Source of the DNA: Lyngbya sp. HA4199-MV5
Lineage (GTDB): Bacteria > Cyanobacteriota > Cyanobacteriia > Leptolyngbyales > Leptolyngbyaceae
Direction: 5' to 3'
NCBI GenBank assembly: GCA_019359375.1
Contig: JAHHHL010000003.1
Location: 1-64,000 of the forward strand
DNA: 64,000 nt
The notes beneath the pieces were generated by a model. The model did not search any database and had not been told where the DNA came from. It was given only the letters and a program-made list of their open reading frames with translations. A program made the translations under genes and the position numbers. Positions 1 to 64,000 of this stretch are shown piece by piece. The stretch's first letter is position 1; every line of letters begins with the position of its first letter.

Positions 1-274
1 CAATCTCTCAACATCTGAAGTGCCTCCGCGATCTTAGACCTATGATCAAAGTCTATGCTCCCACAACTTAGTCCTCAAGTGCCTGCCCTGCAACATTTCT
101 GCTTCCTTTTGCGTAATGGATAGGATTCAAATCCGGGCGGGTGAGCAACGCAGCCATCAGCCTTGCAAGACTTTTGTCAGGCATGGGTTAGCGGTGCGTT
201 ACAGCGATGCCTAACGGCACCCTACAGTTCATGCAAGATCAAAGATTGCCAGGTTAATAGCGATCGCCACCTCT

Positions 275-312
275 CTGAAAAGCACCTAAACCGAGCGATG
301 TGTGCTTTTCAG
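275..312. repeat. perfect 11-bp inverted repeat in the leading spacer
   Basis: CTGAAAAGCAC (275-285) is the exact reverse complement of 302-312, with a 16-nt loop. No T-run follows, so it is not a typical terminator. Just after it the 11-mer CAGGGTCATCC occurs twice (310-320 and 333-343). The rest of 1-454 shows no gene; it probably holds the leader of the gene at 455, with an AT-rich TATAAA at 407-412 but no well-spaced -35. Confidence 0.5.
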
Positions 313-454
313 GGTCATCCGATGCGGTGATACAGGGTCATCCAATCGGATGAATTTGATGCGGGTTTTCGGTTTTTTTGCGTAAAGCGGTTAACTTACG
401 TCGAGTTATAAAAAGTAGCCTAATTTACCATTTCAACCTGTAAGGAGATCTAAT

Positions 455-937
455 ATGCTGCACCACTTTTCGATCGCGGCTGAAAACCCTGCCCGTGTGG
501 CTCAAGCTTTAGCCGCGCTTCTAAACGGCGAAGTTGCCCCTTTTCCCCCTCATCCTGGTAGCTTCATGGCACTTGCTCTGGATGACCACGGCACCATGAT
601 CGAAGTCTACCCTGCCGAAACGGAACTCATGCCGGGATTCGGTGCTGAACCTGTGACGTTTTCTAGCAATGCTTTTGCGTCGCCCTTTAGCTCCACTCAC
701 GTTGCCATTTCTGTGCCGACCAGCCAGGAAGAAATCGAACGTGTCGCAGCACGGGAAGGCTGGCGTGCGGTTCGGTGTAATCGTGATGGCTACTTTGATG
801 TGATTGAAGTGTGGGTTGAAAACAAACTGATGCTAGAGTTTCTGCCCCCAGCAATGGCTGCAAGATATGTTGAGTTTATGCAACCTCAAAACCTGCAAAA
901 AGTTCTCGCAGAAATGAAGGAAGCCGTTGAAGTTTAG
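455..937 (+). CDS. glyoxalase/VOC-like small protein
   Basis: A 160-residue soluble protein. The ATG is preceded by a clear Shine-Dalgarno, AAGGAG, at 442-447. The opening (MLHHFSIAAENPARVAQALA) and the later segment STHVAISVPT followed by an acidic strand look like the paired beta-alpha-beta-beta units of VOC/glyoxalase-like folds, but I see no complete set of metal ligands, so no reaction is assigned. There is no signal peptide or membrane segment, so it should be cytoplasmic. It sits alone, 138 nt before the Mrr/ParA fusion on the same strand. The gene itself is well supported; the fold call is an inference from pattern only. Confidence 0.72.
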   Translation: MLHHFSIAAENPARVAQALAALLNGEVAPFPPHPGSFMALALDDHGTMIEVYPAETELMPGFGAEPVTFSSNAFASPFSSTHVAISVPTSQEEIERVAAREGWRAVRCNRDGYFDVIEVWVENKLMLEFLPPAMAARYVEFMQPQNLQKVLAEMKEAVEV

Positions 938-1075
938 GCAGCCGTTTTTTCTATTGACCGATCGCACACCAGCTTTTTGCCAACGGGTGCTGACGATAGC
1001 GCTTTGCGGCTTGGCAGGTTTGGGCTAATCTCTAGTAGCGACTCTCCCCACCTGATGTGCGATCGGTGCTACCCC

Positions 1076-2206
1076 ATGCCACAGTTTGATCACAACTCCG
1101 ATTTCAAAAAGGTTGTCTTACAGCACTTTGAGCAAGACGGCTGGACGGCAACGGCTGCACCATCTGACGCGATCGGCTATAACCTTGAGCTAACCAGAGG
1201 CAGTGAGTGTGTTGCCGTTCAGGTGAAGCAGCAACGGGCAAAGGTTCATGCAGGACAACTGGAAAAATTCATTGATTTTTTGGAAAGTCCCACAGGCGCT
1301 AAATTCACACGCGGCTTTCTCATCTCGGCATCCGGTTTTACGCCCTCTGTGTTCACTTACATGCGAGCAGAAGAAGTCGTCGATGTGGCGCTGGGTAGTT
1401 TTAAGGGGCACACGCTGCTCTGGGTGGATGGAGACATTCCAACCCCGCCACCCAGGGCACACATTACCTACATCGGTGTGTTTACCTGCAAAGGTGGGGT
1501 GGGCAAAACGACGATTAGCGCCCATCTTGCAGGTGCCTTTGCGCTGAATGGGTACGATGTGGTGCTGATTGACCTCGATCGCCAAAGCAACTTACGCAAA
1601 CTTCTGGGTGATGGGGTCTACATTCCGGGACGCAGAGGCGGCTTAGGTGCAACCATTACCGTCCTCAACCATACCGAATGGCGTGAAGAAGACTATCCCG
1701 AAACGCGAGTCGTCATTTGCGATTGCAGTCCAGAATACGATGCAAACCCTGAAGCCTTTATCGAAAAGTTCAATTTTTGCCTGATTCCAACGACGTTGAA
1801 TCCTCTTGGTATTAACAAGAATGCGGATGTGATTCGGCGCACGTTTACCGCCATTCGGCGCATTAATACCACGGCTGAACTGTTTGTGATTGTCAACAAC
1901 TATCACAGCGATGAAACGAAGCGAAACGATGTCCTTAATCGCATCCTTAAAACCGAATTTGAAACGTTAATGGCAGATGATCCCAAATGTCATTACATCG
2001 ACCCTGAAACGGTTGCCATTCGGTTTAGTAAACAGCTTTTATATTGGGGCTACCACATTGTTGAAAACGACAAACCCCAGTTAGCCTTTCGAGAAATTGG
2101 CGGACGATCGCTCCCTCGTACCGATTTCCTGAAGTTGCTCGATTATTTGGAAGATCACACCAATATTGAAGCGGCGAAAGCGAAAGAGGTGAGGGGTGAG
2201 GAGTGA
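1076..2206 (+). CDS. Mrr-like domain fused to a ParA-type ATPase
   Basis: A 376-residue protein. Residues about 5-110 resemble the Mrr restriction-endonuclease fold: a strand ending in Q49-V-K51 (the Q/E-x-K element) and ISASGFTP at 84-90, typical of Mrr-type domains. The expected upstream Asp appears as Asn in GYNLEL, so nuclease activity is doubtful. Residues about 130-370 are a ParA/MinD-type ATPase with a deviant Walker A, KGGVGKTT (139-146), then VVLIDLDRQSN and a Walker B-like VVICDCSP. ParA proteins form ATP-dependent dimers that move or sort DNA or protein cargo. I see no parB or parS nearby. The start is uncertain: ATG 1076 begins at the domain edge, but ATG 1055 and TTG 977 are in frame. 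The last residues (VRGEE) and the stop lie in a heptamer repeat. Confidence 0.8.
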   Translation: MPQFDHNSDFKKVVLQHFEQDGWTATAAPSDAIGYNLELTRGSECVAVQVKQQRAKVHAGQLEKFIDFLESPTGAKFTRGFLISASGFTPSVFTYMRAEEVVDVALGSFKGHTLLWVDGDIPTPPPRAHITYIGVFTCKGGVGKTTISAHLAGAFALNGYDVVLIDLDRQSNLRKLLGDGVYIPGRRGGLGATITVLNHTEWREEDYPETRVVICDCSPEYDANPEAFIEKFNFCLIPTTLNPLGINKNADVIRRTFTAIRRINTTAELFVIVNNYHSDETKRNDVLNRILKTEFETLMADDPKCHYIDPETVAIRFSKQLLYWGYHIVENDKPQLAFREIGGRSLPRTDFLKLLDYLEDHTNIEAAKAKEVRGEE

Positions 2207-2252
2207 GGAGTGAGGGTTGAGGAGTTAGAAAGCAGAGGGCAGGAGGCAGGAG
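2187..2252. repeat. STRR: GTGAGGR heptamers running into GCAGAGG-type repeats
   Basis: Heptamers of the type GTGAGGG/GTGAGGA run from the 3' end of the preceding gene through its stop, followed at 2232-2252 by purine-rich GCAGAGGGCAGGAGGCAG. Such STRRs are known in many cyanobacterial genomes. Confidence 0.8.
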
Positions 2253-2393
2253 AACGCCAGGGCTGTTTCATTCTGGTTAACGAGTACGACTGGCAACGGC
2301 TTTTGTAATGGATGAAGCAGATAAATGATCTATGAATAGCGAATGAAGACATCTGTTTCATCTGCTTTCTATCCGTTGCCAGATCACTCAAAC

Positions 2394-2639
2394 CTACTCA
2401 ACAAGCGATCGTTTAAAAATGTAGAGATAGGTCAACGATCGAATACGGCTGAATTCTCCTCCATGCGCTTCGTCAAGTGAATGCACCGCCACTAATTCCC
2501 AGCCGCGCTGTCCCAGGAAATTCAATCCTTCTGAAAGTTTGTATTCCTGACCATTGAGCGTGAGAATCCGATGACCACTTTTATTGAGCTTTCCCTCTAC
2601 TTTGACGGAAGAATACGCTTCAAGATATTGCCACTTCAT
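2394..2639 (-). CDS. DUF4177-like small protein
   Basis: An 81-residue protein that starts MKWQYLEAY, contains LNFLGQRGWELVAV near the middle and ends in YLYIFKRSL. This is the usual arrangement of DUF4177: a short first strand, a helix with the G-x-x-GWELVAV signature, and a final strand ending in FKR. It is full length for the family. The function of the family is unknown. No signal or membrane segment is seen. It is transcribed in the same direction as the two ABC genes to its right but ends in its own spacer; a 37-bp repeat lies between it and the permease gene. Confidence 0.78.
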   Translation of the reverse strand: MKWQYLEAYSSVKVEGKLNKSGHRILTLNGQEYKLSEGLNFLGQRGWELVAVHSLDEAHGGEFSRIRSLTYLYIFKRSLVE

Positions 2640-2683
2640 CAGTTATTTCCTGTGTTCAAGAAACCTCGCTTCTAACAACTAAC

Positions 2684-2720
2684 AACCTTTCTGGTATGCC
2701 CGGAGGGCTTTACAACTTCC
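2684..2720. repeat. 37-bp direct repeat, copy 1
   Basis: From AACCTTTCTGG to TTTACAACTTCC; one mismatch from the copy at 3680-3716. The two copies bracket the ABC permease gene, and TAACAAC-type heptamers lie immediately beside it. Confidence 0.85.
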
Positions 2721-2722
2721 TC

Positions 2723-3511
2723 TCACGCCCCCATGCCCGAATATTGCTTGAGTCCCTTATGCCACAGCCAGCGGTAGATCGCAAAAAAGATCGTCGTCCA
2801 GCCCAGCATCACCAGCAGACCCTGACCCAGGTTGACGGGCAGACCAACGAGTAGGCTGGCAGGAAAGTGAATGAGATAGGGAAAGGGTGTCCAGAGGACG
2901 ATCGCCCGCATTTGCGGTGGATAAACCTCCAACGGTGCAACCATCCCCGACAAAAACAGGTAAAACAAAAACCAGAACTGCTCCAGCGCACTCGCCCGCT
3001 CTGTCCAGAAGGCGAACATGGACAGGGTGTATTGCATCAAAAACCGTAGCGCAAAGGCACACATCGCCGTCAGCAAGAACAGCAGCAAGCCACCTAAACT
3101 GGGGAACCAAAACGATTGGGGATAGAGCCAGAAAAAGAGCGCAATTAACCCAAAGGCAAAGGGCAAGCGGGCAAAACGCTCCGCAAAGTGAGAGAAAAAG
3201 TAATGCCATGCCGGATCAAGTGGTTGCAGCAGACGAAACGATAGCTTGCCTTCCACAATCTCGCGCTCAAATTCCCAAACGACCCACACGACGGTGAACT
3301 GCCGCACAATAAACGCTGCCAGGAAGTAACGCGCAAAATCAACGGGCGTTAAGCCAAAATTTCCTGTGGTCGCCGCCTGCATCCAGATGCCCATCAAAAT
3401 AATCGGCAGCGAACCCGACAGCACCCACAGCAACAGTTCTGCCCGATACTCCACCATGTAGGCGTAGTAAACGGAGGTCATGGTACGAGCAATGTTGAGG
3501 ATGCGGTGCAT
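2723..3511 (-). CDS. ABC-2 type exporter permease (DUF990-like)
   Basis: A 262-residue integral membrane protein with about six hydrophobic segments (for example LLLWVLSGSLPIILMG, FAFGLIALFFWLYP, FWFLFYLFLSGMVAPL and GLLVMLGWTTIFFAIY). The pattern EFEREIVEGKLSFRLLQPLDP in the first cytoplasmic loop and GMVAPLEVYP before the last segments are typical of the DUF990 branch of ABC-2 permeases. It would form the membrane channel of an export system with the ATPase at 3730-4713, which lies upstream on the same strand. Systems of this branch often have two different permeases; only one is here, so it may work as a homodimer or with a partner elsewhere. The substrate cannot be told from sequence. Confidence 0.85.
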   Translation of the reverse strand: MHRILNIARTMTSVYYAYMVEYRAELLLWVLSGSLPIILMGIWMQAATTGNFGLTPVDFARYFLAAFIVRQFTVVWVVWEFEREIVEGKLSFRLLQPLDPAWHYFFSHFAERFARLPFAFGLIALFFWLYPQSFWFPSLGGLLLFLLTAMCAFALRFLMQYTLSMFAFWTERASALEQFWFLFYLFLSGMVAPLEVYPPQMRAIVLWTPFPYLIHFPASLLVGLPVNLGQGLLVMLGWTTIFFAIYRWLWHKGLKQYSGMGA

Positions 3512-3530
3512 GGGAGTGGGGAGTTAAATC

Positions 3531-3628
3531 AGTTGTTAGTTGTTAGTTGTTAGTTGTTAGTTGTTAGTTGTTAGTTGTTAGTTGTTAGTTGTTAGTTGTT
3601 AGTTGTTAGTTGTTAGTTGTTAGTTGTG
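3531..3628. repeat. STRR: AGTTGTT heptamer, 13 perfect copies plus a partial one
   Basis: Thirteen perfect AGTTGTT units run from 3531 to 3621, followed by a degenerate unit. It lies in the spacer just upstream of the permease start. Copy number in such arrays is likely variable. Confidence 0.95.
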
Positions 3629-3679
3629 GTTGTTAGTGCAGGAGGCGTTCCTGACTCCTTCTAAAAACTAAAAACTAAA

Positions 3680-3716
3680 AACCTTTCTGGTATGCCCGGA
3701 GGGTTTTACAACTTCC
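3680..3716. repeat. 37-bp direct repeat, copy 2
   Basis: Same sequence as 2684-2720 apart from one C/T change, and again next to heptamer-type repeats (CTAAAAACTAAAAACTAAAAA). It lies just after the stop of the ABC ATPase gene. Confidence 0.85.
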
Positions 3717-3729
3717 CTGCCTTCTGCCT

Positions 3730-4713
3730 TCACGATGCCACTCCCGATCGCAGCACTCGTCCAATCACTTCTTCGATCGGCGGTTCTGTGACGGACAAAT
3801 CCACGACTTCTAGCTCAGATAAGAGTTTGGCAACGGTGCGCGTGAGGCGTTCTTGGGGCACCAGAAACTTGGCGATCGCGCCCTCGACGGACTCCAGATC
3901 GCCATAGAGGGATAACTGTTCGAGGGGACAGGGGTGTGCCAGTTCGACGTTGACTTCACGGCAGGGGGCAAAGCGATCGACCAGACCATCTAAACTACCG
4001 TCGTAGATCAACTGTCCTTCATGGATCACGAGGACGCGCTGACAGAGTGCTGTAATGTCTGCCATGTAGTGGCTGGTAAGTAACACGGTTGCCTGGTAGC
4101 GCTGGTTGTACTCGCGCAAAAACTCACGGACGCTGACCTGAGCATTCACATCCAAACCCAACGTTGGTTCGTCGAGAAACAGGACGTGGGGTTGGTGGAT
4201 GAGTGCTGCCAGCAGTTCGGCTTTCATACGTTCACCGAGGGACAGCTTTCGTACCGCTTGAGTCAGCTTGCCTTCTAACGACAGCATTTCGGTGAGTTCG
4301 CCCACGCGCCTTTTGAAGTCACGATCGCTGATCCCATACACGGCGGCATTAATTCGCAGGGAATCCAGCGCGGGCAAATCCCAGATCAACTGCTGCTTTT
4401 GCCCCATCACCAACGTAATTTTTTGCAAAAACGCAAATTTGCGCTGAAAGGGAACGTGCCCTGCGACGGTGACCCGTCCCGACGAGGGGTAGATCAGTCC
4501 CGTCAGCATTTTGAGGGTAGTGGTTTTGCCTGCGCCGTTGGCACCCAGAAAGCCCACGACTTCCCCTGGCTCGATCGCAAACGAAATTTGCTGAACGGCT
4601 TTAATCTGCCGATAGGTGCGCTTGAAAAAATGCTGCACCGTTCCTTGCAGCCCCGGCTCTTTTACCGCCACGGGATACAGCTTGCTCAGGTTCTCCGCCA
4701 AAATCACAGGCAT
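3730..4713 (-). CDS. ABC transporter ATP-binding protein, partner of the DUF990-like permease
   Basis: A 327-residue cytoplasmic ATPase. Walker A is GANGAGKTT, the Q-loop is in VMGQKQQLIWDL, the signature is LSLGERMKAELLAALI, Walker B is VLFLDEPTLGLD, and the switch His is in LLTSHYMAD. The N-terminal lead-in with YPVAVKEPG and the C-terminal extension of about 90 residues fit the uncharacterised ABC-2 ATPase group that accompanies DUF990 permeases. It would power export by the permease encoded just downstream on the same strand; the 218-nt spacer between them has been expanded by repeats. Substrate unknown. Confidence 0.9.
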   Translation of the reverse strand: MPVILAENLSKLYPVAVKEPGLQGTVQHFFKRTYRQIKAVQQISFAIEPGEVVGFLGANGAGKTTTLKMLTGLIYPSSGRVTVAGHVPFQRKFAFLQKITLVMGQKQQLIWDLPALDSLRINAAVYGISDRDFKRRVGELTEMLSLEGKLTQAVRKLSLGERMKAELLAALIHQPHVLFLDEPTLGLDVNAQVSVREFLREYNQRYQATVLLTSHYMADITALCQRVLVIHEGQLIYDGSLDGLVDRFAPCREVNVELAHPCPLEQLSLYGDLESVEGAIAKFLVPQERLTRTVAKLLSELEVVDLSVTEPPIEEVIGRVLRSGVAS

Positions 4714-4884
4714 GTTTCTACTCTTGCTACGAAATTGCCTCAGTCCACCGTGTAGTCATGCAGGCATAACGGCTGTTACACGATCGCCACCCCTTCTTTA
4801 TAGTCCTTAGATGCGATCGCTCGCAGCCTCTTGCGGCTGAAATTGGCAGTTGAAATTGGCAGCTAAATTAACGGAGTCCCCACC

Positions 4885-5868
4885 GTGTCTACCTTACTCT
4901 CGACTAACCCTGTCATGCGTCCCTACGCTGGTGAAGCGGATTTGCCCGCGATCGCTGACTTGCTCAATGCCTGCGAAGCGGTCGATCGGTTGGATGCAGG
5001 CACCTCAGTTGAAGAACTACGCCAGGAATTTGCTGATCCTGATTGGGATCTCAGCCGTGATCTGCGTCTCTGGTGCGTTGAAGACCGTTTGATTGGCTTT
5101 GGAGCAGTCTGGGTCGTGCCACCAGCCGACGATCATAGCGGCTATCTATGGTTCAATCTTCACCCAACGGCACGAGGAAGTGGTCTAGAAACCCAAATCC
5201 TTGCCTGGGCTGAGCAGCGAATGCGTGAAGTGGCACACGAGCGGGGTGTCTGTGCCAACCTGCGGGCAGGTGCTCGTGCTAGCCATCACTACCACATCTC
5301 ACTGTTAGAACAGCACGGCTTTACGCGCGATCGCTACTTCTACCGCATGACCCGCCCGCTAGCAGACTCTATACCAGAAGCTCAGTTTCCAGCAGGGTTT
5401 AGCGTGCGTCAGGTAGAGGTCGATCGCGATGCGATCGCCTGGGTTGAGATGTTCAATCAGTCCTTCATTGACCACTGGAATCATCACCCGCTGACGATCG
5501 AGCAGTTCAAGCATTACCGCACTGAGCCGGACTACAATCCTGAACTCGATCGCGTTGCCGTTGCCGCCGATGGCACCTTTGCTGCCTTTTGCACGGGTCA
5601 AATCTATGTGAAAGACAATCAGCGCAATGAGCGCAACGAAGGTTGGATCAACGTCTTGGGCACACGTCGAGGCTTCCGTCGGCTGGGTCTCGGTCGCGCC
5701 ATGTTGCTCTCAGGACTAGAACAGCTACGGGCGATCGGCGTTGAAACTGCCCTGTTAGGCGTAGACTCCGAAAACCCATCTGGGGCGCTGCGGCTATACA
5801 AAGCAGTTGGCTTTACCCAACTCCACACGTCGATCGCGTACATGAAAGCGGTGAGGGGTGAGGGGTGA
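4885..5868 (+). CDS. double-domain GNAT N-acetyltransferase
   Basis: A 327-residue protein with two GNAT acetyltransferase domains, about 8-155 and 165-325, an arrangement like that of mycothiol-synthase-type proteins. The second domain has the clearest acetyl-CoA-binding loop: RRGFRRLGLGRAML, then SENPSGALRLYKAVGF, which is the usual C-terminal GNAT motif. In the first domain the loop is less canonical (LHPTARGSGLETQIL). It would transfer an acetyl group from acetyl-CoA to a primary amine; the substrate is unknown. The start is GTG at 4885. The final residues AVRGEG and the stop are supplied by a GTGAGGG heptamer repeat, as in the gene ending at 2206. Confidence 0.85.
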   Translation: MSTLLSTNPVMRPYAGEADLPAIADLLNACEAVDRLDAGTSVEELRQEFADPDWDLSRDLRLWCVEDRLIGFGAVWVVPPADDHSGYLWFNLHPTARGSGLETQILAWAEQRMREVAHERGVCANLRAGARASHHYHISLLEQHGFTRDRYFYRMTRPLADSIPEAQFPAGFSVRQVEVDRDAIAWVEMFNQSFIDHWNHHPLTIEQFKHYRTEPDYNPELDRVAVAADGTFAAFCTGQIYVKDNQRNERNEGWINVLGTRRGFRRLGLGRAMLLSGLEQLRAIGVETALLGVDSENPSGALRLYKAVGFTQLHTSIAYMKAVRGEG

Positions 5869-5955
5869 GGGAGAACAGGGGAGACAGGGGAAAGCGTTAA
5901 GGAACGAGAACAAGATATCCCTCATCCTTCTGCGCTCTGCCTCCTGCCTTCTGCC
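5850..5955. repeat. STRR cluster between convergent genes
   Basis: GTGAGGG heptamers (from about 5851) continue into ACAGGGG-type units, and near 5935-5952 into CTGCCTCCTGCCTTCTGCC, the complement of the GCAGAAGG-type repeat seen elsewhere. The cluster separates two convergent genes. Confidence 0.75.
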
Positions 5956-5961
5956 CTTCCC

Positions 5962-8900
5962 TCAATAATGTCGGGCATGAGGACTTGGCTCTGGTGTGAC
6001 AGCAAACGTAAGCACCGTTTCGTCTACTCCTTTTAAGCGTAGGGGGCTGAATTTGGTAATTTCGTCTTGCTCCAGGTAGTCAGCGACCGCAGCAGACACC
6101 AGAATGGAGTCGGGTTCTGCGGCGGCTTGAATGCGGGAGGCGATGTTGACGCTGGGACCGATCGCCGTATAGTCCGATCGCTCTGCACCGCCAAACATGC
6201 CCACAACAGCGGTGCCCTGGTGGATGCCACAGCGGAACTGTACCTGACTGATGCCTTGCGCCTGCCAGCGTGCATTGAGTAGATGGAGCGATCGCTGCAT
6301 TTGACGAGCCGCCGCGATCGCCCGTCGCACCTGTTCATTCGGCGACATTTCTTCGGGTGACCCAAAGAGCGCCAGAATCGCATCACCCATGAATTTATCC
6401 ACCGTGCCACCGTTATCAAAGACCGCGCGGGTCATCTCTGCCAGATACTCGTTCAAAAGTTCTGCCACTCGGCGCGATCGCAACGTGTTAGACAATTGCG
6501 TAAAGCCAATAATGTCGCTAAACAGCACCGTCACCATGCGCGGTTCAGGTCGCAGATCCAGCACCAGTTCGCCTCTTGCGGCACGCTGCACCAGCGAGGG
6601 TGGCAAGAACCGTTTCAAGACCGACTCCGTAAGATAGGTGTTAAGTTCGGCGACGCGCTGCTCGTTGGCTTTGAGCGCTAGTAAGTTACGGGTTTCTGCC
6701 AGGAGTTCGCGATCGCTAAAGGGTTTGGATAAGTACGCATCCGCACCTCGCTCGGCTCCTTCAATGCGCGTATCTTCATCGGCTTTGGCGGTCAGTAGAA
6801 TGATCGGAATGCCCTTCAGGTCGTCATCCTCCCGAATCATCCGAATCATGTCCAACCCAGAGACCATCGGCATCATCAAGTCACTCACAATGAGCTGCGG
6901 GCGGTGCGTTTGAGCGCTCTGAAAACCTTCTGCACCGTTGCGGGCAGTCCAAACTCGATACCCCTGTTCGCGCAAAATGGTGGAGACGTAGGTACGCAAA
7001 TCTGGGTTGTCATCCACGATGAGGATGCGTGAGGCATCTGCCTTAATCTGTACCGTCTCCAGGAGCGCCTCTTCGCCACTGGGCGGTTCATACTGCTCCA
7101 TTTCTACATCTGCTAACTCGACGGAGGCACGATTGGGTTGAGACTCTGCCTGCACTTCCAGCAACTGCTCGAGGGGCAGGTGTGCCATCCCAGTTTGCAG
7201 CCAGATAGTAAAGGTGGTGCCTGAGCCGTAAGCAGACTCCACTGAAATTTGTCCACCGTGCAGATCCACGAGTTCCTTCACAAGCGCCAGTCCGAGTCCG
7301 CTGCCTTCGTAGCTGCGGTTTGCCGACCCCTCTGCCTGCCGGAAGCGCTCAAACAGATGGGGGATTTGGTCAGGACGAATGCCAATGCCCGTATCTGTAA
7401 CCTTGAGCAGGCAATGATCCCCAGCGGGCTGAAGCATCACGGTAATCGTGCCTCCCTCTGGCGTGAATTTCATCGCGTTGGACAAGAGGTTGTACAGCAC
7501 CTTGTCAAACTTTTCTGGGTCTAAAAACACTTGCGGGCACGCAGTTAATTGGGTCGTGACCGTAATGCCTTTTTTCTCGCAGTAGGGGCGGAAAGAATCG
7601 ACCGTTTGGCTCACAAAATCAACCAGATCGCAAGGACGGAAGCTGGGTTGCATTCGTCCCGCATCGAGCCGCTGGAGATCGAGTAGTTGGTTGACAAGCC
7701 GCAGCAACCGGCGGGAATTGCGGAGCGCGACGGCAGATTGCTCACAGGACAAGCCCTGCTGCTGGGCAATCGCCGACTCCAGCGGTCCAATCATCAGCGT
7801 GAGTGGAGTGCGAAATTCGTGAGAGATATTTTGAAAAAACTCTGTTTTTTGTTGGTCTAGCTCCAAAAGCTGCTCTGCTTGCTGGCGGGTCTTCTGGTAG
7901 AGGCGAGACTGATGCACCGCGATCGCCGCCTGTACAGCCACCGCTTGTGCTAACTCAATCTCTGACGGCTGCCAGCGACGGGGTTGGCGATTTTGCCGCA
8001 GTGAAATGCTGCCGATAATCTGACCATCCAAAATCAGCGGCACGACTAACAATGCCCGCGCTGGATTGCGAAACGGCTGTTCCGATACCGTCATCATCGG
8101 CGCATGTTCTAAATCGCTAATGACGACAGGCTGTTGAGTGAGCAAAAGCTGCTTCAGAACCGGGTTGCCCTCGATCGGCACGGTCGATTGGGGCAAGGGA
8201 CGCGATGTGTCTACAGACGCAGAGAACAGCTTTGTTGCTGCGGTATCGTGCGCTGGTACGTTTGCAGGCACCTGCCCGTTGGTGGCAGCACCATTGGTGG
8301 CAGAAGTCGTCGCCCAACCGCTATGCGCCGCATCATGCAGCCCTACAAGCTGGACAAACTCATCTTCTTCTGTCCACAGCGACAAGGCGCAGCCATCGGC
8401 ATGGAGGGCTTGCCCAAGCTGCTGAGTGATGGCGGCAAAAATTTCTTGTGGATCAAGGCTGGAACGAATGGCAGTGGTAATAGTGTTGATTAATGCCTCT
8501 CGCTTTGCCAGTGCGCGCACCTGTTCGTATGTGCGTGCTTGAAACAGCGCCAGTGCTGCCTGATCTGACACCAGCCGCAGAAGATGCACTTCGTCGTCTT
8601 GCCAGAGACGCGGTTCGCCACATTGATGCAGCGCCAGGACAGCGATCAATTCTTGCTGGCACACCAGTGGGACCAGCAAACTGGAGCGGATCCCCGTCTT
8701 GGCATAAAGCTCTCGTCGCTGCTGGCGTTCGGTAGCATCGCCCTGGAAGCGATCGTCTGTTTCGACATCCTGAATCACTTCAATGTCGTGGGTTTCCCAC
8801 ACGGTGTCTGCCAGCGCTGCTTTCAGGGTAGCCAGACTGGAGTGATGCGCTACAGCAGTTTGCTCCACAGTTGACTCGACATAGACAAACCAATCGTCAT

Positions 8901-9474
8901 CCAATCGCTCGTCTTGCCAGGGGCGCACCACGCAACTGCTGACTTCTAAAATGTGACCAACGGTTTCGCCGATCGTGTGCAAGATTTGGCGATAACTCAA
9001 ATCACTCCGAATCGTGTTGGTAACCGCATTCAGCAGAGACTCCTGGCGGAGCGATCGACGCAACTCCCGCGTGCGAGTTTTCAGTAGAATGTGCGTATCT
9101 GCCGCCTGCCGCACTACACCCTTCAGTTCTTCATCGTCCCAGGGCTTGGTAACGTACTTAAACACCTTGCCAGAGTTAATCGCTTCGACCAGATCTTCAA
9201 CATCGGTATAACCGGTCAAGATAATCCGCATGATATCGGGGTACTGCGTTGCCGTCAGGCTGAGAAACTCTGTCCCGCTCATCAACGGCATCCGCTGATC
9301 GGAAATAATGACCGCGATATCGCCCTCTTTCGCCAGCAGATCAAGGGCGATCGGTCCATTCTCGGCTCTAAGCACCTTGTACTCACGGTGAAAGGTGCGA
9401 AACAGCAGATCTAAATTATCTGGCTCGTCATCGACTACCAGCAGTTTTGGTTTGTTGGGTTGAGGCGTTTTCAT
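5962..9474 (-). CDS. cyaC: CyaC-like multidomain sensor kinase / adenylate cyclase
   Basis: A 1170-residue soluble signalling protein. Domain order: receiver 1 (phospho-Asp D59 in IISDQRMP), GAF about 150-305, GAF about 320-530, histidine kinase with H552 in ISHEFRTP and ATP-lid motifs DTGIGI and GSGLGLAL, receiver 2 (D865 in VSDLMMP), then a class III cyclase. In the cyclase, D987 (FSDIIGF) and D1031 (FMGDAIL) are the metal Asps, K1027 and the Asp of SDYTAIG suit adenine, and VNIASR supplies the transition-state Asn and Arg, so it should make cAMP. The order receiver-GAF-kinase-receiver-cyclase is that of cyanobacterial CyaC. ATG 9474 has GGGAG 8 nt upstream; the longer frame to 9570 runs through a tandem repeat and is unlikely. 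Confidence 0.9.
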   Translation of the reverse strand: MKTPQPNKPKLLVVDDEPDNLDLLFRTFHREYKVLRAENGPIALDLLAKEGDIAVIISDQRMPLMSGTEFLSLTATQYPDIMRIILTGYTDVEDLVEAINSGKVFKYVTKPWDDEELKGVVRQAADTHILLKTRTRELRRSLRQESLLNAVTNTIRSDLSYRQILHTIGETVGHILEVSSCVVRPWQDERLDDDWFVYVESTVEQTAVAHHSSLATLKAALADTVWETHDIEVIQDVETDDRFQGDATERQQRRELYAKTGIRSSLLVPLVCQQELIAVLALHQCGEPRLWQDDEVHLLRLVSDQAALALFQARTYEQVRALAKREALINTITTAIRSSLDPQEIFAAITQQLGQALHADGCALSLWTEEDEFVQLVGLHDAAHSGWATTSATNGAATNGQVPANVPAHDTAATKLFSASVDTSRPLPQSTVPIEGNPVLKQLLLTQQPVVISDLEHAPMMTVSEQPFRNPARALLVVPLILDGQIIGSISLRQNRQPRRWQPSEIELAQAVAVQAAIAVHQSRLYQKTRQQAEQLLELDQQKTEFFQNISHEFRTPLTLMIGPLESAIAQQQGLSCEQSAVALRNSRRLLRLVNQLLDLQRLDAGRMQPSFRPCDLVDFVSQTVDSFRPYCEKKGITVTTQLTACPQVFLDPEKFDKVLYNLLSNAMKFTPEGGTITVMLQPAGDHCLLKVTDTGIGIRPDQIPHLFERFRQAEGSANRSYEGSGLGLALVKELVDLHGGQISVESAYGSGTTFTIWLQTGMAHLPLEQLLEVQAESQPNRASVELADVEMEQYEPPSGEEALLETVQIKADASRILIVDDNPDLRTYVSTILREQGYRVWTARNGAEGFQSAQTHRPQLIVSDLMMPMVSGLDMIRMIREDDDLKGIPIILLTAKADEDTRIEGAERGADAYLSKPFSDRELLAETRNLLALKANEQRVAELNTYLTESVLKRFLPPSLVQRAARGELVLDLRPEPRMVTVLFSDIIGFTQLSNTLRSRRVAELLNEYLAEMTRAVFDNGGTVDKFMGDAILALFGSPEEMSPNEQVRRAIAAARQMQRSLHLLNARWQAQGISQVQFRCGIHQGTAVVGMFGGAERSDYTAIGPSVNIASRIQAAAEPDSILVSAAVADYLEQDEITKFSPLRLKGVDETVLTFAVTPEPSPHARHY

Positions 9475-9495
9475 GCACCGTTCTCCCAGCGAAAA

Positions 9496-9525
9496 GGGGG
9501 GTGGGCAACTGGGGGGTGGGCAACT
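9496..9525. repeat. tandem 15-mer, two copies
   Basis: GGGGGGTGGGCAACT occurs twice head to tail just upstream of the cyaC-like start on the minus strand, arguing that this part is untranslated leader. Confidence 0.9.
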
Positions 9526-10328
9526 TCGCATCGGCAGACGCGACTTTGATTCAGCATGAGCCGTGAGCACAGTTGCTCGACGCGATCGTTCTGTCTTATC
9601 TGTCGCTTTTTAATTGCCTGCATGCTTTTACTACGTTCAAATGGCTGCACGTAACGACGTTTACGTACATCTTGATCTATAGGATTCAAAGGTTGGGCGC
9701 TAGACTGGCGCAGTAAACGGTTCAATGTTGTAAAAAGACACAAAGATAGAGTTGGAAATGAGGCGGCAGGCACCCGCATTAGCCTCTAAAAGCAGCAAGT
9801 CTAAGAAGGCAAGCAACCAGTGGTACGGCTTGAACTCCCAGTCGAGCTTTGTCTACTGACACACCCTCACTCAGGTTGCCCTCCGTTCCCTGCTCTCTAA
9901 CGGACAGAATCAGCAACCTTCGCAAAAACAACCCGATGCCAGACGAACGATCGGCTTTAGCCCCCCGACTGAGTGGTCAGCTAACGCATCGCCTTTCGCC
10001 CTCGATCGCACTCTCACCGTTGCTTACAACCCTATCGATAGGTTGAGCCGAACTGTCTGACCATGAACGCTGCTACCGTATCGCCAACAAATCGGAACAG
10101 CGAAGAACGATAGAACCGTGACTATCGGATACAACGGATACTAGCAGTAGATGCACTCCTACACATGCTAGTTTCTTCAGCGGCATTTTTGTGTGCCCTA
10201 CAGCAATTTTCGCGAGAGTTGGGTCTGCTCACTACCGTTTACCTAGATCGCGTCGGCTCAATCAAGTCGTTCCAGGGCTGAGCGGTTGCTGCAAAGTTGC
10301 CAGGGTGTTGATCTGAGTCTCCAGCACC
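9526..10328. other. long spacer with no recognisable gene
   Basis: About 0.8 kb between the cyaC-like gene and the MITE. Short open frames exist but none has an SD, a family resemblance or codon use like that of the neighbours. I see no tRNA or strong terminator here. Confidence 0.5.
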
Positions 10329-10460
10329 AGGGGCTGTCATCAATTACGATTACATACCAATTGCAGCAAGGATTCCAGCCCCTAGCCGTGTGTTGGGTCG
10401 GGCGCGATCAGGCTGATGCCGTAAAGGTTTGGAGCTAATTGATGACGCGCCCTAGCCCCT
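10329..10460 (-). mobile_element. MITE-like element, copy A (about 130 bp)
   Basis: The ends are inverted repeats: GGGGCTGTCATCAATTA on the left and TAATTGATGACGCGCCC on the right. Along its whole length it matches the reverse complement of the element at 34630-34760. It contains no gene. It is probably a non-autonomous transposon relic moved by a transposase acting on these ends. Confidence 0.8.
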
Positions 10461-10768
10461 CTGTAGCCCTGCGTTGTCATAACCGCAGCGGGATGGAAGT
10501 TGCCTCCATAGCAGACTTGCTCACCTGCAATACCGTGCCTGTGCCAGACAATTTAGGGAGACAAATCGGGCATAATTTAAGGGTGGAATGCCTCAGTTTA
10601 AACCCGTGTTCTCGTATGCCACGCTGATTGCTGTTTCACTAACGTTTGATGCCAAGCCTAAAAGATTGCTCGACGAAATGTGTGTCATCTTGACGGTTGG
10701 CGTTTATAACGGTATCGCATACGCTTGCCGTAGCTGCTTATTCTTTCCGCTTGGAGTTTCCTTTAGTC

Positions 10769-11287
10769 ATGCGGTGCCCCTTCTGCCAATATACTGACAA
10801 CCGTGTTCTCGAATCGCGCTCAGCAGAAGCGGGTCAGAGCGTGCGGCGGCGGCGGGAATGTCTACGCTGTGAGCGTCGCTTTACAACCTATGAGCGGATT
10901 GAGTACGTTCCTATTACGGTGATCAAGCGGGACGGCGATCGGGAGTCCTTCGATCGCTTCAAGCTCTTGCGGGGCATTGTGCGCGCCTGCGAAAAAACGG
11001 GCATTTCGTCTGTGCAGCTCGAAAATCTAGTCGATGAAATTGAGGCGGAGCTTCAGCAGCGGGCGGTGCGCGAAGTCAACAGCCAGGAGATTGGTGAATT
11101 GGTGCTACAACATTTGCGCCACCTGAGCGAGGTTGCCTACATTCGCTTTGCGTCGGTTTATCGCAAGTTTCAGGGCATTCGTGACTTTGTGGATACGCTC
11201 AATCACCTTCGTAGCGAAACTAGCTCGCTCCCGGTTGATCTGGATCAACGGGAAGCCGATGATGCTTCCATGCTGGCATCGTCCTAA
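10769..11287 (+). CDS. nrdR: transcriptional repressor NrdR
   Basis: A 172-residue protein starting [17 protein letters not shown], the diagnostic NrdR zinc ribbon, with the second Cys pair in [12 protein letters not shown]. It is followed by an ATP-cone domain ([20 protein letters not shown] onward). NrdR senses (d)ATP and represses ribonucleotide reductase genes by binding NrdR boxes; no ribonucleotide reductase gene lies here. ATG 10769 gives the exact family N-terminus; the frame open from further upstream encodes an unrelated leader. The C-terminus carries a short Asp/Ser-rich tail beyond the usual domain end. The 300-nt upstream spacer after the MITE has no clear promoter. Confidence 0.97.
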
Positions 11288-11433
11288 CCGTCTGCACATA
11301 CCCCAACAAGCCCGAAAAGTCCCTGCCTCGCGTGTAACCAGATGTAACAGTTGCACAGAGGATGGGGACTTGTCTCAGTGCAGTCCGTTTTGTGATTCGC
11401 TATCCTAAAGTAGACAGCAAAAAGGTCGATCGT

Positions 11434-11456
11434 AAAAGCTTCCGGCTTTTTGCCTC
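11434..11456 (+). terminator. weak candidate terminator after nrdR
   Basis: AAAAGC (11434-11439) pairs with GCTTTT (11445-11450) around a 5-nt loop, followed by a short T-rich end. The stem is short and 147 nt beyond the stop. The rest of the 11288-11689 spacer must hold the rpsA promoter and leader, but no consensus stands out. Confidence 0.35.
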
Positions 11457-11689
11457 ATTGCTTGCTAGATAGTAAAGCTTGCTGAATGCTAAAGGCGCAT
11501 CGATCGAGAAGAGTTATGCTATGCGACCCGACATGGGTTATTATGGTTCTTCTGAGCTACTAATTTGTCCAAATTTAGCTCTCCTGCCAGCAATTGGAGG
11601 AGGCGTGGGTGTAGGCAGCACATTTTAATGTGCTTATACATCGACAGGAGGCAAAATTTTACGGAGATAACTACCAGGAAACGATTCGC

Positions 11690-12664
11690 ATGGTCAATCA
11701 GGAAACGACAGAAATAGATGTTGGCTTTACCCACGAGGATTTCGCTGCCCTACTTGACAAGTACGACTATCACTTCAGCCCTGGTGATGTGGTCGCTGGA
11801 ACGGTGTTTAGTCTTGAGCCAAGGGGCGCACTGATTGACATTGGCGCGAAAACGGCGGCTTATATTCCCATTCAGGAGATGTCAATCAACCGGATTGATG
11901 GACCTGAAGAGGTGTTGCAGTCCAATGAGACGCGCGAGTTCTTTATTCTTGCTGACGAAAATGAGGATGGACAGCTAACCCTCTCGATTCGCCGCATTGA
12001 ATACATGCGTGCCTGGGAACGGGTGCGTCAGTTGCAAGCTGAAGATGCCACCGTGCGATCGAGCGTTTTTGCAACAAACCGAGGTGGTGCGTTAGTCCGC
12101 ATTGAAGGCTTGCGTGGGTTTATCCCTGGCTCTCATATCAGCACCCGCAAACCCAAGGAAGATTTGGTAGGCGAGGAGTTGCCACTTAAGTTTCTAGAAG
12201 TGGATGAAGAACGCAATCGACTCGTCTTGAGCCATCGTCGCGCCCTGGTTGAGCGTAAGATGAATCGCCTGGAAGTGGGCGAAGTGGTCATTGGAACCGT
12301 TCGTGGGATCAAGCCCTACGGTGCTTTCATCGATATCGGTGGCGTAAGCGGTCTGCTTCACATCTCTGAAATCTCTCACGATCACATCGACACGCCTCAT
12401 AGCGTGTTTAACGTGAACGATGAAGTGAAGGTGATGATCATTGATTTGGACGCAGAACGTGGTCGCATCTCTCTGTCTACCAAGCAACTGGAGCCTGAAC
12501 CTGGCGATATGGTGAAGAATCCTCAGGTTGTGTATGACAAAGCGGAGGAAATGGCAGCCAAATATCGTGAACAGGTGCTTGCCGCCCAGCAGCAACCGCA
12601 ACAAACGATCGCCATTCCGGTGCCAGAAATTGAACTGGAAGAGCTTCCTTCTGCGGTGGAATAG
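11690..12664 (+). CDS. rpsA: 30S ribosomal protein S1
   Basis: A 324-residue protein with three S1 RNA-binding repeats, roughly 30-100, 118-185 and 200-270, which is the cyanobacterial and plastid form of S1 (the E. coli protein has six). The third repeat is the most canonical: VVIGTVRGIKPYGAFIDIGG, then GLLHISEIS. S1 binds mRNA leaders on the small subunit and helps recruit messages with weak SD. The N-terminus MVNQETTEIDVGFTHEDFAA is the usual cyanobacterial start, so ATG 11690 was chosen rather than the in-frame codon at 11630. The acidic, Gln/Pro-containing tail is typical. A strong terminator follows. Confidence 0.96.
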   Translation: MVNQETTEIDVGFTHEDFAALLDKYDYHFSPGDVVAGTVFSLEPRGALIDIGAKTAAYIPIQEMSINRIDGPEEVLQSNETREFFILADENEDGQLTLSIRRIEYMRAWERVRQLQAEDATVRSSVFATNRGGALVRIEGLRGFIPGSHISTRKPKEDLVGEELPLKFLEVDEERNRLVLSHRRALVERKMNRLEVGEVVIGTVRGIKPYGAFIDIGGVSGLLHISEISHDHIDTPHSVFNVNDEVKVMIIDLDAERGRISLSTKQLEPEPGDMVKNPQVVYDKAEEMAAKYREQVLAAQQQPQQTIAIPVPEIELEELPSAVE

Positions 12665-12727
12665 CCTGGTTTGGTTAGCTTGAATCGTTGCAGGGCGATC
12701 GACCATCATTGTTGATCGCTCTGGCGT

Positions 12728-12752
12728 AAAGAGGGTAATTCCCTCTTTTTTT
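12728..12752 (+). terminator. intrinsic terminator of rpsA
   Basis: An 8-bp perfect stem, AAAGAGGG (12728-12735) with CCCTCTTT (12741-12748), a 5-nt loop and a run of Ts to 12752. Confidence 0.88.
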
Positions 12753-12809
12753 ATGAGCCGTTTTTGCAAAAGCTTGTTTTTCAGGGGTCGTTTATCAGGG
12801 AGGGTGTGC

Positions 12810-13550
12810 TTGGCAACGATTCAATGCGGTAACGTGCAATTCTCAGCGATCGAAGCCGTGCTGTTTGATAAAGACGGTACGCTGGCGGATTCGCAAGCCT
12901 TCTTACGCAGTCTGGGGCAAAAGCGAGCTCGCCTGATTGATGCCCAAATTCCCGGTGTGCAAGAACCACTGCTGATGGCGTTTGGGCTGGATGGGGAGCG
13001 CTTAAATCCTGCGGGTCTATTGGCAGTGGGTTCGCGCCTGGAAAATGAAATCGCTGCCGCTGCCTATATCGCTGAAACAGGACGTGATTGGATTGAGGCA
13101 CTGACATTGGTGCGATCGGCGTTTGGGGAAGCCGATCGGGTGTTTCAGCGCAAAGCAGACAGCACCCCCCTGTTTGACGGTGCCCTCGATACATTGAAAG
13201 CGCTGTCAGCAGCGGGAATCAAAGTGGGCATTGTCTCAGCCGATACAACCGCAAATGTCAGCGATTTTGTTGCACGCTATGAGCTGGAAGCCTGGGTTCA
13301 CGTTGCGCTTGGCATTGATCAGGGACCTGGAAAACCCGATCCCACCATTTTTTATCAAGCGTGTACCGCTCTAAAAGTGGCACCGGAGCATGTACTGGCG
13401 ATCGGGGATTCTACGGCTGATATTGAGATGGCAAAAGCGGCAAAGGCAGCGGGCTGTGTGGCTGTAACCTGGGGCTGGACGCAAAGAGCTTCTCTCCTTC
13501 AGGCTGATGCAGTGATTGCCAGCTTTTCAGACATTCAGCTCTTAGGGTGA
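12810..13550 (+). CDS. HAD-family phosphatase (phosphoglycolate phosphatase-like)
   Basis: A 246-residue cytoplasmic hydrolase. HAD motif I is LFDKDGTLADS (nucleophile Asp and the acid two residues on), motif II is GIVSADTT, motif III is the Lys of GPGKPDP, and motif IV is IGDSTADIEMA. A helical cap lies between motifs I and II. It resembles phosphoglycolate phosphatases (removal of the photorespiratory inhibitor 2-phosphoglycolate), but substrate assignment within HAD proteins is unsafe. The TTG at 12810 is preferred because AGGGAGGG sits five nucleotides upstream; the ATG at 12753 would start inside the tail of the rpsA terminator. It is followed by metK on the same strand. Confidence 0.85.
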   Translation: MATIQCGNVQFSAIEAVLFDKDGTLADSQAFLRSLGQKRARLIDAQIPGVQEPLLMAFGLDGERLNPAGLLAVGSRLENEIAAAAYIAETGRDWIEALTLVRSAFGEADRVFQRKADSTPLFDGALDTLKALSAAGIKVGIVSADTTANVSDFVARYELEAWVHVALGIDQGPGKPDPTIFYQACTALKVAPEHVLAIGDSTADIEMAKAAKAAGCVAVTWGWTQRASLLQADAVIASFSDIQLLG

Positions 13551-13613
13551 ATTCCCGTCTACTTTTTCGTTTGCACGCTTTGAGCAAAGTGCGGAATTCC
13601 TCTCAGGTTCAAG

Positions 13614-13622
13614 TGGTATAAT
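13614..13622 (+). promoter_or_regulatory. extended -10 promoter candidate for metK
   Basis: TGGTATAAT is a perfect -10 hexamer with the TGn extension, about 110 nt before the metK start. No good -35 is seen at 17 bp, as expected for extended -10 promoters. It implies a leader of about 100 nt. Confidence 0.6.
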
Positions 13623-13732
13623 CTGCTGAACTTACCAAAACGTTCACAAAACTTGGCACAACCTTCACGAGTGACCTGTTTTGAGTCATCTTATGTTTGG
13701 TTTAATAATCTTTCGCCAGAGAGGATTTACGC

Positions 13733-14992
13733 TTGTCCCGACGCTACCTGTTTACTTCTGAATCCGTTACCGAAGGTCACCCCGACAAAATCTGTGACCA
13801 GATATCAGACACGATTTTAGATACCCTCCTGGCGCAAGACCCCCAGAGCCGAGTTGCGGCTGAGGTCGTTGTTAACACAGGTCTCGTATTGATTACGGGT
13901 GAGATCACCTCCAAAGCAACGGTGAACTATATTGAGCTGGCTCGGCAAAAAATTGCTGAAATTGGCTACTCTGGTGCCGATAGCGGGTTTTCAGCCCACA
14001 GTTGCGCGGTGCTGATTGCGTTGGATGCTCAGTCGCCCGATATTGCTCAGGGCGTTGACTCTGCTCATGAAACCCGTGAACAGTCCAGTGATGAAGAGCT
14101 TGACCTCATCGGCGCTGGCGACCAGGGGATCATGTTTGGGTTTGCCTGCAACGAAACCCCAGAGCTAATGCCGCTCCCCATTTCCCTGGCGCATCGGGTG
14201 TCGCGTCGGTTGGCAACTGTGCGTAAAACAGGTCAGCTACCCTACCTGCGTCCCGATGGCAAAACCCAGGTGACGGTGCTGTATGAAGATAACCGCCCGA
14301 TCGGTATTGACACGATTCTGGTTTCAACTCAACACACCGCCACGATCGGCGACATTACTGATGAAGCGGCAGTACAGGCAAAAATCAAGGAAGATCTGTG
14401 GTCGCTGGTGGTGCAACCTGTCTTTATGGACATTGACGTAAAGCCTGACCAGAACACACGCTTTTTGGTGAACCCAACGGGCAAATTTGTGATCGGTGGA
14501 CCTCAAGGCGATTCAGGTCTCACGGGGCGCAAGATTATTGTCGATACCTACGGTGGCTATTCGCGGCATGGGGGCGGTGCGTTTTCGGGCAAAGACCCCA
14601 CGAAGGTCGATCGTAGTGCAGCCTATGCCTGCCGTTACGTAGCGAAAAATATTGTGGCAGCAGGCTTAGCCGATCGTTGCGAAGTGCAGCTTAGCTACGC
14701 GATCGGGGTGGCGCGTCCCGTTAGCATCATGATTGACACGTTTGGGACAGGTAAGATCAGTGACGATCGCCTGCTTGAACTGGTCAAAGAACATTTTGAA
14801 CTGCGCCCCGCTGGCATTATTCAAACCTTTAACCTGTGCCGCCTGCCGGGAGAACGGAATGGTCGCTTTTACCAGGACGTTGCCGCTTACGGTCATATGG
14901 GACGCACCGATCTAGATTTGCCCTGGGAACAGCTCGATAAAGCTCCACTTCTGAAGGCTGCTTTGACAGAATCACTGTCGATGAAGCATTAA
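13733..14992 (+). CDS. metK: S-adenosylmethionine synthetase
   Basis: A 419-residue enzyme that makes S-adenosylmethionine from methionine and ATP. It begins [20 protein letters not shown], where the His of GHPDK is the catalytic residue. Signature [22 protein letters not shown] and the P-loop-like [16 protein letters not shown] are intact. Full length for the family. The start is TTG at 13733, with GAGG eight nucleotides upstream, and this start gives the exact family N-terminus. It has its own extended -10 promoter candidate and a strong terminator downstream, so it is probably monocistronic. SAM made here also serves the methyltransferases encoded in this window. Confidence 0.98.
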
Positions 14993-15047
14993 ACGCAGTT
15001 GCGCAGAAGCGGTTAACGTTCAACAAGCAATTTCAATGGCAAGCGGC

Positions 15048-15090
15048 AACGGCAAGCGAGACAGCGGTTTTTGCTTGCCGTTTGTTTTTT
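15048..15090 (+). terminator. intrinsic terminator of metK
   Basis: A 10-bp perfect stem, AACGGCAAGC (15048-15057) with GCTTGCCGTT (15073-15082), followed by TGTTTTTTG. The rest of the spacer to 15436 holds only a purine-rich STRR near 15289-15318. Confidence 0.85.
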
Positions 15091-15436
15091 GGGACGACGT
15101 TTTTGATGACAGGACAGTGCTTGGCGATCTTTACCTGAGAGTGATGCAGGATCTTCGGTAAGTTAAGGTGAATTCAATCGGCAGAATGGAGAGAAAGATG
15201 CGGGCTAATTGTCCGTTTTTATGACGCTTATTGTCTAATCACTTTATGCTTGAGCTTAAAGCTTCAGTCTTGCTGTTATGGCAAAAGGGAGGAGGCAGAG
15301 GGCAGAAGGCAGAAGGTAAAACCTTGTCTAGCGACGCTTTTGATCATGGTGATATGTCCTAACCAACCTCTCGATTGCTATAGCAATCTGTTAACCGTAG
15401 CAACGCCATATTGAGGGCGATACAGCCACAAATTAT

Positions 15437-16951
15437 ATGGATCTCTACTGCACTCGTCCAGGCTGCCCACGCCCTGTGAATGTCTTTGCTGACTTAGATC
15501 AACAAGCCACGCTGAAGACGGTGCCACAAAAATATTGCACGACTTGTGGCATGGAACTCATCCTAATTGGGCGTTATCTGCCGCTTAAGCTACTGGGGCA
15601 GGGTGGCTTTGGTGCTGCTTTTTTGGCGCGCGATCGCTACACACCAGCCATGCGCCAGTGTGTCGTCAAGCAATTTTTGCCGTCTGGTAACCTCAGTCCC
15701 GCACAACTCACGATCGCACAGCAGCTTTTTGAGCGCGAAGCAGAAGTGCTGGAACAACTGGGCAATGCCCATCCATTGATTCCTGACCTGTTCGCCTTTT
15801 TTGAATTAACGATCGCCACAGCTCAAGCGGGCAAGCCAGATAAGTTTTTTTATCTGGTGCAGGAGTATATTGACGGGCAAACGATGGAAGAGGCGGTCAT
15901 CCAAAAAGGCACCCTCTCTTCAGATGAAGTCATGGCGATGCTGAAGGAAATTCTGGAGGTGCTGACCTTCGTTCACGAAAATGGCTCGATTCACCGTGAC
16001 ATCAAGCCGTCTAACATCATGCGTCATCAAAACGGACGCTTTTATCTGCTCGACTTTGGTGCGGTCAAACAAGCCACCAAAGGCACGGCAACAGGAAAGT
16101 CTACAGGCATTTATTCGCTAGGATTTGCGCCGCCAGAGCAGATGTCGGGCGGTGAGGTGTATCCCTCCAGTGACCTATATGCCCTGGCTGTGACGTGCCT
16201 GATGTTGCTGACGGGGAAGCAGCCCAATGAACTGTTTGATTCCTACAGCAACACCTGGAAATGGCGTAGCGAAGTACCTGGTGTGAATCGGCAACTGGCA
16301 GATGCGATCGATCGCATGTTGCTACCAACGCCCAGTCAGCGGTTTCAAACGGCAGCAGACGTATTGACTGCGCTCAAACCATCGTCTAGTAAAGGTGCAG
16401 CACGATCGCCCGCCACCCCAAAACGCGCGGCTTCTCCTGCGCCATCGCCTCCCACCGCGCCACCCCAGCCTCAGGTTCAGCCTTCTGTGCCAGCAGTTGC
16501 CCCTTCAAAAACACCTCAACCGGGAACACCTCAATCAGCAACGCCTCAAGCGGCAAAAGCTGCCAGACGGCGTGGCACGATCGCGCCCTTTTCGACCGTT
16601 GAACTGCTGGGTGCGGCGGCGTTTACAGGCTTTGAGGGAGGACTGCTGGCGATCGCGCTGGTGAGCCTGTTGGGTACTTCTCTCATCAGCGGTGGCTTCT
16701 GGCTGGTCTTGCTTCTGGGGCTGGTCTTTCTTCAGTCGCGCCGCATCGTTGAACGGGTCGATCTGCTGATTGCTGCTGGAGTGACGCTGGCGATCGTGCT
16801 GTTTGTGTCGCCACTGCACCGGATTGTGATCGCACTCAGCGGAAATGTGTTGGTTTCGGTTGTAGTGATTGCTGTCTTAACTGGATTAATGGCGATCGCG
16901 GCAACGGCTCTGTTTCGGATCATTTTTAATCTGCTGTCTACCTTTCTTTAA
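15437..16951 (+). CDS. membrane-anchored Ser/Thr protein kinase with N-terminal zinc ribbon
   Basis: A 504-residue protein. The first 40 residues carry Cys pairs (YCTRPGCP and YCTTCG) that look like a zinc ribbon. The Hanks-type kinase domain spans about 47-310: glycine loop GQGGFGAAF, Lys in CVVKQF, catalytic loop HRDIKPSNI, DFG in LLDFGAVK, and APPEQ of the activation segment. A Pro/Ala-rich linker (about 315-380) leads to three or four hydrophobic segments at the C-terminus, so the kinase faces the cytoplasm on a C-terminal anchor. It phosphorylates Ser/Thr of unknown targets. The PstS-like gene follows by 110 nt on the same strand, a pairing that may be functional. Confidence 0.92.
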   Translation: MDLYCTRPGCPRPVNVFADLDQQATLKTVPQKYCTTCGMELILIGRYLPLKLLGQGGFGAAFLARDRYTPAMRQCVVKQFLPSGNLSPAQLTIAQQLFEREAEVLEQLGNAHPLIPDLFAFFELTIATAQAGKPDKFFYLVQEYIDGQTMEEAVIQKGTLSSDEVMAMLKEILEVLTFVHENGSIHRDIKPSNIMRHQNGRFYLLDFGAVKQATKGTATGKSTGIYSLGFAPPEQMSGGEVYPSSDLYALAVTCLMLLTGKQPNELFDSYSNTWKWRSEVPGVNRQLADAIDRMLLPTPSQRFQTAADVLTALKPSSSKGAARSPATPKRAASPAPSPPTAPPQPQVQPSVPAVAPSKTPQPGTPQSATPQAAKAARRRGTIAPFSTVELLGAAAFTGFEGGLLAIALVSLLGTSLISGGFWLVLLLGLVFLQSRRIVERVDLLIAAGVTLAIVLFVSPLHRIVIALSGNVLVSVVVIAVLTGLMAIAATALFRIIFNLLSTFL

Positions 16952-17061
16952 GACAACTCAGCGTACGATCGAGTCAGGTGAAAGGGGCGTTTAGCCTAAA
17001 ACCTGAAACGAGTAAAAGCAGACGGCTGGCTAGATGAACCTCATTTGGCACAAAGGAACTT

Positions 17062-18141
17062 ATGGCACAAAAGAACGATACAACAGCATTGCTTCTGGCG
17101 TTTCTGGTAACGGCGGGTCTTATTGGAGGGGGCTTTTGGTGGTTTACGCAGCGATCGGGCAGTGATTTGAGTAAGGTGCTATCCCCCGCGGCAAACTCCC
17201 CCTCAAGTCCTTCTAATGGGGATAATCCAGCAGCGTCACCAACTGCCAACTCAAATGCGCCAGCAACCGCTGAGGACTTTGCCGGAGTTCAAAACATTCC
17301 TTCCGGTCTGTTTAGCTATGGCGGCAGTACCACCTGGGCACCCGTGCGACTGATCGTTGATCCGGTCATTCAGTCAAGCCGCCCAGAGTTTCGCTTGCGC
17401 TACGTCGATCCGATTTCTGGCACACCAGGGTCAGGAGCCGGGATCAAGATGTTGCTCCAGGATGAAATTGCCTTTGCCCAGTCTTCGCGTCCTGTATCGG
17501 ATCAGGAGAACCAGGCGGCAGCGCAGAGAGGCTTGAAGCTGAAGCAAATTCCGGTGGCGATCGACGGCATTGCGATCGCGGTCAATCCCAGCCTGGATCT
17601 GCCAGGGTTAACGATCGAGCAGATCAAGGGTATTTATGGTGGCACCATCACCAACTGGAACCAGGTTGGGGGACCGAATCTAGCCATTCAACCATTGGAG
17701 CGACCATCCGCAGCCGGGGCAGGCACGATCGAAGTGCTGCTGGGCGATCGTAAACCCGGTGCTAACGTTCAGGATGTGCCCACTACAACGGCGGGTTTGC
17801 GGAAACTGGCGGCTACTCCAGGGGGCGTTTACTTCTCTACAGCTACAGAATTGGTGCCTCAATGTACCGTAAAGCCTGTGCCGATCGGTCGGCAAGCGGG
17901 ACAGTTTGTGCCGCCCTATCAGGAACCACTTGTTGCATCCAGTAGCTGCCCTGCTCAGCGCAATAAGCTTAACGCCGATGCCTTTCGGAGTGGGCAGTAT
18001 CCTTTAACCCGCAACCTTTTTGTAGTCGTGAAACAAAATGGTGGTGCTGAGCAACAAGCAGGAGAAGCCTATGCAAACTTTCTGCTGACCCCACAAGGGC
18101 AAAGCCTTATCGAGAAAGCGGGCTTCGTCAGCATTCGCTGA
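17062..18141 (+). CDS. PstS-like substrate-binding protein
   Basis: A 359-residue protein with an N-terminal membrane anchor (TALLLAFLVTAGLIGGGFWWF) and a Ser/Pro/Asn-rich linker to about residue 75. The binding domain begins FSYGGSTTWAPV, the phosphate-binding opening of PstS-type proteins, and continues with IAFAQSSRPVSDQE, GIYGGTITNWNQVGG and a C-terminal YANFLLTPQGQSLIEKAGF. It should bind phosphate or a similar anion outside the plasma membrane. No pstCAB transporter is nearby; instead it follows a Ser/Thr kinase, so it may act in sensing rather than transport. ATG 17062 has AAAGGAAC upstream. Confidence 0.85.
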   Translation: MAQKNDTTALLLAFLVTAGLIGGGFWWFTQRSGSDLSKVLSPAANSPSSPSNGDNPAASPTANSNAPATAEDFAGVQNIPSGLFSYGGSTTWAPVRLIVDPVIQSSRPEFRLRYVDPISGTPGSGAGIKMLLQDEIAFAQSSRPVSDQENQAAAQRGLKLKQIPVAIDGIAIAVNPSLDLPGLTIEQIKGIYGGTITNWNQVGGPNLAIQPLERPSAAGAGTIEVLLGDRKPGANVQDVPTTTAGLRKLAATPGGVYFSTATELVPQCTVKPVPIGRQAGQFVPPYQEPLVASSSCPAQRNKLNADAFRSGQYPLTRNLFVVVKQNGGAEQQAGEAYANFLLTPQGQSLIEKAGFVSIR

Positions 18142-18210
18142 TGGGTGTCACGTTGCGCGTCGATCGCGGACGAGTAGCTGACAGTTAAGGAGATTTCTAG
18201 CAATTAAATT

Positions 18211-18250
18211 AGTGCGGGCATCTTGCCCGCGACGCGAGCGAGATGCTACA
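18211..18250. repeat. dispersed hairpin element (GCGGGCATCTTGCCCGC type)
   Basis: GCGGGCA and TGCCCGC form a tight hairpin, then GACGCGAGCGAGATGCTAC. A relative with the same architecture lies at 46160-46206. It is one of several non-coding elements in the 650-nt spacer 18142-18791, in which I see no gene. Confidence 0.65.
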
Positions 18251-18307
18251 GGTAAATTCTGATCTAGAAATCACCTAGCACCAATTCTATGTGAACTTTC
18301 ATCTAAC

Positions 18308-18385
18308 TGTAGGTTGGGTTGAGTCTAACGAAACCCAACAAAACCCAGCCGTTGTTGGGTTTCACCCTGTTCTACCCAACCTACA
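18308..18385. repeat. nested palindromic element (TGTAGGTTGGGT type)
   Basis: The outer arms TGTAGGTTGGGT and ACCCAACCTACA are perfect inverted repeats. Inside them GAAACCCAACA pairs with TGTTGGGTTTC. This double hairpin is a dispersed element type often seen in cyanobacterial spacers. Confidence 0.8.
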
Positions 18386-18791
18386 TTCTGTGCATCTTTA
18401 AAGAGAACTGGTATAACGATTCAAGTTTTACAACTTGCAAAAATGTTGACAGATCCAAAGCTGTAAGGGGTGCGTATTTCTCTCTAGATTCGCTTGTCAC
18501 GGTTTACATCTCATTCCAGAGCAGGTAAGACATCAAGCCTGTTTTGGCAACGAGTCGAACCGTATGACATTTAACTCAACCAGTTGCTACCGCTATCGCC
18601 GTGAGGGTTAGGACAGTCGGTCTCAGAGGGTTTAACCTTTGTGGTCTTTCCTGACTGCTTCGATCGTTGCTGTAGCGACTGCGTTGGGAGCGATCGTGCT
18701 GGCTAAAAATCGTCTGCTCATCTGTCATGGATAGACAGGCGCACGAGCGGCACAAAACTGAGTCACCCCCTCTTCAGGAGAACCGAGTGCT

Positions 18792-19460
18792 ATGAATCAG
18801 GAACAAAGACTGCTATCTGGCGCAACAGCCCGTCGCAGCAAGCTTTGGTCGCGTCGTGACATGTTGAAGACCAGCGCCGTTGTGGGTGCGGCTGGTGCGA
18901 TCGGGCTGCCTGCGATCGTCCAACGGGTCGATGCCGCTTCCCCTTCGGATACGATGAACGATGCCAAGGTTTTGAATGGTGCTCTATTCTATGAGCATCA
19001 GGCGATCTGGGCGTATGGGTTTGCGGCAGGCAAGCTCACCAGTACGAGTGTGGGGAAAGCCGTCCTTGCAGTCGCGTTGGCAAACCAGGCAGACCACAAA
19101 AAGCACCGCGATACCTTGATGGCTGTCGTCAAAAAGTTAGGTGGAATGCCGATTGAAGCGCAGAAACAATACGATCTCTCATCCTATTTGAAAGCAGGCG
19201 AAGGTGCGCTCGACTCAGATGTCAACATTGCCAAACTGGCACTGGCGCTAGAAACCGATGCCGCGATCGCCTACGGTCGTGAAGTCGCTCAGCTCAAAAC
19301 GCCAGCACTGATTACAGCAGGTGCCAGCATCGGTGCCACGGAAGCGTCTCACGCCACGTTGATTCGCTCGGCGTTTAAGTCACTGGGTGTTGATCTTGCG
19401 GTGATTCCAGCTTCGTTTGTGAGTGCTGACACCCGTAGCGCCTGGGTGCTGAAAGTCTAA
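18792..19460 (+). CDS. Tat-exported ferritin-like domain protein
   Basis: A 222-residue protein. The N-terminus has a twin-arginine signal (SRRDMLKTSAVVGAAGAIG) with a likely cut near VDAASPS. The mature part is four-helical and carries ferritin-like ligand patterns: YEHQAIWAYG, NQADHKKHR, LETDAAIAYGRE and GATEASHATL, giving Glu and His residues spaced as in di-iron helical bundles. Tat export suggests that it folds, possibly with metal, before crossing the membrane. Role unknown; stress or metal handling is a guess. GGAG lies 14 nt before the ATG. The DUF4079 membrane gene follows after 306 nt. Confidence 0.85.
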   Translation: MNQEQRLLSGATARRSKLWSRRDMLKTSAVVGAAGAIGLPAIVQRVDAASPSDTMNDAKVLNGALFYEHQAIWAYGFAAGKLTSTSVGKAVLAVALANQADHKKHRDTLMAVVKKLGGMPIEAQKQYDLSSYLKAGEGALDSDVNIAKLALALETDAAIAYGREVAQLKTPALITAGASIGATEASHATLIRSAFKSLGVDLAVIPASFVSADTRSAWVLKV

Positions 19461-19560
19461 ATTGTTTGGGCGATCGCGAAGCGTGTTCAAGGCTGTTCGG
19501 TTCAAGGGCAACGAAAAGGTTAAGGGCTAACGATCATCGCCTGAAGTACAGTCTTAGCAA

Positions 19561-19640
19561 GGGAGAAGGCAGAGGGCAGAGGGCAGAAGGTACGAGAAAT
19601 CGGAATTTCCTTCTGCCTCCTGCCTCCTGCCCTCTGCCTC
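19561..19640. repeat. inverted STRR pair forming a long hairpin
   Basis: GCAGAGGGCAGAGGGCAGAAGG on the left is mirrored by CCTTCTGCCTCCTGCCTCCTGC on the right (19609 onward), about 16 nt apart. The two arms of the same repeat family face each other and could fold into a long imperfect hairpin between the ferritin-like and DUF4079 genes. Confidence 0.8.
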
Positions 19641-19766
19641 AAACCCTAAAAGCCTGTCTTTCACTGAAACGAAAACCACTATATTGCAAAACTTTGCTCA
19701 ACTCAGCAGGCTCTCAGCTTTGCCTGATACGCTGCTAACGTCCTTGACTCTTCTAGGTGATGCTGT

Positions 19767-20501
19767 ATGGATCTGAATGCCGAAGATTTTATCCTGTTGC
19801 TGCATCCAGCGATCGCCGTGATCGTTGTGTTTCCCCTTATTGGAATGGTTGTGAGAATGGCGTGGCAAACCCGTCAGCGTCGTCTGGAAGTGAAGGCACA
19901 AACCAAGAGCAAAATTCCCCCGGTGGTTGGAGCAGAACATGTGCAACTGGGTCGCTGGCTGACTGGCGCGGTCGTTGGCATTTACTCTCTTGGCATCACC
20001 TACCCAATCTTTGAGAATATCCAGGAAAAAGAGTTGCTCAGTAAAGAGCCGTTCAAAGTCACCTTGATTGTGCTCTTGTATGTGGCGACGATCACCTCAC
20101 TGGTATTTCTCTACAAAGCGCAAGCTAAAGTCTGGCGAGGCGTTTTCGCAACCTTGACTGGCATTGGTCTTGTGGTTCTCGGTTTTCAGGATGGGGTTTA
20201 CCGTCTGGATAATGCCTGGTTTGTGTCTCACTTTTACTATGGGCTGGTCGCGGCGCTGCTGATGGTCTTTTCGCTGGCAATCGTCCGCGACATCTACGAA
20301 GATCGGGCAAATCGCTGGCGGACAACGCATGTGGTCTTCAATTGCGTGGCGCTCTTACTCTTCGTGGGGCAGGGCATTACGGGCACACGCGATCTCTTAG
20401 AAATTCCACCAAGCTGGCAGAAAAGCACGATTTATCAATGCAATTTCGACAAAGCCTCGCCTGGTTACAAAACCTGCCCCCCGCTGGCACCACCTAAGTA
20501 G
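19767..20501 (+). CDS. DUF4079 multi-pass membrane protein
   Basis: A 244-residue protein with about six hydrophobic helices: FILLLHPAIAVIVVFPLIG, WLTGAVVGIYSLGITYP, FKVTLIVLLYVATITSLVF, GVFATLTGIGLVVLG, FYYGLVAALLMVFSLAI and VVFNCVALLLFVGQG. The His in the first helix (LLHPAIA) and in SHFYYG, plus the GTRDLL ending, follow the pattern of the cyanobacterial DUF4079 family, which recalls cytochrome b561-like helices; haem binding is only a suggestion. The C-terminus contains two Cys (YQCNF and YKTCPP) outside the membrane part. Transcribed alone; a perfect hairpin follows the stop. Confidence 0.85.
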   Translation: MDLNAEDFILLLHPAIAVIVVFPLIGMVVRMAWQTRQRRLEVKAQTKSKIPPVVGAEHVQLGRWLTGAVVGIYSLGITYPIFENIQEKELLSKEPFKVTLIVLLYVATITSLVFLYKAQAKVWRGVFATLTGIGLVVLGFQDGVYRLDNAWFVSHFYYGLVAALLMVFSLAIVRDIYEDRANRWRTTHVVFNCVALLLFVGQGITGTRDLLEIPPSWQKSTIYQCNFDKASPGYKTCPPLAPPK

Positions 20502-20557
20502 AGTTCAAGCCGCTGTGGTTCAGTAGTGTTCTAGAACTGTTGTTCACAATTTTTGTA

Positions 20558-20584
20558 GTAGGGACGTTAATGTAACGTCCCTAC
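20558..20584. terminator. perfect 12-bp hairpin between convergent genes
   Basis: GTAGGGACGTTA (20558-20569) and TAACGTCCCTAC (20573-20584) are exact inverted repeats with a 3-nt loop. It lies between two convergent stops and could terminate both, although there is no T-run. It is also a common dispersed palindrome type. Confidence 0.6.
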
Positions 20585-20593
20585 AGATTGCCA

Positions 20594-20971
20594 CTAAAAC
20601 GAGATGCGCGGAAAGATAATGATGCTAGGGCGATTATAGCGATCGCGGTCGTAGTCGCGGCGATAGCGGTCATCACGGCGATCGCGCCAGTAACGTGCCC
20701 GTTCGGCTTCGCGCCGATCCCAATCGCGCCGATCCCAATCGCGCCGATCGCGTCGGTCGGAGTTCCAATTCCGGTCATCACGATTGCGGTTGTAGAAGTC
20801 GATCACCCGAATCCGCTCACGATCGCGTCGATTGTCGTAAGAGCGACCGTAAGACTTGCGTTCGTAAACACTCCGATCATAAGAGCCGCGATCGCGCCAG
20901 TCACCAGCAAATGCTACCGTTGGTGAAAGCACCGCTACGGCACAGAGGACAGATACAGCAGTACGAAACAT
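20594..20971 (-). CDS. secreted Arg/Asp-rich repeat protein
   Basis: A 125-residue protein with a clear signal peptide (MFRTAVSVLCAVAVLSPTVA, cut after FAG or nearby). The mature part is almost entirely Asp, Arg, Tyr and Asn, with runs such as DRRDWDRRDWDRRE; it is extremely polar and probably disordered. The tandem RDWDR units come from repeated HIP1-like nucleotide words (CGATCC/CGATCG), so the repeat may have grown at DNA level. The short hydrophobic end IIIFPRISF is unusual. No function is known to me. It is convergent with the DUF4079 gene. Confidence 0.7.
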   Translation of the reverse strand: MFRTAVSVLCAVAVLSPTVAFAGDWRDRGSYDRSVYERKSYGRSYDNRRDRERIRVIDFYNRNRDDRNWNSDRRDRRDWDRRDWDRREAERARYWRDRRDDRYRRDYDRDRYNRPSIIIFPRISF

Positions 20972-21262
20972 CTTATAAGCCTCCTATCACAGGCTAAAAC
21001 GGGTGAACGCTTTCAGTTGAGTAGAATGCAGTTTCGCGTGAATAACCAGCGGTTAGCTACTAACTTCTTTGCCTGACTGTTAATTGGCGAAGTAAAGCAG
21101 CAAAGTGAGTCGAATGGCGTGCGCCTTGATCCGAAATCTCATGCAGCCTGCCTTCATTCTAACTGACGAACACGCTACAACCGTGTGCCCAAAGCCATAG
21201 CCTCAAACACGGGCGTTGACTGCAAGCCCCCTGCTACGCCGTCAAAGATTGGAGCGTTAGGA
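20972..21262. other. spacer upstream of the dispersed hairpin element
   Basis: No gene or clear signal seen; it contains the leader region of the minus-strand secreted-protein gene. Confidence 0.4.
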
Positions 21263-21401
21263 TCGTGGACTTATCAAAATGTCATTCTTTGCGTAGGGGC
21301 GTGGCAGGAGGCAGAAGGTTCTCGGTCAATAACAAAGACTGTTTACCGCATGCCGCGCCCGTACAGGTAAAGGCTGAGGTTGCCGATCTTAATTCAATTC
21401 A
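21263..21401. repeat. dispersed hairpin element, copy 1 (possible structured RNA)
   Basis: Similar over about 140 nt to 40884-41022. GTAGGGGCGTGG (21293-21304) can pair with CCGCGCCCGTAC (21353-21364), leaving one mismatch and one G-U pair. In the other copy a further pair changes from G-C to G-U, so pairing is kept. It lies between divergent genes, upstream of the macroglobulin gene. Confidence 0.6.
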
Positions 21402-21546
21402 CGATCCTTAACCGTCTAGTCGTGGTTTCTCGCCACCCCTCATAGTAAAGATTTATAGCCAATACGAGGAATTGCCCTGACCTTGCGAGTAGGAATGGTG
21501 TGGTAGTGGGCGATCGGTCAGCTGCGATTGGATACACAGTGGGGAA

Positions 21547-24500
21547 ATGGTGATGAGACGTGGGAAAGGCATCAAGCCGTGGTTTGTTTTGCTCGCATTA
21601 TGTGTTGCTTTGGTCATTAAGGGCTGTAGCTTTGCAAACATTACGCCAACCGCCAATCCACAACCTTCCGTTGCCGCTCTCGCCGTACCCAAGCTACCCG
21701 ACTGGATTGAACAGATCAGCCCCACTGGAGAAGCTGCCACCACCGCGCAAATTCGCGTCCGCTTCAAGGAACCCTTGCTGCCAGTAGAAAACCTGGAAAG
21801 CAAAGAACCCCAAGACCTGCTGAAAAAGTTTGAACTGGTGCCACCGTTGCCCGGTCAGTGGCGCTTTCTCACGCCGAGGATGGTCGGGTTTCAGGGCGAT
21901 CGTGCCATTCCCAAAGCCGCCCGCGTGCAGGTCACGCTCAAAGCAGGTCTGGCAGATCTCAAGCAACATCGTCTGGATCAAGATCTTGCCTGGACGTTTA
22001 ATACCGAGCCGATCAAGCTCACCAATCTGCCTGGTAAACCCGCTGCTGGCACACCCCAGGGCGAAGCGGCAGAACCGCTCGATCTAAAGCCCGTTCTCAA
22101 ATTCACCTCAAACACAGAACTCGATTTAGCCTCGCTCAAAGACCATGTGAAGCTTGCACCCGGCAACGACCAGAACGGGGTTGGGCTGAATGTGGCGCTG
22201 GAGAAAAGCGAGGAGAAAGTACGCGATCAGTATCCTGAAGAAAAATCACCTGCTGAACAATTTGATCCCTCGGCGCGGGACTGGATTTACACGATCGAAC
22301 CCCAACAAACCCTTGCCAAAGCCACTCGCTACCGTCTGGAAATCTCGCCAGGATTGATGGCTGCTAACGGTAATGTGGCAAGTGAGGGAGTCTTTGCCAG
22401 CCAGGTTGAAACCTACTCACCGCTGGTGTTTCAGAAACTCAGCTACTACGGACAGCCCGATGCAGGCGGCGCACAAGGACGCTTTGTGAACGGCAGCCCG
22501 CAGTTAGCGTTCAACAACGAAGTGGATGCAGAATCGGCGATCGCCCACATTACCGTCGAGCCAGCGCCCAAGAAAGAGGTACCCCTGGTGAAAGTGTATG
22601 AGGGCGATCGCATCGTTGCCCTCAACCCCTGGGCACTCGACCCTACAACCAAGTACACCGTGAAGCTGGGCGCTGATCTGAAGGACAAATACGGGCAAAC
22701 GCTTGGCAAACCTGTGACAACGGACTACACCACGGGCGATGTGGCAGCAGACCTATGGGCACCCTCCGGACTAAATATTTTCCCCACAGGTAAAAACCTT
22801 CAACTCAACCTTTCCACAGTCAACCTTGCTAACTACAAAGCAGCCTTTGCTGTGGTGCAGCCCACCGATCTGGTTTACACCGACACTGCCTATCCTCGTG
22901 AGAACGGTAAAGGACTGTTGCCCACCCCTTCAAGCTGGAAGAGTACGCCTGTAAAGGGGCAAAAGAACCAGGCGATCGACATCCCTGTACCATTGCAAAA
23001 GCAACTGGGCGGCGCTACAGGGATGCTGGCGTATGGCGTGCAGGCGCGCACGAACCAGTATCAGGACGGCAACCAGCAGAAATGGCGTGAGCCGACTACC
23101 TATGGTCTGGTACAGTTGACCAACCTGGGTGTGTTCGCCCAATGGTTCCCCGAATCGGGCATGGTGCGCGTGAGCCACCTGTCGGACGGTGCAGCGGTTG
23201 CCAATGCCGCCGTGCAAATCTACCCATCCAAGCTGGAAGCGAAAACCCAGCCTGAACCGATCGCCTGTGCTACGGGCAAAACCGACAAAACTGGAACGCT
23301 GCTGCTCGACAGTAAAGCCTTGCAAACCTGTATGGGTGGAGCCGGACGTTTTGCTGATGCCCCCAAACTCCTCATCGTGGCGCAAGAAGGCAAGGACTGG
23401 GCATTTACGCGCACAACAGAATACAGCGGTGCCTACGAGTATGGTGTAGATGCGGGGTGGCAGAGTAGTAAGCCAGAGTCGCGGGGGATTATCTTCTCCG
23501 ATCGCCAGCTCTATCAACCGGGTGAAACTGCCTGGTTCACTGGAGCCGCTTACTACCTGCAAAACGGTGCCTTGAAGCAGGATAAAAATGCTCGTTATAC
23601 GCTCACTTTAAGGGATTCCAACGGACAGGAAACCAGCCTGGGCACGCAGACGACGAATGAGTTCGGCACGTTCTCGAAGGAATGGGCGATCGGCAAGAAC
23701 CAACCCCTCGGCTACTATGCCATCCTCGCTAAGAACGCGAATGACGTTGAAATTGCAGGCGAATTCCGTATCGCCGAATTCAAGCCACCCAACTTCAAAG
23801 TCGCCTTGACTCTCGACGGTGGCAAACCTGGTGAGCCAAACGCGTCAACTCAAAACTCAGAACTTGATACGCCAAATTTCTCGCTGATCGCGTCCCTCGG
23901 TCAAACCATCACCGCCAAAACCCAAAGCAACTATCTTTTCGGCTCCCCAGTGGAAGGCGGCAAAGTTGAATACTACGTCACCCGCAAGCAAGCAGAATTT
24001 GCGCCCAAAGGGTGGGATGGCTTTGCGTTTGGGCAACAGTGGTTCTGGCCCGAAGAAGCGCCCACGGTCAGCACCGATGTTCTCCAAACCAATCAGGTGT
24101 TGAGCAAAACCGGGGATAGCAGTCAGGCGGTCACGGTTGACAAGGAACTGCCCTATCCCATGACCTATCGCGTCGATGCCCAGGTTTCGGATGTGTCGAA
24201 TCTCTCCGTTGCCGACTCCAAGACCTTTCTGGCGCTGCCCACCGACAAGCTCATCGGATTGCAAAGCGACTTTGTGGCAACGGCAGGACAGGATTTTCCC
24301 GTCAAGGTCATCGTCACTGATCCCTCAGGCACTCCGGTCTTGAACCAGAAGGTCCATCTGGAACTCCAGCAGATGACCTACAGCCGCGTGTCTAAACTGG
24401 TGGAAGGGAGTCGCACCCAGCAAGACCAGGTGGAATACAAAACCGTTGCCACAGCGGATATTCAATCCGATGCCAGCCCCCAGACCGCGAATTTGAAGCC

Positions 24501-27375
24501 GACCACCTCCGGGTCATATCGGATTCGGGCAACTGTAGACAACAATCCCGTCAGCGCGACGGATGTGCAGCTTTGGGCAACGGGTGATGCTGCTGCGAGT
24601 TGGGGCAGTCGCTACCGCAACAACCGTCTGGAAATCAAACTCGACAAAACGCGCTACCAGGTGGGCGAAACGGCGACGGCGCTGATTCAGTCCCCCTATC
24701 CCGAAGGCGAACTGTACTTTGCAGTAGTAAGACACAACACAATCTACAAAACCCTGACAAAGGTTCAGGGCAGTGCGCCTAGCATGCAGTTCCAGGTTAC
24801 GCCTGAGATGTTGCCCAATGCCGCCGTAGAAGCCGTGTTGATCCGTCAGGGCAAGCCGCTGGAGCAGGTAGAACCCGGCAGTCTGGACAAACTCGTTCGT
24901 ATTGGCTTTGCCCCCTTTGAAACGGATCTGGGTTCCCAATACCTTCAAGTTGAAACGACAGTGGCACCGAGCCTCCAGCCTGGAGACGAACAAACCGTGC
25001 AGCTTCGAGTCACCAACCAGGGTCAGGCGGCGAAGGGACAGGTAACGCTCATGGTGGTCAACGAAGCGGTGCTGCAACTCAGCGGCTATCGTCCCCCTGA
25101 CCTGGTGAAGACGGTTTATGCCGAACAGCCCGTCTCCATCCGCCTGAGCGACAACCGACCCGATGTGGTGCTGCAACCGCAGTCATCTCCCCTGGAAAAA
25201 GGCTGGGGCTATGGGGGCGGTGCCTCCAATGGCGCAGGCAATACCCGCGTTCGTACCGACTTCAAACCGCTAGCGTACTACAACGGTTCCGTGAAGACAG
25301 ACGCGATCGGCAACGCAACGGTCAAATTCAAGCTGCCCGACGACCTCACCACCTGGCGCGTGATGGCAGTTGCCACCGATGAAGCCATGCACTTTGGCAG
25401 CAATAGCGACACCACCTTTGTCACCACGAAACCGCTGATTGCGAATCCCCTCTTACCCCAGTTTGCGCGACCGGGCGATCGCTTCCAGGCAGGTGTGTCT
25501 GTCACCAACACGGCTGAACAAACGGGTAATCTGACCGTCAACGGCTCCGTCACCGAGCCGCTCAAGCTGGATAATTCCTCTGGACAGCAACAGGCTCAAG
25601 CAACGACAGGCACCAGCGCCTATCGCTTCCCCGTTGTCGTGCAGTCCACAGGCGACGCGAAGGTGGAATTTACCACCCAGCTTGGCAGCGCCACTGATGC
25701 CTTTGAAGTGCCGCTCGACATCAAGCCCCTGGATGTCACGGAACAGGTCGTGGAAGCAGGAACGACTACCGATCAGGCAACCATTCCCCTGAACGTCGAT
25801 AAAAACGTGGCACCCGATGCAGGCGGCTTGGACATTTCCCTTGCCAGCAGCCTGGTTCCCACCCTCGCGGCTCCCGCCAAACAGGTGCTAGACGAGAAAG
25901 ATCTCCCCTTCCTGGAACCTGCTGCCAGTCAACTGGCGATCGCCGCCAACCTCCAAGCCCTCACCCAAACCTATGGGCAAACCTTCGCCAGCTTCGATCC
26001 TGCGAAACAGGCGAATCAAGCGCTCGATCGCCTCCAGGCACTCCAAAAGCCCGACGGTGGGTTCGCCTCCTACCCCAGCCAGGAAACCTCCGACCCCTTC
26101 ATCACCCCCTATGCTGCTCAAGCTATCGCCCTCGCCGATCGCGCCTTCAGCAAACCCAATGCCTCACTCCTTGCCTCTCACCCCTCACTCCTCACTCCCT
26201 TAACCGCCTACCTCAAAAAGCTCCTCGCCGACCCCGGACAGTACGACTACTGCAAAGAAGCCCTCTGCAAAAACCAGGTACGGCTGGAAACCTTGATCGC
26301 TCTGGCTGCGTTGGGCGATCGGCGCAACGACTTTCTCTCCGACCTCTACAGCCAGCGAAACCAGCTTGATCCCGTCAGCCAGATCAAACTCGCGCGCTAC
26401 CTGACCCAGTTCCCAGAATGGCAGCAAGAAGCCAGGTCAATGGTGAACCAGCTCCAGGAAACGATTTATCAAACGGGACGCAATGCCACTGTAAATCTGC
26501 CTCCTAACTGGCGCTGGCTAAATTCGCCAACCACCGCTCAGGCTCAAGCATTACGGCTCTTCATTGCTCAAAATGCCAAGTCCGACGATCTGGATCGCCT
26601 CCTCAAAGGGCTTCTCGGACAACGGCGCAACGGCATCTGGCAGGGCACCCACGACAATGCCGAAGCACTGACCGCGATCGTCGAATACAGCAAACTTCAG
26701 CCCACGCCACCCAACTTTGAAGCAACGGCAACCCTGGCAGGCAAAACGCTGACCTCTGCGAAGTTTGAGGGCTACAAAACGCCCAGCACTGACGTGGCGG
26801 TGAAGATGGCAGATCTCCCGCGCGATCGCACCGACATCACCCTCAAAAAGACCGGGCAGGGCATCCTGCATTACCTCGTTGCCTATCGCTATCGGCTCCA
26901 GGGCAACCAACCCGGTAAGCTCAACGGCTTGCGCGTCACCCGCACCCTTCGTCCCGCCAACGAAGACAAAGTGCTGTACAAAACGGGACTCTATGCCCCC
27001 GATCCGCTCACCGTTCCCGTGGGGCAGGTTTACGACATTGGGCTGGAGATTATCACCGATCATCCCGTTGATCATGTTGTCGTCACCGATCCGCTACCCG
27101 CTGGCTTTGAAGCAGTGGATAACAGCTTCCAGACCACCACGCCTTACTTCCAGGCACAGGGTGATAGCTGGCAACTTGGCTACCAGACCATCTACCACGA
27201 TCGCGTCGTTGCCTTTGGCGACAAACTCGACCCCGGTGTATACACCCTCCACTACCTCGTCCGCTCCGTCACCCCCGGCAATTTCGTCTACCCCGGTGCA
27301 GAGGCACATCTGGAATACGCGCCTGAAGAGTTCGGGCGATCGGCTTCCTCCAATCTGGTGGTATCGGAGAAATAG
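21547..27375 (+). CDS. bacterial alpha-2-macroglobulin family protein, thioester lost
   Basis: A 1942-residue secreted protein. The first 30 residues form a signal peptide ending LVIKGC, a near-lipobox that could anchor it as a lipoprotein (Lys at -2 is unusual). Strings of macroglobulin beta-domains follow, with the MG2-like IFSDRQLYQPGETAWFTG near residue 650 and the A2M domain RVRTDFKPLAYYNGSVKTDA near 1235. Where thioester-bearing relatives have YGCxEQT, this protein reads LPFLEPAAS (about 1455), lacking the Cys and Gln. The all-helical thioester domain and a C-terminal receptor-like domain are still present. Family role: trapping proteases at the cell surface. No pbpC neighbour is seen. 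Residues about 1540-1553 are encoded by an in-frame CTCACTC-type STRR. Confidence 0.92.
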   Translation: MVMRRGKGIKPWFVLLALCVALVIKGCSFANITPTANPQPSVAALAVPKLPDWIEQISPTGEAATTAQIRVRFKEPLLPVENLESKEPQDLLKKFELVPPLPGQWRFLTPRMVGFQGDRAIPKAARVQVTLKAGLADLKQHRLDQDLAWTFNTEPIKLTNLPGKPAAGTPQGEAAEPLDLKPVLKFTSNTELDLASLKDHVKLAPGNDQNGVGLNVALEKSEEKVRDQYPEEKSPAEQFDPSARDWIYTIEPQQTLAKATRYRLEISPGLMAANGNVASEGVFASQVETYSPLVFQKLSYYGQPDAGGAQGRFVNGSPQLAFNNEVDAESAIAHITVEPAPKKEVPLVKVYEGDRIVALNPWALDPTTKYTVKLGADLKDKYGQTLGKPVTTDYTTGDVAADLWAPSGLNIFPTGKNLQLNLSTVNLANYKAAFAVVQPTDLVYTDTAYPRENGKGLLPTPSSWKSTPVKGQKNQAIDIPVPLQKQLGGATGMLAYGVQARTNQYQDGNQQKWREPTTYGLVQLTNLGVFAQWFPESGMVRVSHLSDGAAVANAAVQIYPSKLEAKTQPEPIACATGKTDKTGTLLLDSKALQTCMGGAGRFADAPKLLIVAQEGKDWAFTRTTEYSGAYEYGVDAGWQSSKPESRGIIFSDRQLYQPGETAWFTGAAYYLQNGALKQDKNARYTLTLRDSNGQETSLGTQTTNEFGTFSKEWAIGKNQPLGYYAILAKNANDVEIAGEFRIAEFKPPNFKVALTLDGGKPGEPNASTQNSELDTPNFSLIASLGQTITAKTQSNYLFGSPVEGGKVEYYVTRKQAEFAPKGWDGFAFGQQWFWPEEAPTVSTDVLQTNQVLSKTGDSSQAVTVDKELPYPMTYRVDAQVSDVSNLSVADSKTFLALPTDKLIGLQSDFVATAGQDFPVKVIVTDPSGTPVLNQKVHLELQQMTYSRVSKLVEGSRTQQDQVEYKTVATADIQSDASPQTANLKPTTSGSYRIRATVDNNPVSATDVQLWATGDAAASWGSRYRNNRLEIKLDKTRYQVGETATALIQSPYPEGELYFAVVRHNTIYKTLTKVQGSAPSMQFQVTPEMLPNAAVEAVLIRQGKPLEQVEPGSLDKLVRIGFAPFETDLGSQYLQVETTVAPSLQPGDEQTVQLRVTNQGQAAKGQVTLMVVNEAVLQLSGYRPPDLVKTVYAEQPVSIRLSDNRPDVVLQPQSSPLEKGWGYGGGASNGAGNTRVRTDFKPLAYYNGSVKTDAIGNATVKFKLPDDLTTWRVMAVATDEAMHFGSNSDTTFVTTKPLIANPLLPQFARPGDRFQAGVSVTNTAEQTGNLTVNGSVTEPLKLDNSSGQQQAQATTGTSAYRFPVVVQSTGDAKVEFTTQLGSATDAFEVPLDIKPLDVTEQVVEAGTTTDQATIPLNVDKNVAPDAGGLDISLASSLVPTLAAPAKQVLDEKDLPFLEPAASQLAIAANLQALTQTYGQTFASFDPAKQANQALDRLQALQKPDGGFASYPSQETSDPFITPYAAQAIALADRAFSKPNASLLASHPSLLTPLTAYLKKLLADPGQYDYCKEALCKNQVRLETLIALAALGDRRNDFLSDLYSQRNQLDPVSQIKLARYLTQFPEWQQEARSMVNQLQETIYQTGRNATVNLPPNWRWLNSPTTAQAQALRLFIAQNAKSDDLDRLLKGLLGQRRNGIWQGTHDNAEALTAIVEYSKLQPTPPNFEATATLAGKTLTSAKFEGYKTPSTDVAVKMADLPRDRTDITLKKTGQGILHYLVAYRYRLQGNQPGKLNGLRVTRTLRPANEDKVLYKTGLYAPDPLTVPVGQVYDIGLEIITDHPVDHVVVTDPLPAGFEAVDNSFQTTTPYFQAQGDSWQLGYQTIYHDRVVAFGDKLDPGVYTLHYLVRSVTPGNFVYPGAEAHLEYAPEEFGRSASSNLVVSEK

Positions 27376-27400
27376 AGAAGGTGTAGCGGGAGCCTGAAAG

Positions 27401-27657
27401 ACTCATTCGAGCGGATGAAAGACTTATGAATCAGGTAGCCAATACTCATTCATAAGGATGGAAGACACTTAAATAGACCTCCGGATACTCATTAATGAAC
27501 CTCCAGGACTCATTCACCCGCATCAAAGACTCATTTACGGGCATCCTCATACTCATTCATGACCCTCAACAACTCATTTCTCAATGTCCGAAGCTCATTT
27601 ACCAGCATCCTCCACCTCATTACCAAGTATCCAAGACGCATTAAAGAGAATCAGAAG
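27401..27657. repeat. phased array of twelve 21/22-nt units with ACTCATT
   Basis: Units start at 27401, 27422, 27444, 27465, 27487, 27508, 27529, 27551, 27572, 27593, 27615 and 27636. Consensus ACTCATTYAYNNGCATCNNAG. Spacing is only 21 or 22 nt throughout, mean 21.4. The 22-nt units break any reading frame, so this is not a protein repeat. Confidence 0.85.
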
Positions 27658-27847
27658 TGCGTGAATGGCGATCGTGCTCTTATCCACCTTGAAATCCGCC
27701 TCAAATCTCAACCCCCACAATCAAATCAGGAAAGGCTCAGACTGGAGCATCGCCCTCGGTAGCTGAATTAACTATCTGAAAATGACAGATAATATCCCAA
27801 AATCTCAAACTTAACCTGAAATTTTTCGATTTAATTCCTTAAAAATC

Positions 27848-27904
27848 AGGTGTTATCCAGCAAAAGTGATGGATAATTCTGGAAAACCAAGGTGTTATCC
27901 AGCA
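27848..27904. repeat. direct repeat AGGTGTTATCCAGCA, 42 nt apart, with an inverted half-site between
   Basis: The 15-mer occurs at 27848-27862 and 27890-27904. TGGATAA at 27870-27876 is its inverted TTATCCA core. The sites lie 47-103 nt upstream of the DUF2695 gene, a position suitable for an operator, but no regulator is identified. No gene is seen elsewhere in 27658-27950. Confidence 0.6.
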
Positions 27905-27950
27905 GATCTGATACTTAATACATAGTTAGTCCGCTTCACCCGCTACAGCT

Positions 27951-28283
27951 ATGCCGAGTAAACTAGAGAAGCAGAGACGGCGAGAGATTATTCGAGGCAT
28001 TCGTGAGAGAGAGCACGCGGATGCGGAAGCTCGGATGCCCATCTCGAAGGCAGATTTGCGGGATTTGTTCAAGATGCTTGACAGCACGCTGTTTGAGCAG
28101 CGCGACGACGAGATTTGGTGTTATTGCGACCACACGCTTCGACGTTCCAGAGAGTTTTTGCGGTCGCGGTCGCTTCCAGAGGATTCCATCGCGGAGTGGT
28201 TCGGCGAGTATGGCGGCTTTTGCGATTGCGAGGTCGCCTCGAACGTCACAGCCCATTGGGCGAAGCATATTGGATATGATTGA
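27951..28283 (+). CDS. DUF2695 domain protein
   Basis: A 110-residue soluble protein. After a basic N-terminal helix rich in Arg/Glu (KLEKQRRREIIRGIREREHA) comes the DUF2695 core: LFKMLDSTLFE, then CDHTLRRSREFLRSR, EWFGEYGGFCDCEV, with the Cys-Asp-His and Cys-Asp-Cys groups that mark this family. Function of the family is unknown; the conserved Cys/His suggest a metal site. It is the first of several small accessory genes between the macroglobulin gene and hemA. Confidence 0.8.
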   Translation: MPSKLEKQRRREIIRGIREREHADAEARMPISKADLRDLFKMLDSTLFEQRDDEIWCYCDHTLRRSREFLRSRSLPEDSIAEWFGEYGGFCDCEVASNVTAHWAKHIGYD

Positions 28284-28385
28284 GACCCAGCCTAACCAGT
28301 TTGAAGGATGAGAGCTTTAAAGAGGTAGCACAATTGATCGCCCAAGTTAAGATGGGTAAGCAAGCGTTGAGACGAGGTTAGGCTC

Positions 28386-28661
28386 ATGACAGTGCGACAA
28401 CCCCGCTACTCCAAAGAAGAATACGCTCGTCGTGGTAATGAGATTTACGAATCTCAGGTGCGATCGCAAGTCGAGGAAGGCAACCACGGTAGAATCGTAG
28501 CGATCGATATTGAAACCGCAGCCTTTGAAGTTGCTGACACGACCATCGAAGCCACTGATCGCCTCTATGAACGTGTGCCTGATGCTCAACCTTGGGTGAT
28601 CCGGATTGGGCATCGCACCGTTTATCGATTTGGTTCGCGGAGCCTGAAGAAGTCGGTATGA
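28386..28661 (+). CDS. conserved small protein coupled to an aspartic-protease-like gene
   Basis: A 91-residue protein starting MTVRQPRYSKEEYARRGNEI. It has a helical, charged N-terminal half and a beta-rich centre (GRIVAIDIETAAFEVAD) ending with PWVIRIGHRTVYRFG. I know this type from cyanobacterial genomes, where it commonly precedes a clan AA aspartic protease gene, but no function is established. The stop TGA overlaps the next ATG (ATGA at 28658-28661), so the two are translationally coupled. A toxin-antitoxin-like or complex-forming pair is possible. Confidence 0.75.
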   Translation: MTVRQPRYSKEEYARRGNEIYESQVRSQVEEGNHGRIVAIDIETAAFEVADTTIEATDRLYERVPDAQPWVIRIGHRTVYRFGSRSLKKSV

Positions 28662-29029
28662 TGCAAGGCTTCGTGAATCAAAGTTGTGAAGCAATCATTC
28701 CGGTCGTTGTGGGTCACAGCAAAGCACGACAGCAAATGGTTCAGACCGTAATTGATACAGGGTTTACTGGTTTCTTGTCCCTTCCGTTATCCATCATCGA
28801 ATCGCTGGAACTGCCTTGGATATTCCGCGACTCTGCAACGTTAGGAGATGGCAGTGAAGTCCTTTTCGAGATGTACCGTGCCTTTGTCATCTGGCATGGA
28901 CAATATCAAGTTGTGGATGTAGCAGCGTCAGAGGCAGAGCCACTTGTTGGGATGAGTTTACTGTCTGGATCTAAGTTGTACATTGAAGCAGTTCAGGACG
29001 GTATCGTGACGATTGAAGCAATGCCGTAG
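28658..29029 (+). CDS. clan AA (retropepsin-like) aspartic protease family protein
   Basis: A 123-residue protein with the retropepsin-type active site V-I-D-T-G-F-T-G near residue 30, then LSLPLSIIESLEL and, later, PLVGMSLLSGSKLYI, the usual second hydrophobic Gly motif (G-M-x-L-L). This is the single-domain length that dimerises to make one active site in retroviral-type proteases. Start ATG 28658 overlaps the stop of the preceding gene; the longer frame upstream simply overlaps that gene. Natural substrates of the bacterial members are unknown. An attC-like element begins 26 nt after the stop. Confidence 0.8.
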   Translation: MMQGFVNQSCEAIIPVVVGHSKARQQMVQTVIDTGFTGFLSLPLSIIESLELPWIFRDSATLGDGSEVLFEMYRAFVIWHGQYQVVDVAASEAEPLVGMSLLSGSKLYIEAVQDGIVTIEAMP

Positions 29030-29054
29030 TTGAGAGTTACTTCGTTGGGGCTCG

Positions 29055-29138
29055 GTCTAACAATGCGATGGAGCGGCGAGTAAAATTCTTTCGCTTCGTT
29101 TCGGTTCTATTTGTCGCCGCTCATCTTCACCGTTAAAT
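29055..29138 (+). mobile_element. attC-like recombination site, element 1
   Basis: The left box GTCTAAC (29055-29061) fits RYYYAAC and the right box GTTAAAT (29132-29138) fits GTTRRRY. Inner arms GATGgAGCGGCGA and TCGCCGCTCATC pair over 12 bp with one bulged G, the layout of folded integron attC sites. No integrase gene is in the window. Confidence 0.5.
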
Positions 29139-29157
29139 CACTCACTTAGGTTTAATA

Positions 29158-29223
29158 CGATCGCCCCTCCTGACAGTCAAATCAACACATAAAACCCAGC
29201 GCTAAGCGATTGGAGCGCGATCA
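29158..29223. repeat. about 65-bp dispersed repeat, copy R1
   Basis: CGATCGCCCCTCCTGACAG through CTAAGCGATTGGAGCGCGATC. Related to copies at 30089-30152 and 60043-60107. R1 and R2 flank the vapBC-like pair as direct repeats. Confidence 0.7.
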
Positions 29224-29268
29224 CAGACTGCACAGGCTTAAAATCTAGAGTGTATCCTTAACAGACTC

Positions 29269-29553
29269 ATGACGCTAACCCTTAACCTATCGCCAGAGTT
29301 GGAGCAGTATCTTTTACAGGAAGCCAATCAGCACGGGCTTTCCGTAGAGGCTTTGGCACTGCAACTCTTGACGAATTCTCTTATGTTGAAGCAAAAACAA
29401 ACCGAAGCGGTTAACTTGCTCCAAGCGTGGATGGATGATGAGGATGATTTGGAACAGCAAGAAACAGGTCAGTATTTGATTCATGCCTTGGATAACGATC
29501 GCTTGTCCGATCGCAAGTTATTTCCCCTTGAGATGAAAGGTATTACTTGGTGA
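29269..29553 (+). CDS. antitoxin-like protein of a vapBC-type pair
   Basis: A 94-residue protein beginning MTLTLNLSPELEQYLLQEA, a ribbon-helix-helix-like N-terminus (short strand, then helix QHGLSVEALALQLLTNSL) followed by an acidic tail. This is the common layout of cyanobacterial antitoxins that bind DNA with the first part and the toxin with the second. Its TGA overlaps the GTG start of the downstream PIN-domain gene, giving translational coupling. It is intact although its toxin partner is frameshifted. No SD is obvious before the ATG. Confidence 0.75.
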   Translation: MTLTLNLSPELEQYLLQEANQHGLSVEALALQLLTNSLMLKQKQTEAVNLLQAWMDDEDDLEQQETGQYLIHALDNDRLSDRKLFPLEMKGITW

Positions 29554-29997
29554 GTCGCATTCTGGTGCTAGATACAGGACCGCTCGGTCTCGTTACTAAT
29601 CCAAAGCTATCCGCTGAGAGTATTGCTTGCGCCCAGTGGCTTCAAACTCACATCAGGGAGCCGCGTGATCATTCCAGAGATTGCAGACTACGAGGTTCGG
29701 CGTGAATTGTTGCGGGCAAACAAAGCTAAAGGCATTGCTCGTTTAGATGATTTAGCCAAATTGCTTGAGTACCTACCACTGACCACGATCGCCATGCGTC
29801 AAGCAGCCCAGTTTTGGGCACAAGCGCGCCAGCAAGGACAACCCACAGCAGGCGACAAAACAATTGACGGTGATATGATTTTGGCGGCTCAAGCCATCAC
29901 TCTCGAAATTCCAGATGTTGTTATTGCGACAACCAATGTGGGGCATTTGTCGAGATTTGTTCCGGCGGAGTTATGGCAAACCATCGCTCCAAGTTGA
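29550..29997 (+). pseudogene. vapC: VapC-like PIN-domain toxin, frameshifted
   Basis: Starting at GTG 29550 the frame encodes SRILVLDTGPLGLVTNPKL and WLQTHIR, the N-terminal strand of a PIN domain with its first Asp. After about 29655 the continuation (SRVIIPEIADYEVRREL, then DGDMILAAQ and IPDVVIATTN) is in another frame, so one extra base in the GGGA stretch near 29655-29660 breaks the gene. With the frame repaired, all PIN acidic residues would be present (D, E, D, D) and the length would be normal, about 148 residues. Unless the base is a sequencing error or is read by frameshifting, the RNase toxin is inactive. The second frame alone is open from about 29623. Confidence 0.8.
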
Positions 29998-30088
29998 TTG
30001 CCACTAAACACAGCTTTAATCAGTTCGTACAGAGTTTATTGTTCAGTGCTCAAGGTCATCTGTTAATATTGCCCACTCAGATTTAGCC

Positions 30089-30152
30089 CTATCGCCGCTC
30101 CTACAAGCTGCATCAACGCATAGAACCAAGGCTAAGCGATTGGAGTGCGATC
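30089..30152. repeat. about 65-bp dispersed repeat, copy R2
   Basis: ATCGCCGCTCCTACAAGCTG through AAGGCTAAGCGATTGGAGTG; same family and orientation as R1 (29158) and R3 (60043). Confidence 0.7.
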
Positions 30153-30270
30153 ATATCAGATTTAGGGATATAGGGCGCGATCGTGCAGTGGCGCGGCGCT
30201 TAAATAGAGATGGATTCCTCATTAGCCTGCGACCAAGGTGTCTGACTGATTGGCTTCTGACTTCTCACCC

Positions 30271-31563
30271 CTAACCAAACTGCTTATTTGACGTAGATTC
30301 CAGCTTGAAGAGGGTTGTGAGCGTTTGCATGGCTTGCCGTCTGGCTTCAATATCCTGCTGTGCGCGTAGCTGGACCATTGGGTCGTGCAAGATTTTGTTG
30401 ACGATGCCACGGGTGAGCGCTTCGATCACTTCCTGATGCTTTTCGGCAAACTCGGTGCCCAGACGCGACAGTGCTTTCTCAAGTTCTTGAGCGCGGATGG
30501 TTTCAACCTTGTCGCGCAGGCTACTGATGGTGGAAACGGTTTCAAGCGATCGCAGCCAGCTATCAAAGGTGTCCACTTCTTCATCCAGCAGCATCTCTGC
30601 TTCCATTGCCATCTGGCGACGGCTTTCCTGGTTTTGGGCAACGACTGCTTTCAAGTCATCCACGTTAAACGCCTGGACGTGGGGCAGTTCATTCACATCG
30701 GTATGCACGTTGCGCGGCACGGCAATGTCAAACAGCATCAGCGGTTGCGCCGGATCCAGCACCATTTCGAGCTTGGCGCGATCGAGTAGCGGTTCCGTTG
30801 CTGCGGTGCTGGTAAAGACGATATCAGAGTTTGCTAATATCGTGGACAAATCTGACAGTGGGTGTAGATGTAAGGCGGCATCTGGAAAGAGTTTGGCTAG
30901 CTCTTGGGCGCGTTCCAGCGATCGATTCAAAATGGAAATATTTACCGCGCCTTTAGAGAGCAAGTGCTGCACCAGAAGACGAGACATTTTGCCTGCGCCT
31001 AGAATGCCGACACGACAAGCCGCTAAATTTTGGGCTTTAAGTTGGGCAAGTTCCACCGCTGCGGAACTGATGGAAACCGCTCCGGTGCCAATGCTGGTTT
31101 CGGTGCGGACACGCTTCCCAGCCGTAAGCGCTTGCTTAAAGAGTTGATTGAGAATGCGCCCAATGCCTTGGTGCTGCTGCCCTAGCTTGTGGCAGTGTTT
31201 GACCTGCGCCAGAATTTGCCCTTCGCCCAGCACCAGACTATCCAATCCAGACGCGACGCGCATCAAATGCATCACCGCATCCTGATGCAGCAAGGTAAAC
31301 AAATGGGGACGCAACTGAGGAAGAAAAAGCTTGCTGTGATCGCTTAAAAACTGGGTCACTTCGCGGATGCCCTGCTCGGTTTCGCTGGTAACGAGATAAA
31401 TTTCCAGGCGATTGCAGGTGCTGAGAACCGCTACTTCTTCAAGGTGAGGACAGGCGCAAAGCTGCGCGATCGCACGGTCATAAAGGGTTTCTGGAATGCT
31501 CAGTTTTTCTCGAACGTCAACCGGGGCTGTTTTGTGGCTTAACCCTACAACGGCAATGTTCAT
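30271..31563 (-). CDS. hemA: glutamyl-tRNA reductase
   Basis: A 430-residue enzyme that reduces glutamyl-tRNA to glutamate-1-semialdehyde, the first committed step of haem and chlorophyll synthesis. Catalytic Cys50 lies in STCNRLEIY; the N-terminus [20 protein letters not shown] and the segment [12 protein letters not shown] are classic. The NADPH-binding domain has [14 protein letters not shown], and the C-terminal helical dimerisation domain is complete. It lies downstream of glpX on the same strand (106-nt spacer with an inverted heptamer repeat), so it may be co-transcribed with it. Full length for the family. Confidence 0.98.
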
Positions 31564-31611
31564 CTTAAAAATGCGCTCTTTTATGGTGAACCGATTCTTG
31601 AGCCTTTGGTG

Positions 31612-31659
31612 GTTGGTTGTTAGTTTTTAGAGCCTTATGACTAGCAACTAACAACCAAC
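31612..31659. repeat. perfect 14-bp inverted STRR between glpX and hemA
   Basis: GTTGGTTGTTAGTT (31612-31625) and AACTAACAACCAAC (31646-31659) are exact inverted repeats with a 20-nt loop, built from the same heptamer family as 3531-3628. It could attenuate glpX-hemA transcription. Confidence 0.85.
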
Positions 31660-31669
31660 ATCTAACAAC

Positions 31670-32707
31670 TTAGTGCAACTGGATGACTTTTGGCTTGCCC
31701 GACAGGTGGATCGTATCTACAAATCGGGCCGTGTTGGACTGGTTTGAAATGACCAGTGACTGAGTTCTGGCACCGCCGCCGAAGAAGCGGACACCTTCCA
31801 TTAAGTTGCCAGAGGTAATACCACAGCCAGCAAACAGAATCGTCTCACCAGAGGCAAGTTCATGAGCGTCATACACTTTATCAGGGTCGGTGATGTTCAT
31901 GCTCTTAAGGCGATCGATATTTGCCTCTTTGCTCTCACCAATCAGTCCTGTTTTCACAACCGCTGGATCGTAAATGAGCTGACCCTGGAAGTGCCCACCC
32001 ATTGCCCGCATGGCAGCCGCAGAGATCACCCCTTCCGGTGCGGCACCAATGCCCATCAGCGCATGAATGTTTGTACCCGCAAAGCCGCAGGAGATGGCTG
32101 CACCTACGTCCCCATCACTGATGAGTGAGACTCTAGCACCCGCATCCCGAATTTCTTTGATGAGGTCGGTATGCCGATCGCGCTTCATGACAACCACAAC
32201 CAGTTCTTCGATCGCTCGATCCAGGCACTCCGCTAGAATTTTGAGATTTTCAGTGGCTGATTTATTGATGTCCACTTTGCCTTTAGCGGCGGGTGGGGCG
32301 GCTAACTTCTTCATATAGAAATCGGGCGCGGCAAACAGCCCACCTTTTTCGGAAATTGCCAGCACAGCCATTGAGCCAGGTTGTCCATAGGCAACCAGGT
32401 TGGTGCCTTCACACGGATCGACTGCAATATCAATCTCAACTAGCTCATCGGGATTGCAAAAATCTTTTGCATTGGGCTGCGTACAAACGCCGACTTCTTC
32501 GCCGATGTAGAGCATGGGCGCGTCATCGCGTTCCCCTTCCCCAATCACAATGCGACCTCGCATGTAGATTTTGTTCATGCGTTCGCGCATGGCTTCCACT
32601 GCTACCTGGTCAGCAATGTTCTTCTCGCCTTTGCCCATCCAGCGGGCAGATGCGATCGCAGCCTGCTCTACTACTTCAATAATCTCTAAGCCGAGCGTGT
32701 TCTCCAC
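31670..32707 (-). CDS. glpX: class II fructose-1,6-/sedoheptulose-1,7-bisphosphatase
   Basis: A 345-residue Calvin-cycle phosphatase that removes the C1 phosphate of fructose-1,6- and sedoheptulose-1,7-bisphosphate. The N-terminus [17 protein letters not shown], the motif [20 protein letters not shown] and VDPCEGTNL (metal and substrate binding) identify the GlpX family in its cyanobacterial bifunctional form. Full length. It lies divergent to cp12, whose product regulates other Calvin-cycle enzymes, across a 314-nt region that probably holds both promoters (a TTGACA is at 32794-32799 on the plus strand), and upstream of hemA on the same strand. Confidence 0.97.
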
Positions 32708-33021
32708 GAAGTAAGTCCTCCAACTGCTTGATTTTGCGCGGTTTCATAAATGCTGTTCTCAGTCTTTAAGTCTACCAAAAGGGGGAGACGCGCTTGACAG
32801 GAATCTCCCTACTTGAGCGTGTTAAGTTTTACTGCGGTATTTATCTAAAGCAAGACTGTTTAACAATGAACGCTTGGTTGGGTTGTCCGAATGTCGCTAG
32901 CCAAATTTCCTACCAACCAAACGATAAAAACAGCGTTAGATTGGATCTATACACGCTCTACACAAGTGTATGGACACGGGTTCACGCTACATCAACCCGA
33001 TTACAAGGAGATCTCAACATC

Positions 33022-33279
33022 ATGTCTAAGTTACTGGACAACAATCTCGAAACCAATGCCGCTGCTACGCTCGAAGCACAGATCCCATCAATGCTAGAGC
33101 ACGCACGCACAGCTTGCAGTACCAATGGCGATCTTTCCAGTGAATGTGCAGCCGCCTGGGATGCAGTAGAAGAAGTGCAGGCTGCTTCAGCCGATCGCCG
33201 TCTACAGCCGAAAACGAGCCTCGATCGCTACTGCGATGAGCGCCCCGATGCAGCGGAATGTCGAATCTATGATGTCTAA
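33022..33279 (+). CDS. cp12: CP12, Calvin-cycle regulatory protein
   Basis: An 85-residue, largely disordered protein that clamps GAPDH and phosphoribulokinase into an inactive complex in the dark. Both redox Cys pairs are present: ACSTNGDLSSEC and YCDERPDAAEC, and the core AAWDAVEEVQA motif lies between them. The C-terminus YDV fits insertion into the GAPDH active site. ATG 33022 has AAGGAG at 33005-33010; the frame open upstream is not coding. Adjacent and divergent to glpX, a sensible Calvin-cycle neighbourhood. Confidence 0.96.
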   Translation: MSKLLDNNLETNAAATLEAQIPSMLEHARTACSTNGDLSSECAAAWDAVEEVQAASADRRLQPKTSLDRYCDERPDAAECRIYDV

Positions 33280-33336
33280 TTTGGTTAGCTGTCTAACTGG
33301 TTAGCGTTAAAATTAGAGTCAATCAATTCAGGTTGT

Positions 33337-33365
33337 CGTGGCTACGAAAGGCACTCCTAGCCACG
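33337..33365. terminator. hairpin after cp12, weak candidate terminator
   Basis: CGTGGCTA (33337-33344) pairs with TAGCCACG (33358-33365) over 8 bp. No T-run follows. Confidence 0.35.
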
Positions 33366-33400
33366 GCGCTTGACTCAGGTTTGTTAGTCGTCAATCACCC

Positions 33401-33640
33401 ATGATGTGGTTAATCTCGACCTGGATTGCTGGAACGGCTGCAATTTTGGGCAGCTTGATGGTGCTGGGTAGCCTCATTCTTCTGGTTGCCCCCACTCAGC
33501 CCCGATTGCGCACGCCTCAGCAAGCTGCCAACTCAGATACCCCCTGGTCGCAGCGACTCAAGCTGCTAGGGGTCTCACTGGTCATGGCCCTTGCTGGACT
33601 TGGCATACTATTGGCTGTGCCTTTTCCCACTGCTCAATAG
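33401..33640 (+). CDS. small two-helix membrane protein
   Basis: A 79-residue protein with two hydrophobic segments (ISTWIAGTAAILGSLMVLGS extending into LILLVAP, and LGVSLVMALAGLGILLAVPF) joined by a polar loop rich in Pro/Gln. I do not recognise a family with certainty; similar small cyanobacterial membrane proteins are listed as hypothetical. Two ATGs at the start (33401 and 33404) are equally possible. It lies between cp12 and grxC on the same strand. Confidence 0.65.
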   Translation: MMWLISTWIAGTAAILGSLMVLGSLILLVAPTQPRLRTPQQAANSDTPWSQRLKLLGVSLVMALAGLGILLAVPFPTAQ

Positions 33641-33659
33641 TACTTACACATTTTGACCA

Positions 33660-33733
33660 AAACCTCGGAGGTTTGAGTCACTGTGATGGTCAGATGTTCG
33701 ATCCTTGGTTGAAACCGCCGAGGTTTGCGTCAC
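33660..33733. repeat. 22-nt direct repeat upstream of grxC
   Basis: AAACCTCGGAGGTTTGAGTC (33660 on) and AAACCGCCGAGGTTTGCGTC (33712 on), 52 nt apart; the first is also a perfect AAACCTC/GAGGTTT palindrome. GCGTCACTT repeats again at 33740-33748. Possible regulatory sites for grxC. Confidence 0.6.
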
Positions 33734-33782
33734 TTAATGCGTCACTTAGATAGTTGTCCACCGCGATCGTGGAGTTAGCCCC

Positions 33783-34097
33783 ATGCTTCAAACCCTCAAC
33801 GCGCTATTGAACCGTCATCCTGAACGGGTCAAAGCAAACGTCGAAATCTATACCTGGCAAACCTGTCCGTTCTGCATCCGTGCCAAACTGCTGCTGTGGT
33901 GGAAAGGAGTTGCTTTCAAAGAATACAAAATTGACGGCGATGAAGCGGCTAGAACGCAAATGGCTGCACGCGCCGATGGTCGTCGATCGGTACCCCAGAT
34001 TTTCATCAACCAGCGGCATATTGGCGGCTGTGACGATCTCTACCAGTTAGACAGCCAGAAACAGCTAGATTCTTTACTTGTAGAGCCAGCACTATAA
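33783..34097 (+). CDS. grxC: glutaredoxin (Grx3 type)
   Basis: A 104-residue dithiol oxidoreductase with the active site C28-P-F-C31 (TWQTCPFCIRAKLLL), the cis-Pro loop RRSVPQIFIN and the glutathione-binding IGGCDDL. It reduces disulfides using glutathione in the cytoplasm. A short N-terminal extension of about 18 residues precedes the fold. tadA follows after 23 nt on the same strand, so the two are probably co-transcribed. Confidence 0.93.
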   Translation: MLQTLNALLNRHPERVKANVEIYTWQTCPFCIRAKLLLWWKGVAFKEYKIDGDEAARTQMAARADGRRSVPQIFINQRHIGGCDDLYQLDSQKQLDSLLVEPAL

Positions 34098-34120
34098 AGT
34101 GGCAGACCTCGCCTTCGTCT

Positions 34121-34633
34121 ATGCCCATTCCTATTGCCTTTGACCATCCAGACTACTTGCAACATCGCCGATGGATGGAGCGGGCGATCGCGCTTGCCCA
34201 GGCTGCTGGAGACGCTGGCGATGTGCCAGTTGGGGCAGTGATTGTCGATCCGACTGGACGGGCGATCGCAGAAACTGAGAATCGGCGTGAACGCGATCGC
34301 GACCCTACTGCCCATGCTGAGATCCTTGCCTTGCGCGCCGCCGGACAGGTACTCAACGACTGGCATCTCACCCAATGTACCCTCTACGTCACGTTGGAAC
34401 CATGCCCCATGTGTGCAGGAGCCGTAGTGCTGGCACGGCTAGGGCAACTGGTGTATGGAGCCGATGATCCAAAAGCGGGCGCGGTGCGATCGGTGCTCAA
34501 CCTTCCCGACAGTGCCTGCTCTAATCATCAGCTTCCAGTGCTGGGAGGCATCCTGGAAGTGACGTGCCGACAACAACTCCAGTCCTGGTTCGCCCAGCGT
34601 CGTAGCCATTCTTCATCAGACAAGGCTCTCTAG
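34121..34633 (+). CDS. tadA: tRNA-specific adenosine deaminase
   Basis: A 170-residue zinc deaminase that converts A34 to inosine in tRNA-Arg(ACG). Zinc ligands H65 with the proton shuttle E67 (TAHAEI), and C95 and C98 in EPCPMCAG, are intact. The core DVPVGAVIVD and the C-terminal LPVLGGIL region match TadA. The stop codon TAG (34631-34633) lies inside the terminal inverted repeat of a MITE, so the native C-terminus may have been altered: the last residues SHSSSDKAL look non-conserved. Confidence 0.93.
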   Translation: MPIPIAFDHPDYLQHRRWMERAIALAQAAGDAGDVPVGAVIVDPTGRAIAETENRRERDRDPTAHAEILALRAAGQVLNDWHLTQCTLYVTLEPCPMCAGAVVLARLGQLVYGADDPKAGAVRSVLNLPDSACSNHQLPVLGGILEVTCRQQLQSWFAQRRSHSSSDKAL

Positions 34634-34760
34634 GGCGTGTCATCAATTAGCTCCGAAACCTTGCAATATCAGCAGTGTCACGCCCGTCCCCACACACCAG
34701 GCTAGGGGCTGGAAACCTTCCTGCAAGCAATGTGTAGTCGTAATTGATGACAGCCCCTAG
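34630..34760 (+). mobile_element. MITE-like element, copy B (131 bp)
   Basis: The ends CTAGGGCGTGTCATCAATTA (34630-34649) and TAATTGATGACAGCCCCTAG (34741-34760) are 18/20 inverted repeats. The interior matches the reverse complement of 10329-10460. It provides the TAG stop of tadA. CTAG at both tips might include a TA target duplication. Confidence 0.85.
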
Positions 34761-34771
34761 CCCAGTCAGTT

Positions 34772-34792
34772 CCCGACTCCCGACTCCCGACT
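34772..34792. repeat. STRR: CCCGACT heptamer, three copies
   Basis: Three perfect CCCGACT units follow the MITE, upstream of plsC. Confidence 0.85.
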
Positions 34793-34921
34793 CCCCATTC
34801 CCTGCCTCCACATTGCTCATGCCACCCTAAAAACTGTCCTTAAAGCAGACGACGACGATTCCAGAGCGCTCTACGGTAGATGTACGTGTTGTTTTCGCAT
34901 CTCGTCTGCCCTGTGTACGCT

Positions 34922-35782
34922 ATGAACTTGCTTGATTCGACCCGACCGTTTTACACCGCAGGTCAATTGCCTGCCACTTCTGACACTCAGGTGAGTCCAC
35001 TTGGTCACGAGCACCAAGTTTGCCAAACAAATTTGCACTCTGATGGTTGTGATCTTCCGCCTCAGCCGTCTGCGCCGGACACTTCACTGGCAGTACGCCT
35101 GTTGAAAGGGAACGGTCTTCACAGCCCCGCTGTCGCAACATCAGCAGACTCTCAATGCTCTTCTTGGCTAGCCTCGTTGGTGTATCCTTTGGGTCGCTAT
35201 CTTGTCGTACCAGCTTACTTCAGACGGGTTGAAGTCATTGGGCGCGAAAATTTACCTCAGAGTGGACCAGTCATCCTTGCCCCAACTCATCGTTCTCGCT
35301 GGGATGCTGTGCTGGTGCCGTATGCCGCCGGACACGACATTACAGGTCGTCATCTCCGCTTTATGGTTTCGGCAGACGAGGTGAGGGGGCTGCAAGGATG
35401 GTTCATCCGACATTTAGGCGGCTTTCCGATCGATACAAGCCGTCCTGCGATCGCGAGTCTCCGGCATGGGGTAGAACTGCTGCAAAACCGGGAATCGCTG
35501 GTGATTTTTCCTGAGGGCAATATTTTTCGTGAGACGCAGGTGCAGCGACTAAAACCTGGCTTGGCTCGACTCGCGCTACAGGCAGAAGCTAGCCAACCAA
35601 ACCTTGGCATCCAGGTTGTGCCGATTCGCTTTTACTACAGCAAGCCGCTAGCACCCTGGCGTTCTAGAGTCAAAATTTTCATTGGACAACCGTTATGTGT
35701 CGCGGCTTACAATTTGAAAACGCCGAAGCAAAGCGCTCAATTGCTCACGGCTGATTTGAAGCAAGCGATCGAGGCACTGTAA
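34922..35782 (+). CDS. plsC: 1-acyl-sn-glycerol-3-phosphate acyltransferase family protein
   Basis: A 286-residue membrane-associated acyltransferase. The catalytic block I is HRSRWDA (His and Asp four residues apart), block II lies around GGFPIDTSR, and block III is FPEGNIFRE (Glu-Gly binding the phosphate), followed by the PxR-type VVPIRFYY. Such enzymes add the second acyl chain to lysophosphatidate in membrane lipid synthesis. About 75 residues of unconserved, polar N-terminus precede the domain, longer than in most family members. ATG 34922 was chosen; an ATG at 34880 is in frame. Substrate preference cannot be told from sequence. Confidence 0.85.
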   Translation: MNLLDSTRPFYTAGQLPATSDTQVSPLGHEHQVCQTNLHSDGCDLPPQPSAPDTSLAVRLLKGNGLHSPAVATSADSQCSSWLASLVYPLGRYLVVPAYFRRVEVIGRENLPQSGPVILAPTHRSRWDAVLVPYAAGHDITGRHLRFMVSADEVRGLQGWFIRHLGGFPIDTSRPAIASLRHGVELLQNRESLVIFPEGNIFRETQVQRLKPGLARLALQAEASQPNLGIQVVPIRFYYSKPLAPWRSRVKIFIGQPLCVAAYNLKTPKQSAQLLTADLKQAIEAL

Positions 35783-35917
35783 GTAGGCATCAGCTACCAG
35801 TAGCAGTGCAGGCACGCCAGCACATAGTTTTTCCTGTGTATCTGCCTGTTCGCAGTGGAGAAAGCCTTGCTCTAACAGCCAAAGCTCTGGCGGCTGACTC
35901 CTCTTAATTGATGCTGC

Positions 35918-36361
35918 TTACGCTTCAGGAACAAGATCTAGAAAAGCATCCAGGCTTTTAGTAGCCTTGCCAAAGTTGCGAATGGCGGCTTTGTAGTCCT
36001 TCTTTTCGGCGGCGGCATCGATCGCCACAAGACCTTTAAAGGTTTCAGTCGCTTGTGCGCGTGCTTTTGCTTGCTCTGTGGGTACTAAACTCCGCGAGAT
36101 GTAAGCCATTTTGGCTCGTAGCTCTCCCAGTGGACCATGAATGAAGTTGCGCGTAAACGTCCAATTCTCGTCTTGAATCAGCTTGGCAAGCTCAGGGAGG
36201 CGATCGCGCAGTTCTGACACTTCGGCAGCATACGTCTGAATTTCTTCTACCTGAGCGGGAGTATAAGACAGCGTTTTTGCCTCTGCAACGCTGCTAAAGC
36301 CTACTAGCACCACGGCGAACATCGTCAAAATGAACGCAACAGCAGCCCGATACTTAACCAT
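35918..36361 (-). CDS. psbQ: photosystem II extrinsic protein PsbQ (CyanoQ)
   Basis: A 147-residue lumenal protein of the oxygen-evolving side of photosystem II. It has a signal peptide (AVAFILTMFAVVLVGFSSVA, cut after AEA) and a four-helix bundle with the typical FTRNFIHGPLGELRAKMAYI segment. In several cyanobacteria this protein is a lipoprotein with a Cys at the cut; here no Cys exists, so it should be released as a soluble protein. Full length. Monocistronic on the minus strand. Confidence 0.92.
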   Translation of the reverse strand: MVKYRAAVAFILTMFAVVLVGFSSVAEAKTLSYTPAQVEEIQTYAAEVSELRDRLPELAKLIQDENWTFTRNFIHGPLGELRAKMAYISRSLVPTEQAKARAQATETFKGLVAIDAAAEKKDYKAAIRNFGKATKSLDAFLDLVPEA

Positions 36362-36448
36362 GATTAGTCCCGATTCACAAAGTCAATAAGCCTACGAACG
36401 AGCAGTGTATATGGTTTGTGAATGAATGTATAGCCAGATTTGCATAAA

Positions 36449-36673
36449 TTATTTGGAGGCTGTGCTTTTGATCACGCTCATTGCGGCAATCAAGCACCTG
36501 CTGGTGACAACATCAGGCTGAGCCATAACAGCAACCGCTCGCACATCAGGACGAAGAATGCGCGTGCCGCTACCTCTCGAAGACCCAGGTCCTCCCTTGG
36601 TAGGCGGCGTGTAGAGAGTAAACGGAATTAAGCACAGCAGCATCAACGAAACCGGGAGCATCCAACACTTCAT
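36449..36673 (-). CDS. small secreted-type protein or remnant
   Basis: A 74-residue frame beginning MKCWMLPVSLMLLCLIPFTL, a credible signal peptide, followed by PPTKGGPGSSRGSGTR, a Gly/Ser/Arg motif of the sort found just after the signal in several cyanobacterial surface proteins. The remainder has no family resemblance and may be read-through, so this could be the 5' remnant of a larger gene. No SD is obvious. Kept as a low-confidence call in an otherwise empty region (36362-36933). Confidence 0.35.
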   Translation of the reverse strand: MKCWMLPVSLMLLCLIPFTLYTPPTKGGPGSSRGSGTRILRPDVRAVAVMAQPDVVTSRCLIAAMSVIKSTASK

Positions 36674-36860
36674 CGCCGCTCAATTTGCTCCAAATTCAAT
36701 TTCTAGCGTCCACTGTTGAGTAGAGTCATTCTTGATTGTCGCGCCTCTACCGTCACCCAGCATCTGCCATTCATGAGAGATGTTCTCCGCTGAGTTGCTG
36801 ATTGGAGCGACTTTAAGCTGACTCAAGCGCCCCCTAAATCTTCGCCATTTTTGCGGTCAT

Positions 36861-36890
36861 TTCTGGTCGTTTCTGGTCGTTTCTGGTCGT
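36861..36890. repeat. tandem decamer TTCTGGTCGT, three copies
   Basis: Three perfect copies just downstream of the tRNA gene's 3' end on the minus strand. Confidence 0.9.
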
Positions 36891-36933
36891 TTTTAACCCT
36901 ACCAGAAAAACACTAGAAGCCCTACAACGTAAG

Positions 36934-37006
<73 letters not shown>

Positions 37007-37478
37007 AAAGGCAGAGCATTGCTCTAGCACTAGCATAAACCAAGAAGTCCTTGCCCTTGCTCAAAACTTTGAGTGCTCGATCGCAGGCAAAGCCCTCAGA
37101 AGAAGAACTCTAGCTGGTTTCCCGTAAGCCACGCGCAAAACGGCTGTGCTGCAACTTTGACGATAAACCCTGATCAACCTTGATTTTCTGCGTTAATCTG
37201 AACTCTAGCTGCGCGATCGCTCCTTCATAACGTTTAATAGGCTAAACCTCATCAGGTTATAAGGTTACAAACAATCTACTTCCAAGTAAGTGCGGTTTCA
37301 TTTTTAAGCGTTCGCCTATACGACCCAACGCGATTAGTCTCCATCTGCAAGCCCCTTACAAAACTTGAGGTCAACTCACTGGAGGAAATGTCAATTAACG
37401 CCTCAAAATTGGGCATTGCTTAAGGTATGTTTGCTTTAGCGTCACTTTAAGATCCATAACGAACAATCATTAAAGTAG
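37007..37478. other. spacer with no gene seen
   Basis: Between the tRNA gene and the promoter candidate at 37479. I see no open frame with coding character, no strong hairpin and no repeat family. Confidence 0.4.
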
Positions 37479-37507
37479 TTGACAGTGATTGAGCTACCTC
37501 CTTTAAC
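37479..37507 (+). promoter_or_regulatory. promoter candidate for the 37577 gene
   Basis: A perfect -35 TTGACA (37479-37484), a 17-bp spacer, and TTTAAC (37502-37507) as a partial -10. It would give a leader of about 60 nt. Confidence 0.5.
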
Positions 37508-37576
37508 CACTGGCGAGATCGTGCTCTATCATCCCGCCCAAACGCCCAGTCTCTACAGGAGTTAATTGGCAGCGTT

Positions 37577-38248
37577 ATGTTTATTCTGAAAAGGCAGGAT
37601 GTTGAGATTACCAGTGTCCAGCACCCAAAACGGGATCAGCAGATCCCGATTCTTACTTATCAGGGGCAAACTTTTCGCTTGCTGAGTGTCTTTAATGCGA
37701 GCCAGGAGGAAGATGCGAAGACGTTCTGGCGCGATCTTACGGATAACCAGGGCAAAGCGTGCGTGCTGCTGGAAGAACCTGAGCGCTACAGCGTTTGGGG
37801 CAAAATACGCTTAGAGCAGTTGGCGGCGGACGCAGACGGTGGTGGCGGTGACGCAGCAGCCACGCCGATTTATATCAAAGCGTCTCTGCTGATGCTGCAA
37901 GCCGTTTATATCGACATCGAAGATTTACTGGGTAATCGGCAGGCAGGTCTTTTTCAGAAAGATATTTCGGAAGTCTTTAAACAATGGCGCTTCCCACAGG
38001 CAGAGTCGCCAGAAGCCATTAAGTATTTGCTCACGGTTGATCCCCTGGATGCCCCACAAATTCCCCTCTGGCAAGAGCATCACCTTAATACGCTTCTTCA
38101 AGAGCTTCATCGCTTAGGGAAAGCCTATTTTGGGAACACTACCTTTGCAGAGCGAGCGATCGATACCTTGCAAGATCTGTCGGGCAACGATCGCACAGTC
38201 TTTCAAGCTTGGCTCAATCAATCTCCCCTGGGGAAACTGTGGCGTTAG
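37577..38248 (+). CDS. conserved cyanobacterial protein of the Npun_F0813 type
   Basis: A 223-residue soluble protein starting MFILKRQDVEITSVQHPKRD and containing GKACVLLEEPERYSVWGKIR, features I associate with the Npun_F0813 family, conserved in cyanobacteria and of unknown function. There are no membrane segments, signal or metal motifs. A Gly/Ala/Asp-rich low-complexity stretch (DADGGGGDAAATP) lies near residue 85. It has its own promoter candidate. Confidence 0.75.
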   Translation: MFILKRQDVEITSVQHPKRDQQIPILTYQGQTFRLLSVFNASQEEDAKTFWRDLTDNQGKACVLLEEPERYSVWGKIRLEQLAADADGGGGDAAATPIYIKASLLMLQAVYIDIEDLLGNRQAGLFQKDISEVFKQWRFPQAESPEAIKYLLTVDPLDAPQIPLWQEHHLNTLLQELHRLGKAYFGNTTFAERAIDTLQDLSGNDRTVFQAWLNQSPLGKLWR

Positions 38249-38375
38249 CTAAGAAATGTTCACGCTTTGTATTCCTTCCCGTCCCTTTCGCTTACGATGC
38301 GAGTCGTGCCACAGGCGTGCTTGTTAAGCCAGTTTCCTTCCACAACACCCTTTTTGAAGTTTGGTAGGCAGTCCC

Positions 38376-39524
38376 TTGGACAAATCATCTAGTTCTCCGA
38401 AAGCGTTTTTCTCTGTCCAGACGATCGTCCTCTCTGAGATCGTCTGGGCTGTCCTGGCGCTGTTGTTTTTCCTGCTTTTCAGCGCTACGCTACCAGGGCA
38501 AGAGCACCCGGTCTGGTATTCTTTTGGCACGACCGTTTTTGAAGAAGTTGCCTACTTTACTGCTGCCTGGTTGTGCTTTAGAAACTGGCGCAGTCCACAA
38601 ATCGTGAGCGGTCGCAACGTCTGGCTCTGCATTGGCTTGGGGATGCTCTTCTACTTCCTGGGCGGACTGTTTTTCTTTTACTGGGAAACGGTTTTAGGAC
38701 AAGAGGCAGATGTGTCACCTGGTGATTTCTTTTACGTTCTGACCTACATTTTTCTCATCGTCGGCATTCTTCTAGCCGTTGCCTCCAGACGGTTAAACCT
38801 AGAGCTGTGGCAGTGGGGAGTCGTTGCTGTCATTGCAGCCATTAGCATTGTGATCTCGTGGTTTGTGGCATCACCAGCCGCCGCTAATGCCTCTCAACCG
38901 TTCTTGATTCAGCCTGTCGCCGCGCAAACTGCACCAGCCACAAAGCCAACCGCAAAGCCAACCGCAAAGCCAACCGTCAAACCAACGACTGTGAAAGCCA
39001 GTCCCAAAGCGGCTCCTGCTGCGAAACCCAAATCAACGCAGCCGATCGCATCACCATCAGCGCCGGTGGTTGCGCCTGTACCCGCTGCCGAGCAGAAAGC
39101 ACCAGAAACCGCTCCTGGAACTCCAGCACCTCTTGTGCCTGTGGGTGAGCAAAAAGCGCCACCGCCAGCGTGGGCATTATCCTTGGAGGAAACGCTCAAA
39201 CCCCTCCAGCCTTATGTCAATGGCTATTACATTGTCTGTGATGTGCTCTTGCTAATTATTGCCACCACATTGCTATTGGCTTTTTGGGGAGGGCGCTTTG
39301 CTCAATCCTGGCGGATGATAGCCGCGGCAGCTTTTTCGCTCTATGTTGCGGATATCTGGTTCAAATATGCGACGACGCATTTAGCCAACTATCAAAGCGG
39401 TGGTTTTTTGGAAGTTTTTTGGGTGTTTAGCGGTGTCTTGTTTGGTATTGGAGCCGCCCTGGAGCACGATTTATCGAGCCGGACACGGAGCCGCACGGGT
39501 GGACGTAGACGCGCGACATCCTGA
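38376..39524 (+). CDS. eight-helix membrane protein with Pro/Lys/Ala-rich loop
   Basis: About 382 residues. Five hydrophobic helices in the first half (for example IVWAVLALLFFLLFSATL, GLGMLFYFLGGLFFFYW and FLIVGILLAVASR) are separated from three more (VLLLIIATTLLLAFW, MIAAAAFSLYVADIW, FLEVFWVFSGVLFGIGAAL) by a linker of about 110 residues made of Ala, Pro, Lys and Thr, including TAKPTAKPTAKP repeats. The C-terminus is strongly basic. I do not know the function; the helix pattern is reminiscent of cyanobacterial membrane sensor inputs, but no output domain is present. The start is unclear: TTG 38376 or TTG 38361, with no SD. Confidence 0.7.
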   Translation: MDKSSSSPKAFFSVQTIVLSEIVWAVLALLFFLLFSATLPGQEHPVWYSFGTTVFEEVAYFTAAWLCFRNWRSPQIVSGRNVWLCIGLGMLFYFLGGLFFFYWETVLGQEADVSPGDFFYVLTYIFLIVGILLAVASRRLNLELWQWGVVAVIAAISIVISWFVASPAAANASQPFLIQPVAAQTAPATKPTAKPTAKPTVKPTTVKASPKAAPAAKPKSTQPIASPSAPVVAPVPAAEQKAPETAPGTPAPLVPVGEQKAPPPAWALSLEETLKPLQPYVNGYYIVCDVLLLIIATTLLLAFWGGRFAQSWRMIAAAAFSLYVADIWFKYATTHLANYQSGGFLEVFWVFSGVLFGIGAALEHDLSSRTRSRTGGRRRATS

Positions 39525-39674
39525 TTGGTGACGATACTTTATAGAATCGCCAAGCAACTGTTGATCGCTGGGACGAGTTGCCTGATTCTCGGTCTGATTG
39601 TGCGATCGACCCCAGATTGCCAACGCTTCAGCATAGAATGAAGCAAACGGTCTGTTCTCTTTGCCGCCTAACGC

Positions 39675-40841
39675 ATGACCTCTCGAAAACTGTCTGAGTC
39701 TGACAAACAAGAAATTTTACAGCTCTATCGGCAACCAGGGGAGACAACCTCCACCCTGGCAAGCCGCTATGGTGTGAGCAATAGTACCATCAGCCGGATT
39801 CTCAAGCAGAGTTTCTCTGAAGCAGAATATGAAGCGCTGATTCAACAAAAGCGGGGAAATCGCACCTCAGAGACCGCTTCACTTCAGACTTCAGACTCTG
39901 AAGCATTCGATGCTGCACCCGCCGTTGAGCTTGAAGCATCAGCCATCCCTGACGCAGTGATTGCGAATGAAACCCTGGTGCCCAAAGTGATGGAAGTTGC
40001 GCGTGAGCAGCCTGATTTGAGGGAACCATTGGAGACCAAATCGGTGGCTGTAGAATCGGCAGCAATATCATCGCCCGATCGCCCCGCAGCAGACCCTTCA
40101 GATGAATCACCCACTGTCACCACCAACGGGCGACGGCTACGGAAGCGCTCTTCTGCACCCTCCGAATTGCCGCCAGCCCCCCCGGTTATTGCACCGCCGA
40201 TCGTCAAAACAAAGCCGCTTGATCGAGCAGAGTCGCTACCGATAGAGCCAGTTGAAGCGGAAGTGCCGTCTTCTGGTGCGGTAGTCGAAGGCTATTTTGA
40301 CCCACCCTACGACGACCAAGATTCGGTTTATGTGGCAGCAGCAGAGACAGCAGAAGTCATCACTGGCGAAGACTTACTGCCAGAAGAAGGCGATTTGGAG
40401 AACGACGACGATCTGGATGATGACGGTCTTGATGATGATGGTTTAGATGATGACCTGGACGAGGATGACCTGGACGACGATCTAGAGGATGAGGGTCTTT
40501 TCGTCGGAGGTCGCATTGCTGGAAAGGCACTGGTTCAAGTGTTGCCGCTGGCAGAAGCCTCCTTGCCACGCACTTGTTATCTAGTCGTCGATCGCGCGGC
40601 GGAGTTAATTGCCAGACCCTTGAAAGAATTTGGCGATTTGGGGCAAATTCCTGAAGCCGAAATTTTAGAAAAAACGCTGCCGATTTTTGACAATCACCGG
40701 GTTGCGAAGCGCTACTCAAACCCCCGCACGCAACGGGTTATTAAGCTGCCTGATGGTCAAGTGCTGCAAAAGACCTCTTCGCATCTGCAAGCAAAAGGCA
40801 TTACGCGCTTGCTGATTGATGGGCAAGTCTACGCGCTGTAA
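39675..40841 (+). CDS. HTH protein with acidic repeat region
   Basis: A 388-residue protein. Residues 1-60 form a helix-turn-helix of the transposase/Hin-like type (KQEILQLYRQPGETTSTLAS, then YGVSNSTISRILKQ). A long low-complexity centre includes a stretch near 235-275 built of DDDGLDDD-type repeats. The last about 120 residues are a folded, conserved domain (LPRTCYLVVDRAAELIARPL, then KRYSNPRTQRVIKLPDGQ). The layout is known from cyanobacterial genomes and is often labelled transposase, but no catalytic domain is present, so it is more likely a DNA-binding regulator or nucleoid protein. Confidence 0.78.
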   Translation: MTSRKLSESDKQEILQLYRQPGETTSTLASRYGVSNSTISRILKQSFSEAEYEALIQQKRGNRTSETASLQTSDSEAFDAAPAVELEASAIPDAVIANETLVPKVMEVAREQPDLREPLETKSVAVESAAISSPDRPAADPSDESPTVTTNGRRLRKRSSAPSELPPAPPVIAPPIVKTKPLDRAESLPIEPVEAEVPSSGAVVEGYFDPPYDDQDSVYVAAAETAEVITGEDLLPEEGDLENDDDLDDDGLDDDGLDDDLDEDDLDDDLEDEGLFVGGRIAGKALVQVLPLAEASLPRTCYLVVDRAAELIARPLKEFGDLGQIPEAEILEKTLPIFDNHRVAKRYSNPRTQRVIKLPDGQVLQKTSSHLQAKGITRLLIDGQVYAL

Positions 40842-40883
40842 CGATCGTTGAGCGACAGAAACCGCTGTAGCCGACTCTAAACG

Positions 40884-41022
40884 TCGTGGATTTATTAAAG
40901 TGTCATTCTGTGCGTAGGGGCGTGGACTGCGGTAGAAAGTCCTTGCCTTCGCCCAGAGTGATCTCCGCATGCCGCGCTCGTACAATTAAAAGGCTTGGGT
41001 TGTCGAAGTGATTGAATTTCCA
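40884..41022. repeat. dispersed hairpin element, copy 2 (possible structured RNA)
   Basis: Counterpart of 21263-21401. GTAGGGGCGTGG (40914-40925) can pair with CCGCGCTCGTAC (40972-40983). Compared with copy 1, one C to T change turns a G-C into a G-U pair. It lies between convergent genes. Confidence 0.6.
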
Positions 41023-41025
41023 TTC

Positions 41026-41265
41026 CTAAGCGTCTTCATCGTCTTGCTGAAAGCTGGAGAGTCCTAACAACGGCTGGACGATCGCCGTACCCAAAACGCC
41101 AATTCCCACGCTAAACGCTAGCACTAAGCCAACGGGAATGTTAATCGACTGAAAGCCCAAAAAGCGTAGCGAAACGGGGCTAAAGTTTTGAATCGCCAGG
41201 ATCGCGATCGCGCTAATCCATCCAGCGAGAAGGAGAGAGGTTAAGAGGATCGCAAGCGCTTTCAT
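41026..41265 (-). CDS. LapA family (DUF1049) membrane protein
   Basis: A 79-residue protein with two transmembrane helices (AILLTSLLLAGWISAIAILA and VGLVLAFSVGIGVLGTAIV) around the short N-F-S-P-V-S-L-R-F-L-G motif typical of LapA/DUF1049 proteins, and an acidic tail. In other bacteria LapA-type proteins take part in envelope or lipopolysaccharide assembly; the cyanobacterial role is unknown. Full length. Convergent with the HTH-protein gene. Confidence 0.82.
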   Translation of the reverse strand: MKALAILLTSLLLAGWISAIAILAIQNFSPVSLRFLGFQSINIPVGLVLAFSVGIGVLGTAIVQPLLGLSSFQQDDEDA

Positions 41266-41360
41266 AGGTAAAAGTTAACGGTATCGCAACAGAAGCCTGA
41301 CATTGCCGTGTCTCTATTCTGACAGCTTTACTCAGCGCACGATACACATGCCCATGCAAA

Positions 41361-41391
41361 CAAAAAACCCGTCAGATAGTCTGGCGGGTTT
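41361..41391 (-). terminator. intrinsic terminator downstream of cobM
   Basis: AAACCCG (41365-41371) pairs with CGGGTTT (41385-41391) with further inner pairing; on the minus strand the stem is followed by a run of six Ts. It suits transcripts coming from lgt-cobM. Confidence 0.8.
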
Positions 41392-41502
41392 GTACCTATG
41401 AGTGCTTCATAGGGATTACAACACATCGACCAGCAGCCAATCCGGAAACGAACGCAGCGATCGCCACCTATTTCGATCCCAAACGCTTCATTGCCGCAAC
41501 GC

Positions 41503-42348
41503 TTAAGGATCTGCTGGACGAAAAAGGTGGGCATGACTGGGGTGGTAAAGACGCGATCGTGTGGGCGATCGACGATCAGAAAAATCTGAATGGGCATAAG
41601 CCTCTGGTACCGTTGCCACAGCCAGGGCGGGACTCACGATATAGAGTGTTGTCCGCGTCAGGCTTTCTCGCCGAGTCGTTTCTGCCATTTCGGCTAAGGG
41701 CACCAACCAGATTTTTTCATCCTGCCAGCTTAAGCGAAAGCAGATAGCAACGGGCGTTTCGGCTGGATAATGCTGCATCAACTTTGCCTGTGCCGTTTCA
41801 ACATGCTTCGCACTCAGATAAAGGCACAAACTCGCTTGATGGGCTGCCAGCGTGCTGAGTTCTTCCGTTGAGGGCACCTCTGTACGCCCACTCATGCGGG
41901 TCAGAATTACGGTTTGGACAAGCCCTGGTAGCGTCAACTCAACGCGCAATTTTGCTGCCGCCGCTTGAAAAGCACTAATACCAGGCACCACTTCAAAGGG
42001 GATGCCAGCCTCCAGTAATGCTTCCATTTGCTCTTGCACCGCACTATAAAGGCTGGGATCACCAGAATGTAGCCGAACAACACTACAACCTGCCTGCACT
42101 CGTGCCACCATGAGCTGCACAATTTCGTCTAAGGTTTTCGCAGCGGTTGGGATCAGTTCTGCGATCGGGCGCACATCCAGCAAAAGCGCTTCAGGCACCA
42201 GCGAATCGGCAAATAAAATCACATCTGCCTGCGACAGGAGGCGTTGGGCTTTAACGGTCAGCAAATCGGGATCGCCAGGACCTGCTCCCACAATGTAGAC
42301 CGCAGGGGGTAAAGGAGCCGAAAGCCGCTGGTTTGGTTGACTAATCAC
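41503..42348 (-). CDS. cobM: precorrin-4 C11-methyltransferase
   Basis: A 281-residue SAM-dependent methyltransferase of cobalamin synthesis. It shows the tetrapyrrole-methylase opening VYIVGAGPGDPDLLTVKAQR, then ILFADSLVP, VRLHSGDPSLY and FEVVPGISAFQAAAA, and ends RSRLYHPSHAHLFRP as CobM/CbiF proteins do. It methylates C11 of precorrin-4 (or its cobalt form) in the cytoplasm. GTG 42348 gives a normal length; the frame is open much further upstream into lgt but that part is not conserved. It lies 148 nt downstream of lgt on the same strand. Confidence 0.93.
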   Translation of the reverse strand: MISQPNQRLSAPLPPAVYIVGAGPGDPDLLTVKAQRLLSQADVILFADSLVPEALLLDVRPIAELIPTAAKTLDEIVQLMVARVQAGCSVVRLHSGDPSLYSAVQEQMEALLEAGIPFEVVPGISAFQAAAAKLRVELTLPGLVQTVILTRMSGRTEVPSTEELSTLAAHQASLCLYLSAKHVETAQAKLMQHYPAETPVAICFRLSWQDEKIWLVPLAEMAETTRRESLTRTTLYIVSPALAVATVPEAYAHSDFSDRRSPTRSRLYHPSHAHLFRPADP

Positions 42349-42496
42349 AAATGGAAAGAATTGTAGGGCATGTGTTTCATTTTCTCCGGACGGGTCGCCG
42401 TAGCACAGAAGAATAGAGTGGTAGATGCACCCTGATTTCGCCCTGGAGCCTTTGGTTCTGGGGTGTTTTTTTGGGAGAATTTGGGGTAGGGAGTGA

Positions 42497-43381
42497 TTAC
42501 GGCGTGCGATTGGGTTGATGGTCTTTGGTCGCATTCTGCTTTTGAGGTGCAACCACGTCTGGCAACGCCCGATCGAGCACGTACAGCCACACCAACCCGA
42601 AGAGACCGATCGCAATCTGGGTCAGGCTGACGATTTGAGCAACTCTCAACGGACCGAGCATCAAGCTATCGGTACGCAACCCCTCAATCCACACGCGCCC
42701 GCAGCTATAGGCAACCAGATAGACCAAAAAGAGGGTGCCAACCTTCAGGCGCGAGGTTTCTTTCAGTCCCCAAAAAAAGAGCGCGATCAGAAGACCAAAG
42801 ACCATTAGATTCCACAGCGATTCGTAGAGGAACGTGGGATGAAAGTATTCAAACCCCTCATAGCCAACTGGACGGCGTTCTAAAGGAATGTAAAGCTTCC
42901 AGGGCAAATCGGTCGGGCGACCAAACGCTTCTGAATTAAAGAAATTACCCCATCGTCCGATCGCCTGCCCCAAAATGAGCGATGGTGCCACTAAATCTGC
43001 CAGTTGCCAGAAGGAAACATGACGCAGGCGGGCAAACAGCAGACTGGCGACTAGCCCACCCAAAATGGCACCGTGGATGGCAATGCCGCCTTTCCAAATC
43101 GCAAGAATCTGGTCAGGATGCTGAGCATACTCCTGCCACTGAAACGCCACGTAGTAAAGCCGTGCGCTGGGAATCGCCGCAATGACCAGCCAAAGTGCCA
43201 GATCGCTGAGTAAGTCTGGGTTAACACCACGGCGGTTAGCCAGCCATTGAGCGAGCGTTACTCCAATCAGCACAGCCGACGCAATTAAAAACCCGTACCA
43301 CCGAATAGAAAAAGGTCCCCAGTCCAACAGCATGGGTCCAGGAGACGTAAAAAGGGCGATCGGTAAATCAACGAAAGGCAT
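42497..43381 (-). CDS. lgt: prolipoprotein diacylglyceryl transferase
   Basis: A 294-residue polytopic plasma-membrane enzyme that transfers diacylglycerol from phosphatidylglycerol to the lipobox Cys of preprolipoproteins. The Lgt signature [20 protein letters not shown] is intact, with HGAILGG upstream and [12 protein letters not shown] downstream, both carrying essential residues of the family. About seven membrane helices. ATG 43381 matches the family start ([16 protein letters not shown]); the longer frame to 43528 is not conserved. Confidence 0.96.
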
Positions 43382-43648
43382 GTCACAAAAGTGGAGAAAT
43401 GTACGTCGCAATCCAGATGAGCCATTGAAGGATGAGTCATTGAAGGCATAAGCAGTCATGATGCGGCATGACCATACACTCAAAATTGTAAGTTGCACTG
43501 AGACTTTTGACCGAACCGGGAGAGGCAACGGCGTGAAACGGTTCAGATTTACAAATCTTCACAAAGAACAAGCTCCCTGTTTTGCAAATACATCTCAGAA
43601 TGGGCATTCTTACCATAACCGCCCTTGAACAGCCAACGATGGTTACTT

Positions 43649-45361
43649 ATGCCCAACCCGTCTCTCCTGAGCACACTTGAAAAGGTTTCTGCCAGTGCAA
43701 CGTCAGCAGAGGCTGCCCCATTTGATTGGGCTACGGTGCATCAGACTGTACTCAAGTTTGTGAATCCACTTGCGTCTGAACAGCCGATCGCACCTCCAAC
43801 GAGTTCCGTTCTACTGGCAGCGATGCAGCGGTTGGTAACCATCATCAACACAGTACAAGCGTCTCCGCTGGTTGTCTCAAAAGGCTCACCGAGCGAGACT
43901 CCAAAACTTGAGACCCTTCTTCCCTACGTGAGCGAAGAAGCCTACGACGTGCTGGATGCATTACGTTCAGATTTAGCCGTTGCCACTAGCAGCCAGTCGC
44001 CCCTGGGCAGCGATCGCGCTCCATTGAGTCTCAGTTCCTCAGCTTCGCACTCGTTGATCACGATCGAGAGCCTGATTCCATCTCTGCTTTGGCAGATAGC
44101 CCGCAGTGCTTACAGTGCCATGCATCTGATTGAAGGCATCCGGGCAAAATGCTGGCTTCCAGATCAGGGCTGGGTGAGTGGCATGTTGAGGTTGGTGGTT
44201 ATGCTAGAGGTCGAAGCGCCTACCATCCGCTGGTGTTTTGATTTAGCCACTGGCTACCCGGCTGAGTCATTGTTGGAAGCAACCGCGATCGTCCAATCGG
44301 ATGAATCGGCACTACCCATTCGTCATACAGCAGTCGATGCTAGTGACGATTCTCCCTCCCAGGTGAAGCATCAGCTTCAAACCATTTTGCGCCACCTGCA
44401 AGCCAGGGTGCCTGGACTGTCTACCTTCCTTCAAGGGGTGCCGATCGAGCTACTGCAACCAGGGGCAGACTGGCAAGGGGGCAACCTCCGACTGCACTTA
44501 GGCTTTTCCTTTAGCCCACAAGCGGATGGCGATGAGGCGATACCCAGACAACCGGAGTTAATTGAAGCCGAACTCATGGAGGAAACGCTGGCTCAAACGA
44601 ACGCTTTGCAACGGGCTACAGCGACAAAGCCGACGATCGCGAGTTTAGTTGCCACTCACGTCCCGGTTGTTCAGCCTGTCGGGCGATCGCTCCGTCCCAC
44701 AACCCTGGTACGCTTGACCGATACCGAAGCACTAGAGCGTTATACGCAGCAAACAGCACAACAGCAGCTTGAGCAAGCTCTGTCCCAACTATGCAGTCAG
44801 CAGATCATAGAGGAGGAAGAAGAGTCGCAACTGACGCTCATTGTCCAAGCCGCGATCGCCCATTGCGCCCATCAACCCAGCGCCTCTGGTCTTGAGCGAC
44901 TACATCCGATGCTACTGATGGATGAACTCGTTCCTAAACTGCTGTGGTCGATCACCAGCAGCACGTATGACATGATGCAGCTTGTAGGGGGTATACCCGC
45001 TCATGTGCTGCAACCCAGGGCACACTGGCAGCAGGGCACACTCCGACTACTGGCAGCACTGCATTTAAAGGCAGCCGATGTAGACTATCAGCTTGACCTC
45101 TCCACCGGACGATCGATCGAAGCAGACGTGCCGCTAGACTTAGGCACCATCGTGCAAACAAACACAACGATCGGCTCACAACCCACGTCGATCGCAACCA
45201 TCATCAATCAGGTAGAGCAGCAGCTTCACGAGATGATGTTGGCATATCGATTGTTAAAGAACGGTGCGGCGATCGCATGGCTCGAAGACGTGGAGCAAGA
45301 CTGGCAATCTGGCACAATGAAGCTGAGTGTAAGCCTTGCCTTTGTTGCGGATGCGCGTTGA
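43649..45361 (+). CDS. tandem-module protein coupled to a GvpL/F homologue
   Basis: A 570-residue soluble protein I do not recognise. It contains two similar modules (about 140-290 and 425-566). A motif of about 28 residues, G-[IV]-x-A/I-x-x-L-x-P-x-x-x-W-x-x-G-x-L-x-L, occurs four times, at 163-190, 263-290, 449-476 and 539-566. Each module opens with LIPSLLWQIARSAY or LVPKLLWSITSSTY. The central linker is Gln/Glu-rich (RYTQQTAQQQLEQALSQL) and probably helical. No signal or membrane segments. Its TGA overlaps the ATG of the GvpL/F gene, so the two products are made together and may bind one another. ATG 43649 was chosen. Confidence 0.8.
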   Translation: MPNPSLLSTLEKVSASATSAEAAPFDWATVHQTVLKFVNPLASEQPIAPPTSSVLLAAMQRLVTIINTVQASPLVVSKGSPSETPKLETLLPYVSEEAYDVLDALRSDLAVATSSQSPLGSDRAPLSLSSSASHSLITIESLIPSLLWQIARSAYSAMHLIEGIRAKCWLPDQGWVSGMLRLVVMLEVEAPTIRWCFDLATGYPAESLLEATAIVQSDESALPIRHTAVDASDDSPSQVKHQLQTILRHLQARVPGLSTFLQGVPIELLQPGADWQGGNLRLHLGFSFSPQADGDEAIPRQPELIEAELMEETLAQTNALQRATATKPTIASLVATHVPVVQPVGRSLRPTTLVRLTDTEALERYTQQTAQQQLEQALSQLCSQQIIEEEEESQLTLIVQAAIAHCAHQPSASGLERLHPMLLMDELVPKLLWSITSSTYDMMQLVGGIPAHVLQPRAHWQQGTLRLLAALHLKAADVDYQLDLSTGRSIEADVPLDLGTIVQTNTTIGSQPTSIATIINQVEQQLHEMMLAYRLLKNGAAIAWLEDVEQDWQSGTMKLSVSLAFVADAR

Positions 45362-46059
45362 TGTACACCTATGCTTTCTGTAAAACGCCTCTCGCGCCTT
45401 TAACCCTGCCCCACGGCATCGTTGCTTTGGTGCAGATGGTTCAAACCGAGCAACTCTCAGCGCTCGTTGAACCGATCATCTCTTTGGATAGGCTCAACCA
45501 GGACGATACGCTTCTTGTACAGGCTGTTCTCGCGCACGATCGCGTCATTCGTAGCCTGTTCGCCCAAGCAACCCTTTTGCCGCTGCGCTTTGGTACAAAC
45601 TTTAGCTCCCTGGAACGCTTGAAAGCACATCTACACACTCAGCAGCAGACCTATCTCAGCAAGCTGACCCAACTAGATGGGAAAGCCGAATATACACTCA
45701 AATTCACGCCTTTAGAGCTGACAGAATTAGCCATCGCCCCAGACATCAAGGGCAAGGATTATTTTCTTGCCAGGAAGCAGCAGTTTCAAACTCAGCTATT
45801 ACACCAACAGCAGCAGCAGGAAGCGTTTACGCATATCCAACAGGTCATTACACAAACGTATCCCGACTGCCGACTAAACGAGGAGCCGACAGGCATTAAA
45901 ACGGTCTACCTGCTGCTTGAGCGCGATCGGGAACCGCAGCTTCGCCAAACAATCCGTACATTACAAGCGCAACATTCTGAGTGGCAAATTGCCATAGGAG
46001 AAGCCTTGCCCCCTTACCACTTTGTTAGCGATACCGCTGCGCATGACGTCGATCGCTGA
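45361..46059 (+). CDS. GvpL/GvpF family gas-vesicle-type protein
   Basis: A 232-residue protein of the GvpL/GvpF family: it opens YTYAFCKTPLAPLTLPHGIV, has AHDRVIRSLFAQATLLPLRFGT (the family's hallmark central strand-loop) and a coiled segment around RKQQFQTQLLHQQQQQE, ending with the second ferredoxin-like half (KTVYLLLERD). GvpF/L proteins are minor components needed to assemble gas vesicles and bind GvpA. No gvpA, gvpN, gvpJ or gvpK is visible in the window. It is translationally coupled (TGATG) to the tandem-module gene, suggesting a dedicated partner or a role outside flotation. Start ATG 45361. Confidence 0.88.
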   Translation: MYTYAFCKTPLAPLTLPHGIVALVQMVQTEQLSALVEPIISLDRLNQDDTLLVQAVLAHDRVIRSLFAQATLLPLRFGTNFSSLERLKAHLHTQQQTYLSKLTQLDGKAEYTLKFTPLELTELAIAPDIKGKDYFLARKQQFQTQLLHQQQQQEAFTHIQQVITQTYPDCRLNEEPTGIKTVYLLLERDREPQLRQTIRTLQAQHSEWQIAIGEALPPYHFVSDTAAHDVDR

Positions 46060-46159
46060 CAAGACTGAACGCAGGTATACCTGGAATTCAATCAGGGTAT
46101 TTAGCCCAGCACGATCGTCTAGAAACTTAAGGCGATTTTTATAAAAGAAGTTACCCACG

Positions 46160-46206
46160 GTAGTGTGGGGATTTTGCCCACGTCGCAAGCGAAGCACTTG
46201 CACTAC
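46160..46206. repeat. dispersed hairpin element related to 18211-18250
   Basis: GTGGGGATTTTGCCCAC forms a hairpin, followed by GTCGCAAGCGAAGCACTTG, paralleling the layout at 18211-18250. Confidence 0.6.
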
Positions 46207-46241
46207 GGTATCAATTGGGCAGGTTCTTTAAGAGGAATCAC

Positions 46242-46691
46242 TTAAGTTAACAAAGGCAAGCGGTAAGGGCTTCTAACGCTCTTGCAAAGCCGTAGCTCAG
46301 TTCCTTGATGATTCCACTGAACTTGATCGAAGATTTGGTGAAGAAGGTACATACCACGACCGCACTCTTGCTCATTACAGGGTAGCGACTCTTCAGATTC
46401 GACCTCAGACATCTGGGGTGTTTGAAACCCAGCACCCTGGTCTGAGATGACCCACCAATGCTGATTGGCAACAACCGAAAAGCGAACAAGAACCGTTTTG
46501 CTTGGGTCTAAAGCGTTGCCGTGCTTGGCAGCGTTCACCAACGCTTCTTGTAACCCTAGCCGAATCTCTGCCTTCCACCGATTCGGAATTTCCGCCAACA
46601 ACACATCCAAAATTGGAATGAGGTACAGCGTAGAGGCGAAGCTAACCGTGTTCCAGTGGCGCTTGACAGGACGAGATGAAACAGCAATCAC
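46242..46691 (-). CDS. anti-sigma-type serine kinase (RsbW/HATPase-like)
   Basis: A 149-residue single-domain GHKL ATPase: N-box LQEALVNAAKHGN, G1 box ISDQGAGF, and G2-type ECGRGMYLL. Proteins of this shape bind and inhibit sigma factors or phosphorylate anti-anti-sigma (STAS) partners on Ser. No partner gene is adjacent, so the target is unknown. The start is GTG 46691. The N-terminus carries a short strand (HWNTVSFASTLYLIP) as usual. Confidence 0.85.
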   Translation of the reverse strand: MIAVSSRPVKRHWNTVSFASTLYLIPILDVLLAEIPNRWKAEIRLGLQEALVNAAKHGNALDPSKTVLVRFSVVANQHWWVISDQGAGFQTPQMSEVESEESLPCNEQECGRGMYLLHQIFDQVQWNHQGTELRLCKSVRSPYRLPLLT

Positions 46692-47108
46692 TCAGAAAAC
46701 CCTATAGCTTTCAGATGGATGAATCAACCTACAAGTGGAGATAATGGCAAGATGCACTCAAGCAAGGTAATTGCTTGTATCTCCCAACGTAGGCGTTGCC
46801 TAGTAAGCGTACTAAATGCGACCAGTAATGCTAAATAGAGCTTTAGAAACGTTTTTGGGACTGCTCTCAAACGAAAGTCAGTAGAAACTAAAATTTTTAC
46901 AAAAGCGAAGTTTAGACCCGGAATCCTCCTAACGGATGAATCCTACTAGGTATATGGTACCAAAGTACCTTTAAAAATGCACGCACAAAATCAATTTGCC
47001 ATGTTGCAGCGATCGTCTGACTGCCTTCTTCTACGCAGATCTACTGACTTTGAAGTAAAGCACTGATGCGCTGAGGCTCTTTCCCTGAGAGGCAGTAAAC
47101 AACTCTGA
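46692..47108. other. spacer with no gene seen
   Basis: Between the anti-sigma-type gene and the MITE remnant. AT-rich around 46860-46990; it must hold the promoter of the minus-strand anti-sigma gene, but no consensus is clear. Confidence 0.4.
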
Positions 47109-47147
47109 CTGCAATTGATGTGTAGTCGTCATTGATGACAAACCCTA
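47109..47147 (-). mobile_element. MITE remnant, copy C (one end only)
   Basis: On the minus strand TAGGGTTTGTCATCAATGAC, then GACTACACAT and TTGCAG, matches the terminus of the MITEs at 10329 and 34630. Only about 39 nt remain. Its TAG is the stop codon of the J-domain gene. Confidence 0.7.
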
Positions 47148-47759
47148 AAAAAGTTGCTCCATATAGCGAAAGTCTCGCTCAACTTCTGCCCACAGCGATC
47201 GATTGTGCGGATCAGTCCGCAATGCTTTTTTGAGGTAGATTCTTGCTTTATCAAACTGCCGCTCTTGAATGAGTTGCCGCCCCCAGCGCTGGTAGGCGAT
47301 CGCCTGCCACTGCTTTACCTCCGTGTCTTGCGGAATGCGCTTTGCTAACCCTTCAACGAGCGCGATCGCCCGTGGAAACCGCTGTTCTTTCAGCATTTGC
47401 TGCAACTGCTGGTAAGAATTTGCCTTAAGCTGCTGCTCCAATGGCGATAGATTCGTGAACTGTATTGAGGGCTGTTTGCGTGTAATCCGAGTGCCGCCCG
47501 ATGGCTCTGAGGTGGCTGGAGGGTTTTCTCGGTCAGTGCGCTGGTTAGCCCGTTGTGTAGTCGCTTCTGGGCTGCCGATCGTCGAGAGCAAAAACCGATA
47601 CGCTTCGGTTAGCTCAATAAACTTGTCTTTTGCTTGCTGATTCCCTGGATTCACATCAGGATGATAGCGCCTTGCCAACCGCCGATAAGCTGCTTTGATC
47701 GCATCAAACGATGCACCAGACTCTAACCCTAAAATGCGGTAACACTCTGCAAGGTTCAT
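47145..47759 (-). CDS. J-domain protein with TPR-like C-terminus
   Basis: A 204-residue co-chaperone. The N-terminal J-domain (about 4-65) has the HPD motif in RRYHPDVNPGN, needed to stimulate Hsp70 ATPase. A variable Thr/Arg/Asn-rich linker follows, and the last about 90 residues are helical repeats resembling TPR (AIAYQRWGRQLIQERQFDKA, then IYLKKALRTDPHN). It probably delivers a specific client to DnaK. The stop codon comes from a MITE end, so the extreme C-terminus (MEQLF) may not be ancestral. Confidence 0.9.
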   Translation of the reverse strand: MNLAECYRILGLESGASFDAIKAAYRRLARRYHPDVNPGNQQAKDKFIELTEAYRFLLSTIGSPEATTQRANQRTDRENPPATSEPSGGTRITRKQPSIQFTNLSPLEQQLKANSYQQLQQMLKEQRFPRAIALVEGLAKRIPQDTEVKQWQAIAYQRWGRQLIQERQFDKARIYLKKALRTDPHNRSLWAEVERDFRYMEQLF

Positions 47760-47958
47760 TGAAAGGGGAAATGGCAGAATTATTCATGATTCTGCCACTA
47801 CTGAGAGGGGATGAGATCGATTGGGGCAGAAGGAAGCTGGATCCTAGAAAGTCAGCTTAGAGACCCATTTGCCAGATAACCTTCGCAGCACGACCGCAAA
47901 ACCGATTGCCTACTGGCACCAGACGGCTTCCTTCTGGGTGTCTTAACCGGATCTGTAA

Positions 47959-48552
47959 CTACGAAGCGGACTCGATCACCCGATCAATCAGCCCATATTC
48001 TTTTGCTTCTTCAGCCGACATGAAGTAATCACGATCCATATCCTTCTCAATTTTCGTTAGCGACTGACCTGTGCGATCGGCATAAATCTGGTTGAGCTGT
48101 CGCCGAATGCGAATGATTTCGCGCGCTTCGATTTCAATGTCGGTCGCTTGCCCACGCGTACCACCAGACGGTTGGTGAATCATGATCCGCGAGTGAGGGA
48201 GTGCCAAGCGCTTGCCCTTTGCGCCTGCTGCCAGCAAGAAAGACCCCATCGAAGCAGCTAAGCCGACGCAAATCGTTACGACATCGGACTTGATGTGCTG
48301 CATCGTGTCATAGATCGCCATGCCTGCAGTGACAGAGCCACCGGGCGAGTTGATGTACAGCACAATGTCTTTGCCTGGATCTTCAGAATCTAGATAGAGC
48401 ATCACCGCCACAATTTGATTGGCAATTTCATCATCGACATCCTTGCCCAGGAAGATAATGCGCTCCCGGTAGAGGCGATTGTAGATGTCAATCCACTGAG
48501 TATAAGGTTCTCCCGGCATACGGTAGGGAACCTTGGGAACACCAATTGGCAT
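47959..48552 (-). CDS. clpP: ATP-dependent Clp protease proteolytic subunit (ClpP3)
   Basis: A 197-residue serine protease subunit with an intact triad: S101 in LAASMGSF, H126 in MIHQPSG, and the Asp of [19 protein letters not shown] and the handle helix [14 protein letters not shown] are typical. In cyanobacteria ClpP3 forms a mixed heptameric ring with inactive ClpR and works with ClpC, an essential protease. It lies 108 nt downstream of clpR on the same strand, the usual clpR-clpP3 order. The N-terminus [16 protein letters not shown] is the family start. Confidence 0.96.
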
Positions 48553-48660
48553 AAGAAGCTCCGTGTGGGTGAAGTGATAAGTTTTGAGTAGCGCTTCGCG
48601 CCGATAAACTAGAGAGTTTTGAGTTCGTTGGATTGTTACTCAAAATTCCTAGTTGACTGC

Positions 48661-49323
48661 TTAGATAATGCCGGCAGGAAGGGGAGTGGCAAGGTCTTTT
48701 TCGCTTTCGAGAACGCGATCGATCAAGCCATACTCTTTTGCCTGTTCAGGAGACATATAGAGCAACCGATCCATATCCTTCGCAATTTTTTCAGCGGATT
48801 GCCCTGTATTTTGCGACAGGATTTCAACCATCGTGGCTTTGTTTGCCAGCACTTCTTTGGCGCGAATTTGAATGTCTGTCGCTTGACCACGTGCGTAGCT
48901 TTTGCTTTGATGCAGAACGATCGACGCATTGGGCAAGCTCACCCGGAAGCCTTTCGTGCCTGCGGAAAGCAACATGGCTGCCATGCCCATTGCCGAGCCA
49001 ATACAAATGGTTTGGACAGGGGGCTTGATGTAGCGCATCGTGTCGCAGATGGCAAAGGCTTCGGTTTCAAACCCAATGGGTTCACCGTCGTAACGGGACG
49101 TGCCTGTCGAGTTGATATAGATTTTGATGGGCTTCTCAGGATCTTCGTACTGAAGATAGAGCAGTTCTGCCACAATCAACTCAGTTACAGCGGGCACTAA
49201 CGGCATTCCCAGGTAAACAATCCGCTCTTTTAGTAGCAAAGAGGGCAGGTCGGGCGGTGGAGTACGGTAGAACGAATCACCACCGTAATAGGGAGACTGA
49301 GCGGCTTGGATGGATGAAGTCAT
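48661..49323 (-). CDS. clpR: inactive Clp protease subunit ClpR
   Basis: A 220-residue ClpP paralogue lacking the nucleophile: where ClpP has A-A-S-M-G, this protein reads SAMGMAAML, with Gly113 at the Ser position. His138 (LHQS) and the later Asp (AKDMDRLLYM) are kept. It also carries the ClpR-specific insertion TGTSRYDGEPIGFETE. It joins ClpP3 in the mixed core as a structural, non-catalytic subunit. First gene of the clpR-clpP3 pair. Confidence 0.96.
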   Translation of the reverse strand: MTSSIQAAQSPYYGGDSFYRTPPPDLPSLLLKERIVYLGMPLVPAVTELIVAELLYLQYEDPEKPIKIYINSTGTSRYDGEPIGFETEAFAICDTMRYIKPPVQTICIGSAMGMAAMLLSAGTKGFRVSLPNASIVLHQSKSYARGQATDIQIRAKEVLANKATMVEILSQNTGQSAEKIAKDMDRLLYMSPEQAKEYGLIDRVLESEKDLATPLPAGII

Positions 49324-49421
49324 AGCGGAGGTGCCTAGAACGTTTTGCCTGTGCGTGTGTCGCCTAAAACATGAGCGCTGTCTTTACATATTAGCGTGAC
49401 AGTTGGCTCTGTGGAGAGAGG

Positions 49422-49665
49422 GAAGAGGTGAGGGGTGAGGGGTGAGGAGTGAGAAGAGGGGCAAGGGGGCAAGGGGGCAAGGGGGCAAGGGGGCAAGGGG
49501 GCAAAGGGGAAGGGGAGTTTGAAGTTTGGAGTTTTAAATTCTGCGTTCAGCGGTTAGCAGTCAGCAGTCAGCTTTTTTAGCCTTCATCCTTTAGCCTTCA
49601 TCTCTCATCCCTCATCCCTCCTGACCTTCTAGCAACTAACAACCAACAACTAACAACTCTTCCCA
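49422..49665. repeat. cluster of at least five different STRR families
   Basis: In order: GTGAGGG heptamers (about 49428-49452), five perfect CAAGGGGG octamers (49462-49501), GCAGTCA units (about 49557-49572), CATCCCT/CTTCATC-type units (about 49580-49620) and AACTAACAACC heptamers (about 49633-49658). The whole spacer upstream of the VWA gene is built of them. Confidence 0.85.
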
Positions 49666-49741
49666 AGCCCTTTTCACTTTCGCCTATGCTGAGTATTAAT
49701 AGGTGTACGCTGTTTGCCCCTTGTACCCGGAGCTTCGTGCT

Positions 49742-50983
49742 ATGAAAGTTGGTTTACAGTCTCTTCTTAATGATGCGAATGTCGATGCTGCCCAGACGAG
49801 CAGTCAGCGTCAGCTTTCGGTGTCGATCGCGGCTCTCCAGGAAGCAACAAGCAGCCGTACCGCAGCGCTGAACCTGTGCTTAATCCTCGACCACAGTGGC
49901 TCTATGAGCGGACGGGCGCTCGATACCGTTAAACAGGCAGCACTACGCCTTGTGGATCGGCTTTCACCGGGCGATCGCATTACATTAGTCGCGTTTGACC
50001 ATAAAGCCAAAGTGCTGGTGCCGAATCAGGTGATAGACAACCCTGCTAGCGTGAAATTGCAAATTAATCAGCTAAAGGCGGCAGGCGGCACGGCGATCGA
50101 TGAAGGCTTGCGGCTTGGCATTGAGGAACTGGCAAAAGGCAAAAAAGATACCGTTTCGCAGGCGTTTTTGTTGACGGATGGCGAGAATGAGCATGGCGAC
50201 AACGATCGCTGCCTGAAGCTGGCAAAACTGGCGACGGATTATAATCTCACGCTCAACACACTGGGCTTTAGCGATGGCTGGAATCAAGACGTGCTGGAAA
50301 AAATTGCCGATGCTGGTGGTGGCACGCTGTCCTTTATCCAGTATCCAGAGCAGGCAGTTGCTGAGTTTGATCGCCTCTTCAGTCGGATGCAGTCGGTTGG
50401 ACTAACCAATGCTCATCTGTTGCTGACCTTAGCACCCCAGGTACGACTGGCAGAAATGAAGCCGATCGCGCAAGTGGCACCTGACACGATCGAACTACCC
50501 GTGCAGCAAGAAGGCGGACACTACCTCGTGCGGTTAGGCGATCTCATGGTGGATGAACCCAGAGTTGTGCTGGCGAACCTTTACATTGGTCAATTACCCG
50601 CAGGCACACAGCCGATCGCGCAGGTGATGGTGCGCTACGACGATCCAGCCTTTAGTAAAGAAGGCTTGCTATCGGAGAAAATTGCCGTCACCGCAAATGT
50701 GCTAATCCCTTACCAGCCAGCCGTAAATGGCGATGTGCAGCAACACATTCTGGCGCTGGCAAAATATCGTCAAACGCAGATCGCCGAAACCAAGCTTCAG
50801 CAGGGCGATCGCACAGGTGCAGCGACGATGCTCCAAACAGCAGCAAAGACTGCTTTACAAATGGGCGATCAGGGAGCCGCAACGGTACTGCAAGCCAATG
50901 CCACCAAGCTTCAGGCAGGGGAGGAACTTTCGGAGGGCGATCGTAAGAAGACGCGCATCGTCTCCAAAACCACTTTGCAGTAA
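49742..50983 (+). CDS. VWA-domain protein
   Basis: A 413-residue soluble protein with a von Willebrand factor A domain at about 42-220; the metal-adhesion site is D50-H-S-G-S54 (LILDHSGSMSG), with Thr in AAGGTAID and Asp in LLTDGENEHGD completing it. A beta-sandwich part and a helical C-terminal region (about 340-400, Ala/Gln-rich) follow. Such proteins act as scaffolds binding ligands through a divalent metal. No signal peptide, so cytoplasmic. ATG 49742 was chosen (MKVGLQSLL). The next gene, encoding a nuclease-fold protein, starts 57 nt later on the same strand. Confidence 0.9.
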   Translation: MKVGLQSLLNDANVDAAQTSSQRQLSVSIAALQEATSSRTAALNLCLILDHSGSMSGRALDTVKQAALRLVDRLSPGDRITLVAFDHKAKVLVPNQVIDNPASVKLQINQLKAAGGTAIDEGLRLGIEELAKGKKDTVSQAFLLTDGENEHGDNDRCLKLAKLATDYNLTLNTLGFSDGWNQDVLEKIADAGGGTLSFIQYPEQAVAEFDRLFSRMQSVGLTNAHLLLTLAPQVRLAEMKPIAQVAPDTIELPVQQEGGHYLVRLGDLMVDEPRVVLANLYIGQLPAGTQPIAQVMVRYDDPAFSKEGLLSEKIAVTANVLIPYQPAVNGDVQQHILALAKYRQTQIAETKLQQGDRTGAATMLQTAAKTALQMGDQGAATVLQANATKLQAGEELSEGDRKKTRIVSKTTLQ

Positions 50984-51040
50984 GCGATCGTCGCTATAAG
51001 GTTCGATCATTGAAAGCGGCTTTTGCACAGGAGGCAGATA

Positions 51041-51667
51041 ATGGTTCAGCTAATTCAGGCAAGCAATTTGAATCTCGGCGAGGTCAAAGAACGCTTCCAT
51101 CTGCAAGAGAACCGCGAAAGCCAGTTTTTCTTTGAGTGGCAGGGCGAGTTACCAGAAATTTCTGCGGCTGAAAAGCAATGGCTCGACCAAATCAAAGAAA
51201 ACTTTTTGAGCTTTGCCGATTACCCACTGCACGAAGAAATTATCAAGCTGAGTGTTTTGGCTCCGCTCTTGTTTTTAGCAGGGTTAATGCAATTGCCGTT
51301 CACGCCAGAAGCTGAAAAGCCGATTGAAATTGCTTTTGAAACCGAGGATGAAATCATTCGAGGCAGAATTGATGTCTTGATTTTGCATCAGCGTTTGTGG
51401 GCGATCGTCGTCGAAGCGAAACGTCAACAGTTAAATGTGTCCTTGGCGCTGCCACAAGCACTGCTCTATATGATGTCTAGCCCAAATGATCAGAAGCCTA
51501 CCTTTGGCTTTGCTCTTAACGGCACAGAGTTTCTTTTTGTCAAATTGGTCAGACAAAATTCGCCTCAGTATGGCTTATCTCGCTTGTTTTCACTGGTAAA
51601 TCCAGGCAATGATTTATATACGGTACTGGGCATCTTAAAACAGTTGCGGGACATCGTTATCCTGTAA
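51041..51667 (+). CDS. PD-(D/E)xK nuclease-fold protein (HsdR-N-like)
   Basis: A 208-residue protein. The segment IIRGRIDVLILHQRLWAIVV followed by EAKRQQ shows the nuclease core: Asp in G-R-I-D and Glu-x-Lys in VEAKR, as in the N-terminal nuclease domain of type I restriction subunit R. No helicase domain and no methylase or specificity genes are nearby, so it stands alone. Role unknown; DNA cleavage is an inference from the motif. ATG 51041 has a strong AGGAGG at 51029-51034. Confidence 0.82.
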   Translation: MVQLIQASNLNLGEVKERFHLQENRESQFFFEWQGELPEISAAEKQWLDQIKENFLSFADYPLHEEIIKLSVLAPLLFLAGLMQLPFTPEAEKPIEIAFETEDEIIRGRIDVLILHQRLWAIVVEAKRQQLNVSLALPQALLYMMSSPNDQKPTFGFALNGTEFLFVKLVRQNSPQYGLSRLFSLVNPGNDLYTVLGILKQLRDIVIL

Positions 51668-51699
51668 CCGTGATGCTTAGAGATATCCGAGCAGTCTGA

Positions 51700-51921
51700 T
51701 CAGCAGCGGATGAGGAGCAGATGAAACGGATAGCGCACAAAACCCTTTAGTCTCGCTTTTTCGCTTTCCAGAAGAGGGTTATCGCGGCTGATGTTCATCC
51801 AGCATTTTGGACATGCAAAAACCCACTCTCTGGAAGCATCATGTTGAACGCGGTAGAGAGCATGAGCAGTTCTCGAGCAAAGAGAACAGGGCTTTTGGCG
51901 CGATCGCGGCATCCCAATCAT
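51700..51921 (-). CDS. small zinc-ribbon-like protein
   Basis: A 73-residue protein with two Cys pairs (PCSLCSRT and ACPKCWMN) flanking YRVQHDASREWVFACP, a pattern of small cyanobacterial proteins predicted to bind zinc. No function is known. Its start lies 3 nt after the stop of the PIN/TRAM gene on the same strand, so the two are almost certainly co-transcribed. The C-terminal end (FVRYPFHLLLIRC) is unlike the usual tail of such proteins. Confidence 0.68.
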   Translation of the reverse strand: MIGMPRSRQKPCSLCSRTAHALYRVQHDASREWVFACPKCWMNISRDNPLLESEKARLKGFVRYPFHLLLIRC

Positions 51922-51924
51922 CCC

Positions 51925-53007
51925 TTAAGTCGCAAGCATTGATGCCTTTGGTCGGGCAAAGATCATGCGTCCGGCTGAGGTTTGCAGGGCACTGGTGACT
52001 ATCACCTGCAACTCGCCGCCTACATAACCCCTACCTTCTTCTACAACGACCATTGTGCCGTCATCCAGATAGCCGACCCCTTGCGTTGGCTCTTTGCCTT
52101 CTTTGAGGATTTTCAGATCCAGACTATCGCCAGGAAGGTAGGACGGGCGGACGGCTTGCGTCAAGTCATTGACGTTGAGGACGGGTACACGCTGGACGGT
52201 TGCAACCTTATTCAGGTTGTAGTCATTCGTCAGTAGCGTGCCGTTGATTTCTTGCACCAGACGGACGAGTTTGGCATCTACCGTTGGCACGTCGTCATAG
52301 TCAGCGGAGTGGATAATGATGCGATCGGGATACGCAGCCTTCATACGATTGAGAATATCCAGCCCGCGCCGACCGCGTACTCGCTTGATGTCATTCGAGG
52401 CATCCGCCACCTGCTGTAGCTCTGCCAGCACAAACTGAGGCACCAGAATTTGACCCTCTAAAAAGCCTGTGCCCAGAAGTTCTTCGATACGACCGTCAAT
52501 AATGCAGCTTGTATCGAGCACTTTTGTCGAGGCAGGTTTCAGCGTGCCTTCTGCCAGTAGCGTTGTTTCAACCGTATTGGGATTAATCAGCCGCAGCAAT
52601 GTGCGACCGTGTGTATCCGCCAACGTGATCCCTGAAAAGGAGAAGAGGATACTACCCAGCACGGCAGTCAGCGGCTTCAGAAAGGAAAACTCAGGCGGAA
52701 TGGGGAGCAGAAAGATTGGTGCCAGCATCAGGTTTGCCACCAGCAGCCCAATGACTAACCCCACGGCACGGCTCAACAGGACATCCGCTGGCAGGGCGCG
52801 AAACCGCCGCTCAAAGCGACGATAGGCAGTTTGTACAATGAGTCCCACTGCCAGACCAATTAAGGCACCAAAACCAGCGGTAACCCATTGCAACCCATTT
52901 TCGTTGCTGACTTGTTGCAGCACGCTGATGGGCAACTCCTGGATGCCGTTAAAACCGATCCCCGCCCCTGCTAGGATAAATGAAAGAATGATAATAGCGT
53001 CAAGCAT
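51925..53007 (-). CDS. PIN/TRAM domain membrane protein (YacL-like)
   Basis: A 360-residue protein. Three or four N-terminal membrane helices (to about residue 130) are followed by a PIN ribonuclease domain with acidic residues in VLDTSCIIDGRI, LAELQQVADASND, TVDAKLV and LLTNDYNLNK, and a C-terminal TRAM beta-barrel (GEGVGYLDDGTMVVVEEG-like region near residue 305 on) for nucleic acid binding. The order TM-PIN-TRAM is that of YacL, conserved in Firmicutes and cyanobacteria; the RNA target is unknown. Confidence 0.92.
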   Translation of the reverse strand: MLDAIIILSFILAGAGIGFNGIQELPISVLQQVSNENGLQWVTAGFGALIGLAVGLIVQTAYRRFERRFRALPADVLLSRAVGLVIGLLVANLMLAPIFLLPIPPEFSFLKPLTAVLGSILFSFSGITLADTHGRTLLRLINPNTVETTLLAEGTLKPASTKVLDTSCIIDGRIEELLGTGFLEGQILVPQFVLAELQQVADASNDIKRVRGRRGLDILNRMKAAYPDRIIIHSADYDDVPTVDAKLVRLVQEINGTLLTNDYNLNKVATVQRVPVLNVNDLTQAVRPSYLPGDSLDLKILKEGKEPTQGVGYLDDGTMVVVEEGRGYVGGELQVIVTSALQTSAGRMIFARPKASMLAT

Positions 53008-53177
53008 AAGCTCAGGTTGGTTGGGGAACTGATTCCAAACATAATTGTAGGGAATCTACCGATCTGGATGCCGAACCAGCGAGAAGGGTTGACGATTAAG
53101 TATGGCAGGAGGGATTCAGCGATTCAACTGGTGTGGCAGTCAGGCGGCATGGTTTCATTATACTCTTCGTACTTGTC

Positions 53178-54551
53178 ATGCTTTTGTCTAAGGCTGATTC
53201 TGAGGAAACACTTAACCTGAACGATCGCCCAAAGCACGATCGCCCTCTGACAGATCAACCGACATCGGCATATCTCCACATACCCTTCTGTCGGCGGCGC
53301 TGTTTCTACTGTGATTTTGCGATTTCTGTAGTAGGGGACAATCTCCCGATCGCTCGTAAAGATGGGTTGTCAGAACCGCTCACAGGCAGCAATTCGGGGA
53401 CAATCGCCCAGTATGTTGACAAGCTGTGCCTGGAAATTCGCGCCACACCAACTTTTAGAAAATCGCTGCAAACGGTTTTCTTTGGTGGCGGCACGCCGTC
53501 CCTCTTGGCGGTTGAACAGCTCCAGCACATTCTCACCACGCTCGATCAGCAGTTTGGCATTGCGACTGGTGCTGAAATTTCGATGGAAATTGACCCCGGC
53601 ACATTTGATCTGGCGCAAGTAAAAGGCTATCGATCGGCAGGCGTGAATCGAGTCAGCATCGGCGTACAGGCGTTTCAGCCAGCATTGTTGCAAGCTTGCG
53701 GGCGATCTCACACCGTCGCTGATGTGTATCAGGCTGTGGCGTGGGTGAAAGAAGCGGGCTTTGAAAATTTCAGCCTGGACTTAATTTCTGGCTTACCGCA
53801 TCAAACGCTAGAGGATTGGCAAGACTCCTTGGAGCAGGCGATCGCCCTTGCGCCCACCCATCTTTCTTGCTATGACCTGACCATTGAACCCATCACTGCC
53901 TTTGGAAAACAGTACAAACCAGGTCTGCAACCGCTCCCCTCGGATGAAACCACGGCTGAGATGTATCGCATGGCTCAACGGCTGCTTACCACCACAGGCT
54001 ACGACCATTACGAGATTTCCAATTACGCCAAACCGGGCTATCAGTGCCGCCATAACCGGGTCTATTGGGAGAATCGATCGTTCTACGGCTTTGGTATGGG
54101 CGCAACGAGTTATTTAGAACACGAACGTGTGTCTCGACCGCGAACAACGCGAGAGTACTATACGTGGGTAGAGGAAAGGCAGAAGGCAGAGGGCAGGGGG
54201 CAGAAGGCAGAAGTGGCTTCCTCCTTACCCCTTACCCCTTATTTCACACCCCACACCCATCCCCCTACACCCGATCGCCTTCTCGACACACTGATGCTAG
54301 GGTTGCGGTTAGCAGAAGGCTTGAGTATTGCAGCACTGATTGAGCAATTTGGGCATCCGCTATGGGAGCGCGTTTGGACGTGCCTACAGCCGTTCTATGC
54401 TAATGGTTGGGTAGTGTCTGAGCCAGTCGATCGACCTGACGTAGCTTCCACGGACGTACCTACTGCTGGGCGCTTGCGCCTAACCGATCCCGAAGGTTTT
54501 TTGTTCTCCAACGTGATGCTGATTGCACTCTTTGAAACGTTGGATCTTTGA
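53178..54551 (+). CDS. hemW: HemW, haem chaperone (coproporphyrinogen oxidase-like radical SAM protein)
   Basis: About 457 residues. The radical SAM cluster motif is CRRRCFYC just after YLHIPF, followed by FFGGGTPSLL and SIGVQAFQ; these mark the HemN/HemW group. HemW-type proteins bind haem and insert it into targets and lack the HemN N-terminal extension. Residues about 332-365, between the radical SAM core and the C-terminal domain, are encoded by an STRR insertion (RQKAEGRGQKAEV, then PLTPYFTPHTHPPTP) that stays in frame. A broken inverted copy of the last about 280 nt lies at 59769-60050. The start is uncertain; ATG 53178 is used, TTG/GTG starts upstream remain possible. Confidence 0.92.
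   Translation: MLLSKADSEETLNLNDRPKHDRPLTDQPTSAYLHIPFCRRRCFYCDFAISVVGDNLPIARKDGLSEPLTGSNSGTIAQYVDKLCLEIRATPTFRKSLQTVFFGGGTPSLLAVEQLQHILTTLDQQFGIATGAEISMEIDPGTFDLAQVKGYRSAGVNRVSIGVQAFQPALLQACGRSHTVADVYQAVAWVKEAGFENFSLDLISGLPHQTLEDWQDSLEQAIALAPTHLSCYDLTIEPITAFGKQYKPGLQPLPSDETTAEMYRMAQRLLTTTGYDHYEISNYAKPGYQCRHNRVYWENRSFYGFGMGATSYLEHERVSRPRTTREYYTWVEERQKAEGRGQKAEVASSLPLTPYFTPHTHPPTPDRLLDTLMLGLRLAEGLSIAALIEQFGHPLWERVWTCLQPFYANGWVVSEPVDRPDVASTDVPTAGRLRLTDPEGFLFSNVMLIALFETLDL
54172..54271 (+). repeat. STRR inserted in frame within hemW
   Basis: GGCAGAAGGCAGAGGGCAGG-type units (54177 on) followed by pyrimidine-rich CTTACCCCTTACCCCTTATT and CACACCCCACACC. The length keeps the hemW frame open. Confidence 0.85.
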
Positions 54552-54720
54552 TGCATTTGCAGCTTACGCTGAGTGAGCTTTTTGACTGAGCTTTCCATAC
54601 CTGCTCATCTTCTCACTCAGCAAGGAGACGAGTAGCGATCGCCTTCTGTTCATGAGCAGGTAGGTTCTTTAGTCGGGCGATCGCTCGTTCAAGTAATATA
54701 GCCAACGCGCCAGTAGCGTT

Positions 54721-55473
54721 TTAGTTGCGCTGAGGAATCGGTTCCGCTGGCATAGCTGGTGTCGTTGTGGACGGTGCTGGACTGGGTGAGGGAGCCACGC
54801 TGGGGGATGCTGGCGCGATCGGGCTTGTGGTAGACGGTGCCGATTGTACTGTGCCGTCTGGCTGCACAGCCGAGCCGCTAACGCCACCCGTTGGAGTGAA
54901 TGGCAGGAATGTTGGATCAACCTCCCGTGGAAAGTAGCTCGCATCAATACACGAGTCGAGCGCCTTGGTTGCGGGGACTTTAGCCGCTTGATTCAACCCA
55001 ATGACGCAGTTAGCGTACCGCTCTGGCAGTAAGCTGCGACGGCAACTATCAAGCACTTCAGCAGCCGTGCTGTCGCTAATTTCGCGGCGGATATCAACGG
55101 CACACTTTGATAGGTCTTTGGGGCGACGAACTTGGCGGCAGGCAGTGAGTGCATCCGCTGCTGCAAAGGTGTTGCCACTCAACTGGCTCACACAAGCCGA
55201 GAGGTCTTTTGGGAAAAAGGCTCTAGAACAGGCAGACGTAGCTTCTTCGGTGGCAATTTTGGCACTGAGTAAGTCTGAGGTGCAGCGTTCGTAATCGTTA
55301 GCCGCGATCGCCGAAGGCACAGGCAGCACGATCGCCACCAGCCCAGCAACCACACTGGTACCAGCGCTAATCTTGACCAGGGCGCTAATCAGCGTGAGAC
55401 GAGACTGAGATCTTGGCTGAGGGATTTGGGCTTTCACAGTTTCAAGCGCGTGGAAGGTGATCGTTTGCATCAT
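54721..55473 (-). CDS. exported Cys-repeat protein
   Basis: A 250-residue protein with a hydrophobic signal segment (LVKISAGTSVVAGLVAIVLP, cut near AIAAND). The mature part has four helical repeats of about 36 residues, each with Cys pairs (YERCTSDL, TSACSRAFFPKDLSACVSQL, TACRQVRRPKDLSKCAVDI, DSCRRSLLPERYANCVIGL), implying disulfides outside the plasma membrane. A Pro/Ser/Thr-rich tail (SPSVAPSPSPAPSTTTP) ends it. It belongs to a cyanobacterial group of unknown function. Confidence 0.78.
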   Translation of the reverse strand: MMQTITFHALETVKAQIPQPRSQSRLTLISALVKISAGTSVVAGLVAIVLPVPSAIAANDYERCTSDLLSAKIATEEATSACSRAFFPKDLSACVSQLSGNTFAAADALTACRQVRRPKDLSKCAVDIRREISDSTAAEVLDSCRRSLLPERYANCVIGLNQAAKVPATKALDSCIDASYFPREVDPTFLPFTPTGGVSGSAVQPDGTVQSAPSTTSPIAPASPSVAPSPSPAPSTTTPAMPAEPIPQRN

Positions 55474-55628
55474 AACAAGCTTTTTGCGCCGGGTTGAATC
55501 CCCCTTTCGTCCTAATCGTGGTGGCGATCGACAAACATTACGAATCTGTCATCAACTGCACCAACCCGAATCTACTACAGTGATAAGGGTATACGAATCC
55601 CGTTTAGCAGTCCAAAGGATACCCCAGT

Positions 55629-57533
55629 ATGCATCTGAGTGAATTGACCCACCCGAACCAGTTGCATGGTCTGTCAATCTATCAGCTTCAGCAAATTGCT
55701 CGTCAAATCCGCGAAAAGCACCTGCAAACAGTGGCTGCCAGCGGCGGGCATCTCGGTCCTGGCTTAGGCGTGGTGGAGTTGACCCTGGCGCTTTATCAAA
55801 CCCTGGATCTCGATCGCGACAAAGTGACCTGGGATGTGGGGCATCAGGCATACCCTCACAAGCTCATCACGGGTCGCTATGCCCACTTCCACACGCTGCG
55901 GCAGAAAGAGGGTGTGGCGGGCTACCTCAAGCGTTGTGAAAGCAAATTTGACCATTTTGGAGCGGGTCATGCCTCCACCAGCATCTCTTCAGCGCTGGGC
56001 ATGGCACTGGCACGCGATATGCAAGGCGAAAACTACAAAGTCGTTGCGGTGATTGGTGACGGGGCGCTGACTGGTGGCATGGCACTCGAAGCGATCAACC
56101 ACGCCGGACATCTGCCCAAAACCAATCTGCTGGTGGTACTGAACGACAACGAAATGTCCATTTCGCCCAACGTGGGTGCCATTCCTCGCTACCTCAACAA
56201 AATGCGGCTCAGCCCACCCGTACAGTTTCTGTCTGAGAACCTGGAAGAACAGTTCAAGCATCTGCCCTTTGTCGGCGACTCCCTGGCACCCGAAATTGAG
56301 CGCGTGAAAGAAGGCATGAAGCGGCTGGCAGTACCCAAGGTGGGAGCGGTGTTTGAAGAATTGGGCTTTACCTATGTGGGTCCGATCGACGGACACAACC
56401 TGCAAGAGTTGATCACCACATTCCAGCAGGCGCATAAGCATCCGGGACCCGTCCTGGTGCATGTGGCGACAACCAAAGGCAAAGGCTACGAAATTGCGGA
56501 AAAAGATCAGGTTGGCTACCATGCCCAGTCGCCCTTTAACCTGGCAACTGGGAAAGCGGCTCCTTCCAGCAAGCCCAAGCCACCCGGCTACTCGAAGGTC
56601 TTTGGCGACACATTGACGAAAATTGCAGAGAACGATCGCCGCGTCATTGGCATCACTGCCGCGATGGCAACAGGAACGGGATTGGACATTCTGCAAAAGA
56701 AACTGCCCGATCAGTACATCGACGTGGGCATAGCCGAACAACACGCCGTCACCCTAGCCGCCGGACTCGCCTGCGAAGGGATGCGTCCGGTTGCCACCAT
56801 CTATTCCACCTTCTTGCAGCGAGCCTTTGACCAGATCATTCACGATGTCTGCATTCAAAATCTGCCCGTGTTCTTCTGCCTCGATCGCGCAGGCATTGTG
56901 GGCGCAGATGGTCCCACCCATCAAGGGATGTACGACATTGCCTACCTCCGCTGCATTCCCAACATGGTGCTGATGGCTCCTAAAGACGAAGCCGAACTTC
57001 AGCGCATGATTGTGACGGGGATTGAGCACACCGGACCAATCGCCATGCGCTATCCACGCGGCAACGGCTATGGTGCGCCCCTGATGGAAGAAGGCTGGGA
57101 GCCCCTACCGATCGGCAAAGGCGAAATTCTCCGTCACGGCGATGATGTGCTGCTGGTGGGCTATGGCTCAATGGTCTATCCCTCCATGCAGGTGGCAGAA
57201 ATCCTTAGCGAACACGGCATCGAAGCAACAGTCGTCAACGCCCGCTTTGCCAAACCGCTCGATACCGAACTCATCCTGCCGCTGGCGCAAAAAATTGGTC
57301 GCGTGGTGACGCTCGAAGAAGGCTGCCTAATGGGCGGGTTTGGGTCTGCGATCGCCGAATCCCTGCTAGACGCAGAAATTGCCGTTCCCCTCACCCGCAT
57401 TGGCATCCCTGACAAATTGGTGGATCACGCCACACCCGACGAGTCAAAGGCAGATCTTGGCTTGACCCCAGCCCAAATGGCAGAGCGCATTTTGAAGCTG
57501 TTCAGCAAACAGCCATCAACCGTTTCTGTATGA
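55629..57533 (+). CDS. dxs: 1-deoxy-D-xylulose-5-phosphate synthase
   Basis: A 634-residue thiamin-diphosphate enzyme that condenses pyruvate and glyceraldehyde-3-phosphate in the first step of the MEP isoprenoid pathway, feeding carotenoid and phytol synthesis. Key features: His of [33 protein letters not shown] motif GDGALTGG...NDN, the catalytic Glu in [11 protein letters not shown]-like [14 protein letters not shown], and [18 protein letters not shown]. Full length. It stands alone, with a hairpin about 40 nt after the stop. Confidence 0.97.
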
Positions 57534-57570
57534 CCGTTAGGGGTATCTCAAGCAAAACCAAGTCAGTCTA

Positions 57571-57600
57571 AACGGAAGTTACCCATATCAAGCTTCCGTT
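57571..57600 (+). terminator. hairpin after dxs, candidate terminator
   Basis: AACGGAAG (57571-57578) pairs perfectly with CTTCCGTT (57593-57600). No T-run follows. Confidence 0.4.
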
Positions 57601-57621
57601 CTGCAACGCTTGGACAAAAAC

Positions 57622-57657
57622 GCTGGGGTCAGGCTCAAAGCTGGGGTCAAGCTCAAA
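57622..57657. repeat. tandem 18-mer at the left edge of the restriction-modification island
   Basis: GCTGGGGTCAGGCTCAAA is followed directly by the same word with one G/A change. It marks the change from GC-rich dxs flank to AT-rich sequence. Confidence 0.8.
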
Positions 57658-57701
57658 CTATCGTGATAAACTGCTGCAAGATCATTTGTTCTTATATAAC
57701 G

Positions 57702-58649
57702 ATGGCGAATCTGCCCCATTTCATTCAATATCAAGGCAGCAAAAGAAATTTAGCAAAGCACATTCTCCAGGTTTTTCCGAAAAATATCAGAAGACTGGTG
57801 GAGCCTTTTGCTGGAACTGCTGCAATGAGCGTTGCTGCGTCTGTCAATCGGATCGCCAGCAGTTTTTGGTTAAATGATCTAAACAAGCCTCTTATCGAGC
57901 TATTAGAATTAGCAATAGAAGAGCCGAGTGAGATAGCAGATTCATACTTAGAATTATGGAATGCTCAACACACTAATTCTGTAACCCATTACTTTGAAGT
58001 CAGGTCAAGATTTAATGAGACTAGTGATCCAAAGCCACTTCTTTATTTGTTAGCAAGATGTGTTAAAGGTTCAGTTCGCTATAACTCTGAAGGATTGTTC
58101 AACCAAAGCCCAGATAAAAGACGCAAAGGAACACGACCTGAGACGATGAAAAGAAATATAGCAGGTGTATCCAGTCTGCTTAAAGGCAAATGTAAGTTTA
58201 CTAGCTTGGATTATCGAGAAGTATTAGAGCAAATCGAGGATGATGATTTCATCTATATGGATCCTCCATATCAAGGTGTATGCGGAAATAGAGATTCAAG
58301 ATATCTGTCTGGGATAGATTTCGATGATTTCGTGTTAGCTCTTGAACAGTTGAATCGAAAAGGAGCTAAATTTGCTATCAGTTATGATGGCAAGTTGGGC
58401 GACAAGACATTTGGCAAGGTTCTTCCTAAGAGCTTAAATCTTGAAAAAATTGAAATCGAAGTTGGCAGGTCTTCACAATCTACATTACTTGGCAAGGAAG
58501 AAACCACGATTGAGTCATTGTACTTGTCGCCAAGTTTATCCAGAGGTTTGACGAATACTCAAATTGGGGATCTCAGCTATATTGGCAAGAAACCAAAGCA
58601 GCTAACCCTCTTGGAAAAGCATGGAGAATTTGCAGCAGCTACCCGATGA
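57702..58649 (+). CDS. Dam-type (D12 class) DNA adenine methyltransferase
   Basis: A 315-residue N6-adenine methyltransferase. The opening FIQYQGSKRNLAKHILQVFP and the SAM-binding VEPFAGTAAMSVAA are motifs X and I, and DPPY (187-190, in YMDPPYQGV) is the catalytic motif IV. This layout is that of the D12/Dam class. The target sequence cannot be read from the protein. Codon use and base content are clearly more AT-rich than in neighbours, suggesting acquisition. The next gene, an HNH endonuclease, overlaps its end by 29 nt; together they make a type II restriction-modification pair. ATG 57702 was chosen. Confidence 0.92.
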   Translation: MANLPHFIQYQGSKRNLAKHILQVFPKNIRRLVEPFAGTAAMSVAASVNRIASSFWLNDLNKPLIELLELAIEEPSEIADSYLELWNAQHTNSVTHYFEVRSRFNETSDPKPLLYLLARCVKGSVRYNSEGLFNQSPDKRRKGTRPETMKRNIAGVSSLLKGKCKFTSLDYREVLEQIEDDDFIYMDPPYQGVCGNRDSRYLSGIDFDDFVLALEQLNRKGAKFAISYDGKLGDKTFGKVLPKSLNLEKIEIEVGRSSQSTLLGKEETTIESLYLSPSLSRGLTNTQIGDLSYIGKKPKQLTLLEKHGEFAAATR

Positions 58650-59355
58650 CTTTTTGGAGCTTTGCCGCTCCGTAACAGCCAAGAGACCGAAGGCAGTCAT
58701 TGATCACATCTTGCAGCACGGATTTATTACAACTGAGGAGTTGAAAGAAACCTACGGTTATAACCATCCTCCAAGAGCAGCTAGAGATGTTAGAGAAAAT
58801 GGTATCCCGTTAGAGACTTTTCGTGTTAACGGAAGTGACGGTAGGAAAATAGCTGCGTATCGATTTGGAGATATTAGTAAAGCAAGATTCACTCGTTTTT
58901 CTGGGAGAACAGGCTTATCTAAACAGATTAAAGAGGCACTGACTGGCAGATACGGATGCAAGTGTTTTATTTATCTCGAAGAGGTAGATGAACGCGAACT
59001 GCAAATTGATCATCGTGTTCCTTTTGAAGTTGATGGTGAGCCAGATCTAGCCCCAGAAAACTTTATGTTGCTTTGTGGCTCTGCTAATCGGGCTAAATCG
59101 TGGTCATGCGAACATTGTGAAAACTGGAACAGTATTAAAGATAAGTCGATTTGCTTATCCTGTTACTGGGCGTATCCAGAAAGCTATCAGCATATCGCAA
59201 TGCGACAGGTCAGAAGAATAGATCTGCTCTGGGAAGGTGATGACATTGAGATTTATGAAAGGCTCAAGCAAAGGGCTGTTAGCGGAGAAAAGGAACTGCC
59301 TGAGTTTGTCAAAGAGATTGTTGAGCGTGAGATCGAACGTAATGGCGACAGCTAA
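58621..59355 (+). CDS. HNH restriction endonuclease, partner of the D12 methylase
   Basis: A 244-residue protein. The N-terminal half contains a winged-helix-like segment (ILQHGFITTEELKETYGYNH). The HNH core is D130-H131 in QIDHRVPFEVDGE, then ENFMLLCGSANRAKSW with the central Asn, and zinc-binding Cys pairs C163/C166 and C178/C181. It overlaps the methylase gene by 29 nt, so restriction and protection are co-expressed. Recognition site unknown. The gene is AT-rich like its partner. The stop codon TAA lies in the left box of an attC-like element. Confidence 0.88.
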   Translation: MENLQQLPDDFLELCRSVTAKRPKAVIDHILQHGFITTEELKETYGYNHPPRAARDVRENGIPLETFRVNGSDGRKIAAYRFGDISKARFTRFSGRTGLSKQIKEALTGRYGCKCFIYLEEVDERELQIDHRVPFEVDGEPDLAPENFMLLCGSANRAKSWSCEHCENWNSIKDKSICLSCYWAYPESYQHIAMRQVRRIDLLWEGDDIEIYERLKQRAVSGEKELPEFVKEIVEREIERNGDS

Positions 59356-59421
59356 CACTGCGTTGGTGCAGACGGTATAAGGCTCAAGGTCATTTGCCAC
59401 CGCACAACTTCACCGTTAAAC
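59350..59421 (+). mobile_element. attC-like recombination site, element 2
   Basis: GCTAAC (59351-59356) on the left and GTTAAAC (59415-59421) on the right, with inner arms GTTGgTGC and GCACAAC pairing around a bulged G at the same relative place as in element 1 (29055-29138). Its left box overlaps the stop of the HNH gene, as attC sites of gene cassettes often do. Confidence 0.45.
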
Positions 59422-59442
59422 CTCAAACGAGGACATTTCCCA

Positions 59443-59709
59443 ATGCCGTTAACTGAACTCATGTTACAAATCCAGACGCTTCCAAAAATTGACAAGCTTC
59501 GGCTGATGCAGTTTTTGGCAACAGAACTGGTCAAAGAAGAAGATGCAAACTTCTTTGTTGCAAACCAAGAGTATCCTGTCTGGTCGCCCTACAGTTGTTC
59601 TGAAGCTGCTAATGTCTTGATGAATCTTCTGGCGGCAAAGCAGCAAGAGAAGCATGGTTACAGCTACAAATTCTCTTCGTTGAGTTCTAGAGGCTCTAGC
59701 GACGGGTAA
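59443..59709 (+). CDS. antitoxin-like small protein
   Basis: An 88-residue protein starting MPLTELMLQIQTLPKIDKLR, with the motif YPVWSPYSCSEAANVL in the middle. Small cyanobacterial proteins with LTxLxxxIxxLPxxDKLRL and YPVWSPYDA are common and are usually suspected to be antitoxins, often next to a toxin gene; no toxin follows here. After about residue 70 the sequence is low in conserved features, so the tail may be altered. GAGGA lies upstream of the ATG. It starts 22 nt after the attC-like site. Confidence 0.65.
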   Translation: MPLTELMLQIQTLPKIDKLRLMQFLATELVKEEDANFFVANQEYPVWSPYSCSEAANVLMNLLAAKQQEKHGYSYKFSSLSSRGSSDG

Positions 59710-59768
59710 ACGGGGTCGTTCTGCTTCGACCGAGCATCTTATTTTGGGAAACACCTGTTGCAAGTGCT

Positions 59769-60050
59769 TCAACTATCCAATGTTTCAAAGAGTGCAATCA
59801 GCATCACATTGGAGAACAAAAAGCCTTCTGGATCGGTTAATCGCAAGCATCCAGCAGTGAGTATGTCGGTGGAAGATCCGTCAGGTCGATCGGCTGCTCA
59901 GACACCACCCAACCATTGAGCACAGAACGGCTGTAGACAAGTCCAAACACGCGCCCACAGCGGATGCCCAAGTTGCTCAATGAGGGCTACAATACTCAAA
60001 CCTTCTGCTAATCGCAACCCCAGCATCAGCGTGTCGAGAAGGCGATCGCC
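59769..60050 (-). pseudogene. hemW: broken inverted duplicate of the hemW 3' end
   Basis: On the minus strand it encodes DRLLDTLMLGLRLAEGLSI, then EQLGHPLWARVWTCLQPF, nearly the same as the hemW C-terminus, and ends with ALFETLDS and a TGA. At least two frameshifts break it in the middle. It matches hemW from about 54273 to its stop. Its 5' edge sits exactly where the STRR insertion ends in hemW, with a GCGATCGC octamer at the junction. Confidence 0.92.
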
Positions 60051-60107
60051 CCTCCTGCAAGCCGCACCAATGCATAAAACTCAAGGCTATGAGATTGACG
60101 TGCGATC
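60043..60107. repeat. about 65-bp dispersed repeat, copy R3
   Basis: GCGATCGCCCCTCCTGCAAG through AAGGCTATGAGATTGACGTG. Third copy of the family at 29158 and 30089; it joins directly onto the hemW fragment. Confidence 0.7.
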
Positions 60108-60199
60108 GTTCCTCAACAATTGGAGCCAAATCAAGAACATTCCTAAAAGCCGTCAGCCTCAATATCCCCTTAGAATTGGGAACTAAAGAACAATCTGTG

Positions 60200-60694
60200 T
60201 CAAACAATTTCTATCTCAAGTGCTTCTGACTTACCAAAGTGGTAAGAATCATGATCAACGATATTTGTATCACTCAGTTCAAGGTTGTAAAAATCAACTG
60301 AATCATGATCAAAAAAAGGTCCAGCGTGCCAGGTGCCTGGGTATAAATTGATCAAGCAGTTGCCAGGAATCCAAAAGGCTTTGAGGTCATTCAAGTTAGG
60401 GCTTGAAGATATGGCGGTGGGCGGTGCTACTGCAATAAGCCAACTCTTTCCTTCTAGCGAACCTAAACACTGAGTGCATTGATGATGGCGAGTGATCACA
60501 GAGAATTTACGCCCTTTGTGAGGCAGTCGCATGATGTAGAAGCGAGGTATGCCGGCATCAAGCTTCAGTTGAGCATCACCAGCATTAAAAGGCTGACCAT
60601 CTGGAATCGCATGAATTAGTTGACCAAAGGGCAGAAAATTTTCTACTGACACCCATTCAGCCTTAAGCTGACGCAGCGATTTTTTAAATGCCAT
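60200..60694 (-). CDS. ureidoglycolate lyase family protein
   Basis: A 164-residue cupin-like protein of the ureidoglycolate lyase (AllA) family. Diagnostic parts: ENFLPFGQLIHAIPDGQPFN at the start, FYIMRLPHKGRKFSVITRHH with conserved His, QCLGSLEGKSWLIAVAPP, and the C-terminal PGTWHAGPFF. The enzyme splits ureidoglycolate into glyoxylate and urea, the last step of allantoin breakdown. No other purine-catabolism gene is present, so the true substrate is uncertain. Upstream on the same strand, 267 nt away, lies a kinase with a urea/amide-binding-type domain, which makes a nitrogen-related role plausible. Confidence 0.87.
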   Translation of the reverse strand: MAFKKSLRQLKAEWVSVENFLPFGQLIHAIPDGQPFNAGDAQLKLDAGIPRFYIMRLPHKGRKFSVITRHHQCTQCLGSLEGKSWLIAVAPPTAISSSPNLNDLKAFWIPGNCLINLYPGTWHAGPFFDHDSVDFYNLELSDTNIVDHDSYHFGKSEALEIEIV

Positions 60695-60961
60695 AGTGTT
60701 TTTTAGAAAACAGATCAGAAAATTGTGTGTCCACCAAAGAAATTGTGATACTGCTGACCCTAAATGTTAGCTTCTCCGTTGAATTCGCTCGATTCTATAG
60801 CCATTGAAATTTTCTACAACGGCAACAGGCTCGATCGCGGCAACAACTTATCAAGGTTGCATCGGTCATTCGATTGTTTTTAGCCATATTACGCAACGCA
60901 TGAGAAATTTAACCAGGCTTTACAGGTCTCAGCAGACTCATGCACCCATCGTCCCCATTAA

Positions 60962-63658
60962 TCAGGTTACAAGCTTAATTTTCTGCTGAATGGGCACTTC
61001 AACCACAAACTTTGTGCCCAACTCTGGCACTGAAAAGCATTGCAGTGTGCCACCGTGCTTTTCGGTGACAACCTGGTAGCTGATGGATAACCCTAACCCG
61101 GTGCCTTTACCCACTGCTTTTGTTGTAAAGAATGGATCGAATAAGCGTTTTTGTACGGCTGCTGGTATTCCCGGTCCATTATCAGAAATATAAATGGCGA
61201 TCCATTGTGGATTCAAAACTTTTGTATAAATGTGAATGATTGGCTTAAACGGGTTGGCATTTTCGGTCGCCTGGGCAAGTTTTATTTGGTGTTCTTCTAA
61301 GGCATCGATCGCATTTGCAATCAAATTCATAAACACTTGATTGAGCTGCCCTGGGTAACATTCAATCAGCGGCAACTCTCCATATTCTTTGATGACTTGA
61401 ATGCCGGGAGCATCGGATCTCGCCTTCATGCGGCTATGCAAAATCATCAAGGTGCTATCGATGCCTTCGTGAATATCAACTGCTTTCATTTCGGCTTCGT
61501 CGAGTCGTGAGAACACGCGGAGGGAACACACAATTTCACGAATGCGATCGGCTCCTACCTGCATAGAAGATAATAATTTAGGGAGATCTTCTTGCAAGAA
61601 GTCAAGGTCGATCGCCTCGCTCTCTGTTTGAATTTTAGTTCCGGGATCGGGAAATTGATGTTGATAAAGCTGTACCAGCCCCAGCAAATCGTGAATGTAT
61701 TGATTGGCGTGCAGGAGATTGCCATGAATAAAGTTGACGGGATTATTAATTTCATGGGCAATGCCCGCGACCAGTTGCCCTAGACTGGACATTTTTTCGG
61801 TTTGAACGAGCTGTGTTTGCGTCTTTTTTAACTCATTTAACGTCTGTTGAAGCTGCTCTGCCTGGGTTTGCGATTGGAGCGCCGCCGCACGAGCCTGAGC
61901 ATACAGTTCTGCCTGGTCAATGGCGATCGCAAGTTGATCTGCTACATCGCGCAGCAGTTCCACCTCGTGGCTACCCCAGGGGCGAACCTCACTGGCGTGC
62001 TCACAAACAATCACACCCAGGCGACCAGAACGGGTACGAATGGAAACTGCCAGAAGCGAGTGGAAACCAAAGGATTGGAGACGCTCAACGCTCGGCTGAT
62101 CGAGCTGTTTATCCGTTGCAATATTATCGATTCGCAGAATGGTGGATTGAAAAACCGCTTCACTCAATCCCTGCACTTCTAGAATCGGTTGATGGATGAG
62201 CCGATCGAGTGCGGTTGGATCAGAGTCTTCGTGGCTGAGTTCAAACTGAACGGGGTTGACATCAGCCTGACACCACAGAAATTTGCAGCGATCGACCTGA
62301 AGCAAGTTGCGAATTTCCCTAACCGCTGTGCTTAAAATGGTGTCCAGTTCCAGAGAACTGCGGATCTGGTTGGAAATATTGCGCTTGAGGAGTTCTACTC
62401 GTTGGGATAATGCCTGGAGATGCTGGTTTGCCTCCATGAGTTCACGCGATTTTTGCTCAAGCTGGCAGCTATACTGAATGGCTTGAGATGCCTCTGCCAG
62501 CATGTCAATCACCAGTTCTGCGGTCGGAAACTCAACATCATCGATACCCAGCCAGGGTTGAGGTTTCACCAGGTCATCATTAGTATCAACGAGTGCAAAT
62601 TGTCCGTTGGGCAACACTTTACCAATGCGACACGGCTTCCAGAGATGCTGGTTTTGTTCGACCCGCACGATACCGGCAGGGGTTTGCAGCACCTGCCCAT
62701 AGGCAGCGGCACGCACGCGATCGACCGCAAACGACTGAGCCGCCTCCACTGCCTGCTTCCACAGATACACATGCACATAGGCAGACTCGACTGGATCGCA
62801 CGTCACGCGATCGGCTCCGTACATCGCCTTGAAGTTCTGAACGAAGGCGTGATTTTGAGGCGTATCGAGGCTTTGAAAGTAGCTGTGAGCGGCATAGTGA
62901 CCCGCGACAACCTCGCCGCCAATCTGACGCACTTCCTCTTCGGTAACGCTCACTGCCAGAATGGGAATTTCGTTTGGTGTGATGCCAGCATCGCGGTACT
63001 GCTGGTAAAAGCCCAGGTTGCTGTCACTATTGACGGTACTGAACACAACATCGGGTTTCGCTTGTTTGATCTGCGCCACGATCGCCTCAAACCGCATCCC
63101 ACCAACCGGAACGTAGTTTTCGCCCAGCACCTCTCCACCGATTCGCCTCAGTTTGGCTTTAATAATTTTGTTGCAGGTGCGAGAAAAGACAATATCTGAC
63201 CCAACCAGGTAAAACCGGTTGCCTTTGTGTTCGAGGAGCCAGCGGACGGCGGGTTCAATTTGCTGATTCGCACAAACGCCCGTATAGAAAATATTTTTAG
63301 AGCACTCCAGCCCTTCGTACTGCACGGGATACCAGAGTAAGGCGTTTAGTTGCTCCAGTCTGGGCAAAAGCGTTTTGCGAACGGTCGATGCCCAGCAGCC
63401 AAAGATGGTTGCCACGCGATCGGTTTGAATCAGTTTGCGGGCTTTTGCCTCAAAGATTGCTGGCTCCGACGCACCATCTTCAACCACAGGCTCGATGAGT
63501 TTACCCAGCACACCACCTGCCTGATTGATCTCCGCGATCGCCATCAGTTCGGCATCTTTCAGCGCAATTTCGCCGATCGCCCACGGTCCTTCCAGGGAAT
63601 GCAAAAGACCCACCTTGACCGTTGCCTCTGGCGAAGAAGATCGATGTTTACCTGTCAT
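60962..63658 (-). CDS. soluble histidine kinase with AmiC/UrtA-like binding domain and GAF
   Basis: An 898-residue protein. Residues about 10-390 form a type-1 periplasmic-binding-like domain of the AmiC/FmdD/UrtA group: VGLLHSLEGPWAIGEIALKD, ATIFGCWASTVRKTLLPRLE, LLWYPVQYEGLECSKNIFYT and GHYAAHSYFQSLDTP. There is no signal peptide or membrane helix, so unlike UrtA this domain is cytoplasmic, as in AmiC. A coiled linker and a GAF domain (about 430-590) follow, then a histidine kinase with H635 in GIAHEINNPVNF and ATP motifs NLIANAIDAL, SDNGPGIP and GTGLGLSIS. It should bind a small amide or urea inside the cell and pass phosphate to a response regulator not in this window. ATG 63658 is used; TTG 63673 is in frame. 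Confidence 0.9.
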   Translation of the reverse strand: MTGKHRSSSPEATVKVGLLHSLEGPWAIGEIALKDAELMAIAEINQAGGVLGKLIEPVVEDGASEPAIFEAKARKLIQTDRVATIFGCWASTVRKTLLPRLEQLNALLWYPVQYEGLECSKNIFYTGVCANQQIEPAVRWLLEHKGNRFYLVGSDIVFSRTCNKIIKAKLRRIGGEVLGENYVPVGGMRFEAIVAQIKQAKPDVVFSTVNSDSNLGFYQQYRDAGITPNEIPILAVSVTEEEVRQIGGEVVAGHYAAHSYFQSLDTPQNHAFVQNFKAMYGADRVTCDPVESAYVHVYLWKQAVEAAQSFAVDRVRAAAYGQVLQTPAGIVRVEQNQHLWKPCRIGKVLPNGQFALVDTNDDLVKPQPWLGIDDVEFPTAELVIDMLAEASQAIQYSCQLEQKSRELMEANQHLQALSQRVELLKRNISNQIRSSLELDTILSTAVREIRNLLQVDRCKFLWCQADVNPVQFELSHEDSDPTALDRLIHQPILEVQGLSEAVFQSTILRIDNIATDKQLDQPSVERLQSFGFHSLLAVSIRTRSGRLGVIVCEHASEVRPWGSHEVELLRDVADQLAIAIDQAELYAQARAAALQSQTQAEQLQQTLNELKKTQTQLVQTEKMSSLGQLVAGIAHEINNPVNFIHGNLLHANQYIHDLLGLVQLYQHQFPDPGTKIQTESEAIDLDFLQEDLPKLLSSMQVGADRIREIVCSLRVFSRLDEAEMKAVDIHEGIDSTLMILHSRMKARSDAPGIQVIKEYGELPLIECYPGQLNQVFMNLIANAIDALEEHQIKLAQATENANPFKPIIHIYTKVLNPQWIAIYISDNGPGIPAAVQKRLFDPFFTTKAVGKGTGLGLSISYQVVTEKHGGTLQCFSVPELGTKFVVEVPIQQKIKLVT

Positions 63659-64000
63659 GCCTTGTACGCTCAAAATGTTTCTTCACGCTAATTGGCAAGC
63701 AGCCTGATAGTCATTCAGTGTGCTGAGTCATTGTTAAGTCTTTAGTGGTTAGTGATTGGTCTGCGGCAGGGCAACACGCTAAAAACTAACACCAACGACT
63801 AATTACTCCAAGCCCTTAGAGGCTTTTCTCACTGAAGGTTCGTCTTAGTCTTCCCATGATGAGCGGCTCTCTACCCGGAGCGCGAGGACATTTGATAGCG
63901 TGAGTTTGATAGCGTGAGTTTGGTTAGCGTGACTGTGTTCAATCGCCGCAGTAAACAATCAAATCAATCTCAACATCCCCTTGACCCGCCAGACCAAGCA
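63659..64000. other. spacer at the window end, with a tandem 14-mer
   Basis: TTTGATAGCGTGAG occurs twice head to tail at 63891-63918, with a third partial copy to about 63933. AACTAACACC-type STRR words lie near 63783. No gene is visible before the window ends. Confidence 0.5.

Follow-up and report, generated by a model that had tools for sequence, protein, structure and literature searches.

The gene pair described here likely consists of gvpW, split from the main gas-vesicle cluster of its genome, and of a gene for a 570-aa protein which represents a hitherto undescribed gas-vesicle accessory factor working together with GvpW. Both genes are located on the + strand of the window, as the whole 64-kb stretch of analysed DNA is called here. 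The upstream gene (43649..45361, + strand), defined by its open reading frame (ORF), a family alignment and its pN/pS ratio, encodes a MazG/KGK-repeat protein and is the candidate accessory gene. The downstream gene (45361..46059, + strand) encodes a GvpL/F superfamily protein of 232 aa and is assigned to gvpW by Pfam, tree and BLASTP analyses.

The ORF of the 570-aa protein starts with an ATG at 43649 and ends with a TGA at 45359-45361. That of the GvpL/F protein starts with an ATG at 45361-45363 and stops at 46057-46059, giving a TGATG overlap with the preceding stop. The overlap is conserved in congeners, and so is the start at 43649, as the congeneric proteins open with MPN or MPK at the equivalent site. 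A sequence-only reading of this DNA had reported a translationally coupled pair of a GvpL/F and a 570-residue protein with four 28-residue motifs in two modules, a description confirmed by the ORFs, by shuffled sequences and by profile comparison with hhalign. The neighbours, given for context only, are a divergent upstream lgt gene (42497..43528, - strand; Pfam LGT, E=2.5e-82) and a convergent downstream gene for an anti-sigma-like HATPase (46242..46691, - strand; Pfam HATPase_c_2).

GvpW and the gas-vesicle cluster on contig C21

The Pfam family GvpL_GvpF (PF06386) matches residues 1-222 of the window protein with 123.7 bits (cut-off 23.6, E=1.7e-35), which corresponds to a full-length domain. 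In BLASTP comparisons, the protein shows 37-48% identity over the full length (149-192 bits) to GvpW proteins encoded within gvp clusters; to the GvpF of its own genome, identity is about 32% over only 62 residues, and BLASTP scores to GvpF are 26-32 bits. It also remains under the NCBIfam cut-off for GvpF (26.7 of 350). In a maximum-likelihood tree, every W protein including that of the window falls into one clade apart from GvpF, with a support of 100/100. On this sequence evidence, the window protein is identified as GvpW, displaced from the main gas-vesicle cluster of the genome.

A position of W apart from the main cluster is already known, the gvp genes of Microcystis being given as gvpAACNJXKFG + V + W (PMC9501494), and in the family of the window genome W is nearly always found outside the gvp cluster. 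With cyanobacterial GvpW of the Microcystis and Anabaena gvp clusters (PMC7204071, PMC9501494), the window protein shares the W clade, the sequence identity given above and, in the case of Microcystis, the location outside the cluster. It differs in that its gene follows that of an undescribed 570-aa protein and lies on another contig than gvpA to gvpV.

The source genome (G000; 6.9 Mb, 95 contigs, completeness 100) holds just one GvpL/F besides the window protein, on contig C21. The gvpA-containing gvp genes of this genome are located there and comprise gvpA, a coiled-coil gene in the gvpC position, gvpN, a gvpJ-type gene, gvpK, gvpF and gvpG. Beyond gvpG, on the opposite strand, an ORF of 106 aa (L003:11726-12046) encodes a homologue (E about 1e-17 to 1e-21) of the protein whose gene separates gvpG from gvpW where the cluster is intact. 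Because of this position and the published gvp order, in which V and W are downstream of gvpG (PMC7204071), this homologue family was taken as GvpV. By gene content, C21 is thus assigned the order A-C-N-J-K-F-G-V without W; no second GvpW was found on C21, and no further gvp gene besides the GvpL/F within the 64-kb window. The sequence-only reading had noted the latter correctly, the gvp cluster being on another contig; what it called a lone GvpL/F is gvpW, the sole member missing from the cluster on C21.

The 570-aa protein was also considered as an expanded GvpV, which was rejected, as GvpV is a separate protein of about 105 aa and present on C21. Cyanobacterial GvpV, the usual neighbour of GvpW, is a coiled coil ending in xEY, and the 570-aa protein is unrelated to it in length and sequence.

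In the gvpK gene of C21 (L003:9099-9560), a second, GvpA-like domain (PF00741, E=7.3e-14) is encoded at the C terminus of GvpK, and a GvpA-like PF00741 match just upstream of gvpF is also present in most gvp-positive cyanobacteria searched. G307 and G300 each carry two or three copies of gvpF; in G307, one W is located inside the gvp cluster and a second beside a 570-aa homologue.

Repeat modules and MazG-like segment of the 570-aa protein

The four repeat motifs are LIEGIRAKCWLPDQGWVSGMLRLVVMLE (residues 160-187; 44126..44209, + strand), FLQGVPIELLQPGADWQGGNLRLHLGFS (residues 260-287; 44426..44509, + strand), LVGGIPAHVLQPRAHWQQGTLRLLAALH (residues 445-472; 44981..45064, + strand) and KNGAAIAWLEDVEQDWQSGTMKLSVSLA (residues 537-564; 45257..45340, + strand). 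All are anchored on W-x-x-G, with the lowest raw pairwise score for the fourth. The best 28-residue self-match of the protein scores 71, whereas 200 shuffled sequences averaged 31 and never exceeded 49, so that the repeats are not due to chance. Profiles of the first and second half-repeats are homologous (hhalign, E=2.7e-12), and the protein therefore contains two modules of two homologous repeats each. These are module A (residues 128-292; 44030..44524, + strand) and module B (residues 413-570; 44885..45358, + strand), both consisting of two KGK-like half-repeats.

KGK (PF08872) is the only Pfam family found in the 570-aa protein (39.9 bits, curated cut-off 25.6), and no NCBIfam model scored above its cut-off. 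Among 23 aligned homologues, KGK was matched in 21 (E<=1) and MazG, weakly, in 8. The W-x-x-G-x-L-x-L core of the protein lies inside the region matched to the KGK family; known members of this family comprise about 120 aa, whereas here four KGK-like repeats stand behind a MazG-like segment. A single-chain AlphaFold model of module B, built with eight module sequences from four species (pLDDT 85.2, pTM 0.79), predicts two helices and a long beta hairpin, twice. A Foldseek search with this model against PDB and viral structures gave nothing at E<=0.001, and hence no clue to function. The full-length model from four sequences had a pLDDT of 39 and was unusable.

The MazG-like N-terminal fragment (about residues 44-112; 43778..43984, + strand) keeps the EE.Y(E/D) motif and has no second ExxD motif. 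With the family profile of the 570-aa protein, the true MazG proteins of numerous cyanobacteria were recovered at E about 1e-11 to 1e-19, among them that of the window genome itself (C86), and E. coli MazG (3cra/3crc) was matched as well (E=3.8e-8), always through residues of about 45-115. Aligned with the MazG of its own genome, the 570-aa protein has LRSPxGG...TPE.L.PYV.EEAYE in common with it. Of the metal-binding motifs of MazG (EExxE, ExxD), the first is partly kept in the family and the second (EELGD) is missing in 23 of 23 sequences. An active MazG pyrophosphohydrolase can be ruled out by sequence due to the absence of this second motif. The 570-aa protein thus shares the N-terminal segment with the MazG NTP pyrophosphohydrolases (3cra/3crc; PF03819), but is truncated and has no complete active site.

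In nearly all homologues, one MazG-like segment is followed by two modules. Two homologues of about 215-227 aa, L120 (G053) and L112 (G274), both from gvp-positive genomes, consist of a single module without the MazG part and possibly represent a minimal form of the protein. The homologue L105 (G051:C1:3996.5-3998.2 kb) is distributed over a 419-aa and a 197-aa ORF that overlap in different frames, either by a sequencing error or by decay; in L111 (G042:C9:633-637 kb), with 1079 aa, about 600 linker residues separate the two modules.

Compared with a congener, the 570-aa gene has a pN/pS of 0.30, indicating purifying selection. This value is higher than that of W (0.21), and both exceed those of gvpK, F, G and N (0.07-0.13), so that the 570-aa gene evolves faster than the core gvp genes; gvpV was left out of the comparison due to a poor match. 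A literature search, conducted largely outside subscription journals, found no work in which KGK or MazG was connected with gas vesicles. Within the searchable literature, the 570-aa protein is undescribed and lineage-restricted, and the gas-vesicle system itself is of a known kind. A gvp cluster elsewhere in the genome does exist, as the sequence-only reading had considered, but the 570-aa protein is not a known accessory of it.

Co-occurrence and linkage with gvp genes

Counted by matches through the KGK-like modules, the 570-aa family is present in 13 of 386 genomes across the phylum, all of them among the 56 gvpA-positive ones (hypergeometric P=3e-12, shared ancestry ignored). In 58 relatives, it was found in 28 of 43 gvp-positive versus 0 of 15 gvp-negative genomes, and within the family of the window genome in 19 of 34 versus 0 of 8. 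No homologue without gvpA was detected in the phylum sample, the relatives or the family sample. Since 15 of the 43 gvp-positive relatives are without a homologue, gas vesicles do not generally require the protein. In the phylum sample, it is more common with a displaced W (10/17) than with a W inside the cluster (2/36; P=5e-5, ancestry ignored).

KGK proteins are widespread among cyanobacteria (PMC5827413, PMC3141437) and another KGK gene exists in the same genome, so the 570-aa protein might be a housekeeping KGK-domain protein located beside gvpW by chance. Given the strict nesting of its family in gvp-positive genomes and the repeated adjacency to gvpW, we regard this as very improbable.

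Intact gvpW genes were also observed in two gvpA-less genomes (L087:2847-3509 in G009 and L088:2719-3396 in G011), either as relics of a recent cluster loss or with a W function without vesicles. Together with the location of the window pair outside the gvp cluster, they would fit a pair which has departed from gas-vesicle work and builds a complex serving some other process. Such a departure is unlikely to have taken place, as the 570-aa homologue does not occur without gvpA in any of the samples, the two orphan W genes are without a 570-aa homologue, and the vesicles of this genome would have no W other than that of the window. Furthermore, the W neighbourhood of G011, with a zinc-ribbon gene and a mobA-like gene, is as in the gvp-positive G024, and the W of G009 shares the zinc-ribbon neighbour, which fits cluster loss.

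Linkage classes were tallied by hand from the match tables of 34 genomes. In 21 of them, the 570-aa homologue immediately precedes gvpW on one strand, at a distance of no more than about 320 bp; in three others (G016, G018, G027) the two genes are divergent and within about 3 kb of each other. In the remaining ten the two genes are unlinked: G019 and G057 are single-contig chromosomes, in G042 and G178 both genes are far apart on one contig, and in G023, G036, G043, G046, G053 and G258 they are on different contigs. The gvpW of G019 lies between a cobM-like gene and the anti-sigma-like gene known from the window, without the 570-aa homologue beside it; the position of W thus looks older there than the pairing with the 570-aa gene. 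Adjacency in 21 of 34 genomes supports a non-random pairing.

With regard to the sequence-only reading, the coupling is hence not fixed; linkage has been lost in some relatives while co-occurrence with gvp genes is kept. Of the possible undescribed system that it proposed, the undescribed protein and the non-random pairing hold, but a separate system is not supported, and a role other than in gas vesicles disagrees with the absence of homologues from the sampled genomes without gvpA. The 570-aa protein probably represents a novel accessory factor of gas vesicles and not part of a separate system.

The loss of linkage in ten genomes that keep both genes, as well as G274 with its single-module homologue and no W detected, might also indicate a gas-vesicle function of the 570-aa protein that does not involve GvpW, such as that of a regulator or of a clamp at the shell, with adjacency reflecting only co-regulation. 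The frequent adjacency on one strand and the overlap conserved in congeners argue against this, and we consider it rather unlikely, somewhat less so than a departure from gas-vesicle work.

Proposed role of the pair in gas-vesicle assembly

For an accessory factor working with GvpW, a possible, still tentative reading is that of an assembly factor with a previously unknown fold, made up of a MazG fragment and a KGK-repeat scaffold, which would organise GvpW by physical contact and be required for vesicle formation in those lineages that carry it. The overlap of the gene for a GvpL/F-type W with that of a four-repeat protein suggests co-translational assembly, and the two proteins may bind each other while being made. 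MazG-type helices dimerise, and the MazG-like helices of the 570-aa protein, devoid of a complete catalytic site, might self-associate likewise. KGK has been described as enigmatic and suggested to mediate protein-protein contacts (PMC5827413). In Halobacterium, GvpL acts as a hub to which almost every other Gvp protein binds, and GvpA is bound by GvpF (PMC9501494); the GvpL/F superfamily hubs are shared with this assembly platform, whereas a MazG/KGK partner is not described there. The four repeats could offer surfaces to GvpW and perhaps to other Gvp proteins. The GvpL hub, the dimers of MazG helices and the presumed KGK contacts lead us to propose a GvpW scaffold in gas-vesicle assembly, which would organise or stabilise a GvpF/W-type assembly complex in vesicle nucleation or growth, and would do so in lineages with W mostly outside the gvp cluster. 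In this strain, GvpW and the 570-aa protein would act in the assembly of any vesicles formed.

Gas vesicles serve as acoustic reporters, and most mined contiguous operons failed in E. coli, and genes outside the annotated operons were suggested as possibly required (PMC10344784). The 570-aa gene and gvpW are concrete candidates for such missing genes, as both are, in this lineage, located outside the main cluster and would be overlooked by operon mining. If the assembly-factor reading is true, the 570-aa gene would be one of these suspected extra genes. In addition, the protein gives a possible function to the KGK-like repeats.

A degenerate-peptide scan with the family alignment yielded no sufficiently conserved stretch, and a scan with the window protein alone pointed to the relatives Stenomitos rutilans, Stenomitos frigidus and Tildeniella nuda. 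Upstream of the pair, the window (39675-40841) encodes a protein of 388 aa in which an N-terminal HTH_23 domain is accompanied by a long, Asp-rich acidic stretch; this protein recurs at a similar distance upstream of the pair in Stenomitos and Tildeniella.
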